DNA of 64,000 nucleotides from Filimonas lacunae (GTDB taxonomy: Bacteria; Bacteroidota; Bacteroidia; Chitinophagales; Chitinophagaceae). How positions within the stretch are numbered: position 1 is the first letter of the stretch; each line of letters begins with the position of its first letter. Positions 1 through 64,000 of this stretch are shown here, piece by piece. The position numbers and the translations under genes were made by a program. The notes beneath the pieces were generated by a model. The model made no database searches. It was not told the DNA's origin and worked only from the letters and a program-made list of their open reading frames with translations. Location of the stretch: contig NZ_AP017422.1 in NCBI RefSeq assembly GCF_002355595.1, forward strand, positions 4,216,001 through 4,280,000, given 5' to 3'.

Positions 1-3000
1 CCACCCTGTTGCAGTGGCTTTATAAGGATCGTTCACCGTTCCGTTTCCACTCACAGTAGCCTTCCTTTGCTGCCATCCCTGGTTATACCGGAACATGTTC
101 ACCGGTTCGTCCGGCGCAAACGTGCTGCCCTGCTGTGTAGTAATCCAGCTCAATGTAGCGCTGATGTTAGCGCCCGCAGCCCACTGAATACCCCATTGTT
201 TTTGCACAGCTGCTGTAGTATCTGTTAACAGGTAATCTATAGTATCCTGTACCGTAACCACGCATTCACCGGCTGTGCCGCTGTTGGTAAGTATGATGGG
301 CGTATAATACTGGCTGCCGGTGCTTACGGGATAAGTGACTGCACTGCTGCCCACATAACGCTGCATTGCGCCATTGCCACTTACCACAAAAAAGCGGGGT
401 AATATTTCAAACATGTTTATCGCTTTACTGGCATCTACCTTACCCGAATCGCTGATGAACAATTGCACCTTGCCTTCATTGCTGCCAGGCGTCGTGCTTA
501 CTGCACGAAACTGTGTACCTGTTTTCAACAATCCCGACACCTGCAATGTAATACTGCTGTTGGGGGCTGTAGCGTTGGGCACCAATCCGGACAATGTGGT
601 GCTGCCGCTTAAATCCAGCACACCGGCTATAGCATAGGTATAATTACCAAAAGAAGCAGCGGTGTTAGTGCCAGCAGTGCTATGTAAAGCCGCCGCTTTT
701 ACCGTATAACCTTTAGCGATATGAATAGTTACTTTATTATTACCATAATCCGTAGCAGAAGCACTGCCATACCAACCCTGCAAATTACCACTTAACACCA
801 GGTTGGCTTTAATGCGGGCAGTGATGGCCTGCACGCCTGTTAATGCGCGTATGGAAGCAAAGTTATAGATACCGTCTCCGGCAATAGTGTACTCCCCATT
901 GGTGCCATCCAGTTCCAGCGTTATCTTATTCACGCTGGCATCTGTACCGCCAAATATCCCGGCGTTGTTTACATCTCCTTTGATACGCAGGTTTCTGCCA
1001 GTGCCATCTGTGGTAAAAACACCACCGGAGTCAATAGTCAGATTATTGATACCTACCAGCGCATTCAACCGGATGGTATCCCCTGTTGCAATGGTTACAT
1101 TACCCGAAGCACTGGTGCCCAATGCCACCGAATCCCAGGTACGTGTGCTGCTGTTATACTTTTCCCAAACACTCACACTACCTGTGTTATTAGTCCATAC
1201 ACCCGAAGCCCGCGAACGGAAATCTCCATTCAAAGGCACACTGGGGTCAATCTTTGCATAATAGCTGCGTGTAGCCGCGTAGCCCGCTTTGGAAGCCTGC
1301 ACATAATAGTAATACACCGTGCCTCTGGCAGGTAACGAATCTTTGGTGCTAAAGGCTACTACTGAATCGGCCACACCAGATAGGGTTTGCACTTTGGTAA
1401 AATGAATGCTGTCACTGCTTCTGTATACATCATAGGTTACCTCTGCCACCGGCCAGCACAGGTTCCAGCTGATCACCGTAGCATTGCTGATGCGTTGTGC
1501 ACGAAAATTGGCCACACTCAGCTCGGCAGTTACCGGGCCATTAATAGCCGGGAATGCAGTGTAAGGGTTCCAGCTGCCAAACAGGTTGGTATTGTTGTAA
1601 AAAGCTGCGGCTTCACTATCGCTCAATTGCTTAGACCAGCTAATGCGTTTGCTTACATCTACCGGGCCGCCGCTAAAGTTGCGGGTTTTGTATTCGCGGT
1701 AAAACACATTGGCGGTATCTATATTCCAGCTGCTCCAGCCCACAGGTTGTATAGAAGTGCCCATACGGGTGTTAAGAAAAGCTGTTTTAGGTTGGTTTTG
1801 CCAGGGACGGCCCAGGGTGTAACTGGTGATGCCCCTGTTTTGCGTAAGCAGACAATCGCGAAATACTTCGCCATAATTCACTGCTGCTGAGGTGGCAGCC
1901 GCCGTAACAAAACCTCCCGCACTGCCATCTACCCTGTCTCTCGGAAAAATGATACAGGAATCCATCACCAGTGTGCTGGAGCCAAAGATAAAATCGGTAT
2001 TGCCATCTATATAACAATTCAGTAGATAATGGCGATTATCACCACTATGATAAAAAGTATCCTGACCACCAATAAACCGGCAGTGGGTAAATACACATCT
2101 GTCGCCATTAACAGCAATAGCCAGAGCCTGCGGGCCATCGCCTGCATAACCTGTGGAATTTTCCACTGTAATGTTTAACATAAAAAAATCGCTCGCTTTC
2201 ACAGTGAGCGTAGCAGAAGTGCTGGTGCCTATAGTAACTCCATCCTCTACTTTTCCGGAATAAGAGTTCCAGCTGATAATAGTGTTGGAAGCGCTTTCCC
2301 CTACCAGGTGAATAAAAGGCTTATTGGAAGGGACGTTTACTTTCTCGCGATAAAAACCATTTTTAATAAATATCACATACGGCACTGTGCTACCAGCAGG
2401 CGCCGCATCAATAGCAGCCTGTAAGGTAGTGTAAGTACCGGAGCCATCTTTGGCTACCACCACATTGGCATTGTCTGCATTATATACCGTAATGGGATTA
2501 ACGGGCGTAGTGCTATTGCTCACAGCAGCCTGCGTTGCCACCGGCTGTGCATAGTTAAAAGCCTTATCGGCAGTATATATATAATAATGATAGGTAGTAC
2601 CGGATAACACAGGCAGCACATTGCCATTGTCTACAAAACTATGAGCGGTGCCTATATAGATCACTGTATCTGTAGCGCCTGCTTTGTTGCCTATGGCATA
2701 GATACCGTTGGCATTGAGTGCAGGTGTAGTAGCGGTAGCATTTCTTACTACCACATACCCACCGCCATCTGTGCCACTGGCGGGTGCAGCCCAGCTCACT
2801 GTAATGCTGGCTGTGGCATTATCGGCCACTGCCCAGGCGCTATCTACGCTGGCAGGTGCCATAGTATCTGCTACAGGACTGGCCTGGTTATCGGCCGGAT
2901 AAACCACCAGGTCATCCACATCAAAAGGCTTTACGATAGACGAGCCACCGCCGTTAAAACGCATGCCACCAAAGGCTACCTGTGGCGTATAGGCAGGATT

Positions 3001-5238
3001 TACCGAATACGGCATAGCCGCCTTTGCCCATCCTCCGTTGGTAGTGGCCCAGGTAGCCGTGCTGTATTGTGTGGTAAAGCTGGCGCTATCGGCCACCGCC
3101 AGCAGGCCGCCCACCACATTACCGGTGGCTGGCTGTGCTGCACGAAAATAGTATTGTACAATATATTTGGTACTGTTGCGAAAAACACTGTCTGTTACCG
3201 AAGGCGAATACAGGTTTTTAGTGCTGGCACTGGTGCTGGTATAAGTGAAATATTGATTACCGGTTCGGCTGGTACCATCTTTTACTATACTGCCCGAGCC
3301 GGAAGTGGTCCACACCTGTTGTGTCAGGTTAACACCCTGCGCCGGAGCAGTAGTAGACAAGTTGCCGGTTGCCTGATTTTCAAACCCACCTTCCATCACC
3401 GGAAAAACACCAATACGCTGCTTACGGTTTTCGGTTAAAGGGCTGCCGTTAATAGTAGTGCCATTCACAGCAAGTACTGTTGCTGTAGCGCCCGTGCTGG
3501 TGATAGTGACAGAGCCGCTATAGGTGCCGGTAGCAACGGCATTCAGCCGCACGCTTATCTGCTGCGCAGCTACCTGGGCATTCACAGGCGTTAACAGTAA
3601 TGTATCGTTCCAGTTGGTTCCGTTGGCCGACAATTCAAAACCTGCCGTAGCAATAATAGTAACGGGTGCAGTAAGGTTGTAGCCCGATGCGGCTAACGAT
3701 TGTTGTGCAGAAGGCGTGCCTAATGATTGCGCAAACGCGGTAAAAGTAGCATTGGCATACACCACAGGCGTGGTGGGTGTGGCTACACCTGTAATACTAT
3801 TGAGATAATTTTCCAGCTGGGTATATCCATTGGATGCAACTGCATTTCTATCAGATGCATCGTTGGCATTTAACCCGTTGGCTATTTCATAGGTATCAGG
3901 CATCCCATCATGATCGGTATCTGTTACAGCATTACCGGCATTCAACGCAGGCCAGGCATTCACGGTTTGTGCATAAGGCGTACCATGCGGATAACCACCC
4001 TGTACATCTATAATAGCACCGGTGCGGTTGCGCACATCGGCAACAATACGCGCATCCAGCGTATCCCTGTTGGGTAGGGAACAACCTGCCCCTTGCAATA
4101 CTGCTTCAAAAGCATCTGTAGCAGTTTGCGTGTTTAACGGATAACCCAGACTAAAAGGTGTAGTGGCTTTTACTGTGGCTATATCTGCCGTGCCTCCTTG
4201 CGGACTAACACCGCCCGCCCAGTTATCGGCCGTGTTAGTAGCCGAACCATCTACATAGTTACCCGCTACATACCATTTGCCATAAGGCGTATTATCAGAA
4301 TAACTGGGATTACAAACCCTGTAACGTACACCGCTGCCGGTGTTGGGGCCATACTTGTAATAGTTGTTCACTACATTATAATTCCCCCCTTCTCCGCCAT
4401 ATACCGTGTTAATACCCCAGTTATAAATTACATTGTTGCGAAAGTCTACATTCTCTACGCCTATTGTATTAGGTGTATAGGTGCTAATGCCCGAAAAACG
4501 CGGGTTACGGTTGCGGCAATGTGCCACCAGGTTATGGTGCATCGTACCTCTTTTAGCGCCCCATATACCGCCATAGCCATGCCGTTCGTAATCCGTATCG
4601 CCGGTTTCAAAGTGATAGGAATAGTTCAAAGGCTCTGACACCAGGCACCATTGTATCGTCAAATTATCGCCACGGTAAATGGTCAACGCTTCATCATTGC
4701 TCCAGCTGGCAGTAACATGGTCTATAATAATGTTACTAGGGCCAGTGCCACCAAATGCATCATCACCACCGCTGCCGTCCACCGGGTTACCATTGGCATC
4801 CAGCTTCTGCTGGTTTTTATCGCCCAGCCTGAAACGCATGTAACGTACAATCACGTTATCTCCGCTGATATGCACCGGGTAATCTGCCACGCAAATGCCA
4901 TCGCCCGGCGCTGTTTGTCCGGCTATAGTGGTGTTGGCTTTAATACCCAGCGAGCTGGTTAAATGAATAGTGCCCGCCACCCTAAACACTACCGTACGGT
5001 AAGTGGCTGTAGTGGTTAATGCATACCGTAAGCTACCCGGCAAACCATCATCACTCAGGTTGGTTACTTCCAACACAGTGGTGGGAATGGATGCCGTACC
5101 ACGTCCACCGGTGGTATACATACCTGCTCCTTCCGCACCGGGAAAGGCAGGCAGTTGCGCCTGTGCCGTTAGGGCGCTGCCCAACAGCAGGCAGGTTAGC
5201 CAACCTGCTGTAAGCATTTTTGTTTTCAGAAATAGCAT
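1..5238 (-). CDS. Bifunctional secreted pectate lyase (PL1-like) / pectinesterase (CE8), 3' end outside window
   Basis: The frame is open from the ATG at 5238 to the window edge (1746 codons, no stop), so the C-terminus is missing. A signal peptide ends in an AQAQ-like site near residue 25. Residues about 25-420 are a right-handed beta-helix of the PL1 pectate lyase type, with IDHVTASWSNDE near 170 and HHNLVAHCRNRNPRF near 235-250. A calcium-type DTDHDGMPDTYE motif follows near 439. Residues about 600-900 hold a carbohydrate-binding-like beta domain and an FN3 domain. Residues about 920-1200 are a CE8 pectin methylesterase with GQDTFYHSG (1057), a DGNTDFIFG motif (about 1080) and LGRPW (about 1140). 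Another FN3 and Ser/Thr-rich beta repeats follow. Demethylation by CE8 would create the substrate of the lyase. It is the last visible gene of a SusCD operon, 23 bp after its neighbour. The exact PL family is inferred by eye. Confidence 0.9.
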   Translation of the reverse strand, partial: MLFLKTKMLTAGWLTCLLLGSALTAQAQLPAFPGAEGAGMYTTGGRGTASIPTTVLEVTNLSDDGLPGSLRYALTTTATYRTVVFRVAGTIHLTSSLGIKANTTIAGQTAPGDGICVADYPVHISGDNVIVRYMRFRLGDKNQQKLDANGNPVDGSGGDDAFGGTGPSNIIIDHVTASWSNDEALTIYRGDNLTIQWCLVSEPLNYSYHFETGDTDYERHGYGGIWGAKRGTMHHNLVAHCRNRNPRFSGISTYTPNTIGVENVDFRNNVIYNWGINTVYGGEGGNYNVVNNYYKYGPNTGSGVRYRVCNPSYSDNTPYGKWYVAGNYVDGSATNTADNWAGGVSPQGGTADIATVKATTPFSLGYPLNTQTATDAFEAVLQGAGCSLPNRDTLDARIVADVRNRTGAIIDVQGGYPHGTPYAQTVNAWPALNAGNAVTDTDHDGMPDTYEIANGLNANDASDRNAVASNGYTQLENYLNSITGVATPTTPVVYANATFTAFAQSLGTPSAQQSLAASGYNLTAPVTIIATAGFELSANGTNWNDTLLLTPVNAQVAAQQISVRLNAVATGTYSGSVTITSTGATATVLAVNGTTINGSPLTENRKQRIGVFPVMEGGFENQATGNLSTTAPAQGVNLTQQVWTTSGSGSIVKDGTSRTGNQYFTYTSTSASTKNLYSPSVTDSVFRNSTKYIVQYYFRAAQPATGNVVGGLLAVADSASFTTQYSTATWATTNGGWAKAAMPYSVNPAYTPQVAFGGMRFNGGGSSIVKPFDVDDLVVYPADNQASPVADTMAPASVDSAWAVADNATASITVSWAAPASGTDGGGYVVVRNATATTPALNANGIYAIGNKAGATDTVIYIGTAHSFVDNGNVLPVLSGTTYHYYIYTADKAFNYAQPVATQAAVSNSTTPVNPITVYNADNANVVVAKDGSGTYTTLQAAIDAAPAGSTVPYVIFIKNGFYREKVNVPSNKPFIHLVGESASNTIISWNSYSGKVEDGVTIGTSTSATLTVKASDFFMLNITVENSTGYAGDGPQALAIAVNGDRCVFTHCRFIGGQDTFYHSGDNRHYLLNCYIDGNTDFIFGSSTLVMDSCIIFPRDRVDGSAGGFVTAAATSAAVNYGEVFRDCLLTQNRGITSYTLGRPWQNQPKTAFLNTRMGTSIQPVGWSSWNIDTANVFYREYKTRNFSGGPVDVSKRISWSKQLSDSEAAAFYNNTNLFGSWNPYTAFPAINGPVTAELSVANFRAQRISNATVISWNLCWPVAEVTYDVYRSSDSIHFTKVQTLSGVADSVVAFSTKDSLPARGTVYYYYVQASKAGYAATRSYYAKIDPSVPLNGDFRSRASGVWTNNTGSVSVWEKYNSSTRTWDSVALGTSASGNVTIATGDTIRLNALVGINNLTIDSGGVFTTDGTGRNLRIKGDVNNAGIFGGTDASVNKITLELDGTNGEYTIAGDGIYNFASIRALTGVQAITARIKANLVLSGNLQGWYGSASATDYGNNKVTIHIAKGYTVKAAALHSTAGTNTAASFGNYTYAIAGVLDLSGSTTLSGLVPNATAPNSSITLQVSGLLKTGTQFRAVSTTPGSNEGKVQLFISDSGKVDASKAINMFEILPRFFVVSGNGAMQRYVGSSAVTYPVSTGSQYYTPIILTNSGTAGECVVTVQDTIDYLLTDTTAAVQKQWGIQWAAGANISATLSWITTQQGSTFAPDEPVNMFRYNQGWQQRKATVSGNGTVNDPYKATATGW

Positions 5239-5261
5239 ACAATCGTTTTATGGTGTTAGTG

Positions 5262-6812
5262 TTATCTCCAGCGTGGATCGCCTGCGGTGTTCTTTGCGGG
5301 GAAAGCATTATCGGCTATCTTAAAATCACCTGCCAGCGGGGCCACCCACAGTTGGTTGGATGGACGTGTATAAGTGGTGATAACCGGAAAATCGTTACCG
5401 GCCGATGTGTGATCGGATGTGCGGTAATTATTAGCCAGCGATATCACCGTTCCACTTCCCATACGCACATCCCGCACGGTAAGCGCCCCTGCGCTGTTTT
5501 TACCAATACCAAACAGACAATTGGTTACTGTAATACCATTGGCAATCATATTGGTATTATAATCGAAATAATAATTTTTACTGTTACCTAATGGCGCTTC
5601 ATTAAAAGTGCAGGCATCTACCAGCACCGTGTTAGCAGCAGATGCACTGGCTACCACTCCCTCTACTTTATAAATAGTACTGTTGGTAATAGCGATGTTA
5701 TCAATTTTACAGGTGGCAGCAATGTTCAGCACCTGGTAGTTACCAATACTGTCTACAATGCAGTTATCTATTACAAACGTGCCCATATTCAGTGTTCCGG
5801 ACTGTAACCGCACCATACCCCGGAATATTTCCATGCGGCTGTTTACAAACTTGAGCTTGCCCACATTGGCGCTGTTGGTGTTATTGAATATATAGCGCGA
5901 AGCATAGTTATCGCTATACATGTGTACATCGTTAAACTCAACAGAATCAATGGCAGCGGCGGCAGCAAAGCTGAGGTTGCTGGTAAAATACAGGTGCGCC
6001 TGTGTGGTATTTTCCAGGTCGGGGGCACTCATGATGATCAATGATTTATCTATGGCATAACCCGCGTTCATGTTATAGGTTTCGCCCCTGCGTAACAGTA
6101 TCACGCTGCCGGATGTTACTTTGGGCAAGGTATCCAGCAAAACGGAAGGCTTACCAGTGATACCGGATAAATCTATAATAGTGCCCGCAAAAGGCGCTTT
6201 GGAAGAAAAGTTGGCGCTGCCCCTGGCATCACTGCCACTGTACAAAACAATGATGTACGGTGTGCCTGCCTCCAGACCTGTAGCTACCACATACTCATTG
6301 GTAACATCCGTTGCGGTAAGGGTTACTTCCTTTACCACCGTGCTATCGGCGGCTTTCAATATTTTCACTGCTGTTACCGGTGCGCCTTTAGTGCTCCACC
6401 TTATGCGAACAGAGTTGGTGGTAATATCTTCCAGCCCCGGTGTTTTTAAAATAGACGATAACGTTTTAATCTCACCCAGCTTAGCCCATTTACTATTGCG
6501 GGCAGTATCGGCAGCAATGGCTCTTACCCGCAGCTGGTACAACTGGCTAAACAACAGTTTGGTAACCACTGCATAACTGGTGTCGGTTGCCACCGTAACA
6601 TCCACAGTGGCAAAAGCATCTTTACTTAACTGCAGTTCATATTGCACTGCTCCCCCAATCTTTTGCCAGCCTACTTCAATGGTATTGGAATCGGCAGACA
6701 ATACACCGGCAGATACTGGCCGGAACAAGCGTGGCGCTTCCACATCGTCATGTTTTTTGCAGGCGGTTATCATCACTCCTGCCACCATTGCTATTGCGAG
6801 TAATTTTTTCAT
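5262..6812 (-). CDS. FN3 and beta-helix surface lipoprotein (DUF4957/DUF5123-like)
   Basis: The 516-residue protein has a lipoprotein signal peptide ending in VMITAC (Cys18) followed by KK, so it is probably displayed on the outer membrane. Two fibronectin type III-like modules (about 30-120 and 125-215) precede a right-handed beta-helix (about 225-500) rich in VxxxNxxI turns. It ends in FPAKNTAGDPRW, an ending I associate with DUF5123 proteins of pectin loci. No lyase catalytic motif is evident, so it may bind or present pectin rather than cleave it; weak lyase activity cannot be excluded. It sits 26 bp after susD and 23 bp before the lyase/esterase gene, in the same operon. Confidence 0.85.
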   Translation of the reverse strand: MKKLLAIAMVAGVMITACKKHDDVEAPRLFRPVSAGVLSADSNTIEVGWQKIGGAVQYELQLSKDAFATVDVTVATDTSYAVVTKLLFSQLYQLRVRAIAADTARNSKWAKLGEIKTLSSILKTPGLEDITTNSVRIRWSTKGAPVTAVKILKAADSTVVKEVTLTATDVTNEYVVATGLEAGTPYIIVLYSGSDARGSANFSSKAPFAGTIIDLSGITGKPSVLLDTLPKVTSGSVILLRRGETYNMNAGYAIDKSLIIMSAPDLENTTQAHLYFTSNLSFAAAAAIDSVEFNDVHMYSDNYASRYIFNNTNSANVGKLKFVNSRMEIFRGMVRLQSGTLNMGTFVIDNCIVDSIGNYQVLNIAATCKIDNIAITNSTIYKVEGVVASASAANTVLVDACTFNEAPLGNSKNYYFDYNTNMIANGITVTNCLFGIGKNSAGALTVRDVRMGSGTVISLANNYRTSDHTSAGNDFPVITTYTRPSNQLWVAPLAGDFKIADNAFPAKNTAGDPRWR

Positions 6813-6838
6813 ACTTCTTTGTTTACAATCCTGAAATG

Positions 6839-8647
6839 TTAATAACCGTACTGATTGCTTAACGAACCCTGTGCAGCAGTAATTACCGAACCATGCAGCG
6901 GCAACACGTATCGTACAGGCGTTTGACCCGTGTTATCGGTATAACCCCGCCATTGCCACAGGTTGTAGTTGGCCGGGCTGTTGGTGGTAGTATTCCATAA
7001 ACCGCGCATCCACGTGGTTTTGATACTATATTCAGCCGGCACAGCACCAGTGTATTTCTGAAAGCGGTTTAAGAAAGTAACACTCTTATCGGCGTTTCTT
7101 TTCGCATACAGATAATCCGGCAAATTGGAATAAGTGCCTACACCTGCCACCGCATCTTGTCCCATCTGGTTTAACAGGTTACGGGTATCTGCTATTTTCC
7201 GGCTATACAGGTTCCAGCGCACCAGGTCAAACTTCCTGATCATTTCACCGCCCAGCTCCCAGGCACGTTCATTTACAATAGCATTGAAGAAACCCACTTT
7301 GCCCGATGCCTGTGTAGCAAGATAATTTTCTACCTTCTCGCCCCATTGCGCTACCGGAAAAGCGCGTTGTCTTACTTTACGTAAGGCATCTTTCGCTATT
7401 TCCGTAGGACCATTTAATTCATTCTCGCTTTCTGCCAGCATCAGCAACACATCTGCGTAACGCATCAGCGGCCAGTTAATGCTGGTACCCTTGGCCGATG
7501 CAGGACCTAACGGGGTAGGCACCAGTATGCGGTTCCATTTGTTGATGGTAATAGAGGTTACGGCTACCGGGGCCTGCGCCAGGGTATCGTTATAACTGAT
7601 GAGCGAGCAGGTGGCCGGCAAACGCAGATCGGTAGTATCGAACGAGTAATAATAGCTTGGGGCAAAACCGAATTGTATGGTAGTAGAACCAAAAGAATGG
7701 TAACTTGTACCATTGGTTACCCCCACCCCTGTACACCAACCTACATCACCATATCCCGGAGGATAGGCCACTTCATACAATATATCATCGTTCACCGGTT
7801 TAATGTATTTGTTCTCATTCATAAACACGGTAGCAAAATCTGTCAGCGCCCTTGGCTTCAGCTCTACCAGCTTTTTACAGTAGGTGTTCGCTATTTTGTA
7901 ATAATCCAGATAATCTTCTTTGCGCTTCATTTCCATATCCGGATACAGCCAGTAACCACCACGCATCAGTGCCAGGCGGGCAATCAACGCGGTTACAAAT
8001 TCGCGGTTGATAATTTCAATGCCGTTTGTCAGCTGATCGGCCCATTGCATTTTAGGTTCAATCGCTATCAGGTCATTGATTAAAAAAGTAAGTATAGAAT
8101 CGCGGCCGGTACGTGGCAGGTAAAAATTATCGCCGGCACGCGAAGGCTTGGTATTCAAAGGCACATCGCCCCAGTGATGCATCAGCAGCATATACCAGTA
8201 AGCACGCAGGGCTTTTACTTCGCCCAGCATATTCAGGTAATTGACATTATTAGGTGCTTTAGGCAACGCTATGGTAGTTAAGCCGTATTCACACTCATTG
8301 GCCCGGTTAATAGCACTATAGGCATTGTTCCATACCGTAAGCAAATCGGCATTGGAAGTAGTGGCTTCAAACGACCACAGATCTCTTCTGGCCCCATCGG
8401 GCGAAGCGCCTACTGTCAAACCCACTTCTACATCGGTATTACCAGCAAACAAAGTAGACACGCGCGACGTAAATGCATCCTGGTTAAACAGGGCATATAC
8501 CATATACACCGACTTACGGGCGTCTGATTCGGAGCTGAACACATACTCCTCGGGAAAGCGGGAAGGCGAATCGGATTCCAGGAATTTTTTACAGCCCCCC
8601 AGCAGCAGCGCTGCCATCACTACCCCTATATATATCGAACATTTCAT
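6839..8647 (-). CDS. SusD/RagB family outer-membrane glycan-binding lipoprotein
   Basis: A 602-residue lipoprotein whose signal peptide ends in LLLGGC (Cys19), then KKFLE, a typical SusD start. SusD proteins cap the extracellular face of the SusC pore and bind the incoming oligosaccharide. The N-terminal half has the helical TPR-like pattern (EVKALRAYWYMLLMHHWGDVP near residue 140), and the C-terminal half carries the common NERAWELGGEMIRKFDLVRW motif near 460. It follows susC by 27 bp. The linked enzymes suggest pectic oligosaccharides as ligand; that is inference from context. Confidence 0.96.
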   Translation of the reverse strand: MKCSIYIGVVMAALLLGGCKKFLESDSPSRFPEEYVFSSESDARKSVYMVYALFNQDAFTSRVSTLFAGNTDVEVGLTVGASPDGARRDLWSFEATTSNADLLTVWNNAYSAINRANECEYGLTTIALPKAPNNVNYLNMLGEVKALRAYWYMLLMHHWGDVPLNTKPSRAGDNFYLPRTGRDSILTFLINDLIAIEPKMQWADQLTNGIEIINREFVTALIARLALMRGGYWLYPDMEMKRKEDYLDYYKIANTYCKKLVELKPRALTDFATVFMNENKYIKPVNDDILYEVAYPPGYGDVGWCTGVGVTNGTSYHSFGSTTIQFGFAPSYYYSFDTTDLRLPATCSLISYNDTLAQAPVAVTSITINKWNRILVPTPLGPASAKGTSINWPLMRYADVLLMLAESENELNGPTEIAKDALRKVRQRAFPVAQWGEKVENYLATQASGKVGFFNAIVNERAWELGGEMIRKFDLVRWNLYSRKIADTRNLLNQMGQDAVAGVGTYSNLPDYLYAKRNADKSVTFLNRFQKYTGAVPAEYSIKTTWMRGLWNTTTNSPANYNLWQWRGYTDNTGQTPVRYVLPLHGSVITAAQGSLSNQYGY

Positions 8648-8674
8648 GATAAACGAATTAAGGCTTTGGAAGAA

Positions 8675-11600
8675 TTAAAAGGTTACGTTCACACCCACGG
8701 TATACGATCTGCTTTTAGGATAAGCGCTGTAATCCACACCCGGTGTCAGCTGGCTGTAGCCGCTGCTGCGCGTGGTGCTCACTTCCGGATCGTAGCCGCT
8801 ATAACCGGTGATAAGAAAGGCGTTATACACTGTGGCATACACACGTAGCTTGGTCATATAAATAGCCTTGATCAGCTTAGACGGTACGGAGTAACCGATA
8901 GAAAAAGTATTTAACCGCAGGAATGAACCATTTTCCACAGCCCAGGAATGGAAATAAGGCGAAGCCGTGCCCATAGAAAAAGGCGACCATATTTTAGGAT
9001 TGGGATTTAAAGCCGCCAGCTGTTTCAGATCTGTTACCAGCTCGCCTGCACTATTGATATAATGGAAACGGTTGTCATAGTTAGAAGTGTTCAACATGTT
9101 ACCATAGCTGGTACGGTACAACATGTTAAAGGATATTTTACCGGTGTTATATACACTATTGCCATATACCCAGTTAAAGAAAGCAGTGACATCAAAACCT
9201 TTATAAGAAGCACTTACGCCAAACCCGCCGGTAGCTTTAGGCAATGCGTTACCTATTACCTTGCGATCGGCGGCAGTGATATCACCGGAATCATCCAGGT
9301 CTTTCAACTTCAAGGTACCCGGCCTTACCCCAATACCACCCAGGTCGGCAGAAGGCACACCGCTTTTTAAAATATACTTGCGGGTAGAAGCATCGTAAGA
9401 ATCAAAATCATCCACCGAGTACATGCCATCTGTTACATAGCCATACATTAAGCCGATGGTTTGGCCTACATACAGGCGGTAATCATCCTGGCTTTTTAAA
9501 TCCGTACCTGCCCAGTTACTGTTGAACAATCTTTCATCCACCCCATCCAGCTTATCAATTCTGGCCCTGTTAATACCGATGTTAAAGTTCAGCTCCACAT
9601 TTAAATCCTTCTTCGATACAACGGTAGCATTCAAAGCCAGCTCAATACCCCTGTTGCTGGTTTGGCCAATATTACGCTGTTGCGTAGGGAAGCCGGTAGT
9701 AGGCGGTATAGCCGACTGCACCAGCAGGTCTTTGGTAGTGTTATGATAAAAATCCAGCGTACCGTTTACTTTGTTAAACAGGGTAAAGTCTAAGCCAATG
9801 TTACGGGTAATGGTGGTTTCCCATCTTACATCAGGGTTGGTCAATTGCGAGCTGGCATAGGTATAATACGGATTGGCTACATCTCCTGCACCATAAGGTC
9901 TGGTAACGCTTGGCGTAAACAACACCCGCCATTGATCAGAGCTGATATTGTTATTACCCGCTACACCATAACTGGCCCGCAGTTTTAAATCGGTGATAAA
10001 GGTGAAATTCTTCATGAAGTCCTCCGAAGAGATACGCCATGCCGCAGAAGCTGCCGGAAAGGCGCCCCATTGTTTGCCGGGAGCAAAACGAGTGCTGCCA
10101 TCATAACGAATGGTAAAGTTTAATATATACTTCTTCTGAAACTGGTAAATAGCCTGACCAAAGAAAGAAGCAGTTTTATCGGCCGCCATTTCTGTGGTGG
10201 TATGCTGATCCTGTGTGCCCAGGCTCATAGTGGCAAACAGCTTTTCGGGTAAGATATCCGCATTGAAATATTTAGCACGGTTATATTCTTCAAAGCCTTT
10301 GTTGCGCGAAAGTATTTCCTGCCCTAACAATACATTCAAATCGTGATTGGCATTCTTTTTCACGGCCACACGCAACGTGTTGGTAAGGCGGTAATCTTCT
10401 GTTTGTGTTTGGGTAATTTCACCCATAGGCAGGTTACCTCCTTCGTTACGGGCAGTGCTGGTAAGCGGGCCATAGTAACGGCGGTTTTGTGCATAACTAA
10501 GGCCATAACTGGCTTCTGTGCGATACGTAATGCTTTTATTAATATTCCACGACAAACCGGCGTTGAAGCTAAACAAGCGCCCGGTTCTTTTGCGGTAATC
10601 CTGATCGGTTAATTTCAGCGGGTTTACCAGGCTGGATAAAAACTGTTCATAATCATCGCCGGCACCGGGATCTATGATCACCATATCCGCAATACCATTT
10701 ACCGGCCTTGTGGTAATACCATCGCCAATTCTAAAGTTAGAGCTGCCCGAAGAACCCGCACCATTGATAATAGTGTTGGTATAACGCATAGCCATATCAA
10801 ACTTCAACGCTTTGGAAATTTCGTGGTTCAGCTTGAAGTTGAGGTAATATCGTTTGAAGTTATTGCTGGCAATTAAACCCGCTTCTTTGTTGTGGGTAAA
10901 GTTGAGCGCCACCTTTGTTTTATCGTTACCGCCGGTAAGGCTTACACTGTTCTGTTGTGAGTAAGACGGGCTGCCATACAATTGCTGTTGCCAATCGGTG
11001 CCCTTCTGGTATTTATACAATTCCAGGTCTTCATAATCACCAAAGTACTTGGTAAAATTATCTACATCCGTCTGGCTTTTCAAACGCGCATACTCATACT
11101 GCGCCAACACAAATTCGTAGGGCGATAACACTTCCAGTTTCTTTGGCAGTTGCCGGGACTGCATAAAACCATTGTAATTAATAGAAGTTTTACCCCCCTT
11201 CGCACTTTTGGTAGTGATGATGATAACGCCGTTAGCACCTGCTGCACCATAGATTGCTGCAGTAGCTGCATCTTTCAGAATATCAATGGTAGCAATATCT
11301 GCCGGGGCAATATCATTGATGCTGTTTACCCTAAAACCATCTACTATATATAACGGATCGTTACTGCCTGTGATGGAACCACCACCGCGCACCCGTATCA
11401 CTACCTCTGCACCGGGCTGTCCATCCACCGTAGTTACCTGCACGCCGGGCAAACGGCCGGTAAGCGCTTCCGCTGCACTTGATACCGGAATTTTTTCCAG
11501 TTGCGCCCCGCTTAACGAAGACACAGTACCCGTTAAATCTTTTCTTTTCACCGCCTGGTAGCCAATCACCACCACATCCTCCATACTCTTATTCATTTCT

Positions 11601-12217
11601 TCCAACGCTACCGTAACAGGTACTTCCTGTGTAACAGCTATTTCTTTTACCTGGTAGCCGATGTACGATACCACCAGGGTAGCCGGCAGTTTGCTGATAG
11701 TTAATGCAAAGTTGCCATCTGCTTTGGTAAGCACTTTGGCAGTACCGCCTTTTTCATGCACACTGGCCCCCAGTAAAGGCTCTTTGTTAACGTTAATGAT
11801 GTTGCCGTTGATCACTATCGGAGGGGGGGCCTTGGTGGCCTGCAAAGCCGGCGTGGCAGCGTTTTTCTTTTCTTTTACCACAATGGTTTTCTCTACTATG
11901 GAAAAAGTAAGTGGCGCCTGTTCAAAGCAGGCAGTTAATGCTTTTTCTAAAGCTTCGTTGTTAACGGTAACTGTTACAGGAGGTAATTTTTTCACAAAGC
12001 CTTCCGGGTAAAAAAAGGTATAACCCGTTTGCCGGGTAATATCCTGGAATATGGTTTCCAGCTGTTGCCCCTTTGCATTCAGGGTTACTTTCTGGGCTAA
12101 GCCCGGCGCAATACCTGCCAGCAATAGCAATACAAACAAGGTGGCAGTACGCAAACGGCAAGCAGTGGCCCGCCGGCATTGCAATGGCAATGCACGCTCA
12201 CAAGCAATCGGTTCCAT
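8675..12217 (-). CDS. SusC/RagA TonB-dependent outer-membrane transporter with STN domain
   Basis: This 1180-residue protein has a signal peptide (about 1-41, ending GLAQ), an STN signalling domain (about 50-110), a carboxypeptidase-D-like domain (about 133-215), a TonB box/plug starting near VVVIGYQAVKRKDLTG and a 22-strand-type barrel ending in aromatic VGVNVTF. SusC proteins import oligosaccharides with SusD. The STN domain is the family's link to FecR: substrate binding is signalled to the anti-sigma factor encoded directly upstream. The gap to the FecR gene is only 42 bp. The locus enzymes point to homogalacturonan or related pectin as substrate. Confidence 0.96.
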   Translation of the reverse strand: MEPIACERALPLQCRRATACRLRTATLFVLLLLAGIAPGLAQKVTLNAKGQQLETIFQDITRQTGYTFFYPEGFVKKLPPVTVTVNNEALEKALTACFEQAPLTFSIVEKTIVVKEKKNAATPALQATKAPPPIVINGNIINVNKEPLLGASVHEKGGTAKVLTKADGNFALTISKLPATLVVSYIGYQVKEIAVTQEVPVTVALEEMNKSMEDVVVIGYQAVKRKDLTGTVSSLSGAQLEKIPVSSAAEALTGRLPGVQVTTVDGQPGAEVVIRVRGGGSITGSNDPLYIVDGFRVNSINDIAPADIATIDILKDAATAAIYGAAGANGVIIITTKSAKGGKTSINYNGFMQSRQLPKKLEVLSPYEFVLAQYEYARLKSQTDVDNFTKYFGDYEDLELYKYQKGTDWQQQLYGSPSYSQQNSVSLTGGNDKTKVALNFTHNKEAGLIASNNFKRYYLNFKLNHEISKALKFDMAMRYTNTIINGAGSSGSSNFRIGDGITTRPVNGIADMVIIDPGAGDDYEQFLSSLVNPLKLTDQDYRKRTGRLFSFNAGLSWNINKSITYRTEASYGLSYAQNRRYYGPLTSTARNEGGNLPMGEITQTQTEDYRLTNTLRVAVKKNANHDLNVLLGQEILSRNKGFEEYNRAKYFNADILPEKLFATMSLGTQDQHTTTEMAADKTASFFGQAIYQFQKKYILNFTIRYDGSTRFAPGKQWGAFPAASAAWRISSEDFMKNFTFITDLKLRASYGVAGNNNISSDQWRVLFTPSVTRPYGAGDVANPYYTYASSQLTNPDVRWETTITRNIGLDFTLFNKVNGTLDFYHNTTKDLLVQSAIPPTTGFPTQQRNIGQTSNRGIELALNATVVSKKDLNVELNFNIGINRARIDKLDGVDERLFNSNWAGTDLKSQDDYRLYVGQTIGLMYGYVTDGMYSVDDFDSYDASTRKYILKSGVPSADLGGIGVRPGTLKLKDLDDSGDITAADRKVIGNALPKATGGFGVSASYKGFDVTAFFNWVYGNSVYNTGKISFNMLYRTSYGNMLNTSNYDNRFHYINSAGELVTDLKQLAALNPNPKIWSPFSMGTASPYFHSWAVENGSFLRLNTFSIGYSVPSKLIKAIYMTKLRVYATVYNAFLITGYSGYDPEVSTTRSSGYSQLTPGVDYSAYPKSRSYTVGVNVTF

Positions 12218-12259
12218 AATGTAATCTCTGGTTTAAATCATTTATAACAGTGTATCTGT

Positions 12260-13441
12260 TTACTGTGGCTGCACCAGCACAGATTTTCCATGAATGGTAA
12301 ATTTTACAAGTCCCGTTAGTTCCAGTATATGCAGCAGCTGTTCTGCATTTACGTTGCGCGAAATCTGTCCTGAAAACACTTCTGTTATGCCGCCCTTATA
12401 TTCAAAGTCAATATCGTACCATCGTGCCGCCTGTCGAAGTATTGCTTCCACCGAAGCGCCTTTAAATTGAAAACGCCCGTTTTTCCAGGCCATCACCTCT
12501 TCTACATCTACGTGACTGTTCAATTTACTGCTACCGGCCGGATATGCTACCAGTTGCTGGCCTGGCTTCAGCTGTGTGTTGCTGTTACCGTCTCCTATAC
12601 GCACACCGCCTTCCAGCAATGTGGTGCTGATCCCTGCTTCATCGGCATAGGCATTGATGTTAAACGAAGTGCCCAGCACTTCTACATCCACCCTGCCGGT
12701 TTGCACATGAAAAGGCATGCCCGTATTCTGTGCTACTTCAAAATAGCCCTCGCCTGTTAGCTCCACACGACGCTCTTTGCCGGAAAATGCTGCCGGAAAA
12801 CGCAGTGCAGATGAAGCATTCAGCCACACCTTTGTGCCATCGGCCAGCACCAGCTGGTACTGCCCGCCTTTAGGCGTGGCAATAGTATTGTATGCCATAG
12901 CTGTACCGGCATCCTTGCCATGATAAGCTATACGGCCATCCTCCAGCTTTATTACAGTCACCTTTCCCTGCGTAGCCAGCTGTCCGCTACCAGCACTGTC
13001 CAGCACAATAGTACTGCCATCTGCCAGTGTTAACAATGCCCTGTTGCCGCCAGGCGCTATACTATCTTTATTATTTTTTGTATGCTTTGCCAACGATTTG
13101 CTTTCGCCATTACCTGTAGTTTGCCACCACCAGTAACCTCCTCCGGCCAGTAACAACACCGCTGCCGCTACTGCCAGCCTTTTCCCTATCCGGAACAGCT
13201 TGTTATCGGCAGGTTCATTCCCTGCTATCTGCTGATGCAATTGCTGCTTTATTTGCAGTAAAGCAGCAGTATCAGGCACTTTTGCATGCACTCCACTTTC
13301 CAGCTCTGCATCTATCAGCTGCACCAGTTCACCCAGGTGTTCCGGATTGTCCAGCATCGCTTTCAGCTGTTGCCGTTCGTTCTCCTGTAACGTTCCTTCC
13401 AGGTATTTATTTAATAATTGCCGGAATGTATTTCCACTCAT
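12260..13441 (-). CDS. FecR family anti-sigma factor (DUF4974 C-terminus)
   Basis: A 393-residue inner-membrane protein. The N-terminal cytoplasmic part (1-85) should bind the sigma factor, a single membrane segment (about 88-107, AVAAAVLLLAGGGYWWW) follows, and the periplasmic part has a FecR beta domain (about 190-290, with ATPKGGQYQLVLADGTKVWL) and a C-terminal DUF4974 module (about 320-390) that resembles the STN fold and would contact the SusC STN domain. It lies between the ECF sigma and susC genes, the classical trans-envelope arrangement for switching on a polysaccharide locus. Confidence 0.95.
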   Translation of the reverse strand: MSGNTFRQLLNKYLEGTLQENERQQLKAMLDNPEHLGELVQLIDAELESGVHAKVPDTAALLQIKQQLHQQIAGNEPADNKLFRIGKRLAVAAAVLLLAGGGYWWWQTTGNGESKSLAKHTKNNKDSIAPGGNRALLTLADGSTIVLDSAGSGQLATQGKVTVIKLEDGRIAYHGKDAGTAMAYNTIATPKGGQYQLVLADGTKVWLNASSALRFPAAFSGKERRVELTGEGYFEVAQNTGMPFHVQTGRVDVEVLGTSFNINAYADEAGISTTLLEGGVRIGDGNSNTQLKPGQQLVAYPAGSSKLNSHVDVEEVMAWKNGRFQFKGASVEAILRQAARWYDIDFEYKGGITEVFSGQISRNVNAEQLLHILELTGLVKFTIHGKSVLVQPQ

Positions 13442-13531
13442 ATGGTAAACAATAACAGCCTTGTAATAATTCGTCTGCTATTAAAGACGCAACGAATGTT
13501 TCAAGAGGGACAAGCTTTGAAAAATATTTTT

Positions 13532-14122
13532 TTAATAGCACAATAGAGAGATGCATAATAATGGTACGTCGTAATGCGAACGCAAAAAGGTGCGTACAAA
13601 ATGCAAAGCCCGGGAGATGTTTTTTTTAGCCGCTTCCCGTGTAACCTGCATGCGCGCAGCCACTTCGTCATGGCTCAACCCCTGCTCCCTGCTAAGCAGG
13701 TAAGCTTTTTGTTGCTGTTGCGGTAACATTTGCACAGCTGCCGTTACCATACGCGACAAATCGCGATGCCGGCAGGTATAATCCGGAACATACCCCACAT
13801 CTTCCAGCTCCAGGGTATCGGTAGCCATACTCACCTGTAATTTTTTGCGCAGCGCACTGATAATATGATTTCGGGCAACAATAAACAGATAGGAACGGAA
13901 ATGGGTAACCGCTGTTAAATCGGCTCTTTTCTCCCATATTTTCATAAACACTTCCTGCACAATATCCTGTGCTTCCTGGGTGTTTTTAACGTACACCAGC
14001 GCCTGTGAATAAATATTATTTCCATATTTATCCAGCAGCATGGCAAAAGCAGGTTCGCTACCCTGCGCCAGTTGCTCCAGCAATATTTTTTCATCCGGAA
14101 AGGTCATATGGCATGACTTCAT
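13532..14122 (-). CDS. ECF RNA polymerase sigma factor (Bacteroidetes SusC/FecR-linked type)
   Basis: A sigma-70 family protein of about 196 residues. Region 2 (about 20-90) contains YVKNTQEAQDIVQEVFMKIW and the following RSYLFIVARN segment; region 4 (about 125-185) contains QQQQKAYLLSREQGLSHDEVA, a helix-turn-helix. I chose the ATG at 14122; a TTG two codons upstream or the ATG at 14107 are alternatives. It is followed by fecR after 90 bp and probably drives the operon starting at susC when FecR is relieved. The short hydrophobic tail (LLCISLLCY) is unusual. Confidence 0.94.
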   Translation of the reverse strand: MKSCHMTFPDEKILLEQLAQGSEPAFAMLLDKYGNNIYSQALVYVKNTQEAQDIVQEVFMKIWEKRADLTAVTHFRSYLFIVARNHIISALRKKLQVSMATDTLELEDVGYVPDYTCRHRDLSRMVTAAVQMLPQQQQKAYLLSREQGLSHDEVAARMQVTREAAKKNISRALHFVRTFLRSHYDVPLLCISLLCY

Positions 14123-14273
14123 TTTCAAAGCGTTGTGCAGTGAGACAACTCTTTGTGCAATCGGTTACACTTTGCATAAATAATACATTTTATATTAATC
14201 CCCAAATAAAAGCATGACCATACATGGCAGCCGATTTGCAGCATACCCGGTGAACCATAAAAACAAGGAGGCG

Positions 14274-14657
14274 ATGATGTTAACAAGCAGTAAAGCGTTC
14301 AGTAGTTTCAGTACCGGAAATATTACTGAAGCCAAGCACTTTTATGGCCATTTGCTGGGCCTGAACGTGCACGATGGCATGGAGGGAATCCTGGAGCTAA
14401 ACCTGGTGGGCGGCCACCGGGTAATTATTTACCCTAAACAAAACCATGTGCCTGCCACCCATACCGTATTAAACTTTGTGGTAGCCAATGTTGAGCAGGC
14501 GGTAGATCAGTTGAGCCAACTGGGCATTGAAACCGAAAAATACCAGGAAGAAGGATTTGTAACAGATGAGAAGGGCATTTTCCACGGCGGCGGCCCTAAA
14601 ATAGCCTGGTTTAAAGATCCGGCGGGCAATATACTGTCTTTATTAGAAGAAAAGTAA
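14274..14657 (+). CDS. VOC (glyoxalase/bleomycin-resistance) family protein
   Basis: About 127 residues from the ATG at 14274. The frame extends upstream to 14214, but the ATG at 14274 follows an AAGGAGG Shine-Dalgarno at 14265-14271, unusually strong for Bacteroidota, and removes a poorly structured leader. The single VOC module shows the first half-repeat (NITEAKHFYGHLLGLNV), RVIIYPK, and the terminal WFKDPAGNILSLLE typical of glyoxalase-like metalloproteins. Substrate is unknown. It lies divergent from the sigma factor gene and just upstream of an HxlR regulator, a common pairing with electrophile or drug response, but nothing here fixes the role. Confidence 0.88.
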   Translation: MMLTSSKAFSSFSTGNITEAKHFYGHLLGLNVHDGMEGILELNLVGGHRVIIYPKQNHVPATHTVLNFVVANVEQAVDQLSQLGIETEKYQEEGFVTDEKGIFHGGGPKIAWFKDPAGNILSLLEEK

Positions 14658-14683
14658 AAGGGCTGGTTCAGCGGCCAGCCCTT
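14658..14683 (+). terminator. Hairpin after the VOC gene
   Basis: Perfect stem AAGGGCTGG / CCAGCCCTT with an 8-nt loop immediately after the VOC stop codon. There is no strong T-run right after it (a TTTTCTTTC tract comes 10 nt later), so termination is only probable. Confidence 0.5.
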
Positions 14684-14761
14684 CCAATTCACCTTTTCTT
14701 TCGGACTAAAAACGGACAAAAACTTAATCCAATTGAATTGCCAGTAAATCTTTGAAGTGAA

Positions 14762-14776
14762 TATAAGTAATTTATA
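14762..14776. promoter_or_regulatory. Palindrome TATAA-N5-TTATA upstream of the HxlR gene
   Basis: A perfect 5+5 bp dyad about 57 bp upstream of the HxlR start and 44 bp upstream of its putative -7 box. HxlR proteins are dimeric winged-helix regulators that often bind AT-rich dyads at their own promoters, so this is a candidate operator. Inference only. Confidence 0.35.
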
Positions 14777-14819
14777 CAAATAAAAAACGTCTGCCCTTTC
14801 CTATAAATAAAGGAATTTT

Positions 14820-14827
14820 TATTTTTG
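14820..14827 (+). promoter_or_regulatory. Candidate -7 box TATTTTTG of the HxlR gene
   Basis: Matches the Bacteroidota TAnnTTTG consensus and ends only 5 nt before the ATG, implying a very short or leaderless transcript. A weak -33 element (CTTTC) is at the expected distance. Confidence 0.35.
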
Positions 14828-14832
14828 CGGAC

Positions 14833-15258
14833 ATGAAGACCATTCAACCACGCTCAGATTGTCCTATTAGCTTCTCCCTGGATTTCCTGGGCGATAAATG
14901 GACGCTGATTGTGCTGCGTGATCTGCTGTTGTTTGGCAAGAAAACATATTCTGAATTCCTGGCCTGCAACGAAAAAATTGCCAGTAATATACTGGCCAAC
15001 CGGCTTGCCACCCTGGAACAGTATGATTTTGTAACCAAACAGGTGTCTCCCGACAATAAATCCAGCTATCTGTATATTGCCACCGCCAAAGCCATAGACC
15101 TGGTGCCCATACTGATAGAAATGATCTCATTTGGCTTAAAACATAACACTGTAGGCGATACCTACCAGCTAAAACCCTTATTGAAAGACAAAGCCGCCAG
15201 TATTCTATATTACCAGTCACAACTGAAAAAAGAGCTGAAGAAATATACAGCACTATAA
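14833..15258 (+). CDS. HxlR family winged-helix transcriptional regulator
   Basis: A 141-residue protein with the HxlR signature: CPISFSLDFLGDKWTLIVLRDLL (Cys near residue 10, DKW motif), then the recognition region with NEKIASNILANRLATLEQYDFV. These regulators often sense electrophiles or redox through the N-terminal cysteine. The gene follows the VOC gene by about 175 bp with its own candidate operator and -7 box. Target genes are unknown; the VOC gene is the natural candidate. Confidence 0.93.
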   Translation: MKTIQPRSDCPISFSLDFLGDKWTLIVLRDLLLFGKKTYSEFLACNEKIASNILANRLATLEQYDFVTKQVSPDNKSSYLYIATAKAIDLVPILIEMISFGLKHNTVGDTYQLKPLLKDKAASILYYQSQLKKELKKYTAL

Positions 15259-15290
15259 CTCCCCCTGCTGTTAGTGAAAAGATAAAAGCT

Positions 15291-15321
15291 ATTGCAATTT
15301 GCAACAACCACCCTACCTTTG
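15291..15321 (+). promoter_or_regulatory. Candidate sigmaA-type promoter of fabF
   Basis: ATTG (-33 type) at 15291-15294 and TACCTTTG (TAnnTTTG -7 box) at 15314-15321, separated by 19 bp, the usual Bacteroidota geometry. It would give a leader of about 50 nt before the fabF ATG. Confidence 0.55.
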
Positions 15322-15379
15322 AACTTTCAAACAGCAACAACTTTATTCTTAAAAACAACCACAGGCAAACACAATCTTT

Positions 15380-16621
15380 ATGAAAAGGGTAGTAATCACC
15401 GGTATGGGGGCCATCACTCCACTGGGCAACAATGTAAATACCTTCTGGACGGCCCTGGTAGCAGGCAAAAGCGGAGCAGCCCCTATTACACATTTTGATG
15501 CATCGCTGTTTCGCACTCAATTTGCCTGTGAGGTGAAAGGTTTTGACGCTTCGACCCTGCTGGACAAAGCCGAGGTAAAACGAACAGACACATTTACCCA
15601 ATATGCACTGGCTGCGGCAGAAGAAGCCATTAAAGACTCCGGCTTTGACGTGAAACAGATGGACCCGTTTGATGTGGGCGTTATCTGGGGCTCGGGACAA
15701 GGCGGTATGGAAACTTTTGAGCAACAGGTTACTGAATATGCCACCGGCAACGGGCAACCCCGGTTTAGCCCGTTCTTTGTGCCTAAGATGATCCCTAACA
15801 TGGCTTCGGGTATGATCTCTATCCGCTATGGTTTCATGGGTATTAACTATACCACGGTATCGGCCTGCGCCACCTCCAATACGGCCATCATGGATGCGTT
15901 TAACTACATCCGCCTTGGCAAGATGAAAATAGCCGTAACAGGTGGTTCTGAAGCCCCGGTTACCCCTGCATCAGTAGGTGGTTTCAGCGCCATGAAGGCG
16001 ATGTCGGCCCGCAACAACGCTCCTGCCGAAGCTTCCCGTCCTTTTGATATAGACCGAGATGGCTTTGTTATTGGCGAAGGCGCTGGTGCTTTGATATTAG
16101 AAGAATATGAACATGCCGTTAAAAGAGGAGCACGCATTTATGCAGAAGTAACTGGCGCCTCTATGACTGCCGACGCCTATCATATGACAGCCACCCACCC
16201 GGAAGGCCTGGGTGCAGCCAAAGCGATAGAACTGGCGTTACAGGAAGCCGGCATTACGATACAGGATGTAGATTATATAAACGTACATGCTACTTCTACC
16301 CCGGTAGGTGATTTGTCTGAAATCAATGCCATATCCCGCATTACCGGAACGGCCCCTTCCCCTTTTATCAGCTCTACCAAATCCATGACCGGTCACCTGC
16401 TGGGCGCTGCAGGCGCTATTGAAGCTATCGCTTCTATTATGGCTATTCAGCACCAGGTAATTCCACCTACTATTAATACCACCGTATTAGACCCCGCCAT
16501 ACCTGGCAATATGCGTATTGTAACGGGAGAAGCAATAGAAACGCCGGTGTCAGTAGCAATGAGTGATACATTTGGCTTTGGAGGACATAATAGCATTGTG
16601 GTGTTTAAAAAGTTTGTATAA
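15380..16621 (+). CDS. fabF: Beta-ketoacyl-ACP synthase II
   Basis: 413 residues, the usual KAS II length. The catalytic triad is visible: Cys163 in TVSACATSNT, His303 in NVHATSTPVGD and His339 in STKSMTGHLLGAAGA. It condenses malonyl-ACP with acyl-ACP in cytosolic fatty-acid elongation. It is not next to acpP or other fab genes, so it may be a second, stand-alone copy; whether it is the housekeeping enzyme cannot be told from this window. It has its own promoter and terminator, so it is a single-gene unit. Confidence 0.95.
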   Translation: MKRVVITGMGAITPLGNNVNTFWTALVAGKSGAAPITHFDASLFRTQFACEVKGFDASTLLDKAEVKRTDTFTQYALAAAEEAIKDSGFDVKQMDPFDVGVIWGSGQGGMETFEQQVTEYATGNGQPRFSPFFVPKMIPNMASGMISIRYGFMGINYTTVSACATSNTAIMDAFNYIRLGKMKIAVTGGSEAPVTPASVGGFSAMKAMSARNNAPAEASRPFDIDRDGFVIGEGAGALILEEYEHAVKRGARIYAEVTGASMTADAYHMTATHPEGLGAAKAIELALQEAGITIQDVDYINVHATSTPVGDLSEINAISRITGTAPSPFISSTKSMTGHLLGAAGAIEAIASIMAIQHQVIPPTINTTVLDPAIPGNMRIVTGEAIETPVSVAMSDTFGFGGHNSIVVFKKFV

Positions 16622-16643
16622 CAGTATTTTTGTTACACATCAT

Positions 16644-16680
16644 AAAAGAGCCGCCTTGTATATAACAGAGCGGCTCTTTT
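16644..16680 (+). terminator. Rho-independent terminator of fabF
   Basis: Perfect 11-bp stem AAAAGAGCCGC / GCGGCTCTTTT with a 15-nt loop and terminal T-run, 22 nt after the fabF stop. Confidence 0.85.
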
Positions 16681-16803
16681 ATATACATAACAGCCCCAAT
16701 ACCTGCTAATAGGTGTATTTTCTTATCCATTCCTTGAATTAAATTATCCGAAGCTTGGTTTTGGTTGCAAACCGGTGCATTTTGAGCTTCTAAATCTTCC
16801 AAT

Positions 16804-17901
16804 GTGAGAATTACTAAGTCGATTGCTTTACTGGGATGCCTGCTATACAGTAATCCTGGTGCAGCCCGTATCCCTGCCAATGATACTTTGTTAGCCAGGC
16901 AGCTACACCCCATAGGCCGTACCTTGTTAAATACAAGCAAACAGTTAGAACTGGTTACCTCTGCCGCGCATTTCGGTGTTAGTTTTACCGGTAGCACCTG
17001 TACCGTGTATGTGAAAGCGGATAATCCGGACGGTTACAACTACCTGCAATACGAGCTGGATGGTGTGTATCAGAAACGCATACGTGTAGAAGGCAAGCCT
17101 ACAGCTCCTATTATTATTAACGCCCCCATAGGTGGCAAGCACCAGGTATGGATATATAAGGCCACAGAAGCACATACCGGAGCGCTGGTATTTAGTAAAA
17201 TAGTAGCCGGCAACATCAAAGCGCTTACGGTGCCACTGCAGCCCCTTATTGAATTCATTGGCAACAGCATTACCTGCGGCGCAGCGGCTGACGCATCCGA
17301 AATACCCTGCGGCAGCGGGCAGTATCACGATCAGCATAATGCTTACAAAGCCTATGGCCCATCTGTAGCCCGCATGCTCTATTGCAACTATATTGTTTCC
17401 AGTGTAAGTGGTATAGGCATCTACCGCACCTGGAACCGGGAAAGCCCCAATATGCCACAGGTATATGACAACCTCGATTTTCAGGTGAACAGTACCCGTA
17501 AATGGAACCATGCCACTTACCAACCTAAGATCATCAGCATAGCCCTTGGTACAAACGACTTGAGCCATGGCGATGGATCGGCGCGGGAAGCTTTTGACAG
17601 CACCCGTTTTATTTCCGCTTATGTACAGTTTATACAACACATTAAACAATATCACCCGGATGCACAGATAGCTTTGCTATCAAGCCCGATGGTGAAGAAC
17701 GCCGAAGGGGCACTTTTACAACGCTGCCTTACTGCTATTAAAAACCAGGTAGACGCTTTATACCCTTCCGGTAAAAAAGTAGCCGTGTTCTTTTTTACTC
17801 CCCTGGAGCCGCATGGCTGTACAGGGCACCCCGATGTGGCCGACCACCAGATAATGGCTAATGAGCTGAAACCTTTTTTTAAGCGACTGTTAGGCTCATA
17901 A
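16804..17901 (+). CDS. Secreted SGNH-fold acetylesterase, CE2-like (jelly-roll + SGNH)
   Basis: 365 residues from a GTG start; no in-frame ATG exists before an upstream stop. A signal peptide covers about 1-21. Residues 40-140 form the beta-sandwich seen at the N-terminus of CE2 esterases. The SGNH domain follows: block I FIGNSITCG with nucleophile Ser155, block III GTND (249-252) and block V GHPDVADHQ with His342. CE2 enzymes deacetylate plant polysaccharides such as xylan or mannan. Proximity to the pectin locus suggests cooperative deacetylation, but the gene is on the other strand and is transcribed alone, so this is inference. Confidence 0.88.
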   Translation: MRITKSIALLGCLLYSNPGAARIPANDTLLARQLHPIGRTLLNTSKQLELVTSAAHFGVSFTGSTCTVYVKADNPDGYNYLQYELDGVYQKRIRVEGKPTAPIIINAPIGGKHQVWIYKATEAHTGALVFSKIVAGNIKALTVPLQPLIEFIGNSITCGAAADASEIPCGSGQYHDQHNAYKAYGPSVARMLYCNYIVSSVSGIGIYRTWNRESPNMPQVYDNLDFQVNSTRKWNHATYQPKIISIALGTNDLSHGDGSAREAFDSTRFISAYVQFIQHIKQYHPDAQIALLSSPMVKNAEGALLQRCLTAIKNQVDALYPSGKKVAVFFFTPLEPHGCTGHPDVADHQIMANELKPFFKRLLGS

Positions 17902-17917
17902 AAACACCCTACTTACC

Positions 17918-17948
17918 AGCTGCGCCAGTAAACAGGCGCAGCTTTTTT
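17918..17948 (+). terminator. Rho-independent terminator of the CE2 esterase gene
   Basis: Perfect 9-bp stem AGCTGCGCC / GGCGCAGCT with an 8-nt loop, followed by a T6 tract. Confidence 0.85.
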
Positions 17949-18288
17949 ATGCCCTCTACTACCTGTTACGAAATCAGGAAATATTCATTGCAGGAAAAGT
18001 ATAACAGAAATCCACAAAAGTACAACACCCGCTAAATTCCCCTATCGAAACAACACAAAAAGTCAATTTTAACAGCAGTTTTTTTATACAAAAAATTAAT
18101 AATGCATTTTCTCTTCTCGTAAAGTGTAGCATCCCGTAATGCACTAATCTTGCACCTCCATTTACTCCGCTTTGGCCTGTGTCATCAACAGGCTTTCTTC
18201 AGCAGTTATTAAAACACAACAAACATTGTATGCAACGCAGGCAAGCACGCGTGTATATAAGTAAACAATAAACGATTTCATTACAACT
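17949..18288 (+). other. Intergenic region upstream of the HmuY-like operon
   Basis: AT-rich, no convincing ORF. TAATCTTG at 18145-18152 is one mismatch from TAnnTTTG and is the best -7 candidate for the operon starting at 18289; no good -33 element was found. No clear Fur-type palindrome was seen. Confidence 0.4.
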
Positions 18289-19134
18289 ATGAAATTTAAA
18301 ACGGCAATGGGCATTGCAGCAGCAGTATTGCTGAGCAGCTCGTGTGGTAAAATATATGATGTAAACGGCATGGACTGGCAGCCTGACACGCCGCCCAGTG
18401 ATTCTGTTTTTAACCGGGAGATTCAGATATTGAACCTGGGTGCGCATTTGCCGGAAGGGCATGTGCCTGCTGATGATGAAGACCCGATGTTCTTTAGCCT
18501 GGAGAAATTCAACTCTGTGGCTATCGGTTACCGAAGCACCGACCGCTGGGATATTGCTTTCAGCGGGTATTACCGCACTGAAATTTCCGCCAACAATGGC
18601 ACTAAACAAGGCTTTGGCTATGGCACCTCTGCTATAGGCGGAATAGCGTGGCTGGATGCAGGCTTTGATGAGGTGACAGATATACCTGACGACAGCCAGT
18701 TTACTTATCCCGGCTTATCCGGCCTGGATGACCAGGGAGCTTTTGGCAAGCCAGGCGGCCATATTTTATATACCTTCTTTGGCAACCAGCTACGCCCGGA
18801 TATTATGAAAGACGACAATAGCGCCGACCCTGCTGTTCAGGCTAAAGTAGACTCGTACAAGCATATGATGTATTGCCTGTCGCAGGAACTGGTAAATATG
18901 TTTAAAGATGTGTATCCCTTAAAACCACGCACATTGATCATTAAAACAGCAAAAGGCAATTTTGCCAAACTGGAAACCCAAAGTATATACCAGGACATTA
19001 TGAATCCTATGGATATGCACCGGGGCAACGATGTACATTATCCTGTATATAGTTTCCGTTACGTAATCATACCGGCATCTGAACGCCGCTTTGGTTTCCA
19101 GATTACCAGGCCTAAGCTTACTGTTAAACTGTAA
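18289..19134 (+). CDS. HmuY-like lipoprotein (first copy)
   Basis: 281 residues with a lipobox ending in LSSSC (Cys19). The core resembles the HmuY haemophore family: a DRWDIAFSGYYRTEISANNG segment near 85-105 and a later YSFRYVIIPAS strand. HmuY of Porphyromonas binds haem outside the cell and hands it to the TonB receptor HmuR. Here the gene starts an operon of five, the last of which encodes a TonB receptor. The haem-ligating histidines of P. gingivalis HmuY cannot be assigned by eye, so the ligand may be another iron chelate. Confidence 0.8.
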   Translation: MKFKTAMGIAAAVLLSSSCGKIYDVNGMDWQPDTPPSDSVFNREIQILNLGAHLPEGHVPADDEDPMFFSLEKFNSVAIGYRSTDRWDIAFSGYYRTEISANNGTKQGFGYGTSAIGGIAWLDAGFDEVTDIPDDSQFTYPGLSGLDDQGAFGKPGGHILYTFFGNQLRPDIMKDDNSADPAVQAKVDSYKHMMYCLSQELVNMFKDVYPLKPRTLIIKTAKGNFAKLETQSIYQDIMNPMDMHRGNDVHYPVYSFRYVIIPASERRFGFQITRPKLTVKL

Positions 19135-19157
19135 ATCATTCTACAACATATATACTA

Positions 19158-20318
19158 ATGAAACAACAATCAACCGGGTTTGCATCATGGTTACTGCTTA
19201 TGCTGCTACTTCCCCTGCTGGGATTCGTGTTTTCCTGCAAAAAAACAGAAAACATCCCCTACGATCGCCTATCCAATAATACGATACAGGAATATAAGGT
19301 TACCAACATTCCCGACACCGTATACGGCGCTATTGACAACATTAAAAACACCATTACCTTATATATCCCTTACTATGTAGGCATAGACTATATAGTTCCG
19401 GCCATAACCATTGACAAAACTTCCCAACTGTTAGATGCTTCGGGAAAAGTTATTAACCTGGATGGCGGCATTGCCCCTGTGCCTGTAGACACCACAGGGT
19501 ATACCTACACCGTTAGGAGCAGCGATAGTGTAAAGCGTACTTACACACTGGTAATAGAAATAGCACCCAGTGCTGAAAACCTGAAAGCAGGCTTTGGATT
19601 AGTGAGCGGCACAAGCACTATTGACACCGCAACTGCTGTTCAACGCAATATCAATGGCCGTATGGCCATCTATGGCAACTTTGGCAGCACCAGCACCAAT
19701 GTAAAGTTCACCTTTACCAACCAGGCTACCGGTAAAGAATACACTAATATATTTAAACCTTACAACGTTACCCCTGGCGCCAATTATTACACCATGCTGG
19801 TGGATATTGATGCCAATGCAGACAGTGGCTACTACAAAGTAACTATGAAGCACCAGGGCCGTACCACCCAGTTGCCTGGTATTCACCTGGTGTATAACAA
19901 ACCCCTGTTTGCCAATGTAAAATCATTATCGGCCTATGCTGCCGGCGATACGCTTACGTTTACCGCAAACGGATTAAGCACTACAGATAAAAGCAACGGT
20001 GTTATCACCGGTTTAAAAAGGGCCTATATGATGTTCTGGAAAAGCGGGTTTACTTATAGCGGCGTTTACCCTGCCACCTTCCCCGACAGTTTATGGGGGC
20101 AGAAGCTGGAAATGAAAATCATCAGCTGGAACCGCACCCAGGTAAAAGTGGTGTTTCCGGAAATACCCGCAGGCGCCGTAGGCTCTTACCAATGGGCAGT
20201 AAAACTGGATAAACCAGGTATCGGGTTCTATTTTGATTTTGATGACAGCACCGGATGGGGCATTGACAACCCGCTTTCTAACACCGGACTCTATTTCACC
20301 GTTAAACCTAAGCAATAA
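19158..20318 (+). CDS. Surface lipoprotein with DUF5018/IPT-like beta domains
   Basis: 386 residues, lipoprotein signal ending in FVFSC (Cys27) then KK. The N-terminal part (about 40-135) has the DUF5018-like pattern of an unstructured NTIQEYKVTNI start and a TYTVRSSDSVKRTYTL strand; the rest looks like tandem IPT/TIG immunoglobulin-like modules. No enzyme motif is visible. It is 23 bp after the first HmuY-like gene and overlaps the next gene by one base, so it is made together with the uptake machinery, probably as a surface receptor component. Confidence 0.72.
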   Translation: MKQQSTGFASWLLLMLLLPLLGFVFSCKKTENIPYDRLSNNTIQEYKVTNIPDTVYGAIDNIKNTITLYIPYYVGIDYIVPAITIDKTSQLLDASGKVINLDGGIAPVPVDTTGYTYTVRSSDSVKRTYTLVIEIAPSAENLKAGFGLVSGTSTIDTATAVQRNINGRMAIYGNFGSTSTNVKFTFTNQATGKEYTNIFKPYNVTPGANYYTMLVDIDANADSGYYKVTMKHQGRTTQLPGIHLVYNKPLFANVKSLSAYAAGDTLTFTANGLSTTDKSNGVITGLKRAYMMFWKSGFTYSGVYPATFPDSLWGQKLEMKIISWNRTQVKVVFPEIPAGAVGSYQWAVKLDKPGIGFYFDFDDSTGWGIDNPLSNTGLYFTVKPKQ

Positions 20319-21331
20319 TGAAATTTACTACACATATACAAAAACAAGCGCTGGCGCTAGCTGTAGCAGTGGCCACCCTGCTTACGGCTTGCTCTAAAAA
20401 GGAATACAATTACGAGAAAATGCCTTATAAGGATATAGCATCCTTTAAGCTGGTAGGTTATACAGGTGATAGCATCAACGCTGCCATTAACAAAGACACC
20501 TTGATTGTTTACTGGACAGCAGAAGCACCACAACCTGCTACTATCAAACCAGTGATTGCCGTATCGGAACGCGCTACTATTTCACCTGCGTCTGGCGCAG
20601 AAGTAGCCTTCAGCGAAAAAACCATCTATACCGTAACGGCCGAAGACGGATCGCAACACAAGTACTACCTGAAACCGGTGCTCCATCAACCTGTTCCGGT
20701 GATTATATCCATCAACACCACCAGTCTTCAATGGATCGCTGATGCCACATTAACCGTAACCGGTGAATACTTCCTGGCAGGTGACACTTCGGATGTGCAT
20801 GTTTATGCCCAACGCATAAGCGATGGTTATGAATTTGATATGCCTATTGACTACAGCACCATTACTATGACCGGCATAACAGCCAGCCTGCCCGCTTACA
20901 ACAATATGCAGGATACAGGATTGCATAGAATTCGTGTAAAGATTGGCAACCGGGTATCGGAAGAAAAGACCATCAACATCCGTTTTCCCGATATCAATTT
21001 CAATGGCATGATACACTTTTCATTTCCGCAAGCAGGACAGCATTTAGCTGCCGGAGATAGTATGACCATTAAATTCTGGGACGACTATAATGGAAACGTT
21101 ACCAAGTGGTATGCTAAAAAATTCCAGAAAATATTGCTGGAAAACCTGGTGTTTAATTTTGAAGATCTGGCACAAACAGACAGCACCATCAGATTTAAAC
21201 TGCCGGAGACTCCCATTAACAGATGGCCATTCTATCCCACTATTTATTATATCACTCCTTTCTTCGGCCTTTATAATATAAGCGTATTTCCCACCGCAGA
21301 CCAATTACCTATTCTGTCGGTTAAACAGTAA
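20318..21331 (+). CDS. Surface lipoprotein with DUF5018/IPT-like beta domains (paralogue)
   Basis: 337 residues, lipobox LLTAC (Cys25). It has the same layout as the preceding gene: a DUF5018-like N-terminus (IASFKLVGYTGDSINAAI, then TVTAEDGSQHKYYL) and IPT-like modules (TTSLQWIADATLTVTGEYF near 135). The two are probably ancient duplicates with low identity. The start codon overlaps the previous stop in TAATG, which suggests translational coupling. Confidence 0.72.
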   Translation: MKFTTHIQKQALALAVAVATLLTACSKKEYNYEKMPYKDIASFKLVGYTGDSINAAINKDTLIVYWTAEAPQPATIKPVIAVSERATISPASGAEVAFSEKTIYTVTAEDGSQHKYYLKPVLHQPVPVIISINTTSLQWIADATLTVTGEYFLAGDTSDVHVYAQRISDGYEFDMPIDYSTITMTGITASLPAYNNMQDTGLHRIRVKIGNRVSEEKTINIRFPDINFNGMIHFSFPQAGQHLAAGDSMTIKFWDDYNGNVTKWYAKKFQKILLENLVFNFEDLAQTDSTIRFKLPETPINRWPFYPTIYYITPFFGLYNISVFPTADQLPILSVKQ

Positions 21332-21340
21332 CAGAAGTTG

Positions 21341-22543
21341 ATGCAACATAAATTTTATATAGCCGTAAGCATTTGTATAATGCTTACGGCTTGTTACAAA
21401 CAGGAAGACAACAGCGTAAATTACGAAGACCAGCACAGTACCGTTATTTACAACCTGGCCGGCGACACGCTGGCCAGTGATGGTTGGGAAAACACCTACG
21501 AAACGGGCGACACCTATATCAGGCAACATTATTACAATGCTACCTGGACCGACTCAATACGCATTACTCCCTGGGGTAACGAAAAAATAAACGCAGCATT
21601 GCATGTGGATGGCAATACGGAAGCAGCCATTACCTGGCTACCTGCTGCCACTACGCACCCTGCTACCCCGCATGAAAACGAAGCCTATAGCAACACAGCA
21701 GATAACAGAGACTATATTTACCGCAGCGGTGCCTGGTACCAGTTGAGTATAGAACCTTACCGCAAAGAGAACGATAGTCTTTTCATCAACTGGGTGGGCT
21801 ATGCTAAAACCCCACCGGCCAGTCCGGTTGTTGACTGGGCATATGGTGATAGCGATAACCAACGGGTATACCGCTATAATGGGAAAGCCTGGGTAATGAT
21901 GGTGAACATGGCCAACTACCGCAGCAATACAAAATTCATACAGGTACAATACAGCCGTAGCGGTAAAGAAAGCGGCAAGTACAATATATTCCTGTATCGC
22001 TTCAGCGATAAAAAGCAGCAATTCATACGCGACGGAGCGGATAGCGCGCGCTACCTGAAAACCAGCGACTGGGACATTGCCTTTACCGATAATTTCAACA
22101 GCATCATCTGGCTGAATAATGCAGGCTACGCCAAAAATCCCGGGTATGGCAGTCCGCTTACCAAAACATCGCTGGTGATGTATGAATACGGTTATGACTT
22201 TATGAGCGAAGCCCCGGCCGACAGTGTATTTGATGCCGTACCGGCCAGTAATATGCAAATAGGTTTTGCTTCGGAGTTTGGAACAGGCGTCAATGCCTGG
22301 TACGAATACAGTACCACCACCCACCTGGCGCAACCTTATCCCTACCGGGCCTACTACCTGCGTTTACAGGAAATAAACCCGGCTACCGGCCAAAGCACTT
22401 ATAAGTATGGCAAGCTGCAACTCATCAGCATATATAAAGGCGCGCCGGAAGTGGTAACCGATTACAACTGGCCTTCGCCTTATTTTACTTTCCGCTACTA
22501 TATACAGCCGGATGGCAGCCGCAATTTGAAAACAAAACAGTAA
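21341..22543 (+). CDS. HmuY-like lipoprotein (second copy)
   Basis: About 400 residues from the ATG at 21341 (a TTG one codon earlier is less likely). The lipobox is IMLTAC (Cys18). The C-terminal half contains the HmuY-type motif TSDWDIAFTDNFNSIIWLNN near 240-260, followed by FRYYIQPDGS near the end. The N-terminal half (about 100-190) has repeated YRSGAWYQL / YRYNGKAWVMM segments absent from the first copy. It is 9 bp before the TonB receptor gene and is the more likely direct partner of that receptor. Confidence 0.78.
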   Translation: MQHKFYIAVSICIMLTACYKQEDNSVNYEDQHSTVIYNLAGDTLASDGWENTYETGDTYIRQHYYNATWTDSIRITPWGNEKINAALHVDGNTEAAITWLPAATTHPATPHENEAYSNTADNRDYIYRSGAWYQLSIEPYRKENDSLFINWVGYAKTPPASPVVDWAYGDSDNQRVYRYNGKAWVMMVNMANYRSNTKFIQVQYSRSGKESGKYNIFLYRFSDKKQQFIRDGADSARYLKTSDWDIAFTDNFNSIIWLNNAGYAKNPGYGSPLTKTSLVMYEYGYDFMSEAPADSVFDAVPASNMQIGFASEFGTGVNAWYEYSTTTHLAQPYPYRAYYLRLQEINPATGQSTYKYGKLQLISIYKGAPEVVTDYNWPSPYFTFRYYIQPDGSRNLKTKQ

Positions 22544-22552
22544 GCCCGAACC

Positions 22553-24928
22553 ATGATATCCCGATTGATGAAAGTGACCATAGTGCTGATGCTTTGCTTC
22601 ACCGCCCTTACACGCATACAGGCACAAACCACCACCCTGCAAGGCAACATTACCGATGCAGAAGGCAACAGGTTACCTGGTGTAACGGTAACACTACAGC
22701 CATCCGGTAAAACCACCACTACCAATAACAGGGGTGTATATGTGTTTACAGGCGTTGCACCCGGCACCGTTATGATCACCGCCCATATGATGGGCTACGC
22801 TGTTTATACCGATACAGTCAATGTTAAAGCTGGCAGCTATATACATCATATGCAATTGCGCACCAGCAGTAACAACCTGCAACGGGTAGCCGTAACCGGC
22901 AACGCCAAAGGAAACGCAAATGCCGAAAGCCTTATTAAAATAGAGAACAGCATTATGCCGGTGACTATTGTAGATAAGCGCACGATTGAACTGATGGGCA
23001 GCCGGCGATTAGACGAGGTGCTGAAAGAACAAACCGGCGTGGCTATTGTAAATGATATTGGCGGCGGCTCGCGATCGATAGGCGTACAAATGCAGGGCTT
23101 TGGCAGCGAGTATGTGATGGTGCTGATTGACGGGCAGCCTATGATTGGACGCAATAGCGGCAACTTTGATTTATCGCGCATTAGTGTGGCCAATATAGAA
23201 AGGGTAGAAATTACCAAGGGTGCAGCTTCTAACCTCTATGGCGGCGATGCATTGGGCGGCACTATCAATATCATTACCAAGCACAATGTTACCAGCACTC
23301 AGGCTATGGCAGCCGTAAGCTATGGCAGTAACCAGACAGCTGATATTTCGGCAGAAGCCGAAACCCCGGTGCTGCAAAAGAAAGGAAGCCTTGCGTTAAG
23401 CACCAACTATTACCATACCGGTGGCTTTAACACCAGCACAGGCACCATCAAAGGCACAACCGCTCCTCCTTACAACAACTATGCTGCACAGGGACGCTTT
23501 CGCTACCGTTTTAACGATAACAACCTGCTTAGCATCAGCGGCCGTTTTGGTTTGCGCCGCAGCTTTATGACCAAAGATTATGGCGCCAGCTACATTACCA
23601 AAGATGTGCTGGACGAAAAAGACCTGAACCTAAGTGCAGCATTCGACCATCACTTCAACAGCCGCTGGCGCAGCATGACACGGTATTATTTTACCCGTTA
23701 CACTGCTGACATGAGTATTGCCATTACCCAGGGCGACAGTGTGAGCCAAACCGTATTTGGGCAAACCCTGCACCGGGCAGAGCAACAGGTTTCTTACACA
23801 CTCAATAAACAACTGGATGTAGTAGGCGGTATTGGCGGCAACCTGGAACATATAGATCAGAACCTGCTTACCAATATCAACAGCATTAAATCTTACTTCG
23901 GCTACACACAAGCCAACTGGCGTCCGCTACAGCAACTGGAGCTTACTGCGGGGTTGCGTTATGACCATATTGTTGCCTACGGCTGGCGGCTGGACCCCAG
24001 CATGGCCCTACAATACAAAGTGCTTCCCGGCCTTAGCCTGAAAGCAGCCTATGGAACAGGCTTTAAAGCGCCTGATATGAAAAAGCTGTACCAGGTGTTT
24101 TACAATCCCTCTTACAACTATATGGTGGTGGGCAGTTCTGTAATACGCAACATTATTAACCAGATGCTGGCTGCCGGGCAAATTGGCAAATATGAACTGG
24201 AGCCTGTGTATGATGAAATTAAAGGTAAAATGCTGCTGGCAGAAATGAGCAAATCGTACAACCTGAGCATACACTGGGAAACACTGCAACAACGCCTGCA
24301 GCTGGAAGGCGGCGTGTTTTACCACAACATCACCAACCAGATAAACCCGGTTTTAATTGGCACCGACATCAACAACCGTGCATTATACTCTTACCGCAAC
24401 AACGCTAAAGCGTATTATAAAGGTGTGGAAGCTTCGGTGCGGTTTACGCCTGTTACCGCCCTTACCATCAGCGGTGGCTATCAATACCTGGTGGCTAAAG
24501 ACAAAACCGTAGAGCAGGAAATAAAAGAAGGCGGAAAGTATTATACACCGCTGTTCGATCCTGCCACCGGGTACGTGAACTACCACCCTACTGCTAAAGA
24601 TTACTGGGGCATTGAAAACCGTTCCCGTCACATGTTCAACACGCATGTATTTTATACTTACCGTCCCTGGGATGCCAGCGTAAACGTAAGGGTGAACTAC
24701 CGTGGCAAATATCCTTTCAGTGACAAGAACAACAATGGCTATATCGATCGATTTGATACGTTTGTAAAAGGCTACTATCTGCTCAACGCCGGCGTGGAAA
24801 AGAAACTGATACACCGCCGTTTATCTCTAAGGTTTACAGCGGAAAACCTGTTAAACTTTATTGATCCCAAAGTGCCTTCACAACCCGGAAGGGTGTTTTT
24901 TGCCGGTGCCACGTATCATTTTTTATAA
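22553..24928 (+). CDS. TonB-dependent receptor, siderophore/haem type
   Basis: 791 residues: signal peptide (about 1-24), carboxypeptidase-D-like domain (about 28-105), plug starting near RVAVTGNAKG with LDEVLKEQTGVAIVND and the IERVEITKGAASNLYGGDALGG motif, then a barrel ending in FAGATYHFL with a terminal aromatic. The size and plug fit FepA/CirA/HmuR-type receptors rather than SusC. As the last gene of an operon with two HmuY-like lipoproteins, it probably imports haem or an iron chelate. Confidence 0.9.
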   Translation: MISRLMKVTIVLMLCFTALTRIQAQTTTLQGNITDAEGNRLPGVTVTLQPSGKTTTTNNRGVYVFTGVAPGTVMITAHMMGYAVYTDTVNVKAGSYIHHMQLRTSSNNLQRVAVTGNAKGNANAESLIKIENSIMPVTIVDKRTIELMGSRRLDEVLKEQTGVAIVNDIGGGSRSIGVQMQGFGSEYVMVLIDGQPMIGRNSGNFDLSRISVANIERVEITKGAASNLYGGDALGGTINIITKHNVTSTQAMAAVSYGSNQTADISAEAETPVLQKKGSLALSTNYYHTGGFNTSTGTIKGTTAPPYNNYAAQGRFRYRFNDNNLLSISGRFGLRRSFMTKDYGASYITKDVLDEKDLNLSAAFDHHFNSRWRSMTRYYFTRYTADMSIAITQGDSVSQTVFGQTLHRAEQQVSYTLNKQLDVVGGIGGNLEHIDQNLLTNINSIKSYFGYTQANWRPLQQLELTAGLRYDHIVAYGWRLDPSMALQYKVLPGLSLKAAYGTGFKAPDMKKLYQVFYNPSYNYMVVGSSVIRNIINQMLAAGQIGKYELEPVYDEIKGKMLLAEMSKSYNLSIHWETLQQRLQLEGGVFYHNITNQINPVLIGTDINNRALYSYRNNAKAYYKGVEASVRFTPVTALTISGGYQYLVAKDKTVEQEIKEGGKYYTPLFDPATGYVNYHPTAKDYWGIENRSRHMFNTHVFYTYRPWDASVNVRVNYRGKYPFSDKNNNGYIDRFDTFVKGYYLLNAGVEKKLIHRRLSLRFTAENLLNFIDPKVPSQPGRVFFAGATYHFL

Positions 24929-24978
24929 TGGCATTATTATAACCAGATACATCCCTCATCCTGCTTATAGGCAGGTAA

Positions 24979-25009
24979 AACATCAGCGGCGTGCCGCTGA
25001 TGTTTTTTT
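24979..25009 (+). terminator. Rho-independent terminator of the HmuY/TonB operon
   Basis: Perfect 12-bp stem AACATCAGCGGC / GCCGCTGATGTT with a 2-nt connector (effective 4-nt loop) and a T-run. Confidence 0.88.
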
Positions 25010-25128
25010 ATCCTCTCGCTTAATTTAACCCCTACATTGTAAGAATTTACCCATGCAGCTACTGCTGGCTGCACGCTATCTTCAACGGGCTAATACCAGC
25101 ATATAATCCATTTAAACAAAAACCTTTT

Positions 25129-26211
25129 ATGAAAAACAAAACAGGCACTACACGCATCTTTGCACTTTTCTGTATTGTTATTATCACCAGCAACACCTCC
25201 TGTAAGAAAGAAGACACCAGCCCTACAGCTACAACAACGCCTGCCAGCACAACTGTTCCGCATTCGGCAGCTAAAGTACCTGGTAACGAAACGTTACTCA
25301 CCGCCGGCAATGGCACTTTTATTATTGTAAACCGCAAAAGCGGCAAACCACTGGATGTGTCAGGGCAATCTACCGCCAATGGCGCCAAAGTATTGCAATG
25401 GAGCGGCAATGGCGGTACCAATCAGCGATGGACATTAACACAACTTACCGGTGGATATTACTCTATTGTTGGCGTACAAAGCAGTAAGGCCCTGGAAATA
25501 GCTTCTGCCTTAACTACCAACAATGCCAACACGGACATATGGACTTATAGCAGCGGCACCCACCAACAGTGGCAGTTTACCAGTCTTGGTAATGGCTATT
25601 ACCGTATCATTAACCGCAACAGTGGCAAAGACCTGACTGTAGCGGGCCAGTCAGTCAATGACGGCGACAGCATTCAACAGTATGATTACCTGGGCGTTGA
25701 AAGTCAGCAATGGGCATTACTACAAGCCACTTTCAGCGGCCAGCTTGGCTGGACACTTACTACCACCGGCGTACCATCAGATGTACAAACCCGTATCACC
25801 GCGGCTATGAACGGGGCAGTAGCACGCTACAACGCCAATGCCAACTGGCCTGCACGCACGCTTACCGTGGAGTACAACACCGGTGTGGCCACCGCCGATG
25901 GCAGCACCAGTGGCAATATCCGCTTTGGCGCCAGCTCCAGCTATCAAACCATACGCACGGCCATGCATGAAATCGGGCACACCTATGGCGTAGGGATTTC
26001 CAGTGGCTGGACCGCCAACATTTCGGGCGGCTATTTTGTAGGCACCAATGCCGTGGATATGCTGGCTACTTTTGATGGCCCCGGCGCTATTATTTACACA
26101 GGTGGCGGACATTTCTGGCCATACGGCTTAAACTACGAAACAGAGTGGAGCGAAACCAATGGTTACCGGCATGTGAAGATAGTAGCCGCCATGGTTTCGG
26201 ACGGCATGTAA
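25129..26211 (+). CDS. Lipoprotein with ricin-type lectin domain and HEIGH zinc-peptidase domain
   Basis: 360 residues. Lipobox at SNTSC (Cys25) then a Thr/Ser-rich linker. Residues about 60-205 form a ricin B-type beta-trefoil with three QxW-like repeats (NQRW, HQQW, SQQW). Residues about 210-360 form a zincin-like domain with AMHEIGHTYGVG: His280, Glu281 and His284 match HExxH. This layout is like the so-called dual-action HEIGH metallopeptidases. The third zinc ligand is not obvious. Role inferred: glycan-anchored extracellular protease. It is monocistronic with its own terminator. Confidence 0.82.
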   Translation: MKNKTGTTRIFALFCIVIITSNTSCKKEDTSPTATTTPASTTVPHSAAKVPGNETLLTAGNGTFIIVNRKSGKPLDVSGQSTANGAKVLQWSGNGGTNQRWTLTQLTGGYYSIVGVQSSKALEIASALTTNNANTDIWTYSSGTHQQWQFTSLGNGYYRIINRNSGKDLTVAGQSVNDGDSIQQYDYLGVESQQWALLQATFSGQLGWTLTTTGVPSDVQTRITAAMNGAVARYNANANWPARTLTVEYNTGVATADGSTSGNIRFGASSSYQTIRTAMHEIGHTYGVGISSGWTANISGGYFVGTNAVDMLATFDGPGAIIYTGGGHFWPYGLNYETEWSETNGYRHVKIVAAMVSDGM

Positions 26212-26239
26212 ACATTCACGGATAAAGCAACCCGCCCCT

Positions 26240-26278
26240 AAAGTGTTATGAATACATATTATTCATAACACTTTTTTA
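26240..26278 (+). terminator. Rho-independent terminator after the HEIGH protease gene
   Basis: Perfect 14-bp stem (26241-26254 with 26260-26273) with a CATAT loop, followed by a T-run. Confidence 0.85.
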
Positions 26279-26370
26279 ATGTATAAATTTCCGTACCAAT
26301 GCTTCCCTTAAACACATGTGTAATATCAAAAACTTATTATATCAAAATATAATTCGTTACCTTCCCTCCC

Positions 26371-29300
26371 ATGTCCCGGACATCACTCAACCCTTATGCG
26401 CTGATTTTCATAGCAGTTATTCTATTTCCGCTGTATGCAGCCGCCCAATTACAAATTGTTCAGGTAAATAGCACTGTTAGCACCTGCGCCAATAACGGCA
26501 CTATTACCGTAAACGCTACCACAACAGCACCTCCGTTGTTGTATAGCCTTATCAGCGGCCCGTTTACCTCCCCCACACAAACTACCGCCACATTCAGCTC
26601 GTTACCGGCAGGTACTTATATGGTGCAGGTTTCAGATGGCGCTTTGCAAACACAAACACAAAGCATTACGGTACCCGGCAACTATTTGCAGCCCGACTTT
26701 CGACCTGTTGTTATCCATCCCTATTGTATCGGAAGCAGTGATGGCATCATCATTGGCAACAGAATATGGAATACCGGCAATGCACCATTTACCTGGCAAT
26801 TGATTGCACCTTCACCTGTAACCACTGCCCCGCAGGCATCCGATACCTTTTCTCAGTTACCAGCCGGCAATTATACCATACGTCTATCCGATGGCTGTGG
26901 TGGTTTTCGCACACAGGTAGCTACGCTTACCAATCCACAACCCAGCAATATTACCATATACGCTCCACCGAGAATTAAAATGAAGGGGTGCGATTCGGCA
27001 TTGGTAACACTTAGTATGCATGCAGATGTGATGCGCTTTCCGTATACCTTCACCTTCACCACCAATGCGGGTAGTTTTACCACCACTACCCCTACTTATA
27101 TAGACAGCACATCCGGCTGTTGCGGTTATTTTACAGTAGAGCAGATACTAACCCCATTTACCTATGGCGATGATGTACAGGTTACTATTACCGATTACTG
27201 TGGCAATGTGTTAACATCGCCCACTTATCATTCCAAATCTTTTACATTTTGCACCTTTCCTACGTATCATTTCAACAACTGTAATTATAACATCAACATC
27301 AGCTTTGACCTTAACAATCTGCCCTGCGATAATGGAAGCATGGCCAGCACATCGGTGCAGCCACCGCTCACTTATGTAGTTACAGATATGGCCACTAATA
27401 CTGTAGCAGATAAAGACACGGTTAAAGGCGTATATGATACGCACGGTTTTTCGTATACCAGTGGCTTTGTCACCCATGATTTAGCTACCGGCAAAAACTA
27501 TTCTATTGTTATAAAAGACAGTTGCGGCAATACTACAACGCAGCAGTTTTATGTACCGGTTCCGGTAACGCCCCAGCCCGTTATCAACTCTAAAAGCCTT
27601 TACCCCAGCGGCTGTAACGATTCCAGCGCCTTTGTGCTGATATCGGCCGACAATTTCAAGAATCAGCCGAGACTGGTGTTGTTATCTGGTCCGGCTTTTA
27701 TAGGTAGCAGCAAGCCAGGATATGCTTACAGTAGCCCCTACTCCTATCCCGACACCTTTGCTATCAGCGCTGGCGGCGATCCTTATTACCGGTTTGATAT
27801 CAGTAATTTAACGGTAGGCACGTACCAGTTTAAAGTAATAGACAGTTGCGGATCGGAAGTGTTTGACAGCCTGGTAATACACCCCGCTGATGTTACACAT
27901 TTTAGTCATCACTTCACCTATAAAAAGGGCTGCCTGGGAAAGAACGAAATACATTATGACATTTCTTTTACCAGCGGCATGATGCATATACGTAACCTCT
28001 CTACCGGGGCTGAACAAATACAATACTACAACTCGCAGGACTTTGACCATCCCATTCATGATTCCATGATGAATCTTGCTTCGGGACAATATGAAGTACA
28101 ATTTACTTACCAGGGATATTTTGGCTCAGGATGGCCAGCCAACGGCAGCACTATTCCCTGCCAGGTAATAACAGACACCATTACTATTGAAGGCTATCAG
28201 ACACCGGCTATCCATGCCCGCAATTACATACAATGCAAAACCAATACCTACCTGGAAATAATAGCCGACAGCAGTAAAGGGGTACCTCCTTTTTCTTATG
28301 AAGTGATTAACGGGCCACAGCTTTTTCCGTTGCAGAACGATAATGTATTTACCACTTCCCTGCCCGGCACCTATACGGTAAGAATATATGATGTATGTGG
28401 CAATGCTTCTGCTGCACAGTTTACCGTAAGCGCTATCAGCTTTCCACCTGTTACCCTATTGCCTGCATCCTGCAACAGCACCCGACTTACCCTAGGCGCA
28501 TCGGCTTATTACAACTATTACTGGAAAGCCCCTGACGGCACTATTTACAATACAGACACGCTCACTATTAGCCCGGTAACACCAGCAGACACCGGCACAT
28601 ATACCATACAAAGAATCACCAACATTAATGGCTGTACCGACACCGCCAATACCACCTACCACCTGCAGGCAGGTAATAGATACGAACAATCACAAAGTAT
28701 TTGCAACGGCCATTCCATTACAATAGGCAGCCACACTTATACCAGCGCAGGCACTTATTACGATACGCTAACAGGTAGCACAGGCTGCGACAGTATTGTA
28801 ATACTACACCTGAGCATGCTACCCACCCAACGGGATACGCTGCACCAAAACATTTGCCCGGGAAGCAGCTATCTGTTCAATGGAAAAACTTACAGCGTTG
28901 CCGGCACATATAGTGATACACTACCTACTGCCACCTGCGACAGCATAGCCACCCTGGTGCTTTCGGCAAACCTGATCACTAAAGACATTTACGGGCAGAT
29001 ATGTGAGAATAGCTTCTATAATTTCCACGGTAAAGCACTCACCCAGGCAGACATTTATCACGACACCCTGCCCACCGCCACCTGCGACAGTATTGTAACC
29101 TTACATTTAAGCGTATTACCCATTAAACACAGTGCAGTGCAGGTTACTTTATGTCCGGAAGAAACCATCACCTTTAACGGGCAGGAAATCAGCGCAGCAG
29201 GCACCTATACCGATACATTGCCCACCGCCACCTGCGACAGCATTGTTGTGTTAACCATTACCACCGTTGCCCCCACTATACAGATGAGCGCTACGCCCAC

Positions 29301-29796
29301 CACTATTACCACAGGCGGCAGTGTGCAGCTACAGGCCAGTGACGCAGTAGCCTGGCTGTGGACCAGCAACAAAGCCATGATACAACAACCCACTCAAGCC
29401 AGCACCACCGCCGTGCTGGACTCATCGGGATGGATATACGTACAAGCGCTGAGCCGGCCAGATAGTTGCACGCTTACCGATTCGGTGTTTATTACCGTGC
29501 TTACGCAAAGCATGTATTGCCAGGATGCTTCTATTTACCTGCCCAGTGCCTTTACGCCTAATAAAGATGGCCTGAACGATGTGTTCAGGATTATAAGCCA
29601 TAAAGTAACCATAAAAAGTTTCCGGGTATATAACCGCTGGGGCGAACAGGTGTTTTATACCACCGATGCGCAATGTGGCTGGGATGGCTATTATAAAGGC
29701 AATATGCTACCAGCATCGTATGTGTATGTGGTGATCTATACCGATTGTATGGGTGAAACCAAAACCACTTATGGCACCGTGGTGCTGATACGCTAA
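26371..29796 (+). CDS. Large secreted protein with T9SS type B (gliding-motility-associated) C-terminal domain
   Basis: 1141 residues with a signal peptide (about 1-25, ending YAAAQ) and a C-terminal type B sorting domain: LPSAFTPNKDGLNDVF, then FRVYNRWGEQVFYT and a final TVVLIR. Such domains direct export by the type IX secretion system. The middle is Cys-containing Ig-like modules with repeated DSCG or DYCGN motifs. Near residues 770-970 are four tandem repeats of the form IC-G-S-F-G-AGTY-DTLPTATCDSI. No catalytic motif is seen; adhesin or surface structural protein is most likely. Confidence 0.88.
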   Translation: MSRTSLNPYALIFIAVILFPLYAAAQLQIVQVNSTVSTCANNGTITVNATTTAPPLLYSLISGPFTSPTQTTATFSSLPAGTYMVQVSDGALQTQTQSITVPGNYLQPDFRPVVIHPYCIGSSDGIIIGNRIWNTGNAPFTWQLIAPSPVTTAPQASDTFSQLPAGNYTIRLSDGCGGFRTQVATLTNPQPSNITIYAPPRIKMKGCDSALVTLSMHADVMRFPYTFTFTTNAGSFTTTTPTYIDSTSGCCGYFTVEQILTPFTYGDDVQVTITDYCGNVLTSPTYHSKSFTFCTFPTYHFNNCNYNINISFDLNNLPCDNGSMASTSVQPPLTYVVTDMATNTVADKDTVKGVYDTHGFSYTSGFVTHDLATGKNYSIVIKDSCGNTTTQQFYVPVPVTPQPVINSKSLYPSGCNDSSAFVLISADNFKNQPRLVLLSGPAFIGSSKPGYAYSSPYSYPDTFAISAGGDPYYRFDISNLTVGTYQFKVIDSCGSEVFDSLVIHPADVTHFSHHFTYKKGCLGKNEIHYDISFTSGMMHIRNLSTGAEQIQYYNSQDFDHPIHDSMMNLASGQYEVQFTYQGYFGSGWPANGSTIPCQVITDTITIEGYQTPAIHARNYIQCKTNTYLEIIADSSKGVPPFSYEVINGPQLFPLQNDNVFTTSLPGTYTVRIYDVCGNASAAQFTVSAISFPPVTLLPASCNSTRLTLGASAYYNYYWKAPDGTIYNTDTLTISPVTPADTGTYTIQRITNINGCTDTANTTYHLQAGNRYEQSQSICNGHSITIGSHTYTSAGTYYDTLTGSTGCDSIVILHLSMLPTQRDTLHQNICPGSSYLFNGKTYSVAGTYSDTLPTATCDSIATLVLSANLITKDIYGQICENSFYNFHGKALTQADIYHDTLPTATCDSIVTLHLSVLPIKHSAVQVTLCPEETITFNGQEISAAGTYTDTLPTATCDSIVVLTITTVAPTIQMSATPTTITTGGSVQLQASDAVAWLWTSNKAMIQQPTQASTTAVLDSSGWIYVQALSRPDSCTLTDSVFITVLTQSMYCQDASIYLPSAFTPNKDGLNDVFRIISHKVTIKSFRVYNRWGEQVFYTTDAQCGWDGYYKGNMLPASYVYVVIYTDCMGETKTTYGTVVLIR

Positions 29797-29814
29797 TATT
29801 TTTTTAGGAAATTA

Positions 29815-29844
29815 TTGGTTTGTAAATCGAATCCCCTATTTTCG
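29815..29844 (+). promoter_or_regulatory. Candidate promoter of tRNA-Tyr
   Basis: TTG at 29815-29817 and TATTTTCG at 29837-29844 (one mismatch from TAnnTTTG) with a 19-bp spacer, 31 nt upstream of the mature tRNA. Confidence 0.4.
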
Positions 29845-29875
29845 CGCCCCGCTTAGGTAGTAAAGCCTTGCAAAA

Positions 29876-29958
29876 GGGCAGGTTCCAGAGCGGCCAAATG
29901 GGGCGGACTGTAAATCCGCTGTCTTTCGACTTCAGAGGTTCGAATCCTCTCCTGCCCA
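29876..29958 (+). tRNA. tRNA-Tyr (anticodon GTA)
   Basis: Cloverleaf read from the sequence: acceptor GGGCAGG / CCTGCCC, anticodon stem GCGGA / TCCGC with loop CTGTAAA (anticodon GTA at 29910-29912), a long variable arm as expected for bacterial tRNA-Tyr, and T-arm AGAGG-TTCGAAT-CCTCT. The discriminator is A; the 3' CCA is not encoded. Confidence 0.96.
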
Positions 29959-29962
29959 CCTC

Positions 29963-30008
29963 ACTGGACAAATGGAAATCACTTTCGTTTGTCCAGTTTT
30001 TATTTTTG
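29963..30008 (+). terminator. Terminator of tRNA-Tyr
   Basis: Perfect 10-bp stem ACTGGACAAA / TTTGTCCAGT with a 15-nt loop, then a T-rich tract. It starts 4 nt after the tRNA and lies at the convergent end of the carotenoid operon. Confidence 0.8.
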
Positions 30009-30017
30009 CTCAAACCC

Positions 30018-30728
30018 TTATCCAGCGTGTATATTACCATGAGGCATTTGTGCAGTTCGCTTAAAGAAATAGATATTCCATATAATCAGTGTGTAGCCAT
30101 ATACCGCATCTTCTATGGGCACCGTAAGTATGCGGATATTGAAAAAAGTAGCTGGATTATAATTTACAATGGGCTCTTCCAAACCGGTGCCTGTTAACAC
30201 CCCGTTTACGATAAAAAAGGGAATCAATAAAAGGGTGTATACGCAGGATATTTCAACAATCCAGCTTACCCTTGCTATAAACTGCAGGTAAAACAGGCTG
30301 GCAGCAGCTACCAGGAAGGTAACAAAAGGATATATTTTACCTGTACAGCTGGCAGTTATCACCAGGCATGCAAATATCCCGATGAGGGTGAAATATTGCT
30401 GAAACCTGGCCGTATACTTAGGCAACCGCCAGTGCTTTTGAATAACAAACCAGGTGAACAGGCACGAAAAAGGAATACATATAAAAAAAAGCCATTCTTC
30501 TATGGGCAACCCCAGCAAACGAATGCCTAAAAGATAACGATCATTGAACCACCATACGCCCGCTTTGGTAAACCAGGCATCCCATATAATAAAGGGAATA
30601 GCTACTATAATACTTGACTTAATATAGGGAAGAAAATAATGATTAAAATGTATTTTAGGATGAAAAGAAAAAATAAAGCAAAAGATTACTGTTAAAAAAT
30701 TAACCAGCAGGTACGTATAATGCGCCAT
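30018..30728 (-). CDS. crtY: Lycopene cyclase (fused CrtYc/CrtYd membrane type)
   Basis: 236 residues, mostly hydrophobic with about six to seven predicted membrane helices. Two related halves carry the family motifs: TKAGVWWFNDRYLLGIRLLG followed by LPIEEWLFF in the first half, and PIEDAVYGYTLIIWNIYFF in the second. This heterodimer-derived membrane cyclase converts lycopene to beta-carotene. It is the last gene of the carotenoid operon, 3 bp after crtZ, and its stop lies about 10 bp from the tRNA-Tyr terminator. The gene symbol is by function; the family is often named crtYcd. Confidence 0.9.
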   Translation of the reverse strand: MAHYTYLLVNFLTVIFCFIFSFHPKIHFNHYFLPYIKSSIIVAIPFIIWDAWFTKAGVWWFNDRYLLGIRLLGLPIEEWLFFICIPFSCLFTWFVIQKHWRLPKYTARFQQYFTLIGIFACLVITASCTGKIYPFVTFLVAAASLFYLQFIARVSWIVEISCVYTLLLIPFFIVNGVLTGTGLEEPIVNYNPATFFNIRILTVPIEDAVYGYTLIIWNIYFFKRTAQMPHGNIHAG

Positions 30729-30731
30729 TCT

Positions 30732-31184
30732 TTATGCCTTTTTAAAATACATTTTGAAATATTTATAAGGCACCCACAGGAAGCCGAAACACTCGCCCTC
30801 TTCTTTACCCAGGTGCTTGTGATGCTGTTTGTGTGCCCTTCTCAATGCTAACAAATAAGGATTTTGGGTATTGCGTAAAAAGGGAATGCGCTGATGAATG
30901 AATATGTCATGCACAAAAAAATAAGCCATACCATAAAGTGTTACACCCAAACCAATGTAAAACCAGCCATTAAAGCCATGTGTTTTACCATAATACATCA
31001 TAACAATGGCAGGTATGGCAAATATTATAAAAAAGTAATCGTTACGCTCCACTTTACTGTCGTTGCTTTTATCGTGATGATCTTTATGTAACGACCATAA
31101 AAAGCCATGCATCACATATCTGTGTATTACCCAGGTAAGTGCCTCCATGGAGAAAAAGGTTATTATGATAATAAGTATATTCAT
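30732..31184 (-). CDS. crtZ: Beta-carotene 3-hydroxylase (fatty acid hydroxylase superfamily)
   Basis: 150 residues, membrane protein with the full histidine-cluster set of diiron hydroxylases: HRYVMH (His21, His26), HKDHH (33, 36, 37), HDIFIH (92, 97) and HKQHH (118, 121, 122). CrtZ hydroxylates the beta-ionone rings of beta-carotene to give cryptoxanthin and zeaxanthin. It sits between a gene of unknown function and the cyclase gene with only a few bases between, clearly in one operon. Confidence 0.93.
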   Translation of the reverse strand: MNILIIIITFFSMEALTWVIHRYVMHGFLWSLHKDHHDKSNDSKVERNDYFFIIFAIPAIVMMYYGKTHGFNGWFYIGLGVTLYGMAYFFVHDIFIHQRIPFLRNTQNPYLLALRRAHKQHHKHLGKEEGECFGFLWVPYKYFKMYFKKA

Positions 31185-31191
31185 ATTGCTG

Positions 31192-31731
31192 CTATTTTAC
31201 CGTAGTTAGGGGAACCGGCTTCACAGATTGCTGTTGGCTAAGCCTGGACAGCTCTGCTTCGGTTAACAAATCTGTTTTTTGAAAGAATTGCAGAATTAAT
31301 AGTCGCAGACTACTGTTGGGAATACTTGCATAATGGGAGAGTATAAAATTTTTATCGGCATTAATTTCTGAATGATAACGGAGCATTTTAGGAACGTTGT
31401 ATTGAATAGACAAACGGACAAAGTGTATTTCTACCTCATTGCCACCTGTTGCCACCGCCTTTTCAATATTCCTTTTTCCTTTTTTAAAAGAACTCAGTTT
31501 TTCTAACGGATTCCAGGTATGGTTGGCCCAAATGGCCTGAAAAGCACCCAGGTAAGCAAGCGACACGGGTTGCTGGGTCGTTGACTGTAACATGACTATC
31601 ATTCTTTTGCATACCTGCTTATCTGTAACAGATAAAGCATACTGACTCCTTATTTCATCCAACGGCGGATTACTGCGAAAGGCAGATAAGCTATGCAATA
31701 ATAAAATGAGGAATACCGGTTTCATATCCAT
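31192..31731 (-). CDS. Unknown protein encoded inside the carotenoid operon
   Basis: 179 residues with a hydrophobic N-terminus (MDMKPVFLILLLHSLSAF), likely a signal peptide or anchor. No recognised domain; the body is helical with FQAIWANHTWNPLEKLSSFKKGKR near residue 65. The ATG overlaps the last 10 bases of crtB (a second ATG at 31725 would shorten the overlap) and the stop is 7 bp before crtZ, so it is translationally embedded in the pathway. I believe similar proteins occur in other Bacteroidota carotenoid clusters, but I cannot name a function. A periplasmic or membrane accessory role for carotenoid enzymes is only a guess. Confidence 0.75.
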   Translation of the reverse strand: MDMKPVFLILLLHSLSAFRSNPPLDEIRSQYALSVTDKQVCKRMIVMLQSTTQQPVSLAYLGAFQAIWANHTWNPLEKLSSFKKGKRNIEKAVATGGNEVEIHFVRLSIQYNVPKMLRYHSEINADKNFILSHYASIPNSSLRLLILQFFQKTDLLTEAELSRLSQQQSVKPVPLTTVK

Positions 31732-32558
31732 GCCATTTTAAACTGCAAATAGCTGCTCATCATCAACGAAATTTTTCTTCCGTTATTAATACGGATGCGC
31801 TGGTGAATGATGGCTTTTGCAGGAGTTTTCTGTATTTTCCTGAAAAGAGAGAGATAGTAGGAATAAGCAAGATACACGCCAAAACGGGACGACCGGGGTA
31901 ATAGCCGAATGCCAGCCAAAGCTTCGGAAAACTCCTGGGCGATCTCTTTTTCAATGGCAGCCTTTGCATCCCTGTTAAAATGCTGCATGTTTACATTGGG
32001 AAAATAGGTTCTTCCTAACACCTGGTAATCATCTTTCAAGTCGCGAAGGAAGTTCACCTTCTGAAAAGCTGAACCCAGCTTCATAGCAAAAGGCTTCAGT
32101 CGCAGATACTCTGCTTTGTTGCCATACACAAATACCTGCAGGCACATCAACCCTACCACTTCGGCCGACCCAAGTATATATTGATTATACAATTCGGGAT
32201 TGTATTCCATCTTTTGCAAATCCATTTCCATACTTTTCAAAAACAAATCTATCAGCTCCCATTCAATCTGGTATTGATGCACCGTTTGCTGAAAAGCATG
32301 CAGGATGGGATTAATAGAAATTTTTTCTTCCAAAGCCTGAACGGTTTGCATACGAAGCCGATTCATCAGGGCCGTTTTATCGTAAGCATGAAAACTATCT
32401 ACTATTTCATCGGCCAAACGAACATAACCGTAAATGGCGTAAATGGCCGGCCTTATTTCTCTACTTAATGCCAGTATGCCCAACGAAAAGCTGGTACTGT
32501 ACTTTTTAGTGGTTTCTTTGCTGATACAAAAAGACAATTCATCAAAAAGCTGCTTCAT
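31722..32558 (-). CDS. crtB: Phytoene synthase
   Basis: 278 residues. The two Asp-rich prenyl-diphosphate binding motifs of the squalene/phytoene synthase family are present: DEIVDSFH near residue 50 and DLKDDYQVLGRTYFP near 195-210. The enzyme condenses two GGPP to phytoene in the cytosol. It follows crtI by 4 bp and overlaps the next gene by 10 bp. No GGPP synthase is encoded in the window, so that activity must come from elsewhere. Confidence 0.95.
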   Translation of the reverse strand: MKQLFDELSFCISKETTKKYSTSFSLGILALSREIRPAIYAIYGYVRLADEIVDSFHAYDKTALMNRLRMQTVQALEEKISINPILHAFQQTVHQYQIEWELIDLFLKSMEMDLQKMEYNPELYNQYILGSAEVVGLMCLQVFVYGNKAEYLRLKPFAMKLGSAFQKVNFLRDLKDDYQVLGRTYFPNVNMQHFNRDAKAAIEKEIAQEFSEALAGIRLLPRSSRFGVYLAYSYYLSLFRKIQKTPAKAIIHQRIRINNGRKISLMMSSYLQFKMAWI

Positions 32559-32562
32559 GCGG

Positions 32563-34038
32563 TTAAATCTTTAGTTTATTGATGGCTGTTGCTGCAATTT
32601 TTCCAGAGATAAGGGAAGGCGGCACACCCGGACCGGGAACAGTTAATTGGCCGGTGTAATACAAGTTTTTAATTTTTTTATTACGGATGGCTGGTTTAAG
32701 CACCGCCGTTTGCCGTAAGGTATTTGCCAGCCCATAGGCATTACCCTTATAGGCATTGTAATCATGTGTAAAATCATAAATGCAATAACTTTTTTTATAA
32801 TCAATCTTCTGCAACAAATCCCTTGCCCCGGTATGCTTTTCAATGCGTTGCAGCATTTGTAAAAAATACTTTTCCCTGATGGCTTCCCTGTCCTCAATAC
32901 CGGTTGCTATGGGCATAAGCAAAAACAGGTTTTCGTGGTTGGCGGGCGCTACCATCTTATCTGTTTTAGAAGGACAGCACACATAAAAAAGCGGTTGCGT
33001 AGGCCATTTTTTATCCTTGTATATTTCATTCGCATGCAGCTGCAGGTCGTTTTCAAAAAACAAGGTATGGTGTGTAAGGCCAGGAACCCTCTCCTTTACC
33101 CCTACATAATAAATAAGGCAGGAAGGTGCAAAGGTTTTCTTTTCCCAATATGCTTCGTCATAATTCCGGTAGGGCTTTTCCAGCAATTGCTGCTCGGTAT
33201 GATGGTAGTCGGATGAGGCAATAATAGCATCAAAAGGAATTTCACGGCTATTGACCGTTACCGATACCGCCCGATTATTTTGCACATTCACCTTTTCTAC
33301 CGTAGCATTTACGTGAAAGGTAACACCTTGTTGCCGGGCAATAGCCGCCATGGCATCTATTATTTTGATGAATCCACCCAATGGATACCAGGTGCCTAAT
33401 TTCAACCCTCCATAGTTCATCAGGCTATACAGCGCGGGTATATCTTCGGGCATAGCCCCCAGAAATAACACAGGAAACTCCATCAATGCAATCAGCTTCG
33501 GTTCGCTGAAAAAGCGCCTTACATGCTTACGAAAGCTAGTAAGCAAGTCCAGCTTAAGCGCACTTCTGGCAATTTTTAACGATACAAATTCAAACCAGGA
33601 ATGACAGGGTTTATTTACAAAATCGCGCATGCCTACTTCATACTTGTATTGCGCTTCTTTCATAAACCTGTCCAGCTGCAAAGCGGCACCAGGTTCAATA
33701 GATTCAAACAACAGCTGTAAATCTTCGTAGCGCTCCGGAATGGCCATAGCTTCGCCATCAAACACCATTTCAAACTGGGGATTCAGTGCTACCAACTGGT
33801 AATAGCTGGCAGCACTGGTATTAAAATCTGTAAAAAAGTTTTCAATAATATCCGGCATCCAATACCAGCTGGGCCCCATATCAAACGTATACCCGTTATC
33901 TGTTGTAAACTGCCTGGCCCTTCCTCCTAACGTACTGTTTTTTTCAAAAACATGTACTTCATTACCGGCCTGCGCTGCGTACGCAGCAGCGGCAATGCCA
34001 GAAAAGCCAGAACCAATAACCGCTATCTTTTTTCTCAT
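32563..34038 (-). CDS. crtI: Phytoene desaturase (CrtI type)
   Basis: 491 residues. The N-terminal FAD-binding motif (VIGSGFSGIAAAAYAAQAG, Gly9-Gly14) is followed by FEKNSTLGGRARQF; the C-terminal CrtI signature reads YYTGQLTVPGPGVPPSLISG. CrtI-type enzymes convert phytoene to lycopene. It is 6 bp downstream of the MarR gene and 4 bp before crtB, at the head of the biosynthetic genes. Confidence 0.95.
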   Translation of the reverse strand: MRKKIAVIGSGFSGIAAAAYAAQAGNEVHVFEKNSTLGGRARQFTTDNGYTFDMGPSWYWMPDIIENFFTDFNTSAASYYQLVALNPQFEMVFDGEAMAIPERYEDLQLLFESIEPGAALQLDRFMKEAQYKYEVGMRDFVNKPCHSWFEFVSLKIARSALKLDLLTSFRKHVRRFFSEPKLIALMEFPVLFLGAMPEDIPALYSLMNYGGLKLGTWYPLGGFIKIIDAMAAIARQQGVTFHVNATVEKVNVQNNRAVSVTVNSREIPFDAIIASSDYHHTEQQLLEKPYRNYDEAYWEKKTFAPSCLIYYVGVKERVPGLTHHTLFFENDLQLHANEIYKDKKWPTQPLFYVCCPSKTDKMVAPANHENLFLLMPIATGIEDREAIREKYFLQMLQRIEKHTGARDLLQKIDYKKSYCIYDFTHDYNAYKGNAYGLANTLRQTAVLKPAIRNKKIKNLYYTGQLTVPGPGVPPSLISGKIAATAINKLKI

Positions 34039-34044
34039 GGTAGC

Positions 34045-34716
34045 TTAATTTTGAAGAAAGGCATGTTGTGCTGCTACCGTATCTAATAGTGTTTCGGCAG
34101 GAAGGTTCTGCTGATAAATAGGTTGGTGAAATGCTTCCAGCTTACCCAGCAGGCGTATCAACTCCATTTTTTCAGCGTGGCTGAGGTCGCCCGCTACTAT
34201 GCGGGAAGCCTTTTTTATTTTTTCCATCTGCATAGCTAACACCATTTTCCCCTTTTCATTGATAGAAATAACCTTGCTTCGCTTGTCTGTTGCAGAATCC
34301 ACCTGTTCAATCCAGTTTTTCTCCAGCAAGCGGTTGATAATCTGCATCCCCACAGGCTTTTCCTGGATATTCTTTTTAATAAGTTGCATTTTACTCATAG
34401 CTCCGAATGCATTCAGGTTAATAAGATAGATGAACTCTTCCTGCGTAGAAAATTCAGAATCTGCAATGGCCGAACGGGAATAAGTTCTCGCATACCGGTT
34501 TAAGTGCACTATCAAGGTATTAATGATGCTTTCTGCACTACGACCTCTTTCTTTCCCCTCCCAATTGGGTTCGGAAACTGGCTTACTGCCAGGAAAGTGA
34601 TTGCTGACCAGCCAGGATACCCATCCTTCTATATCACCAGAATGCTGCCCATGAATATTCTGCAATTCAAAGGCTTCTATCATAGAAATGACTTGCTTAA
34701 GGAGATTATAGTTCAC
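34045..34716 (-). CDS. MarR family transcriptional regulator of the carotenoid operon
   Basis: About 223 residues from a GTG start at 34716; the ATG at 34683 is an alternative that gives 212 residues. The winged helix-turn-helix is visible in NIQEKPVGMQIINRLLEKNWIEQV followed by the wing DSATDKRSKVISINEKG, the MarR signature. It is the first gene of the carotenoid operon, 6 bp before crtI, so it probably autoregulates the operon. A 26-bp dyad starts 25 bp upstream. It is longer than a typical MarR protein (about 140-160 residues) because of an N-terminal extension of about 70 residues. Confidence 0.9.
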   Translation of the reverse strand: MNYNLLKQVISMIEAFELQNIHGQHSGDIEGWVSWLVSNHFPGSKPVSEPNWEGKERGRSAESIINTLIVHLNRYARTYSRSAIADSEFSTQEEFIYLINLNAFGAMSKMQLIKKNIQEKPVGMQIINRLLEKNWIEQVDSATDKRSKVISINEKGKMVLAMQMEKIKKASRIVAGDLSHAEKMELIRLLGKLEAFHQPIYQQNLPAETLLDTVAAQHAFLQN

Positions 34717-34741
34717 TTATAGACATCTTTAGAGAATAAAA

Positions 34742-34767
34742 GTACATATTTACACTAAATATAGTAC
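34742..34767. promoter_or_regulatory. 26-bp dyad, candidate MarR operator of the carotenoid operon
   Basis: GTAC-ATATTT-ACACT-AAATAT-A-GTAC: two inverted arms with one unpaired base, starting 25 bp upstream of the marR start. The size and near-perfect symmetry suit a MarR dimer. Weak minus-strand promoter-like words overlap it (TATATTTA, and TTTG upstream). Inference from position and symmetry. Confidence 0.5.
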
Positions 34768-34927
34768 AATTATATACCAAATCAGCTAAAATAATGAGCC
34801 TATCAGCATCTTTCTGGAAGACCTGAAGGTCATCTCAGGCATTCATGGCAGTATGGATTCGCGCGGGCATCTTCACTTTTAAAATGCCACTTTGAGCGCC
34901 TGGAATTTGTTGAGCCGGTAGCATAGT

Positions 34928-35599
34928 TGCCGTATAACACGGAAGATGTGCAATACCCTAAAATAAAAATGCCGCATACCACTACACATCTTTTGTATGA
35001 TACGTAACATGGTACGCATGACGCGGTACTTTGTACCCATCATTATGCACAGGTGCAGCACCATTTTACACCCGTACAATATTACCCGTACAAACTCCCG
35101 TATGACCGGATACTTTGTACGCGCCATAATGCAGATGTGCAGCACCGCATTGCACATCTGACGTACCACGCGTAACATCCTCCGCATGATACGTAACATT
35201 GCACGCACGACGCGGTGCTTTGTACCCATCACTATGTAAAGGTGCAGCATCATTTTACACCTGTACAATATTACCCGTACAAAGTATCCGGTCATCCGGC
35301 ACATTGTACGCACCACGCGTAACTTTGTACACGCAATTATGCAAAGGTGCATAATCATATTACACCCGTACAATTTCTTCCGTACAAACCTCCCGGTCAT
35401 CCGTAACATTGTACGCTCGACGCGGAACATTGTACGCACAATTATGCAAAGGTGCCGGACCATACTGCACAAGTACATTATTCTCCGTACAAACTTCCCG
35501 GCCATAATGCACAGGTACACCGGCATATTGCACAACTACAATTTCTTCCGTATAAACTTCCACATCCCCCGGCACTTGTACACACACCATTATAAATTA
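34928..35599. repeat. Tandem array of diverged 21-bp units in exact phase
   Basis: Cut every 21 bp from 34991, the sequence gives 29 related units ending at 35599, with three more degenerate units back to 34928. Not one indel is needed. Most units fall into five types that recur in order, giving 105-bp higher-order blocks (for example 35222-35326, 35327-35431). Typical units start with GTACGC, TGCAGC, TACAAT, TCCCGT or GTACCC and carry a TRCA-like word near positions 15-18, so adjacent units share a quasi-palindromic GYAC-N3-GTRC junction. Because 21 is a multiple of 3, long frames stay open by chance on both strands; the longest (34879-35535, minus, TTG start) reads as heptads rich in Met, Arg, Cys and Val. 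It is not a CRISPR: there are no spacers. Confidence 0.93.
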
Positions 35600-35802
35600 C
35601 CAGAAAACAGTGATTGTGCAGCATAGGGCAGCCGCGTATTTTTGTCGTATCGATTTGTTAATCAATTGATACTAGAGCAGAAAGCAGCCTCATCCCCCCC
35701 ATGAGGCGCTTTCGTTTCATATACCTAAGCGATTTCCTTTTCCCGTTCATGAACTTGCCAAATGACAATTTACCGTACCCGCTATTGTGATAATTTTGGG
35801 TA
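35600..35802 (+). promoter_or_regulatory. Candidate promoter and structured leader of the Crp/Fnr gene
   Basis: TTG at 35614-35616 and TATTTTTG at 35637-35644 form a promoter with a 20-bp spacer. Downstream, TTGTTAATCAA (35655-35665 region) is a small FNR-like dyad, and 35680-35713 forms a 13-bp hairpin (GAAAGC-A-GCCTCAT with ATGAGGC-GCTTTC, one bulged A) with a loop of seven C. A second TAATTTTG box at 35791-35798 lies directly before the ATG and could give a near-leaderless transcript. Confidence 0.45.
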
Positions 35803-36372
35803 ATGAAAGAGCTGATTGCCTATTTATTGCAATTTGGGCACCTGAACCAGCAGCAGTGCGACCTGATACTTTCCAGGGCGCATTTGAAAGCGGTGGGCAG
35901 GGGCTGCTATTTTTCAGAAGCCGGTAAGGTGGCCCGGCAAATAGGTTATGTTACCAACGGAGTATTCCGCGTTTGTTATTATGATAAAGCGGGGGAAAGC
36001 TTTACACGGTATTTTGTGTATGAAAACAGGTTTGTGGTAGATATCAACAGCTTTCGCGACGATATGCCTTCTGCTGAATATATTGAAGCGATAACCGATT
36101 GTGAAGTTGTGGCCTTTTCCAGGGAAGACTTTACCGAACTCTCTAATACCATTCCCGGCTGGCGCGACATTTTTTACAAAATCACTTCCTATGTGCTGGA
36201 AAATAAGTTAAGAGCTACCAGTAACATGCTGGTACAAGATGCGCAAACACGTTACCTGCATTTTCTGGAATACTATCCCGGCCTGGCCAATCGTGTTCCG
36301 CTTACCATGCTGGCGTCTTATTTAGGTATTACCCCTTCTTCGCTTAGCCGCATCCGGAAAAGCATTCTGTAA
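35803..36372 (+). CDS. Crp/Fnr family transcriptional regulator
   Basis: 189 residues. An N-terminal cyclic-nucleotide-binding-like beta roll (about 20-115; GKVARQIGYVTNGVFRVCYYD) is followed by a helical linker and a C-terminal helix-turn-helix ending in LASYLGITPSSLSRIRKSI. No Cys cluster of an FNR iron-sulfur sensor is present, so the ligand is unknown. This short subtype is common in Bacteroidota. It is transcribed away from the 21-bp array, which lies about 200 bp upstream. Confidence 0.9.
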   Translation: MKELIAYLLQFGHLNQQQCDLILSRAHLKAVGRGCYFSEAGKVARQIGYVTNGVFRVCYYDKAGESFTRYFVYENRFVVDINSFRDDMPSAEYIEAITDCEVVAFSREDFTELSNTIPGWRDIFYKITSYVLENKLRATSNMLVQDAQTRYLHFLEYYPGLANRVPLTMLASYLGITPSSLSRIRKSIL

Positions 36373-36466
36373 ATACCTCTTACCATTATTACATAAAAAG
36401 ACATTCCTGCTGATAGAGCGGGCTGGCAACGCCATGCCCATTCCGCAATAAAAAATAAACATACAT

Positions 36467-37744
36467 ATGGCTATTGACGTTTTATTAGGACTCCAATGGG
36501 GAGATGAAGGCAAAGGCAAAATAGTAGATGTGCTGAGTGCCGGCTATGATATGGTGGCCCGTTTTCAGGGTGGCCCTAATGCAGGGCATACACTGGAGTT
36601 TGAGGGAAAGAAGTTTGTACTCAACACCATCCCTTCCGGCATCTTCTTCCCCAACACCATCAATGTAATAGGAAATGGCGTAGTGATTGATCCTGTAGCT
36701 CTGCAACAGGAACTTACCAGGCTACGCGAAGCAGGCCACGACCTGCTGGCCAAAAAGAACCTGGTGATAGCCCGGAAAGCACACATGATCCTGCCTACCC
36801 ACCAGCTGCTGGATATGGCAGCCGAAAAAAAGATGGGCGACCGCAAAATAGGTTCTACATTAAAAGGCATTGGCCCCGCCTATACGGATAAAACAGGCCG
36901 TAATGGTTTGCGTATTGGCGATATACATTTGCCCGATTTTACACAACGTTATCAGCAACTGGTTCAAAGACATACTTCCCTGCTACAGGCTTTGTATGGA
37001 GAGGTTACCGATTTTAGTGAAAGAGAACAAGCGTTTTTTGAAGCGGTGGAACTGATAAAGCAGTTTCCATTGATAGATGCCGAACACCTGGTGAACAACT
37101 ATCTGAAACAGGGCAAAAAGATACTGGCAGAAGGCGCACAAGGCACCATGCTGGATGTTGATTTTGGCTCTTACCCTTACGTCACCTCTTCCAATACCAC
37201 CACAGCAGGCGCCTGTACCGGCTTAGGTGTGTCGCCACATAGTATAGGACAGGTAATAGGCATTGCAAAAGCTTATAGCACACGTGTGGGAGAAGGCCCC
37301 TTCCCTACGGAGCTGATGAATGAAACCGGTGAGGAGCTACGCCGTAAAGGCCGGGAGTTTGGTGCTGTAAGCGGACGACCACGCCGTACAGGCTGGATTG
37401 ACTTGCCAGCGCTGAAATATGCTATCCAACTCAACGGTGTAACCCAACTGGTTCTAACGAAGGCTGATGTACTTAGTGGACTAGACAAAATATATGCCTG
37501 TACCCACTACCGGCATAATGGTTCCCTTATTGATTATATGCCTTACGAAATCATCACCACAAAAGCTACCCCTGTTTTACAAGAACTGGAAGGCTGGCAG
37601 GAAGAACTGACAGCGGCTACCCAACTGGAGCAGTTGCCTAAGGCTTTATTACAGTACATCCATTTTCTGGAAAGAGAACTGAATGTCTCTGTTACTTATA
37701 TATCAACAGGCCCCAACCGAAAGCAGACCATTCGAAAACAGTAA
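36467..37744 (+). CDS. purA: Adenylosuccinate synthetase
   Basis: 425 residues, standard length. The GTP-binding QWGDEGKGK (10-18) with catalytic Asp13, the NAGHT motif with His41, GIGPAYTDKTGRNGLRIGD near 138 and GRPRRTGWIDLPAL near 305 are all present. It converts IMP, aspartate and GTP to adenylosuccinate, the first committed step to AMP. It follows the Crp/Fnr gene by 94 bp and has its own terminator. Confidence 0.97.
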   Translation: MAIDVLLGLQWGDEGKGKIVDVLSAGYDMVARFQGGPNAGHTLEFEGKKFVLNTIPSGIFFPNTINVIGNGVVIDPVALQQELTRLREAGHDLLAKKNLVIARKAHMILPTHQLLDMAAEKKMGDRKIGSTLKGIGPAYTDKTGRNGLRIGDIHLPDFTQRYQQLVQRHTSLLQALYGEVTDFSEREQAFFEAVELIKQFPLIDAEHLVNNYLKQGKKILAEGAQGTMLDVDFGSYPYVTSSNTTTAGACTGLGVSPHSIGQVIGIAKAYSTRVGEGPFPTELMNETGEELRRKGREFGAVSGRPRRTGWIDLPALKYAIQLNGVTQLVLTKADVLSGLDKIYACTHYRHNGSLIDYMPYEIITTKATPVLQELEGWQEELTAATQLEQLPKALLQYIHFLERELNVSVTYISTGPNRKQTIRKQ

Positions 37745-37760
37745 GCAGTGATCAAAACTC

Positions 37761-37815
37761 AAAGGGGCCAGCTTCCTACTATTGAAGCTACCCCCTTTGC
37801 TTATTTTATTTTTCA
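37761..37815 (+). terminator. Terminator of purA
   Basis: Stem AAAGGGG-CC-AGCTTC / GAAGCT-AC-CCCCTTT with an 8-nt loop and a small internal loop, followed by a T-rich tract (TTATTTTATTTTT). Confidence 0.75.
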
Positions 37816-37894
37816 AACCCCTCATTCAAAAGAATAGAAATCGCAATGCCTATTGAGTCAGCACTATCTTGTGTAAAAAAAGCGAGTGAACTTA

Positions 37895-38092
37895 TTAGGA
37901 CTGTTCACTCCCCTGCATTTTTTTAAAATAGAGCCTTTCTTTTTCCCTACCCAATACCAGTCGTAAATGGTATTTACGGCCATAGCGGGTGGCTCCGTTA
38001 TTATAGCGGGATGCTCCCCGCATCCACTTAAGGCTTACCATTACCTCTTCGCCCATCAGTCTAAACCTGATATCATCTTTATGTATGTCCAT
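37895..38092 (-). CDS. Small basic protein of unknown function
   Basis: 65 residues, rich in Arg and Lys (RYNNGATRYGRKYHLRLVLG), no signal peptide or membrane segment and no recognised domain. Support for a real gene: ATG start, a good promoter about 45-75 bp upstream on the same strand, and no larger gene overlapping it. It could be a nucleic-acid-binding protein, but nothing shows this. It converges on purA and diverges from the second susC. Confidence 0.5.
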   Translation of the reverse strand: MDIHKDDIRFRLMGEEVMVSLKWMRGASRYNNGATRYGRKYHLRLVLGREKERLYFKKMQGSEQS

Positions 38093-38135
38093 GCTTTTTT
38101 ATTTAAAAAGTTTAGGGGTCTATTATATAACATCA

Positions 38136-38166
38136 CAAAAATATAGATGTTACAACCATAAACCAA
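38136..38166 (-). promoter_or_regulatory. Candidate promoter of the 65-residue ORF
   Basis: On the minus strand TTG (38166-38164) and TATTTTTG (38143-38136) are separated by 20 bp, the Bacteroidota geometry, giving a leader of roughly 40 nt. Confidence 0.5.
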
Positions 38167-38373
38167 CACATCTTCTACTAATCAACTACTTTCAAAACGC
38201 AAGCACTCCTGTTTTTACACAGCAGCACTAATATCAGGAAATAAATAAAATAATATTTTTTTTAAATTATTTTATTTACTAAAAACATTTATTAAGTTTA
38301 TCCTATAACCGACACTGCATACAAATTAACTGCTTCGATTTTCCTGCCATATTCACTATTGATACTATAACAC

Positions 38374-38396
38374 GTATAAGATCCTGAATCTTATAC
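38374..38396. promoter_or_regulatory. Perfect 9-bp dyad GTATAAGAT-CCTGA-ATCTTATAC
   Basis: Perfect inverted repeat with a 5-nt centre, 155 bp upstream of the second susC start. It could be an operator or a leader hairpin; there is no T-run, so not a terminator. Confidence 0.5.
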
Positions 38397-38551
38397 TGTA
38401 ATGCACATACTAAAGCACATGAGAAAACAGCGGCTTATTACATACGCCACCTGTGAGGCCATTTTATGCTCACAACCAACAACTACTGCACATCCGCTGT
38501 CAGGACATGCACTCATTTTCATTATTCCTGATATATTAAAACTGCACAATC

Positions 38552-41500
38552 ATGAGAACAAGGTTCATTTCGTGCCTGGTGGCACTATTCGGGCTATACC
38601 TTTATGCCCTTGCACAGAATACTATTAAGGTAACTGGTACTGTTACTGACGACAAAGGAGCTGCAATACCTGCAGCCAGCATCCAGATAAAAGGCGTGAA
38701 AGGAGGCACTGCTACCGGCAACGACGGCTCATTCAGCATTAGCGCTAAACCAGGCGCCACCATTATCATTTCGGCTGTTGGCTTTGAGAACAAACAGGTA
38801 AGCGCCACTGCTTCATTAGGATCTATATCGCTGGTATCAGACACTAAAACACTGGGTGAAATAGTAGTAACTGGTATTGGTGTGGCCACCAGTAAAAAGA
38901 AGCTGGGCATATCAGTAGAAACGGTATCCTCAGACAAGCTACCGCAAATACCTACCAACTCTTTAGACCAGGCTTTGGTAGGTAAGATAGCCGGTGCACA
39001 GATCTCTTCTACAACCGGTACACCCGGCGCACCAGCCAGTATTTTGTTACGTGGTATTAACACCATTCAGAATGGTACAAAGCCGCTGATATTACTGGAT
39101 GGCATACAGGTAAACTCTACCGACCTGAATACCCTGGACGCGAGTGCCATTGACCGCGTGGAAGTAGTACAGGGCGCAGGTGCAGCCACCATCTATGGAG
39201 CGCAGGGCGCCAACGGTGTAATTCAACTGTTTAGTAAAAAGGGGAAAAAAGGTATTCTTACCATTGATGTAAATAACAGCGTTAGCTTTGATGCTTACAT
39301 TAACAAAGGCAAAGTTCATAAAGCTACCAAACATAGCTTTAAAACAGATGCCTCCGGCAATGTAATAGATAATGCGGGCAACATTGTAGAACTGGATGAA
39401 AACGGCGTATACCAGGGGGTTACCTGGGCTTATGCAGCAGGCAGCTATGCACATGCGATGGCCAACCCGTTGAACGTTTATAATAAATCGTATGATCATA
39501 ACCTGAAATATTACGATCACTTCAAGCAGCTTTTTGCCAACGCCAATTCCATCAACAACAATGTGATCATTACGGGTGGTGGTGATAAAGTAGACTATTC
39601 TTTTGGTATGTCACACAGCCATCAAACCAGCGCTATAACGCAAAATGGTTTTGTTGACCGCACCAACCTCTCTTCTAACATTGGTATAGAACTTTTCAAA
39701 GGATTTAAATTACGCTCTATTACACAACTGATCTATACCCGCAACACACTGCACCCAGGTTATGGCACAGGTAACAGCAACATCTTTAACGTGATGAACG
39801 TGGCGCCGTTTGTGGACCTGACTAAAAAGCTGGATGACGGCAACTATCCTTATGCCTACTATCCTGACAATGCCGTTACCAGTGTAAACGGATATAACCC
39901 TTTTTATGACTTTCAATATACCCAAAGCAGGGATAACAAAATAGACATTGTTCAAAACCTGCAGGCCAACTATGTAGTGAATAAGTTTCTGGAACTGGAT
40001 GCTAAATATGGCGTGAACTATACGGTACAGGACATTAACTATATTTACAAGAACCAGACAGGAAATATTAACTCCAACTATGAAAGTTCATGGGCAGGCT
40101 ACTATAACGGTAGCGACAATACCGGTGAGATTGACAATTTCAACTACAGAGACCTGTTTCAGAACTTCCTGGCCACTGCTTACATACGAACAGATTTCAG
40201 AAAAGACTTTGGCTGGAACGTTCCTATCACTACCAGTACACAGTTAACCTTTGACCACCGCAGAACACGTTCTACCGAATACATCACCTATGGCTATAGC
40301 CTTCCTACCTATGAAAAATACAATATGGGATCCACTGCTTCGCAGCAGGTAGTATCCGATCTTACCACGCCTTTCATTACATACGGTTACCTGATTAACC
40401 AAAAAGTAGACATCGGCGACTATGGTGGATTTTCGGGCGGTGTAAGGAGAGACTATTCCAGTGCTTTTGGTCAAGGTTCCAAACTATTCACTTTCCCGCG
40501 TGGTGATGCTTATGTGCGCTTATCATCTTTTAACTTCTGGCAAAATGGCGGTATCAAAAACACTATTTCCGAATTTAAGCTGCGTGGTGCCTATGGCAAG
40601 GCAGGTATTCAACCACAGCCTTTTGACAGATATGTAACCCTGAGCACCACTAACATAGGAAACGGCCTCGCATTCTATTTACCAACGGCACAAAAAAACC
40701 CCAACCTGGATGTGGAAGTATCTACAGAGCTGGAATTGGGTACAGACGTTGCTATTAAAGGACTTGCCGGCAGATGGCTGAACCAGGTGAACGTAAGCGC
40801 TACTTACTGGAAAAGAAAAACAGATAATGCCATTTACAATGTAAGTGCCGCCCCTTCTACCGGTGCCAATACCGTAAAAGACAACGCTATTACTTTAGTC
40901 TCACATGGCTTGCAGGCTTCTTTAAATGTAACTGCATTTGAATCAAGAAACTTTACCTGGAACTTCACCACCAACTTTAATAAGCAGGTTTCAAAAGTAG
41001 ATGCTATTAAAGGTGGCGACATTATACTTACTACCAGCGCCGGCGCTACCAGCCTGGTGTTAACACCAGGTCAGAATATAGGCCAGATCTATGGCTATAA
41101 AGCGATCAGAAGCCTGGATGAAAAAAGATTGAATGGAACATCTTACCTCGCTAAGGAAGATTATGGCAAATACGGTTTTGTAGATGGCATGTTAGTAGAC
41201 ACCACCACCAAAGCGATCCAGTTTACCAACGACAAGTTTTCTTTAGGCAACACGACTCCTAAATTCAACATGTCATTCATCAACAGCTTTACCTATAAAA
41301 ATTTCCTGACTTTTTCATTCCAGTTTGACTGGATTTACGGCGCACACCTGTATAACCAAACCAAAGAATGGATGTACAGGGATGGTATTCATGGCGACTT
41401 TGACAAGCCTATTACCATTAACGGCCAAACACAAGCCTATACAGCTTTTTACAGAAGCGCCTATGCCGCCTATTTTGGCGATTTGAACGGTGCTGCACGT

Positions 41501-41779
41501 AACGGTACTAAGGACTACTACTTTGAAGGCTCTTCTTTTTTACGACTGAGAAACATTGCTCTTGGCTTTGATCTTGCCCAGGTGTTTCCTATCAAAACGT
41601 TCAGAAAATTACAACTGGTGTTATCTGGCAGGAACCTGTTGACTGTTACCAAATACAGTGGCTTCGATCCTGAGATCAACTCTTCTTCCAGTACTAATTC
41701 GGCATGGGACAGGGGGATAGATCATAACTCTATGCCTAACGTAAGATCGTACCAGGTTGCCTTAAACATCGGGTTCTAA
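38552..41779 (+). CDS. SusC/RagA TonB-dependent transporter (second, no STN domain)
   Basis: 1075 residues. Signal peptide (about 1-22, ending YALAQ), carboxypeptidase-D-like domain (about 25-100), plug with LGEIVVTGIGVATSKKKLG, LLRGINTIQNGTKPLILLDG and GAGAATIYGAQGANGVI, then a barrel ending VALNIGF. Unlike the first SusC it lacks the N-terminal STN domain, and no FecR or sigma gene is near, so it is controlled differently. No CAZyme, peptidase or sulfatase is adjacent, so the substrate cannot be inferred. Confidence 0.95.
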   Translation: MRTRFISCLVALFGLYLYALAQNTIKVTGTVTDDKGAAIPAASIQIKGVKGGTATGNDGSFSISAKPGATIIISAVGFENKQVSATASLGSISLVSDTKTLGEIVVTGIGVATSKKKLGISVETVSSDKLPQIPTNSLDQALVGKIAGAQISSTTGTPGAPASILLRGINTIQNGTKPLILLDGIQVNSTDLNTLDASAIDRVEVVQGAGAATIYGAQGANGVIQLFSKKGKKGILTIDVNNSVSFDAYINKGKVHKATKHSFKTDASGNVIDNAGNIVELDENGVYQGVTWAYAAGSYAHAMANPLNVYNKSYDHNLKYYDHFKQLFANANSINNNVIITGGGDKVDYSFGMSHSHQTSAITQNGFVDRTNLSSNIGIELFKGFKLRSITQLIYTRNTLHPGYGTGNSNIFNVMNVAPFVDLTKKLDDGNYPYAYYPDNAVTSVNGYNPFYDFQYTQSRDNKIDIVQNLQANYVVNKFLELDAKYGVNYTVQDINYIYKNQTGNINSNYESSWAGYYNGSDNTGEIDNFNYRDLFQNFLATAYIRTDFRKDFGWNVPITTSTQLTFDHRRTRSTEYITYGYSLPTYEKYNMGSTASQQVVSDLTTPFITYGYLINQKVDIGDYGGFSGGVRRDYSSAFGQGSKLFTFPRGDAYVRLSSFNFWQNGGIKNTISEFKLRGAYGKAGIQPQPFDRYVTLSTTNIGNGLAFYLPTAQKNPNLDVEVSTELELGTDVAIKGLAGRWLNQVNVSATYWKRKTDNAIYNVSAAPSTGANTVKDNAITLVSHGLQASLNVTAFESRNFTWNFTTNFNKQVSKVDAIKGGDIILTTSAGATSLVLTPGQNIGQIYGYKAIRSLDEKRLNGTSYLAKEDYGKYGFVDGMLVDTTTKAIQFTNDKFSLGNTTPKFNMSFINSFTYKNFLTFSFQFDWIYGAHLYNQTKEWMYRDGIHGDFDKPITINGQTQAYTAFYRSAYAAYFGDLNGAARNGTKDYYFEGSSFLRLRNIALGFDLAQVFPIKTFRKLQLVLSGRNLLTVTKYSGFDPEINSSSSTNSAWDRGIDHNSMPNVRSYQVALNIGF

Positions 41780-41804
41780 TTTTCTAACAGTCAAAAACAA
41801 CAAT

Positions 41805-43439
41805 ATGAAACCGTATAAATATCTTTTTGTACTTCTGGCTTCGGGCGCTATTGCAGCAGGCACTTCCTGTAAAAAACAGTTGAATATAGAAAATCCCAAC
41901 AATCCCACTCTGGGCGATGCACAAACAGAAAGCGGCATTACCCTGCTGGCTAAAGGGGCGATATACCAGAATGGTTTTAATGGCGTATCGCTTAGCGGAC
42001 TTAACTGGTTAGGCAGCAGCTTTTTCTCGCTGTGTTATGGCTACCAGGAGTTACTGGCGGATAATATTGCCGCTACCGCCAGTAACCAAAGCATTAATAC
42101 CATTAACTTACCTGCCTATGTGCAACTGGACGATAACACTAAAATTACCAATACCTCCAACCAACGCACCCTGCTGCGCACCTCCAACGCCAGAAGCGCG
42201 CGCCCTTCTAACGCGTTTTATTACGAATGGGGTTATATGTACAGCCTGAACAATGCCTGTAATAACCTGCTCACCGTAATACCCAATGTTACTTTTTCAG
42301 GTGATGCTGCCACCAAAAGCAATACGCTGAAAGCATGGGCTTACTGGTGGAAAGGATATGCCTATTCCCGCATTGGCTCACTGTACTATGCTGGTCTTAT
42401 CAACAACACCGCCCTGCTTACCAATAATCACTATGTAGTGCATGACAGCATTGTTGCAGAGGCCAACAGAAACCTAGATGCGGCCGCTACAATTCTATCA
42501 GGCATTAGCAACACTGATGATTATGAAGCTTTGTTAACACAGCTGATTCCGGAGTTTACCATAGCTGATCACGGCGGCGTATTAACACCCACCATGTGGC
42601 TACACAACATAAATACACTGAAAGCAAGAAACCTGATCACCAATAAAGAAGTAAGCGCTATGACCAGTGCTGACTGGAATACCCTTCTTACCCTTACCAG
42701 CAATGGCATAGAAGAAGGCGACTATGTGTTTACCGCACGTACCACCAGCACCAATGGCTTTATGAGTGCCTCGAGTGGCTCTGCTACCGCTATGAGCACC
42801 GGCCCTTCTAAAACCTTTACCATCAGTGAACGCCTGATACAGGAATATAAAACCGGCGACCAAAGGTTAAGTAATAACTATGTGCAACGCAGCACCCCGG
42901 TGCTCAACCAGGTAGGTGGTTTTACCTTCAGCACACGCTGGTACTTAAAAGATGCAGGCAATGGTATTTCGGGTACGGTTACTTTAAGCGACCTTACCCC
43001 AGGCAACTTTGAACTGTACATTAACGGCAGCTATGAAGAAAATGCCTTAACAAGGGCAGAAGCGCTGATATACACAGGCAGCATTGAACAAGGGCTAGCC
43101 CTGATTGATGCCGTAAGAGCCTACCAGGGCGCAGATTTGCCCGCTGTAGCCGGAACCGGTTTAAGCCTGGACGCCGCTAAGGAAGAGCTGCGCCGGGAAA
43201 GACGCGTAGCCCTGGTGTTCAGAGGCACGGCCTTTTATGATGCCAGAAGATGGGGCGTGATTAAAGACGTGTCTGCAGGAGGCGGCCGTAGTAATGCCGT
43301 TGTATTAACCTCTGCCGGTGTACTCAACACCCACGCCATTATCAACTATAACTTTCTTAGTTATTGGGATGTGCCTGCCGATGAAACAGAATTAAATGCA
43401 CCTGACGCAACCAGCGCAGCCGTTACTAATCCTAATTAA
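41805..43439 (+). CDS. SusD/RagB family lipoprotein (second)
   Basis: 544 residues, lipobox AAGTSC (Cys22) followed by KKQLNIENPNNPTL, a SusD-like start. The C-terminal third has the family's EELRRERRVALVFRGTAFYDARRWG segment near 465-485. It follows susC by 25 bp and ends the two-gene operon before a hairpin. It is the capping and ligand-binding partner of the adjacent SusC. Confidence 0.93.
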   Translation: MKPYKYLFVLLASGAIAAGTSCKKQLNIENPNNPTLGDAQTESGITLLAKGAIYQNGFNGVSLSGLNWLGSSFFSLCYGYQELLADNIAATASNQSINTINLPAYVQLDDNTKITNTSNQRTLLRTSNARSARPSNAFYYEWGYMYSLNNACNNLLTVIPNVTFSGDAATKSNTLKAWAYWWKGYAYSRIGSLYYAGLINNTALLTNNHYVVHDSIVAEANRNLDAAATILSGISNTDDYEALLTQLIPEFTIADHGGVLTPTMWLHNINTLKARNLITNKEVSAMTSADWNTLLTLTSNGIEEGDYVFTARTTSTNGFMSASSGSATAMSTGPSKTFTISERLIQEYKTGDQRLSNNYVQRSTPVLNQVGGFTFSTRWYLKDAGNGISGTVTLSDLTPGNFELYINGSYEENALTRAEALIYTGSIEQGLALIDAVRAYQGADLPAVAGTGLSLDAAKEELRRERRVALVFRGTAFYDARRWGVIKDVSAGGGRSNAVVLTSAGVLNTHAIINYNFLSYWDVPADETELNAPDATSAAVTNPN

Positions 43440-43481
43440 AACATCTTGCTTCGCCGGCTTTTCTCATGTGCCGGGAAGTGC

Positions 43482-43503
43482 GGGCTGCCTGTTCAGGCAG
43501 CCC
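43482..43503 (+). terminator. Terminator after the second SusCD pair
   Basis: GGGCTGCCTG / CAGGCAGCCC perfect inverted repeat followed by TATTTTATT. It lies at the convergent junction, 5 bp from the stop of the LytTR regulator gene. Confidence 0.7.
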
Positions 43504-43507
43504 TATT

Positions 43508-44272
43508 TTATTCGCCACCTTCCAGCCATTGCAAAAACTCAACCGCCTTTATTTTGCTTACCATCACCTCTTCCGGCGTATCTACTACCAGCTGCACCGC
43601 CAGTTTGCGCGAAAACAACCGTTCTACATTACTCACCGCCTGCCGGTTGATGAGAAACTGCCGGTTGGCCCGGTAAAACTGTTGCGGGTTTACCGATTTT
43701 TCCAGTTCATCCAGGCTGTTGGTAGTAAAATACTTTTGCTGCTGTAAGGTGCATAACTCTATCACTGTATTATCCAGGTAACAATAGGCGATGTCTTTTA
43801 TTTGAACAGGGATAATTTTTTCGCGCAGGTTTACCAGCAAGCTGGTTTTATAAGCCGGCTTTATTTGCTGTAGCGCCTGCTGCAAGGCATGTCCCGCCTT
43901 TTCTTGCTGAAACGATTGCTGCAAGGCCGTAAACTTGTCTAACGCCCCCTTTACCTTAGCTGCCGTAATAGGCTTTAACAGGTAACTGATAGCATTGGTG
44001 TCAAAAGCATTCATCAGGTATTCATCAAATGCCGTACAAAACACAATGGGACATTGCAAACGCACCTGCTGGTAAATATCAAAGCTTATCCCATCCGCCA
44101 GTTGAATATCAGAAAATATCAATTGCGGCTGTGTATGCGTTTGTAACCAGTGTACCGATTGCTCTACCGATTCCAGCATAGCCACCACTTCTATAGCTGG
44201 ATTGATGGCTATTAGTATATCGGCCAGCTGCCGGGCCAACCTCGATTCGTCTTCTATAATCAATACTTTCAT
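43508..44272 (-). CDS. LytTR family response regulator
   Basis: 254 residues. Receiver domain (1-120) with acidic residues EDE near 7-9 and phospho-acceptor Asp55 in FSDIQLADG; LytTR DNA-binding domain (about 145-250) with IPVQIKDIAYCYLDN and FYRANRQFLINRQAV. Its ATG overlaps the stop of the sensor kinase gene (ATGA), showing coupling. It is the last gene of an efflux operon and most likely controls that operon. Confidence 0.94.
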   Translation of the reverse strand: MKVLIIEDESRLARQLADILIAINPAIEVVAMLESVEQSVHWLQTHTQPQLIFSDIQLADGISFDIYQQVRLQCPIVFCTAFDEYLMNAFDTNAISYLLKPITAAKVKGALDKFTALQQSFQQEKAGHALQQALQQIKPAYKTSLLVNLREKIIPVQIKDIAYCYLDNTVIELCTLQQQKYFTTNSLDELEKSVNPQQFYRANRQFLINRQAVSNVERLFSRKLAVQLVVDTPEEVMVSKIKAVEFLQWLEGGE

Positions 44273-45270
44273 AGTAGTAAAGGCAATGTTACCTTAAACT
44301 GGTGATCGGATGTATGTTCTATCTGGATAGTAGCATTATACAATAACTGATAACGCTGTGCTATATTATTTAATCCAATACCGGAGGAGGATGCCACGGA
44401 TTGCTTCAGCTGCAGGTTATTAATCACCACTAATCCTTCCGCAGTGGTGTATATACGAATGTGCAAAGGCCGCGAACTGGCGGTAATATTATGCTTAACA
44501 GCATTTTCGATGAGTAGTTGCAGGGTAAGCGGCGGTATCTTGCAATCCCACACCTCCTGCCCCACTTCTATAGAAATGTCTATAGCATTTTCCAGCCGTG
44601 TTTTAATGATATAGAGGTACGACTGTAAAAACTCCAGTTCTTCTTTTAATGGCACCCAGTCGTGCTTTTGATGACTGAGCAGGTAACGGTATACATTGCT
44701 TAGTTGTTCTACAAAATCAATCACCTTTTGTTCCTTTGTAAGGGTAGTAAGTGTGTTTAAGGTGTTAAACATAAAATGCGGACTTAACTGCTCTTTCAGC
44801 AACACCATATTTGCCTGTAGTTGTGCCCGCTTTAATTGCTCCAGCTCCAACCTGCTCTGCTCATGCTCTTTCATCTTATGAATATGCAATACCAGGAAAG
44901 CATTCAACATATTAAATAACGTACCCCGTAACACAATAATTAAAAACTTACGGGTTTTGTCGAGAAGCGGGTTATGAAAAACAGTATGAAAATTGTGTAT
45001 GAAAGAATAGTCGAACACATAACAGAACGAAACACCCGTGATAAGCGGGATGAGAAAATACAATAGTTTGCCATATACCGGCTTTTTAAACCAGGCGGCG
45101 CGGATAAACCACTGATTAGCCATCCACGACAAACAGGCGAATGCAAAGTATGCCAGCGTATATTGCACAAACTCCCCCGTATTTCCTGTTATAAATATAC
45201 GGGGCAAATTCACCAACGCTGCTATCAGCAGGCTAACCGGTATCCCTATGGCGAGATTGTACTTCTTCAC
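44269..45270 (-). CDS. LytS/YehU-type sensor histidine kinase
   Basis: 333 residues from a GTG start 17 bp after the ATPase gene. Four predicted membrane helices (about 8-30, 38-58, 70-92, 108-132) are followed by the His_kinase domain with phospho-acceptor His165 in EQLSPHFMFNTLNTL and an ATPase lobe ending IGLNNIAQRYQLLY. No extracellular sensor domain is visible, so it may sense the membrane or the adjacent transporter. Partner of the overlapping LytTR regulator. Confidence 0.93.
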   Translation of the reverse strand: MKKYNLAIGIPVSLLIAALVNLPRIFITGNTGEFVQYTLAYFAFACLSWMANQWFIRAAWFKKPVYGKLLYFLIPLITGVSFCYVFDYSFIHNFHTVFHNPLLDKTRKFLIIVLRGTLFNMLNAFLVLHIHKMKEHEQSRLELEQLKRAQLQANMVLLKEQLSPHFMFNTLNTLTTLTKEQKVIDFVEQLSNVYRYLLSHQKHDWVPLKEELEFLQSYLYIIKTRLENAIDISIEVGQEVWDCKIPPLTLQLLIENAVKHNITASSRPLHIRIYTTAEGLVVINNLQLKQSVASSSGIGLNNIAQRYQLLYNATIQIEHTSDHQFKVTLPLLL

Positions 45271-45287
45271 TTCGTAAATATAACGGA

Positions 45288-45965
45288 CTACAGTATTTTT
45301 CCATCACTTAAATCAATAACCCGGTCGCTGTTACGGGCAAAATCTTCATCGTGCGTAACGGCAATGATCGTTTGTCCCTGCTCGCGCGTAAGCTGTTTAA
45401 ATATATCAAATACCACCTGTGTGTTCTTTGAATCGAGGTTGCCGGTAGGCTCATCCCCCATAATAATGGATGGATCGTTAATCAAGGCCCGCGCTATGGC
45501 CACCCGCTGCTGTTGCCCGCCCGATAATTTACCAGCCATTTTAAGGGCCTGATCTTTCAGGCCCAGCAATTCCAAATTAGCATAGGCTTTAGACTCTATT
45601 TCCTGCCTGCTTTTTTTGTTCAGCTTTAATGCCGGCAGCATTACATTTTCCAGCACCGAAAAATCGGTAAGCAGGTAATGAAACTGGAACACAAAACCAA
45701 TATGCTCGTTGCGAAAAGCCGCCAGCTGATTTTGTGTGCAGCCGGTAAGTTTTTCACCGTTAATAATCAACTGCCCCTGGTAATCGGTGTCCATAGTAGA
45801 CAACACATACAACAAGGTGGATTTACCAGAACCCGACTTACCGGTAAGCGATAAAAATTCCCCTTTCTTCACCTCGAAGCTGATGTCTTTTAACACCTGA
45901 AACTTTTCGGGCTGGGTAAAGTACTTGACTATATGTTGTGCCTGTAAGGCGGTTTCACTACTCAT
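45288..45965 (-). CDS. ABC transporter ATP-binding protein (MacB/LolD type)
   Basis: 225 residues. Walker A GKSGSGKST (42-50), signature LSGGQQQR (147-154), Walker B plus D-loop IIMGDEPTGNLD (to 178) and the switch His in ITVTHDEDFA. It energises the FtsX-type permease encoded 2 bp upstream. With the adaptor and TolC genes it forms a tripartite MacAB-TolC-like machine that moves substrates from the periplasm or inner membrane outward. Confidence 0.95.
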   Translation of the reverse strand: MSSETALQAQHIVKYFTQPEKFQVLKDISFEVKKGEFLSLTGKSGSGKSTLLYVLSTMDTDYQGQLIINGEKLTGCTQNQLAAFRNEHIGFVFQFHYLLTDFSVLENVMLPALKLNKKSRQEIESKAYANLELLGLKDQALKMAGKLSGGQQQRVAIARALINDPSIIMGDEPTGNLDSKNTQVVFDIFKQLTREQGQTIIAVTHDEDFARNSDRVIDLSDGKIL

Positions 45966-45967
45966 GA

Positions 45968-47209
45968 TTATCCTCTTATAATTTCTACCGGATCAATTTT
46001 AGAAGCCTTGCGCGCCGGCAGGTAGCCAGCTATAAACGTGGTGATCAACCCAAACACAAAAGCCATTATATACACTTTAGGCTGATAGGTCATAGGCAGG
46101 GTATTAAGCCCCGCAATACGGAAAGGAATATGATTGACTATTTTAGCAATGGTAAAACCCAGCGTCATGCCTACTGCGCCACCCGCCACGCCTATTACAA
46201 TAGCCTGGGTTAAAAATATTTCCGTAACATCTTTACCCGAAAAGCCCATGGCCTTGAGAATAGCGATTTCACGTATTTTTTCGTTAATGGTCATGTTCAT
46301 GATATTATAAATACCAAAACCGGCTACCAACAGAATAGTTAACGAAACAGCCATAGCAATAATATTACGCAGCTTGGAACCAGCCTGCAATTGCTCGTTA
46401 GCCGTTTGCCAGCTTTCTACCTTATAAGGCACTACCGGCGCTATGCGTTGCACCAGGGCTTCTGTTTTCTCATAATCCTGCACATTCATCTGCACATCGG
46501 TTACATACTGCTGGTTTTCGGAAAGCAACTGGCGGGCAGCCGTGATGTTGATATAAGCCTTAGCCTTATCGGTTTGCTTTACATTGGTGCGGAAAGTGCC
46601 AATAAGTTTATAGTTATGGCTGATGCCATCTGAAGTAAGCACATTGATATTATCCCCCATGTTCACACTCAGGCTTTGCGCCAGATCTTCACCCAGCAAC
46701 ACCCCATCGGGCCGGTACTTCAAATCGTCCCATTTTCCCTGTAACATGTATTGGGATATATGAAACAACCGCTCCTCACTTTCTACATCTACCCCGCTTA
46801 ACGTGCCATTTAGCTTATTACCACTGTTGCGAAAGAATACATTAATATTTACCTGTGGCGCTACACCTGTTACCTCGGGCTGCTTTTGCACCAGCGCCTG
46901 TATGGCGGCGCTGTTTTTAATACCCGTGGTATATTGTATCACCTTGGCATTGCTGATATGCGCTAACGTGCCGGCAGGATATACTTTATTTACCAGGTTG
47001 GTATTATCGGCCGGGCCATCGTTATAAATTCTAATATGGGCCATAGAGGTAAAAGCCAGGTCGGTTTGTGTATTGTTTACCCCTGCCATAAAGCTGTTCA
47101 TAAAAATGTACATGGATATGCCAAACGTTACCCCCAGCAATGCCACAATCGTTTGCTTTACTTTAGAAGTTAAATGCACCCTGGCTATAGAAAAGTTAAC
47201 AGAAGCCAT
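45968..47209 (-). CDS. ABC transporter permease (FtsX/MacB type)
   Basis: 413 residues. One N-terminal membrane helix (about 18-38), a periplasmic MacB-core-like domain (about 40-270) and three C-terminal helices of the FtsX fold (about 283-305, 330-355, 380-400) including NEKIREIAILKAMGFSGKDV. Four-helix mechanotransmission transporters of this type work with a periplasmic adaptor and TolC. It is spaced 2 bp from each neighbour in the operon. Confidence 0.94.
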   Translation of the reverse strand: MASVNFSIARVHLTSKVKQTIVALLGVTFGISMYIFMNSFMAGVNNTQTDLAFTSMAHIRIYNDGPADNTNLVNKVYPAGTLAHISNAKVIQYTTGIKNSAAIQALVQKQPEVTGVAPQVNINVFFRNSGNKLNGTLSGVDVESEERLFHISQYMLQGKWDDLKYRPDGVLLGEDLAQSLSVNMGDNINVLTSDGISHNYKLIGTFRTNVKQTDKAKAYINITAARQLLSENQQYVTDVQMNVQDYEKTEALVQRIAPVVPYKVESWQTANEQLQAGSKLRNIIAMAVSLTILLVAGFGIYNIMNMTINEKIREIAILKAMGFSGKDVTEIFLTQAIVIGVAGGAVGMTLGFTIAKIVNHIPFRIAGLNTLPMTYQPKVYIMAFVFGLITTFIAGYLPARKASKIDPVEIIRG

Positions 47210-47211
47210 GG

Positions 47212-48297
47212 TTATTTCTTTTTAGGTAAGGTGATGATATCATTGTCGTTAAGCCCAGCCGTTATTTCGGTATATTCCAGTGTGCGTATGCCCACCGTCA
47301 CCTTCTTCTTTTCTTTGCCTACATACACATAATCGCCATCCTGCAAACTATAAGAAGGTATTACCAGTGCCTGTTGCTTTTCGCCAATGATAATATTAGC
47401 CTGTAGCTGCGTACCATTTAAAGGCTGAAAAGGCAGGTGTACAAAAACCGCTTCGGCTATAAAGCTTTGATCGGTAGCGTTGAAGGCCGGGTATATTTTA
47501 GTGATGCGGGCGTCATAGATTTTGTTTTTATCGCTGTTTAAAGATACCAGCACACGCTGACCGGGCTTTACCCGCTCAATATCTTCCTCTGCAATATCCA
47601 GCTTCATAATAATGTTGCCTGCCCCCAGCAAAGCCAGTTGCTCTCCCTTCTTTACAAAGTCGCCCGTTTTTTTAGCAATGTTCATTACCACACCTGCACC
47701 GGTGCTTTGCAACGTATAGTAATTATTATTCTCCTGCTGAATACGGTATTGCGATGCGGCATTGTCTACATTCAAATGCAGGGTACGCTGTAAATCGGCC
47801 AGGTTCTTTTGCAGCACCTCCAGGCTGGAGGAAGCGCTCTGGTAATTTAACCGGGCATTTTCGTAATCGCTGGCCGATACCGCCTGTGTTTTTACCAAAC
47901 GGCTGTAACGGGCGTAATTGGTAGAATCTACCTGCACCTTATGCTGCGCCTGAACAATCTGCGCCTGTAGCTGCTGTATTTGCGGACTGCTTTGCGCAGC
48001 ATTGCCCTGGGCGTATTCCAGGTTTACCCGCGCATTAGCCACCTGTGTTTGCTGCACTTCGTTAGACAAGCGAAACAAAGGCTGGCCGGCACGCACCGTA
48101 TCGCCCTCCACCACATACGAGCTGGCAATAAACCCTTCGGCATTGGCCATTACCGTATACTGGCTGGCATTTTCCAGGTGCCCGCTGCCAAATACCGCAT
48201 CCACGATGGTTTTGCGTTCGGGCTTTGTTTCGTTTTTATTGGCGCAGCCGGTAGCGGTGACGATGACTGCTATACATAAGAAAGGAATATATTTCAT
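47212..48297 (-). CDS. Periplasmic adaptor lipoprotein (HlyD/MacA/RND type)
   Basis: 361 residues with a lipobox ending in TATGC (Cys18). The lipoyl-like hairpin is split around a long coiled coil (about 95-190, Gln-rich QIQQLQAQIVQAQHK), then beta-barrel and membrane-proximal domains with RVKPGQRVLVSLNSD. It bridges the inner-membrane ABC transporter and the TolC channel. Gene order and spacing put it between tolC-like and permease genes in one operon. Confidence 0.93.
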   Translation of the reverse strand: MKYIPFLCIAVIVTATGCANKNETKPERKTIVDAVFGSGHLENASQYTVMANAEGFIASSYVVEGDTVRAGQPLFRLSNEVQQTQVANARVNLEYAQGNAAQSSPQIQQLQAQIVQAQHKVQVDSTNYARYSRLVKTQAVSASDYENARLNYQSASSSLEVLQKNLADLQRTLHLNVDNAASQYRIQQENNNYYTLQSTGAGVVMNIAKKTGDFVKKGEQLALLGAGNIIMKLDIAEEDIERVKPGQRVLVSLNSDKNKIYDARITKIYPAFNATDQSFIAEAVFVHLPFQPLNGTQLQANIIIGEKQQALVIPSYSLQDGDYVYVGKEKKKVTVGIRTLEYTEITAGLNDNDIITLPKKK

Positions 48298-48320
48298 GAT
48301 AACCGGGTATAAATGGTCAA

Positions 48321-49643
48321 TTATTGTCGTGATAAAAGTGTTGCCCTAGTAGACAGCAATAAGGATAAATTATTTAAATAGGTGTTTTCGGCAGTGAGAT
48401 AATCCTGGAATGCTTTGATATATACATCCATAGCAATAACACCCTCCAGGTATTTTTGCTGGTTCAGTTGCAGGTTATCGCCATACAAATGAAAATTATC
48501 CGCCGCACTTTTTACCATTTGCAGGTAATCGTTATAGTTTTTCACCTGCAACAGATCGTTGGTTTCGCTGCGCAGCCGGGCAGTATCATATTGCAACTGT
48601 GCTATCTGCTGCTGTACCTGCGCGCTTTTATATTTATTGCTGTTGGTAAAGCCGGTGAATAAAGGCACCGACACATTCAAGCCTATATAGCGGTAGCCAT
48701 GCCAGTCGTCTTTTCCAAACGTTAACCCAAAATCGTTACGGTATTGCTGGCTTCCAAAATAACCGGTGGCTCCTATTACCGGGTAAGCAGCCGCCCTTTG
48801 CTGCCGGCGTTGCATATTGGCAATCTGTATCTGTTGGCTAAACACATCCAGGGTATGGTCGGGACCCGCCTGGGGCACGGGCAATGCCACCAGAGAATCA
48901 ATACTCAGCGCTTCGGTAAGCACCAGTTCGGATGCCGGTTGTTGTCCCAGCAACACTTTCAGGTTAGCAATACTCTGGTGATATAACTGCTGGCTTTGCG
49001 CCTGGTTCTGGATAATGTTATTGACATTAATAGTAGCCTGGTTACTGGCCAGTAAATCGGACGTTCCTTCCTGTAGTTTGTGCCAGGCCAATACCTGCAA
49101 ACTATCCGCCAACGCCTTATCCGCCTTGTTTATCTGCAAGGCATTCTGTGCTATAAGCGCGGTAAAATACAATCGCGCTGCCTGCTCTTTCAATGTTTGC
49201 TGGTACTGCTGCTGCTGTAAACGACTCAACTCCACATTGCTTTGCGCAATTTTAGACTGCATTACACTAGTCCAGTTAAACAGGTTTTGCGTAACAGTCA
49301 CCCCCGTGTTGTAGTTATACGTTTTTCCAAACTGGGCATAATAGGTAGTGCCGGGTTTGTCAATGATTTCGCCGGGAATAGGCGTTACACCCAGATGCAG
49401 GTTATCGGTAGCGTTAAAAGCAGCGGAAGCATTGGGGTAAAAAACACCCTTAGCCGCTTTGCTGTTGTAAACAGCCTGCTGTAACTGCTGCTGGTAAATA
49501 GCCTGCGTGGGGTTGTGCTGTATGGCCTGCTCCCACACCTGCCCCAGGTAATGAATAGTACTGGTATCTGTAGTGTTCAAGGCCTGCCCCCGGGCAGTAA
49601 AGGCGGCGGTAAACAAAACCAGGATAATGTATTGTGACTTCAT
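48321..49643 (-). CDS. TolC family outer-membrane efflux protein
   Basis: About 440 residues from the ATG at 49643; the frame continues upstream to 49793, but the chosen start gives a clean signal peptide (MKSQYIILVLFTAAFTARGQ) and follows a -7 box. The two OEP repeats show the typical helical barrel sequence, with AKGVFYPNASAAFNATDNL in the first half and AAYPVIGATGYFG plus GLNVSVPLFTGF in the second. It is the first gene of the efflux operon and forms its exit duct. Confidence 0.94.
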   Translation of the reverse strand: MKSQYIILVLFTAAFTARGQALNTTDTSTIHYLGQVWEQAIQHNPTQAIYQQQLQQAVYNSKAAKGVFYPNASAAFNATDNLHLGVTPIPGEIIDKPGTTYYAQFGKTYNYNTGVTVTQNLFNWTSVMQSKIAQSNVELSRLQQQQYQQTLKEQAARLYFTALIAQNALQINKADKALADSLQVLAWHKLQEGTSDLLASNQATINVNNIIQNQAQSQQLYHQSIANLKVLLGQQPASELVLTEALSIDSLVALPVPQAGPDHTLDVFSQQIQIANMQRRQQRAAAYPVIGATGYFGSQQYRNDFGLTFGKDDWHGYRYIGLNVSVPLFTGFTNSNKYKSAQVQQQIAQLQYDTARLRSETNDLLQVKNYNDYLQMVKSAADNFHLYGDNLQLNQQKYLEGVIAMDVYIKAFQDYLTAENTYLNNLSLLLSTRATLLSRQ

Positions 49644-49660
49644 ATTGTTATTCAACAACA

Positions 49661-49668
49661 CAAACCTA
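49661..49668 (-). promoter_or_regulatory. -7 box TAGGTTTG of the efflux operon
   Basis: Full match to TAnnTTTG on the minus strand, 18 bp upstream of the TolC start. No -33 element was identified at the canonical distance. Confidence 0.45.
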
Positions 49669-50125
49669 CCCCAGGCTACCTGTGTGATTTTTGCAATCTG
49701 TATGAAGTGGCCAAAAAGCACGGCGAAGCGGACAAACGTTACAGACTCTCCTATCCTTTTTATCATCGACTGGTAATCAACAGTATACAGCACACCTCTC
49801 GCGGCCTTAGCCGAAAAACAGCATTTTTTGCGCCGCCTCTGGAGTAAATCACCCTCAATAATGCCATAACTGTCACCCCAAGAACCGACTTTCTAACAGC
49901 AGCTACTTCATTTTGTTTTCGCCTTACCACATATACAACAATTACAATAAAAAGATGTAATCAGCTAATAATTAACCACTTAATACTAAAAAAGCTTTTT
50001 CAAAACTCCCCATGTGCTGATATGCTCCGTCCCTCCGAAAGCTGGCTTTTTTTCCACTGCAAGCGGCTGGCAGGAAGATTATTACAAAATCCATGTTTGC
50101 CATTTTCTTAACTATTACTTTTTGG
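49669..50125. other. Divergent intergenic region between the efflux operon and purL
   Basis: No convincing gene. Apart from promoter elements at both edges, only a short AAAAAGCTTTTT palindrome (49989-50000) stands out. Frames that extend the TolC and PurL coding regions into it look non-coding. Confidence 0.5.
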
Positions 50126-50133
50126 TACCTTTG
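50126..50133 (+). promoter_or_regulatory. -7 box TACCTTTG of purL
   Basis: Full match to TAnnTTTG, 9 bp upstream of the purL ATG, giving a very short leader. The same octamer is used upstream of fabF. Confidence 0.45.
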
Positions 50134-50142
50134 CGGCCATAT

Positions 50143-53100
50143 ATGAACAGGATCTACTTCTTCGAAATCCCATCGCGGATTTATGCTGTACAAGTAAACC
50201 GTAGCCTTTCCGCAGCTGATACCGATAAATTAAGCTGGTTATTCGGAGGCGCACAAGTGAAAACCGAAACAACCTTAGCAGGTTCCTTTGTAGGCCCACG
50301 CGCCACTATGATAACTCCCTGGAGTACCAATGCCGTAGAAATTACACAGAACATGGGTATTGAGGGTATTATCCGTATTGAGGAATTTGAACCGGTTACA
50401 GCCGATGCTAATGGCTACGACCACATGTTGCTTCAGAAGTACCCTGAACTGAGCCAGGACATTTTTACCATCAACATACAGCCGGAGCCGGTGCTGGAAA
50501 TAAGCGACATTGCCGCTTATAACAAACAGGAAGGTTTAGCCCTGAGCGATGACGAAGTGGCTTACCTGAACCAGCTGAGCGAAAAACTGGGCCGTAAGCT
50601 TACCGATTCGGAAGTATTTGGCTTTTCGCAGGTGAACAGCGAACACTGCCGTCACAAAATATTCAATGGCACTTTTGTTATTGATGGTGAAGCACAACCT
50701 ACTTCCCTGTTCAAACTCATTCGCAAAACATCAGAAGCCAACCCCAACAGCATTGTAAGTGCTTATAAAGATAACGTGGCCTTTTTACAGGGTCCGAGAG
50801 TGCAGCAGTTTGCCCCGCAAAGAGCAGACGAGCCTTCTTTTTACCAGGTAAAAGAGTTTGATTCGGTGATTTCGGTAAAAGCCGAAACCCACAACTTCCC
50901 TACTACCGTAGAGCCTTTTAACGGTGCTGCTACCGGTTCGGGTGGTGAAATACGCGACAGGCTGGCGGGCGGACAAGGTTCTATCCCACTGGCAGGTACC
51001 GCAGTATATATGACTGCACTTTCCCGACTGGAAAAAGACCGCGCCTGGGAACAAGCTACCACTGCGCGCAAATGGTTATACCAAACGCCTATGGATATCC
51101 TGATTAAGGCATCAAATGGCGCTACCGATTTTGGTAACAAGTTTGGTCAGCCTTTAATCACAGGTTCTGTACTCACTTTCGAGCATGAAGAAGCTGGCAG
51201 GATACTGGGTTATGATAAAGTAATTATGCTGGCCGGTGGCGTAGGCTACGGCAAGGCAGACCAGGCTAAAAAGCAAAAGCCTGCTGAAGGCGATAAGATT
51301 GTGATACTGGGTGGCGACAACTACCGTATTGGTATGGGTGGCGCAGCAGTATCCAGTGCGGATACTGGTGCTTTTGGTTCGGGCATTGAGTTAAACGCGA
51401 TACAACGTTCTAACCCCGAAATGCAGAAAAGAGCAGCCAACACCGTGCGCGGTTTGGTGGAAAGCGATCACAACCCGATTGTATCTATCCACGACCACGG
51501 CGCAGGCGGACACCTGAACTGCCTGAGCGAGCTGGTAGAAGACAATGGCGGTAAGATTCAGCTGGATAAACTGCCTGTAGGTGATCCTACCCTTTCGGCA
51601 AAAGAGATCATCGGCAACGAATCGCAGGAGCGTATGGGCCTGGTGATTGGACAAAAAGATATTGACCTGTTACAAAAAATAGCCAGCCGCGAACGTAGCC
51701 CTATGTACGCTGTAGGCGACGTTACCAACGATCACCGTTTCTCTTTCACTTCCGCTTCTACCGGTGCCAAGCCGATGGACCTGGATTTAAAAGATATGTT
51801 TGGCAGCTCGCCTAAAGTGGTGATGTCGGATAAAATTGTAAACAGAACCTATGCCCCTGTTAGCTACGATGCAGCACAACTGCACCAATACCTGCAACAG
51901 GTATTGCAACTGGAAGCAGTAGCCAGCAAAGACTGGTTAACCAACAAGGTAGACCGCTGCGTAGGTGGCCGTGTGGCAAAGCAACAATGTGCAGGCCCCT
52001 TACAATTACCATTGAACAACTGTGGTGTAATGGCACTGGACTTTGCCGGCAAAGAAGGTATAGCCACTTCCATTGGCCACTCGCCTTTAACCGCTTTAAT
52101 TGATGCCGCAGCTGGTAGCCGTAACGCCATAGCTGAATCATTGACCAACCTGGTGTGGGCTCCTTTACAGGATGACCTGACATCCGTTTCCTTATCTGCC
52201 AACTGGATGTGGGCTTGTAAGAACGAAGGGGAAGATGCACGTTTGTACCAGGCTGTAAAAGCCTGTTCGGACTTTGCTATTGAACTGGGCATTAACATCC
52301 CTACCGGCAAGGACTCTCTGAGTATGAAACAGAAATACTCAGACAAAGAAGTGATTGCCCCAGGTACGGTGATTATCTCTGCTGCCGGACATTGTAATGA
52401 TATTACCGCAGTAGTAGAACCCGTGCTGCAAAAGAACGGCGGCAACATTTACTACATCAACTTATCGAACGATACCTTCAAACTGGGCGGAAGCTCTTTT
52501 GCACAGGTAGTAAATAAAGTAGGTAACGAAGCGCCGGACGTGAAAGACGCTGCACAGTTTAAAACTGCTTTCAATACCATACAGCAATTAATTAAAGCCG
52601 GTAAAATACAAGCGGGACATGATGTTGCCAGCGGCGGTTTAATTACCACCCTGCTGGAAATGTGTTTTGCTGATACCAACCTGGGCGCTCAAATTGACCT
52701 GAGTGCATTAGGTAATAATGATATTATACAAGTACTGTTTGCAGAAAATGCAGGTATTGTATTCCAGGCAGACGCCAGCGCGGAAGCTATACTGAAAGCA
52801 GCCGGTGTAACCTTCTATAACATTGGTAAGGCTACTAAAGAAGCTACGCTGAACGTTATAAACAGTGGTGCCACTTATAGCTTTAACGTAACAGAACTGC
52901 GCGATGTGTGGTTTAAAACTTCTTACTTGCTGGATCAGCAACAAAGCGGTGTAGCCAAAGCAACTGAACGTTATACCAACTACAAAAACCAGCCTTTACA
53001 ATATACCTTCCCTGCACATTTCGATGGCAAGAAGCCTTTGATTGACGCTTCTAAGCCGCGCCCGAAAGCAGCGGTGTTAAGAGAGCAAGGCAGCAACTCT

Positions 53101-53805
53101 GAACGTGAGATGGCCAACGCCTTATACCTGGCTGGCTTTGACGTGAAAGATGTGCACATGACCGACCTGATCACCGGCCGCGAAACACTGGAAGATATTC
53201 AGTTTTTAGGCGCTGTGGGCGGTTTCTCTAACTCAGATGTATTAGGTAGTGCCAAAGGTTGGGCAGGCTCGTTCCTGTACAACGAAAAAGCACGTGTAGC
53301 GTTGGAAAACTTTTTTAAACGTGACGATACCCTGTCTATAGGTATTTGTAACGGTTGTCAGTTGTTTGTAGAGCTGGGCCTGATTAATCCGGACCATGCC
53401 GACAAACCTAAAATGCTGCACAACGACAGTCATAAACACGAAAGCATCTTTACCTCTTTAACTATACAGGAAAACAACTCTGTAATGTTATCCAGCCTGG
53501 CAGGCGCCACGCTGGGGGTGTGGGTATCGCATGGCGAAGGCAAGTTTAAACTGCCCTACGAAGAAAGCAAATACCAGATTGTAGGTAAATACGGTTATGA
53601 AGGCTACCCAGCCAACCCTAACGGCAGTGCTTACAACACCGGTATGCTATGTGACACCACCGGCCGTCACCTGGTAACCATGCCACACATTGAGCGCAGC
53701 TTATTCCAATGGCATTGGGCTAACTACCCACAAGGCCGCAAGGATGAAGTATCGCCGTGGATGGAAGCGTTTGTGAATGCACGCAAGTGGTTGGAGAAGA
53801 AATAA
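50143..53805 (+). CDS. purL: Phosphoribosylformylglycinamidine synthase (single-chain PurL)
   Basis: 1220 residues from the ATG at 50143; the frame extends 43 codons further upstream, but MNRIYFFEIPSR begins the conserved N-terminal domain and follows a -7 box. FGAM synthetase motifs include NSEHCRHKIF near 190, the ATP-binding core around VKAETHNFPTTVEPFNGAATGSGGE and repeated AIR-synthase-like domains. The C-terminal glutaminase domain has the nucleophile motif GICNGCQLF (about 1067-1075) and WVSHGEGKF. It makes FGAM from FGAR, glutamine and ATP. It is monocistronic. Confidence 0.96.
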   Translation: MNRIYFFEIPSRIYAVQVNRSLSAADTDKLSWLFGGAQVKTETTLAGSFVGPRATMITPWSTNAVEITQNMGIEGIIRIEEFEPVTADANGYDHMLLQKYPELSQDIFTINIQPEPVLEISDIAAYNKQEGLALSDDEVAYLNQLSEKLGRKLTDSEVFGFSQVNSEHCRHKIFNGTFVIDGEAQPTSLFKLIRKTSEANPNSIVSAYKDNVAFLQGPRVQQFAPQRADEPSFYQVKEFDSVISVKAETHNFPTTVEPFNGAATGSGGEIRDRLAGGQGSIPLAGTAVYMTALSRLEKDRAWEQATTARKWLYQTPMDILIKASNGATDFGNKFGQPLITGSVLTFEHEEAGRILGYDKVIMLAGGVGYGKADQAKKQKPAEGDKIVILGGDNYRIGMGGAAVSSADTGAFGSGIELNAIQRSNPEMQKRAANTVRGLVESDHNPIVSIHDHGAGGHLNCLSELVEDNGGKIQLDKLPVGDPTLSAKEIIGNESQERMGLVIGQKDIDLLQKIASRERSPMYAVGDVTNDHRFSFTSASTGAKPMDLDLKDMFGSSPKVVMSDKIVNRTYAPVSYDAAQLHQYLQQVLQLEAVASKDWLTNKVDRCVGGRVAKQQCAGPLQLPLNNCGVMALDFAGKEGIATSIGHSPLTALIDAAAGSRNAIAESLTNLVWAPLQDDLTSVSLSANWMWACKNEGEDARLYQAVKACSDFAIELGINIPTGKDSLSMKQKYSDKEVIAPGTVIISAAGHCNDITAVVEPVLQKNGGNIYYINLSNDTFKLGGSSFAQVVNKVGNEAPDVKDAAQFKTAFNTIQQLIKAGKIQAGHDVASGGLITTLLEMCFADTNLGAQIDLSALGNNDIIQVLFAENAGIVFQADASAEAILKAAGVTFYNIGKATKEATLNVINSGATYSFNVTELRDVWFKTSYLLDQQQSGVAKATERYTNYKNQPLQYTFPAHFDGKKPLIDASKPRPKAAVLREQGSNSEREMANALYLAGFDVKDVHMTDLITGRETLEDIQFLGAVGGFSNSDVLGSAKGWAGSFLYNEKARVALENFFKRDDTLSIGICNGCQLFVELGLINPDHADKPKMLHNDSHKHESIFTSLTIQENNSVMLSSLAGATLGVWVSHGEGKFKLPYEESKYQIVGKYGYEGYPANPNGSAYNTGMLCDTTGRHLVTMPHIERSLFQWHWANYPQGRKDEVSPWMEAFVNARKWLEKK

Positions 53806-53822
53806 GCAACTTACGGTAATAT

Positions 53823-53873
53823 AAAAAGCAAAAGTCGTCTCATTGATATTAATGAAGACGACTTTTGCTTTTT
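53823..53873 (+). terminator. Terminator of purL
   Basis: A perfect 18-bp inverted repeat (53823-53840 with 53856-53873) with a 15-nt loop. A-run and T-run arms at the ends make it potentially bidirectional. Confidence 0.88.
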
Positions 53874-54044
53874 ATACACCTGAAAGCTTTGCACAACAAG
53901 CAATTCATCACCTTCGTTCCACAAGCTGTTCTTAGCTTTGATAACTTGCCAGCCTAGCACACACATTCATTACATATAATTATATCTGTTTTACTATACC
54001 CCTTTTATTTATCTTAGTTAGTCGACAATAAAATCTTTAAAAAA

Positions 54045-54686
54045 TTGCTTGACCATACTGAAGAATTATATCACATTGTGAAAGTAACCCGCAATGGAGA
54101 TGAAGACATTGCCGAACATTGTAATCTAAGCGACAAACAGCTATTGGCTTTGTGTGGAGGGATTCCGGATAACACTTTAACCAAACTTGACCTTACCATC
54201 ACAATCGAAGGCCCCTGTACTTTTGAGACCGAAGTACATACAGAAAAGTATTACGTAAGCCGAAACATTAATCTGCAAGAAGGTATAATCATTAATAACA
54301 CAATGCTTGTTCCTACTATCTATCGTAGCACAAGAATTGGCACAAAACTTTTCTATAACCAGATTGTAGCATCCAGGGCACATAGTTTTAGCACCCTTAG
54401 AACGAATGCTATCCAGGGCACAGATTTCTATGGTTATGTCACTTGGTGAAAAATGGGCTATTCTATGTGGCCTTTTGATCAACTGCGACTTCAAGCACTT
54501 TGTGAAAAACATCACAAGCCCAAAACATGCCTTTACGAACTACTTAAAAGTACAGAAGGATATAAGTTCTGGATAGAAAATGGCTTTTCATGGAGCGGAG
54601 ACTTCAGCCTATTAGAAAATAGCCAGAACCTTCATTATTTTAATGAATACTTACGAGAAAGAAATCTTAAACTACTTCCATTCTGA
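54045..54686 (+). pseudogene. GNAT-like gene interrupted by an in-frame TGA
   Basis: Two frames in the same phase are separated by a single TGA (54447-54449): the first ends FYGYVTW and the second resumes with KMGYSMWPFDQL. Joined, they give a protein of about 213 residues with no other disruption. TIYRSTRIGTKLFYNQIVASRA resembles the acyl-CoA binding turn of GNAT acetyltransferases, and the sequence after the stop would be the C-terminal strand and helices; this family call is tentative. There is no ATG at the 5' end (TTG at 54045 is the first plausible start), so the N-terminus may also be damaged. AT-rich compared with the neighbours, suggesting acquired DNA. A nonsense-mutated gene is the simplest reading. 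Confidence 0.6.
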
Positions 54687-54894
54687 TAGCGTCTAATTGT
54701 GCAATCATTTCACATTCCAAATCTTCAAGATTCTTATGTGCATTAGCTAGTATGAAAGGCTTTAATTTGGGAAAGAATTTGACAACAGCATCCATCCCTT
54801 CTATTTTAAACATTTTAAAGGCATGAATTTTCTTCATAATATCAGACTGCATTCTTAATATGTCTATGCTGTTGTTCATATTGAGTTTATCCAT
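54667..54894 (-). CDS. Small helical protein of unknown function
   Basis: 75 residues from an ATG, predicted all-helical (MQSDIMKKIHAFKMFKIEGMDAV then NLEDLECEMIAQLDA), no signal peptide and no recognised domain. Its 3' end overlaps the 3' end of the interrupted GNAT-like gene by 20 bp in convergent orientation. Composition is protein-like but the ORF is short and lies in AT-rich DNA, and no clear promoter was found. Confidence 0.42.
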   Translation of the reverse strand: MDKLNMNNSIDILRMQSDIMKKIHAFKMFKIEGMDAVVKFFPKLKPFILANAHKNLEDLECEMIAQLDAIRMEVV

Positions 54895-55034
54895 TCACTC
54901 GTATAAATGTACAAAATTCTGGAATAGAATGAACAAATACCAATTTATAAACTGAAAACCAACAAGTTAAAAATTTTCTTTTTTACACTCTATTTAAAAC
55001 ACCAGGTAAATATCTTCAATGGCTGTATAAACAA

Positions 55035-55823
55035 TCAAGCATTGGGCTTATCTATGGTAAAGTGTTGCTTTTTACCTCCATGCAGCACTTCTATAATGCC
55101 GGCAGGTTTCTTCCATTCAAACAGGTGCACCACCCAGGTGGTGAAGAGCAGGAAGCCGTTTTGCATGGCGATGCTGGTACCTAACTTATAAATATTAGTA
55201 TCTCTTTTGGTGATGCCAGCCGGCCTATCAGCTATTGATAATAGCATCAGCTCTTCAGCAAAGCACCACGCGCCATCGCGGGCATTATCTATACTAAACT
55301 GGATGAGCACAGAATTATTGTTACCCGCATGCAGGCCCAGCAGGGATAGCAGTGGCGATATTTTTACCAGGTCGTTCAGCACCTGGTATGTAAGGGAGGA
55401 TATGATAGTATTGATCATATCAAAATCGTTATGAATATCCTGTAGAGGATTGGTACCGGAAACTTCTACAGCAGCTACGCCCAGATCGAGATTGATATGC
55501 GCGCTCATTCCCAGCAATAACTGCTGCAACACTAACGGACCTGACTTTTCAGCCGTTTCAAAAGCCAGTTTCCACGAAGCTGTGGGCTGCTCCCCTTTTT
55601 TCCATTGATCGTAGGCATTCAAGTAACGGTTGGCAAAAATAACATCCAGCCTTTCCATACGCGGTCCATCCTGGAACTGCCCGGTTTGTATGCCGTGTTG
55701 CACACTTACGGTGACTTTATGGTATAAGGCAGCAAAATAGCCCAGGCGACTATTGGCGGCAATGCTATCGTGTATAATCGTTTCTAAAGCAGTAACAACT
55801 TCGGCAATGGTGCTGGCAGGCAT
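55035..55823 (-). CDS. DUF5995-like protein
   Basis: 262 residues, no signal peptide, largely helical. The central LQQLLLGMSAHINLDLGVAA (about 100-120) with nearby LQDIHNDFDMIN resembles what I know of DUF5995, whose function is not established; conserved His and Asp residues could bind metal. It is transcribed alone, downstream of the big adhesin gene but after that gene's terminator. Confidence 0.72.
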   Translation of the reverse strand: MPASTIAEVVTALETIIHDSIAANSRLGYFAALYHKVTVSVQHGIQTGQFQDGPRMERLDVIFANRYLNAYDQWKKGEQPTASWKLAFETAEKSGPLVLQQLLLGMSAHINLDLGVAAVEVSGTNPLQDIHNDFDMINTIISSLTYQVLNDLVKISPLLSLLGLHAGNNNSVLIQFSIDNARDGAWCFAEELMLLSIADRPAGITKRDTNIYKLGTSIAMQNGFLLFTTWVVHLFEWKKPAGIIEVLHGGKKQHFTIDKPNA

Positions 55824-55911
55824 GGGTGTATGTTGTTTATGATTGGTTTGTATTTTAAACTTACATCATTTTGTAGAATTATGCACAGATTGCCGGAGGC
55901 CTTTTCTGCAT

Positions 55912-55942
55912 AAAAAAAGGTGCTTCCGGCTGGAAGCACCTT
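55912..55942 (-). terminator. Terminator of the MBG adhesin gene
   Basis: Perfect 11-bp stem AAGGTGCTTCC / GGAAGCACCTT with a 4-nt loop; on the minus strand it is followed by a T7 tract. It starts 22 bp after the adhesin stop codon. Confidence 0.88.
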
Positions 55943-55964
55943 GGATATCATCAGTTACTGAAAA

Positions 55965-58900
55965 CTATCGGAGCAATGTAACAGAACCTTGCCTGTGGAA
56001 AGCCTTACCGTTGTTGTCAACAGCTTCAGCAGTCCATACATAAGTGGCCAGCGGTTGCAGTTCGCCATTTACGCGACCATCCCATCCCTGTGCAGGATCT
56101 GATGATTCAAATACCTTTTTACCCCAGCGGTTAAACACCCGGAAATAACGCAATTTGATATTACCTCTCAGATTAGGCAATAACAGATCGTTTTGGCCAT
56201 CGCCGTTAGGAGTAAACACATTAGGCACTAATACATCATTGGAAATAAACACATTCACTAACAAGGTATCTGCTGTAACACAACCAGAAGGGAAACTCAT
56301 TTGAATGGTGTATTGCTGAGTTTCATTTAAGGTAGTTACCGGATTGTAAATAGCCGTGTTAGATAAGCCTGTACCTGGCAACCAGGTATAGCTGGCATTA
56401 GTTAAAGAACGTGCGGCCAACTGTGTAGGCAGGGCAGCGGAAGTATTTACCGTTGCCAAACGCACACTGGCTACAGGTGCTTCTACTGCTATGCTTTTAG
56501 TAACCGTAGCTACCAATGCAGGACATGCTGTCGGCGTTACTGTTAAAGCCGTAGTAAAACTACCTGCCGCAGCATAAGTAAACTGTGTATTAGCAGCTGT
56601 GCTGGTTTGTCCATCGCCACTATTCCAGGTGTAGGCTACCGTTCCGCTGGTGCTCACATCCGATGCATTGGTAAAGGCAACCGGTGTACCTGCACACCAG
56701 GTATCAAAGCTGAACGCTGGTGAGGGAGCCAGTAAACGGGTAAGAGTGATGCTATTGTTTGTGTTATTTACGCAACCATAAGCATCTGTAACTTTTGCGG
56801 CATAGGCACCTGTTTTGGCTGCATCCAGCTGGGCAGCAGACTGACCGGTGATTACTTCGCTATCCAGGTACCATTCGTAAGTGTAGTTACCTGAAGCGGT
56901 TAATGCCAGCGTATCATTGACACCACACAATATCGTACCTTCTGTTGCACTGATAGTGCTTACAGGCAGTGCGCGAACAGTTAAGGTACCATCGGAATAA
57001 GAAATGGCATAGTTGCTACCTGCTGCACCAGATGCCGCAATGTTGTAGCCACCTGCTACCGACTGTGCATTGGCAGCGCTGGCAGCCGTTGCTTCTGATG
57101 TAAGTACGGCTTGGGTTTCATTATTCACAAAACCATTGTAGCTAATGCGGAACACCGGGTTGGCAATACCATAACAACGGGCGGTATCGTTGGCAGTTAC
57201 CATCAAAGCCGCTTTATTTACGGTAAGCTTACCATTGGTGTAGCTGATAGTATAGTTATCAGCGCTTACACCGGAAGGTACAATTGTGTAATCACCGCTG
57301 TTTACAGCTCCCTGTGCCGAGCCGCTGTAGATAACAGTACCGGTTAACACAGTAGCATCTTCATTATTGACAAAACCGGTATATATCAATCCATTACCAT
57401 TATTAAATGCAAGGCCATCGTAGGTTTTTACCGTATCACGGGCAGTTACTTCTAATGCGGCTTTATTAATAGTAAGCGTTCCATTCGCATAGGTAATGCT
57501 GTAATTATCAGCTACTAGTCCATCCGGAACAATCGTATATGTATTTACGTTGGTAGCCCCTTGTGAGGTACCAGTGTACGTAACTGCGCCGGTTAAAGCA
57601 GCAGTAGAGTCTTCATTGTTTACAAAACCACTATAGCTAACACCGTTGCCATTGCTGAATGCCAGGCCATCGTATACTTTAGTGCTGTCTTTGGCTGTAA
57701 TAGTTAAAGCAGCCTTGCCCACGGTTAAAGTACCATTCGCATAAGTGATAGCATAGTTGGCGGCAAATAATCCACCGGGTATGATATCGTAGCTGTTTAC
57801 ATTAATGGCTCCCTGCGAGTTACCGGTATAAGATACGGCACCGGTCAAAGCAGCAGTGGAATCTTCACTATGTACAAAACCACTGTAGGCAAGGCCGTTG
57901 CCACCAGCAAACGCATTACCATCGTATACTTTGGCAGAATCGGTTGCGGTGATGGTTAAAGCAGCTTTATCAATGGTTAAAGTATCGTTGACATAGCTGA
58001 TATCGTAGTTACCCGAAGTATAGCCACCCGGTATTATTACATATTTACCGGCATTTACCGCATTTTGAGAAGTACCAGAGTAACTTAAAGTTCCTCCTAA
58101 TACAGATGCATTATCACCTGTGGCAAAACCGGCATAGTTCACACCATTACCGCCGGCAAAGGCAGTACCATCATACGTTTTAGTAGAATCTTTAGCAGTA
58201 ACGGTTAAGGCAGCTTTATTAATATCCAGGCTACCGTTATGGTAAGTGATGCTATAGTTGGCAGCAGCTAAACCAGCAGGAATAATGGTATAATCACCGC
58301 TATTCACTGCACCTTGTGAAGTGCCACTGTAGGTTACTGCGCCGGTTAAAGCGGCAGTAGAATCTTCATTATTTACAAAACCACTGTAGATAACGCCATT
58401 ACCGTTGCTGAAAGCAACCCCATCATACGTTTTTACCGAGTCACGTGCAGTTACCTCTAATACAGCTTTATTGATAGCAAGTGTTCCATTCGCGAAAGTG
58501 ATGCTGTAGTTGTTAGCCACCAGTCCACCAGGAATAATGGTGTACGTGTTTACGTTGGTAGCCCCTTGAGAGGTACCAGCGTAAGTAACTGCGCCGGTTA
58601 AAGCAGCAGTAGAGTCTTCATTGTTTACAAAACCACTATAGCTAACACCGTTGCCATTGCTAAAGGCCAATCCATTGTACACTTTAGTGCTGTCTTTGGC
58701 TGTAATAGTTAAAGCGGCTTTGCCCACGGTTAAAGTACCTTTCGCATAAGTGATAGCATAGTTGACGGCAGATAATCCACCGGGTATGATATCGTAGCTG
58801 TTTACGTTAATGGCTCCCTGCGAGTTACCAGTGTAAGATACGGCACCGGTTAAAGCAGCAGTGGAATCTTCGCTATGCACAAAACCACTGTAGGCCAGGC

Positions 58901-61900
58901 CGTTGCCACCAGCAAACGCATTACCATCGTATACTTTGGCAGAATCGGTTGCGGTGATGGTTAAAGCAGCTTCATCAATGGTTAAAGTATCGTTGACATA
59001 GCTGATATCGTAGTTACCCGAAGTATAGCCACCCGGTGTAATGACATATTTTCCAGCATTTACGGCATTTTGAGAAGTACCGGAATAACTTAAAGTGCCC
59101 CCTAATACAGAGGCATTATCGCCTGTGGCAAAACCGGTATAGTTTACTCCATTACCACCGGTAAAGGCTGTGCCATCATATGTTTTAGTAGAATCTTTAG
59201 CAGTAACGGTTAATCCTGCTTTGTTAATATCCAGGCTGCCACTATGATAAGTGATGCTATAGTTGGCGGCAGTTAAACCAGCAGGGATAATGGTATAATT
59301 ACCACTATTCACAGCACCTTGTGAAGTACCACTGTAGGTTACTGCACCGGCTAAAGCGGCAGTGGAATCTTCATTATTTACAAAACCACTGTAGGTAACG
59401 CCATTACCATTGCTAAAGGCAGCGCCATTATACGTTTTTACCGAATCACGGGCGGTAACGTCCAATGGTGCCTTGGTAATAGAAAGCGCTCCATTAGCAA
59501 AGGTGATGGTATAGTTATTGGCCACCAATCCACCAGGAATAATGGTATATGTGTTTACGTTTTTAGACCCTTGTGAAGTACCAGCGTAAGTAATCGCACC
59601 GGTTAAGGCAGCAGTAGAATCTTCATTATTTACAAAACCACTGTAGCTAACACCATTCCCATTGCTAAAGGCCAGGCCATCATACACTTTAGTGCTGTCT
59701 TTGGCTGTAACCGTTAAAGCGGCTTTGCCTACTGTTAAAGTTCCTTTTGCATAAGTAATAGCGTAGTTAGCAGCAGATAAGCCACCAGGTACAATATCGT
59801 AGCTGTTAACCTGGATAGCTCCCTGGGAGTTACCGGTATAGGCTACTGTTCCGGTTAAGGCAGCTGTAGAATCTTCGCTATGTACAAAACCACTGTAAGC
59901 AAGACCATTACCACCGGTAAAGGTTCTACCATCATACACCTTGGTTGAATCGGCTGCAGTGATGGTTAATGCGGCTTTATTAATGGTTAAAGTGTCATTT
60001 CCATAGCTAATATCGTAATTGCCGGAAGTATAGCCACCCGGTGTTATTACATATTTTCCAGCATTTACTGCATTTTGCGAAGTACCGGTATAACTTAAAG
60101 CACCGCCCAACACAGAAGCATTATCGCCTGTGGCAAAACCGGTATAGTTTACACCATTACCACCAGTAAAGGCAGTGCCATCATATGTTTTAGTAGAATC
60201 TTTAGCAGAAACGGTTAACGCGGCTTTATTAATGTCCAGACTACCGTTATGGTAAGTGATGCTATAGTTGGCAGCAGTTAAACCAGCAGGGATAATAGTA
60301 TAATCACCGCTATTCACTGCGCCTTGTGAAGTGCCACTGTAGGTTACTGCGCCGGTTAAAGCAGCAGCAGAATCTTCATTATTTACAAAACCGAGATACG
60401 CCAAACCGTTACCACCACTGAAGGCTGTTCCATCATACACTTTAGTAGTGTCGCTTGCAGTGATTGTTAAGGCTACTTTTTTAATAGTTAAAGCGCCTGG
60501 CTGGTAAATAAGGGAGTAATTATCTGCAGACAATCCATTAGGTGAAATAATATAGGTATTGGCATTTACCGCGCCTTGTGCAGAACCAGCATAGCTAAGC
60601 GTACCTGTTAAAGCCTGTGCAGAATCTTCATTGTTTACAAAGCCAGTGTAAGAAACGCCATTACCACCATAAAACGCGGCACCGTCATAAAATCGGGTGC
60701 TGTCTTTTCCTTTGATGAGTAAAGTAGCTTTAGCTATAGTAAGGGTAAAAGCGGCAGACGCATCAGCATAAGTGGCATTACCCGCCTGTGCGGCAGTTAT
60801 TTGCACACTACCGGCCTTTTTGATGGTCACCTTCCATTTATTGCCGTCAGCAGCATCCTGGTAAGCTTCAGCTATGGAGTTATCAGCAGAAACATAACTT
60901 ACCGTTAAACCGGAAGTAGCGGCAAAGTTGGGTGCAAAATCAGCAGCGCCATATGTTTTGGAAATATTGCTGGCATTAATGGACTGCGCCGTTTGCTGCA
61001 ATTCATAAGCCCCGATATCAATAGTGCCGCCATTAACATAGTTGGATACACGTGCACTACCTGCCAGATCGGTACTGGAAGCACTTAATCCCGGATATAA
61101 GGCATTGCTACCCGCATTTTTTAATATGCTTCCGCTTTGCAGTGTATAATTACCATCGACATTTGCTCCATTATTATAGTCAACCGGAAGGGTAAAAGAA
61201 GGATCATCACTACCCGATAAATTGTGCGCATTGGCGTCTGCCGCCACGCCCTGCACCAGGCTGTATTTAATGGTAGCACTGCCAATATTGGCAATCCCTG
61301 ACTGATTGTTATAGATGACGCTGTTATTGATAGTAAGGCCTACACTACTATTATAGATAGCTCCACCCGAAGCACACGAATTACCGACAATAGTAGTGTT
61401 CGTAAACTGGCCAATATCATTGGTTATATAAATAGCGCCACCGTTGCTTCCTGCATAATTGCCGGACATTAATACATTGTTAAATACGTTAGTACCGGTA
61501 CTATACTGCACATAAATACCACCACCACTATTTCCTCCTGTATTGCCTTTTATCTGTACGCCATTGGCAGTAATAGGGCCACCGGTTTGTGAAAAAATAC
61601 CACCACCATAGCTGTATGCACTATTATTCTGAATCAATGAATTGGTTATTGTAAGCGGGCTTCCCTGATTAAGATAAATACCCGCTCCAAAGCTTGCAGC
61701 ACATTGCTGAATGGTACAATTGGTTAAAGTAACTGTGTCATTACCGTATACTCCTATTCCTCCGCCAAATTGACCGGCTGTATTACTAGCGATGTACGAA
61801 TTTTCAAAGGTTACATTGCTACTGAACAGAGCTCCTACGCCCCCACCATAACTACTTGCGTAGTTGTTGGCAACCACCATGTTGCTAAACTTAACCGAAG

Positions 61901-62474
61901 CCCCATTCAAAAGATGAATACCACCTCCATGTATGCTACTTACATTGTCGCCCTGATCTCCAACCGTAGTACTTCCACTGGCAGAGCCTTCCTGAACAGT
62001 AAAGCCATCTACTACCAACGGATCGCTACCGAGCGATCTGTTCCCGAACAGGACGTGGTATACATAATTATAACTTCCAAGATTACCACTTAAAACAGTA
62101 GTATTAGAAGAAGTCAGATCCCGTGTTCCCGTACTGCTTTCCGTGCCAGCAAAGTGACCGTATAGTTTTACATTGGGCACCAGGATAAATGATTTGAAAT
62201 TGTCGACAGAAGAACTACCGCCTATCTTAGTTGTAGGGGTATAGGTACCCGCGGCCACCCATATTTCCTTCACTAAGCCGGGAGTAGTAGCGTTCACCAG
62301 CCGGGCGCCTTCCAAAGCGGGGCCCAGTTCGGCTATGGCGTTACCCCAGCTACTGCCGGATAAATTGCCGGATCCGCCCTTTTTTACATACAGTACGCCA
62401 TTGGCATCGGGCGTTTGAGCAAAACCGGCGGTGATAAATACACTTGATAATATATAGAGTAATAAATGTTTCAT
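55965..62474 (-). CDS. Giant T9SS-exported adhesin: beta-helix + 16 MBG-type repeats + PKD + type B sorting domain
   Basis: 2169 residues. Signal peptide (1-19, ending GFAQ); a right-handed beta-helix rich in GGGI turns (about 20-490); sixteen MBG-type domains (about 496-1836), fourteen of them close copies of 83-84 residues with the motif KVYDG-F-GNGLAYSGFVNNEDS; a PKD domain (about 1918-1985, ending FTTALTVTP); and a type B C-terminal domain (about 2079-2169) with VPNVFTPNGDGQNDLLLPNL and FRVFNRWGKKVFESS. It should be secreted by the type IX system and displayed as a long rod. It lies 56 bp after a PorP/SprF gene, the usual partner. Confidence 0.93.
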   Translation of the reverse strand: MKHLLLYILSSVFITAGFAQTPDANGVLYVKKGGSGNLSGSSWGNAIAELGPALEGARLVNATTPGLVKEIWVAAGTYTPTTKIGGSSSVDNFKSFILVPNVKLYGHFAGTESSTGTRDLTSSNTTVLSGNLGSYNYVYHVLFGNRSLGSDPLVVDGFTVQEGSASGSTTVGDQGDNVSSIHGGGIHLLNGASVKFSNMVVANNYASSYGGGVGALFSSNVTFENSYIASNTAGQFGGGIGVYGNDTVTLTNCTIQQCAASFGAGIYLNQGSPLTITNSLIQNNSAYSYGGGIFSQTGGPITANGVQIKGNTGGNSGGGIYVQYSTGTNVFNNVLMSGNYAGSNGGAIYITNDIGQFTNTTIVGNSCASGGAIYNSSVGLTINNSVIYNNQSGIANIGSATIKYSLVQGVAADANAHNLSGSDDPSFTLPVDYNNGANVDGNYTLQSGSILKNAGSNALYPGLSASSTDLAGSARVSNYVNGGTIDIGAYELQQTAQSINASNISKTYGAADFAPNFAATSGLTVSYVSADNSIAEAYQDAADGNKWKVTIKKAGSVQITAAQAGNATYADASAAFTLTIAKATLLIKGKDSTRFYDGAAFYGGNGVSYTGFVNNEDSAQALTGTLSYAGSAQGAVNANTYIISPNGLSADNYSLIYQPGALTIKKVALTITASDTTKVYDGTAFSGGNGLAYLGFVNNEDSAAALTGAVTYSGTSQGAVNSGDYTIIPAGLTAANYSITYHNGSLDINKAALTVSAKDSTKTYDGTAFTGGNGVNYTGFATGDNASVLGGALSYTGTSQNAVNAGKYVITPGGYTSGNYDISYGNDTLTINKAALTITAADSTKVYDGRTFTGGNGLAYSGFVHSEDSTAALTGTVAYTGNSQGAIQVNSYDIVPGGLSAANYAITYAKGTLTVGKAALTVTAKDSTKVYDGLAFSNGNGVSYSGFVNNEDSTAALTGAITYAGTSQGSKNVNTYTIIPGGLVANNYTITFANGALSITKAPLDVTARDSVKTYNGAAFSNGNGVTYSGFVNNEDSTAALAGAVTYSGTSQGAVNSGNYTIIPAGLTAANYSITYHSGSLDINKAGLTVTAKDSTKTYDGTAFTGGNGVNYTGFATGDNASVLGGTLSYSGTSQNAVNAGKYVITPGGYTSGNYDISYVNDTLTIDEAALTITATDSAKVYDGNAFAGGNGLAYSGFVHSEDSTAALTGAVSYTGNSQGAINVNSYDIIPGGLSAVNYAITYAKGTLTVGKAALTITAKDSTKVYNGLAFSNGNGVSYSGFVNNEDSTAALTGAVTYAGTSQGATNVNTYTIIPGGLVANNYSITFANGTLAINKAVLEVTARDSVKTYDGVAFSNGNGVIYSGFVNNEDSTAALTGAVTYSGTSQGAVNSGDYTIIPAGLAAANYSITYHNGSLDINKAALTVTAKDSTKTYDGTAFAGGNGVNYAGFATGDNASVLGGTLSYSGTSQNAVNAGKYVIIPGGYTSGNYDISYVNDTLTIDKAALTITATDSAKVYDGNAFAGGNGLAYSGFVHSEDSTAALTGAVSYTGNSQGAINVNSYDIIPGGLFAANYAITYANGTLTVGKAALTITAKDSTKVYDGLAFSNGNGVSYSGFVNNEDSTAALTGAVTYTGTSQGATNVNTYTIVPDGLVADNYSITYANGTLTINKAALEVTARDTVKTYDGLAFNNGNGLIYTGFVNNEDATVLTGTVIYSGSAQGAVNSGDYTIVPSGVSADNYTISYTNGKLTVNKAALMVTANDTARCYGIANPVFRISYNGFVNNETQAVLTSEATAASAANAQSVAGGYNIAASGAAGSNYAISYSDGTLTVRALPVSTISATEGTILCGVNDTLALTASGNYTYEWYLDSEVITGQSAAQLDAAKTGAYAAKVTDAYGCVNNTNNSITLTRLLAPSPAFSFDTWCAGTPVAFTNASDVSTSGTVAYTWNSGDGQTSTAANTQFTYAAAGSFTTALTVTPTACPALVATVTKSIAVEAPVASVRLATVNTSAALPTQLAARSLTNASYTWLPGTGLSNTAIYNPVTTLNETQQYTIQMSFPSGCVTADTLLVNVFISNDVLVPNVFTPNGDGQNDLLLPNLRGNIKLRYFRVFNRWGKKVFESSDPAQGWDGRVNGELQPLATYVWTAEAVDNNGKAFHRQGSVTLLR
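57210..60221 (-). repeat. Three tandem copies of a 1005-bp higher-order repeat inside the adhesin gene
   Basis: Equivalent codons of the first MBG unit type fall at 60221, 59216 and 58211, exactly 1005 bp (335 codons) apart. Each copy has four MBG units (83+84+84+84 residues) in the order A-B-C-D; in the last copy the fourth unit is replaced by a diverged 83-residue unit. Copies are nearly identical in places, so this is a site for length variation by recombination. Confidence 0.92.
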
Positions 62475-62529
62475 TTGTAACAGCTTGGGTTATCAATTAA
62501 AAGGGCTGGGAACAAGACAACGCCTGTTC

Positions 62530-63540
62530 TTAATAATTCACCACACCGCTTCCGGCGCTGGTGGGATTATGTACTTTGCCCATTTTCCACACAAACGATA
62601 ATTCCAGGCTTTGCACGTTGGCGTAATTCTTCACCCCGGATTGCACAAAATCGTAGGTAAAACCACCTAACCAACGCTTAGCTTCCAGTCCGAAATAAGG
62701 ATAAAAGGCGTCTCCAAAACGCTCCCATGCCCCCAGGTTTACACTACGCAGCAACTCATCGCCCACACTTATTTTATATACACCACCTAAGGTGTAAATG
62801 CTGTTACCGCCCTGCATTTCGCCCAGTACGCTGATATGAATGGAATTATTCACCCCTGTTTTAAACCAGCCGCCCGCCTGCAAAGTGGTTTTGCGTGGCA
62901 CGTTATACGTAGTGTTTTCATACACCCCTTCTTTGGGTTTGGCTGCATGAAACAAAGCTGCTCCGGCATTCAAACCATAGGTTTCGGTAGTATACCGGTA
63001 GGTAATACCCGCGCTTACATCCACATAATTGTTTTTGGCAATGGCAATGGCATCGTTTGCCGGTATATCGCGCTGGAAGCCCATGCTGCCCAGTTGCGAT
63101 TGAAACTTAAACCGGGTAGGATCGAGTATGCGGTTGGCATAAGTGCCCGTGAGCCCCGCTCCTATGGTGTGACGGCCTGCTTTATCCAACGTGATATGAT
63201 AAGCGGCCGTTAAAGAGAAATAGTTATTTTTTAAAATACCGCCGTTACTCTGATCGCTGATGACCATACCACCCAGGCCCCAATAGTTGCCTGCGTTGTC
63301 AGCAGAACCCAGCCTTTTTTCCAAAGCGGCAGTTACCGTGTAATATGGCTTAATAGATTCGCCCCACCACTGTGAGCGCATGTTAATACCACCCCGCCAG
63401 TCCTCTATACCCTGACCTGCTAATGCCGGGTTTAGTGACATAGGAGAAGTAAAATACTGTGAAAAGTGTGGGTCTTGCGCCATCAGGGCTGAGCTGAGGA
63501 GAAGGGTGCACCACAAAAGCCTGAACTTTCGTTGTTTCAT
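62530..63540 (-). CDS. PorP/SprF family type IX secretion system membrane protein
   Basis: About 336 residues from the ATG at 63540, which gives the signal peptide MKQRKFRLLWCTLLLSSALM; an ATG at 63552 adds four residues. The mature start QDPHFSQYFTSPMSLNPALAG is the family signature, and the rest is an outer-membrane barrel of about 14 strands. PorP/SprF proteins pair with large type B substrates and are thought to help their attachment or secretion. The adhesin gene follows 56 bp downstream. Confidence 0.95.
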   Translation of the reverse strand: MKQRKFRLLWCTLLLSSALMAQDPHFSQYFTSPMSLNPALAGQGIEDWRGGINMRSQWWGESIKPYYTVTAALEKRLGSADNAGNYWGLGGMVISDQSNGGILKNNYFSLTAAYHITLDKAGRHTIGAGLTGTYANRILDPTRFKFQSQLGSMGFQRDIPANDAIAIAKNNYVDVSAGITYRYTTETYGLNAGAALFHAAKPKEGVYENTTYNVPRKTTLQAGGWFKTGVNNSIHISVLGEMQGGNSIYTLGGVYKISVGDELLRSVNLGAWERFGDAFYPYFGLEAKRWLGGFTYDFVQSGVKNYANVQSLELSFVWKMGKVHNPTSAGSGVVNY

Positions 63541-63728
63541 TGAGTTGTACATTTTTTAAAAGCAGAATCAAGTTGAATTAGGGTGGTGCAACTCACAGGC
63601 AAAGCGGCGCAATTTAATGCATATAGGCGTACTTTTCGAATGACTACAGGAAAATACCTGTTTTCCGGTATAAAAAGCTAAGCCTCCTCCTTTCTTACAA
63701 TCCTTCCGGAAATGGTTAGTGTATATAA

Positions 63729-63770
63729 AAAAGAAGCTGTTTCCTTTTTGATTAGGAAACAGCTTCTTTT
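63729..63770 (-). terminator. Bidirectional-type terminator after the gene at the right edge
   Basis: Perfect 16-bp inverted repeat (63729-63744 with 63755-63770) with a 10-nt loop and A/T runs at both ends. It starts 19 bp after the stop of the minus-strand gene at 63789. Confidence 0.85.
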
Positions 63771-63788
63771 ATCCTTACATCATTCAAA

Positions 63789-64000
63789 CTATCGGAGCAA
63801 CGTAACAGAACCTTGCCTGTGGAAGACATTACCATTGGCATCCACAGCTTCTGCCGCCCACACATAGGTAGCCAGCGGTTGCAGTTCGCCATTCACACGG
63901 CCATCCCATCCCTGTGCAGGATCAGATGATTCAAATACCTTTTTACCCCAGCGATTAAATACGCGGAAAAAACGCAATTGGATATTACCCCGCAGGTTGG
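63789..64000 (-). CDS. C-terminal fragment of another T9SS type B protein (5' part outside window)
   Basis: The last 70 codons of a minus-strand gene whose start lies beyond the window. They encode NLRGNIQLRFFRVFNRWG through RQGSVTLLR, the end of a type B sorting domain. About 56 of the final 62 residues match the adhesin at 55965-62474, so the two genes share a recently duplicated or converted C-terminus. Confidence 0.9.
   Translation of the reverse strand, partial: NLRGNIQLRFFRVFNRWGKKVFESSDPAQGWDGRVNGELQPLATYVWAAEAVDANGNVFHRQGSVTLLR

Follow-up and report, generated by a model that had tools for sequence, protein, structure and literature searches.

What keeps a diverged tandem repeat in an exact register of 21 bp? 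The question is raised by an intergenic array of about 650 bases that lies in the 64,000-nucleotide stretch of Filimonas lacunae DNA analysed here (the window) and is one of many arrays with a 21-base rhythm scattered over this Bacteroidota chromosome. Twenty-one base pairs correspond to two helical turns of B-DNA and also to seven codons. To our knowledge satellite-like arrays are uncommon in bacteria, and no title on 21-bp intergenic arrays in Chitinophagaceae was found in the literature searched (subscription journals and preprints lay outside its scope).

The self-match of positions 34970-35599 at a shift of 21 bp is 0.432, whereas windows of the same size in other parts of the 64 kb give 0.269 ± 0.022. 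Outside the array the self-match is at most 0.378 at any shift from 10 to 210 (repeat region at ~56.9-60 kb excluded). Within the array a shift of 105 bp gives a self-match of 0.577, and Tandem Repeats Finder (TRF) describes 35195-35505 as 3.0 copies of 105 bp with 77% match and 0% indel. The period-21 peak foreseen by the original prediction is thus present, together with an indel-free TRF block. Units were then scored one by one on a leave-one-out basis. Scores of the 28 units between 34991 and 35578 range from 3.0 to 16.9, while in the rest of the window 99% of positions score below 2.6 (maximum 14.4). The original prediction had described 29 strict units from 34991 onwards, preceded by three degenerate units reaching back to 34928. 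A 21-bp phase without indel is borne out for 34928-35578 by self-match and unit scores, and 28 of the 29 strict units stand; the last one (35579-35599) fits only after a 1-bp slip at 35583. On the left side, the units at 34928 (score 14.1) and 34970 (12.7) are in phase, but the unit at 34949 hardly fits (0.4). Higher-order blocks of 105 bp had also been proposed. They are supported by TRF and by the self-match at that shift, but the strongest block repeat is one of nine units (189 bp), with 75 of 84 bases identical between 35012-35095 and 35201-35284; further offsets occur at 5, 10, 14 and 19 units. CRISPR arrays also consist of regular repeats with partial palindromes. Unlike them, the window array contains neither spacers nor a constant repeat.

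Table 1. Coordinates of the window array, its internal repeats and the adjoining genes (window positions).
Feature	Position	Strand	Evidence
21-bp phase-locked, dyad-symmetric array, 31 in-register units (34949 very degenerate)	34928..35578		Unit scores, self-match, dyad symmetry
Terminal degenerate unit, 1 bp out of register	35579..35599		Phase score -14; 1-bp slip at 35583
84-bp block (4 units), copy 1, best higher-order repeat	35012..35095		18+18+19+20 of 21 bases identical to the copy 189 bp downstream
84-bp block, copy 2, best higher-order repeat	35201..35284		Unit comparison with copy 1
In-register inverted copy inside the array, left arm	35087..35139		BLAST against own genome: minus-strand match, 53 bp, 79% identity
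In-register inverted copy inside the array, right arm	35258..35310		Same 53-bp minus-strand BLAST match
MarR-type winged-helix regulator gene, reading away from the array; judged outside the element	34045..34716	-	Pfam MarR_2, E 2.5e-5, 24.8 bits (curated cut-off 27 not reached)
Crp/Fnr-type cyclic-nucleotide-binding regulator gene, reading away from the array; judged outside the element	35803..36372	+	Pfam cNMP_binding, E 3.5e-8

The array sits in a 1,086-bp gap between the divergent MarR-type and Crp/Fnr-type genes. A 22-bp repeat of 1.9 copies at 34741-34782, immediately upstream of where the MarR gene starts, is distinct from the array and is a possible MarR operator. Beside the MarR gene, the open reading frames at 30018-34038 resemble, by eye, carotenoid biosynthesis genes, presumably for a cyclase, a hydroxylase, a phytoene synthase and a desaturase. 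Further along the window, a 252-bp tandem repeat of 9.7 copies (57559-59993) lies within an open frame of more than 1000 codons, which looks like the coding sequence of a repeat-domain protein.

Two features of the array had gone unseen in the original prediction, its membership in a dispersed set and its dyad symmetry. BLAST of the window array against 59 genomes (its own and those of relatives) revealed a second 21-bp array in its own genome (G000:C1:147.97-148.46 kb), with a 126-bp higher-order repeat. The same search gave no second array in any relative; the matches in two other genomes were 24 bp long and contained no repeat. No match to the window array was present in the plasmid and phage collections, and a pattern scan of the IMG/VR viral contigs with one F. 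zeae unit returned 0 matches. More arrays were reached by a plain-motif search and in fetched stretches. The density was estimated from a motif-blind sample of the F. lacunae genome (G000) comprising 27 loci and 540 kb of 7.8 Mb, four of the loci adjoining known arrays. Arrays were taken as intergenic when at most 30% of their length overlapped open frames of at least 240 codons. Seven clear arrays were found in the sample (L065, L066, L073, L077, L079 and two in L084), or eight with the marginal L078. This corresponds to ~13 arrays per Mb (95% interval 5-27), that is ~100 per genome (41-209) or, at ~480 bp each, ~0.6% of the genome. Period-21 signals that fell within long open frames probably reflect coding sequence and were excluded (L050, L064, L066 at 1.8 kb, L068, L083, L088, L054 and the window at 58-60 kb). 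Weak signals were excluded too, namely those in L065 (13.4 kb), L087, L100, L053, L145 and L147 (G001), and L146 and L153 (F. zeae). At L079:4476-4637, outside the L079 array proper, there are matches of 23-37 bp to L073 and L097 units, and TRF finds no repeat there.

The distribution of the arrays is restricted. In F. zeae, 400 kb of motif-blind sequence contained three arrays at threshold (L154, L096 and L151); the overlap filter removed a further array, L097, which carries a 315-codon open frame. Targeted F. zeae stretches yielded L106, L107, L108, L141, L144 and L146. Three F. zeae arrays (L096, L151 and L157) are weaker and are counted only where stated. The third congener, G001, showed no array at threshold in 600 kb, an outcome with a chance of 0.0004 at the G000 density, so the arrays are dispensable within the genus. 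A 24-bp tandem array in G001 (L094:17930-18220) is covered by a 212-codon open frame. Among 641 kb from 19 other members of the family or order, a single array was found, L170 of genome G027, part of whose sequence is masked by N. Counting L170 itself, the motif of this array is present at four places on three G027 contigs, and it is absent from 194 other genomes of the family at E 1e-6.

The period of these arrays is sharply defined. When 30 periods (10-39) were scanned, 15 of the 16 strongest signals were at 21 bp, some of them within genes. Phase and dyad signals occurred together in 84 windows at 21 bp, of 20104 overlapping windows per period (motif-selected stretches included). The corresponding number is 0 at 17, 19, 20, 22, 23, 25 and 27 bp, and 4, 4 and 3 at 18, 24 and 30 bp. 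A looser threshold raised the count to 136 windows at 21 bp and to 22-30 windows at 18, 24, 27 and 30 bp, again with motif-selected stretches included; at multiples of three other than 21 the signal comes largely from genes. Outside long open frames, periods of 14, 15, 16, 18, 24, 27 and 28 bp gave one or two matches each, mostly from the same arrays picked up at a different period, and there was nothing at 17, 19, 20, 22, 23, 25 and 26 bp. With the same intergenic filter, 2.18 Mb including the 540 kb of motif-blind G000 sequence contained 0 arrays at 19, 20, 22 or 23 bp. One 22-bp signal in a targeted G001 stretch (L145, 14.36 kb) proved to be a 33/66-bp repeat.

Phase is also retained along each array. 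Periodic alignment of 22 arrays (10.3 kb), in which slips of up to 4 bp were allowed, revealed 14 slips among ~3,970 departures from the unit consensus. Thirteen of them are of 1 bp and one is of 2 bp, and 11 of the 22 arrays were aligned without any slip. The array limits in this count were set by eye, and a larger slip at an edge would be trimmed away. Higher-order repeats across the arrays measure 42, 84, 105, 126 and 189 bp. The proposal that strict phase reflects a constraint on spacing is therefore supported: arrays of unrelated sequence share the period, with only 14 slips in the 22.

Dyad symmetry was assessed by comparing the phase profile of each array with its own reverse complement, phase-permuted versions serving as the null. 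Thirteen of the 21 arrays tested, a set without L170, are dyad-symmetric at p<0.05 and ten at p<0.001. The window array (34970-35599) has a dyad z of 5.8, which 0 of 2000 permutations reached. At the unit level the symmetry is insignificant in the remaining eight arrays (L073, both L084 arrays, L078, L096, L144, L146 and L151). A dyad on a 21-bp period entails a second dyad 10.5 bp away and hence two per unit, one per helical turn, so that both strands look alike and equivalent sites fall on one face of the helix. A weak core, RRAT-N-ATYY, centred on the base-centred dyad, is common to 11 arrays taken as non-redundant. Its information sum is 1.53, compared with 0.71 ± 0.17 for permutations, 0 of 3000 of which reach it, and the four innermost positions carry 0.19-0.41 bit. 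The W/S composition over the harmonics of 21 bp has no special 10.5-bp component, and plain A-tract bending is thus no common feature.

The dyads of the window array are TGYAC-NN-GTRCA-like and resemble the site of a dimeric protein. Together with the position of the array between two divergent regulator genes, this would agree with the original prediction's suggestion of an operator or decoy array for the MarR or Crp/Fnr regulator. However, arrays with a similar dyad (L007 and L045) adjoin unrelated genes. The MarR gene, moreover, has no match at E 1e-10 in the two Filimonas congeners, one of which is F. zeae with its many arrays. We therefore abandoned the operator suggestion as very improbable. 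Iteron, centromere-like and operator arrays likewise consist of direct repeats about two helical turns apart that are bound on one DNA face. As a rule they occupy a single locus, are sequence-specific and lie close to the gene for the protein that binds them, whereas no such gene was recognised here.

The arrays share their period and, for the most part, nothing that can be aligned. In an all-against-all BLAST of 17 arrays with their flanks, 18 of 136 pairs matched at E 0.01. Fourteen of these fall within three groups (window/L007/L045; L059/L077; L073/L097/L106/L107/L108) and the remaining four involve flanking DNA. Most arrays are mutually unalignable yet have the same period. Some are clearly related within a genome: L059 and L077 hold homologous arrays (78% over 583 bp), and one unit type recurs at four F. 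zeae loci. A further F. lacunae locus (G000:C1:6605139-6605457) has 68% identity to an L084 array and is known from the BLAST match only. Comparison of the flanks in the same BLAST revealed no leader or tail common to the loci. The exceptions are an edge common to L059 and L077, a short left edge of L106 and L108, and the orthologous flank of L073 and L106, a relative of whose gene lies beside L078.

Orthologous loci were compared between the two array-bearing species. At L073 and L106 the arrays still align. The flanks of L007 align with F. zeae at 68-78% identity, and the same gap in F. zeae holds a 21-bp array, L144. The two arrays align with a score of 24 (maximum of 60 shuffles, 22), but we read no homology into this value because the unrelated control pair L007 and L146 does as well (score 32, shuffle maximum 31). 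At a second locus, L065 and L146 give scores of 25 and, on the other strand, 26, with shuffle maxima of 28 and 35, that is no alignment. On the evidence of these alignments, position is kept while sequence is replaced at two loci (L007/L144 and L065/L146) in two Filimonas species. In all, three of the six G000 arrays that were compared have an array at the same position in F. zeae. The remaining three are absent there or undecided: nothing was flagged next to the F. zeae counterpart of the gene that neighbours L066, and the search for synteny in relatives was negative for L059 and the window locus. In G001, the gap corresponding to L007/L144 has no 21-bp signal and contains an 11-bp tandem repeat of 10.4 copies (L145:8611-8724). 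At the second locus the alignable flanks are ~230 bp apart in G001.

These data bear on the main rival to a functional element, a selfish or neutral satellite in which an ancestral 21-bp array spread and diverged without function. Slippage, unequal recombination and fold-back template switching would copy whole units in both orientations, and since only in-phase variants would homogenise, the 21-bp period and the dyad would be by-products. Lineage-specific families at several loci per genome (the four in F. zeae, L059/L077, the second L084-like locus and the four in G027) are what this account expects. The in-register inverted copy within the window array, the turnover visible in higher-order repeats of 42, 84, 105, 126 and 189 bp and a congener (G001) that seems array-free fit it as well. 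However, unit length should drift in a neutral repeat, and yet intergenic arrays of 19, 20, 22 or 23 bp are missing from the 2.18 Mb. Position was also kept in two species after sequence replacement at two loci. A satellite held in register by homogenisation is thus a real possibility, to which we give appreciable weight without finding it probable.

In another reading, transcripts or extruded strands would form long stem-loops of the kind predicted for BrickBuilt, acting on mRNA stability or supercoiling as structured RNA or cruciforms. On both strands the window array folds better than its dinucleotide shuffles (z of -6.7 and -9.2, from 20 shuffles per strand) and better than arrays with shuffled unit order, with z about -5 and 0 of 40 reorderings equalling it. 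L065 is likewise order-dependent, and L045 gives 0 of 40 on the plus strand and 1 of 40 on the minus strand. In the window, pairs 11-20 bases apart are complementary at a frequency of 0.474, compared with 0.406 expected (293 pairs). However, any dyad-symmetric repeat should fold well. Unit order has no clear effect in 11 of the 14 arrays (L073 and L084 are marginal on one strand), and the real order of L097 folds worse than 40 of 40 reorderings on both strands. Covariation about each array's own dyad, pooled over 20 arrays, shows no excess: 1228 complementary pairs were observed against 1292 expected among 3001 pairs at 3-10 bases, and 1607 against 1597.5 among 3676 pairs at 11-20 bases (z -2.6 and +0.3). 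A strand bias in G+T, as G-U pairing would produce, is inconsistent over 23 arrays; L096, L141, L170 and, on its minus strand, the window array are biased, whereas most arrays are not.

At the gathering score, Rfam matched only rRNA and tRNA, outside the arrays, in eight sources (a set that does not cover L059, L079 or most of the F. zeae arrays). The single Rfam match to the window array has E 0.29 and 21.9 bits, against a gathering score of 140. MAFFT alignments of overlapping four-unit stretches were gapped and unfit for a covariance model. The lack of a preferred gene orientation around the arrays also speaks against an RNA. Overall, the folding and pairing data favour a double-stranded, strand-symmetric element over hairpins in general, although single arrays may form hairpins. 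We regard structured RNA or cruciforms as an unlikely basis for the arrays.

A period of seven codons calls for a further comparison, with a gene for a heptapeptide repeat or its decayed remains. The window contains a 218-codon open frame on the minus strand that ends before the right end of the array, and 8 of 17 arrays have a stop-free frame. Stops are fewer than in column shuffles in L059, L066 and L084 (p 0.01-0.02; window p 0.07), and this depletion in the three arrays, which hints at a coding past, is the best evidence for one. However, 9 of the 17 arrays have stops in all six frames, the open frame of the window array has no Pfam match, and both strands are alike through the dyad symmetry. 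Slips in the 22 arrays are of 1 bp, once of 2 bp, and never of 3 bp. The original prediction that the array is apparently non-coding is upheld: a decayed ordinary gene was not seen, with the all-frame stops and the empty Pfam search on one side, yet a window frame open over 218 codons on the other. A coding origin is in our estimate the least credible of the readings considered.

The best explanation, which we put forward tentatively and at somewhat less than even confidence, is that the arrays are dispersed, lineage-restricted, intergenic, minisatellite-like DNA elements, strand-symmetric and maintained in a two-turn geometry, and that they most likely act as nucleoprotein scaffolds, the binding itself being inferred. 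The property conserved would be geometry, namely exact 21-bp units with dyad symmetry in most tested cases. A putative homodimeric DNA-binding protein would be seated on successive dyads and would polymerise or bridge along the array, giving a scaffold for chromosome architecture or of an insulator-like kind. The arrays would grow and be homogenised by whole units through slippage and unequal recombination, and units off the helical register would be lost by selection. Judged by crude ORF calls, the genes flanking 14 arrays are convergent in 4 cases, divergent in 3 and tandem in 7, without preference, as fits a strand-symmetric DNA element. The absence of a pooled pairing excess at the dyads is likewise expected of protein half-sites and not of hairpins.

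Several observations count against the scaffold. The unit-level dyad is not significant in 8 of 21 arrays, including both unalignable F. zeae orthologues (L144 and L146). Sequences diverge so far between arrays that a single sequence-specific protein could recognise them all only if its specificity were very loose; the core they share is weak, and the W/S composition lacks a special 10.5-bp component. Unit order affects folding in 3 of 14 arrays, which local protein sites do not require. The stop depletion in L059, L066 and L084, and weakly in the window array, hints at open frames, and the absence of arrays from 600 kb of G001 marks the element as dispensable. A nucleoprotein site, one of the roles initially proposed, stays a candidate, and a structured RNA is the weaker one. 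Geometry, and not sequence, may be what matters in these arrays. A broader formulation, which we consider doubtful, would make them a chromosome-wide class of elements defined by helical geometry and two-fold symmetry, with about a hundred strand-symmetric two-turn arrays per genome that keep their positions while their letters are replaced and on which a chromosome-organising protein would land and then polymerise or bridge.

Perhaps ~100 non-coding arrays with one period, often dyad-symmetric but differing in sequence, would amount to a natural experiment on which kinds of DNA geometry a cell is able to read when the sequence is not fixed. Since arrays are found in G000 and F. zeae and seemingly not in a congener, their effect on chromosome structure is open to comparison and to deletion of single arrays.

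The nearest described element is BrickBuilt of Porphyromonas gingivalis, a minisatellite/MITE that forms 23-nt spacer-less intergenic tandem arrays at 19 loci (PMC4596501). A leader and/or tail bearing small terminal inverted repeats accompanies 16 of the 19 copies, and mismatches and indels within an element amount to 0-11% and 0-6% (PMC4596501). Both are spacer-less intergenic tandem repeats of about two helical turns at many loci in Bacteroidota, with imperfect units, dyad symmetry, predicted long stem-loops and no Rfam match (PMC4596501). However, the BrickBuilt copies have one 23-nt repeat in common and mostly a leader or tail, whereas the Filimonas arrays are exactly 21 bp, mostly unrelated in sequence and without a general leader or tail; their units are far more diverged and nearly indel-free. 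The Filimonas arrays are therefore another bacterial intergenic minisatellite and not members of BrickBuilt. REP/BIME elements also comprise many intergenic palindromic units per genome that are sometimes clustered (PMC3733652); the Filimonas units differ from them in that they abut with an exact period and no spacers. The GTAG or CGTC tag that ends each REP palindrome was counted in 13 arrays on both strands and does not recur unit by unit, save for GTAG in L073. The window has 2 GTAG and 4 CGTC in 32 units; GTAG reaches 14 in 17 units in L073 and otherwise at most 7 in 24-27 units, and CGTC reaches 6 in 13 units (L079). Y1_Tnp, the RAYT-type transposase domain, has one match in each of three Filimonas genomes, including G001, where no array was found. 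A Y1 transposase is doubtful as the driver of the arrays, being present in genomes with and without arrays found.

Some arrays have distinctive neighbours. L073:10316-10936 and the marginal L078:15428-16060 sit upstream of genes whose products resemble each other (206-210 aa) and have no clear Pfam family. The array at L065:6600-7130 is located upstream of a complete rRNA operon, and the orthologous gap in F. zeae also holds an array.
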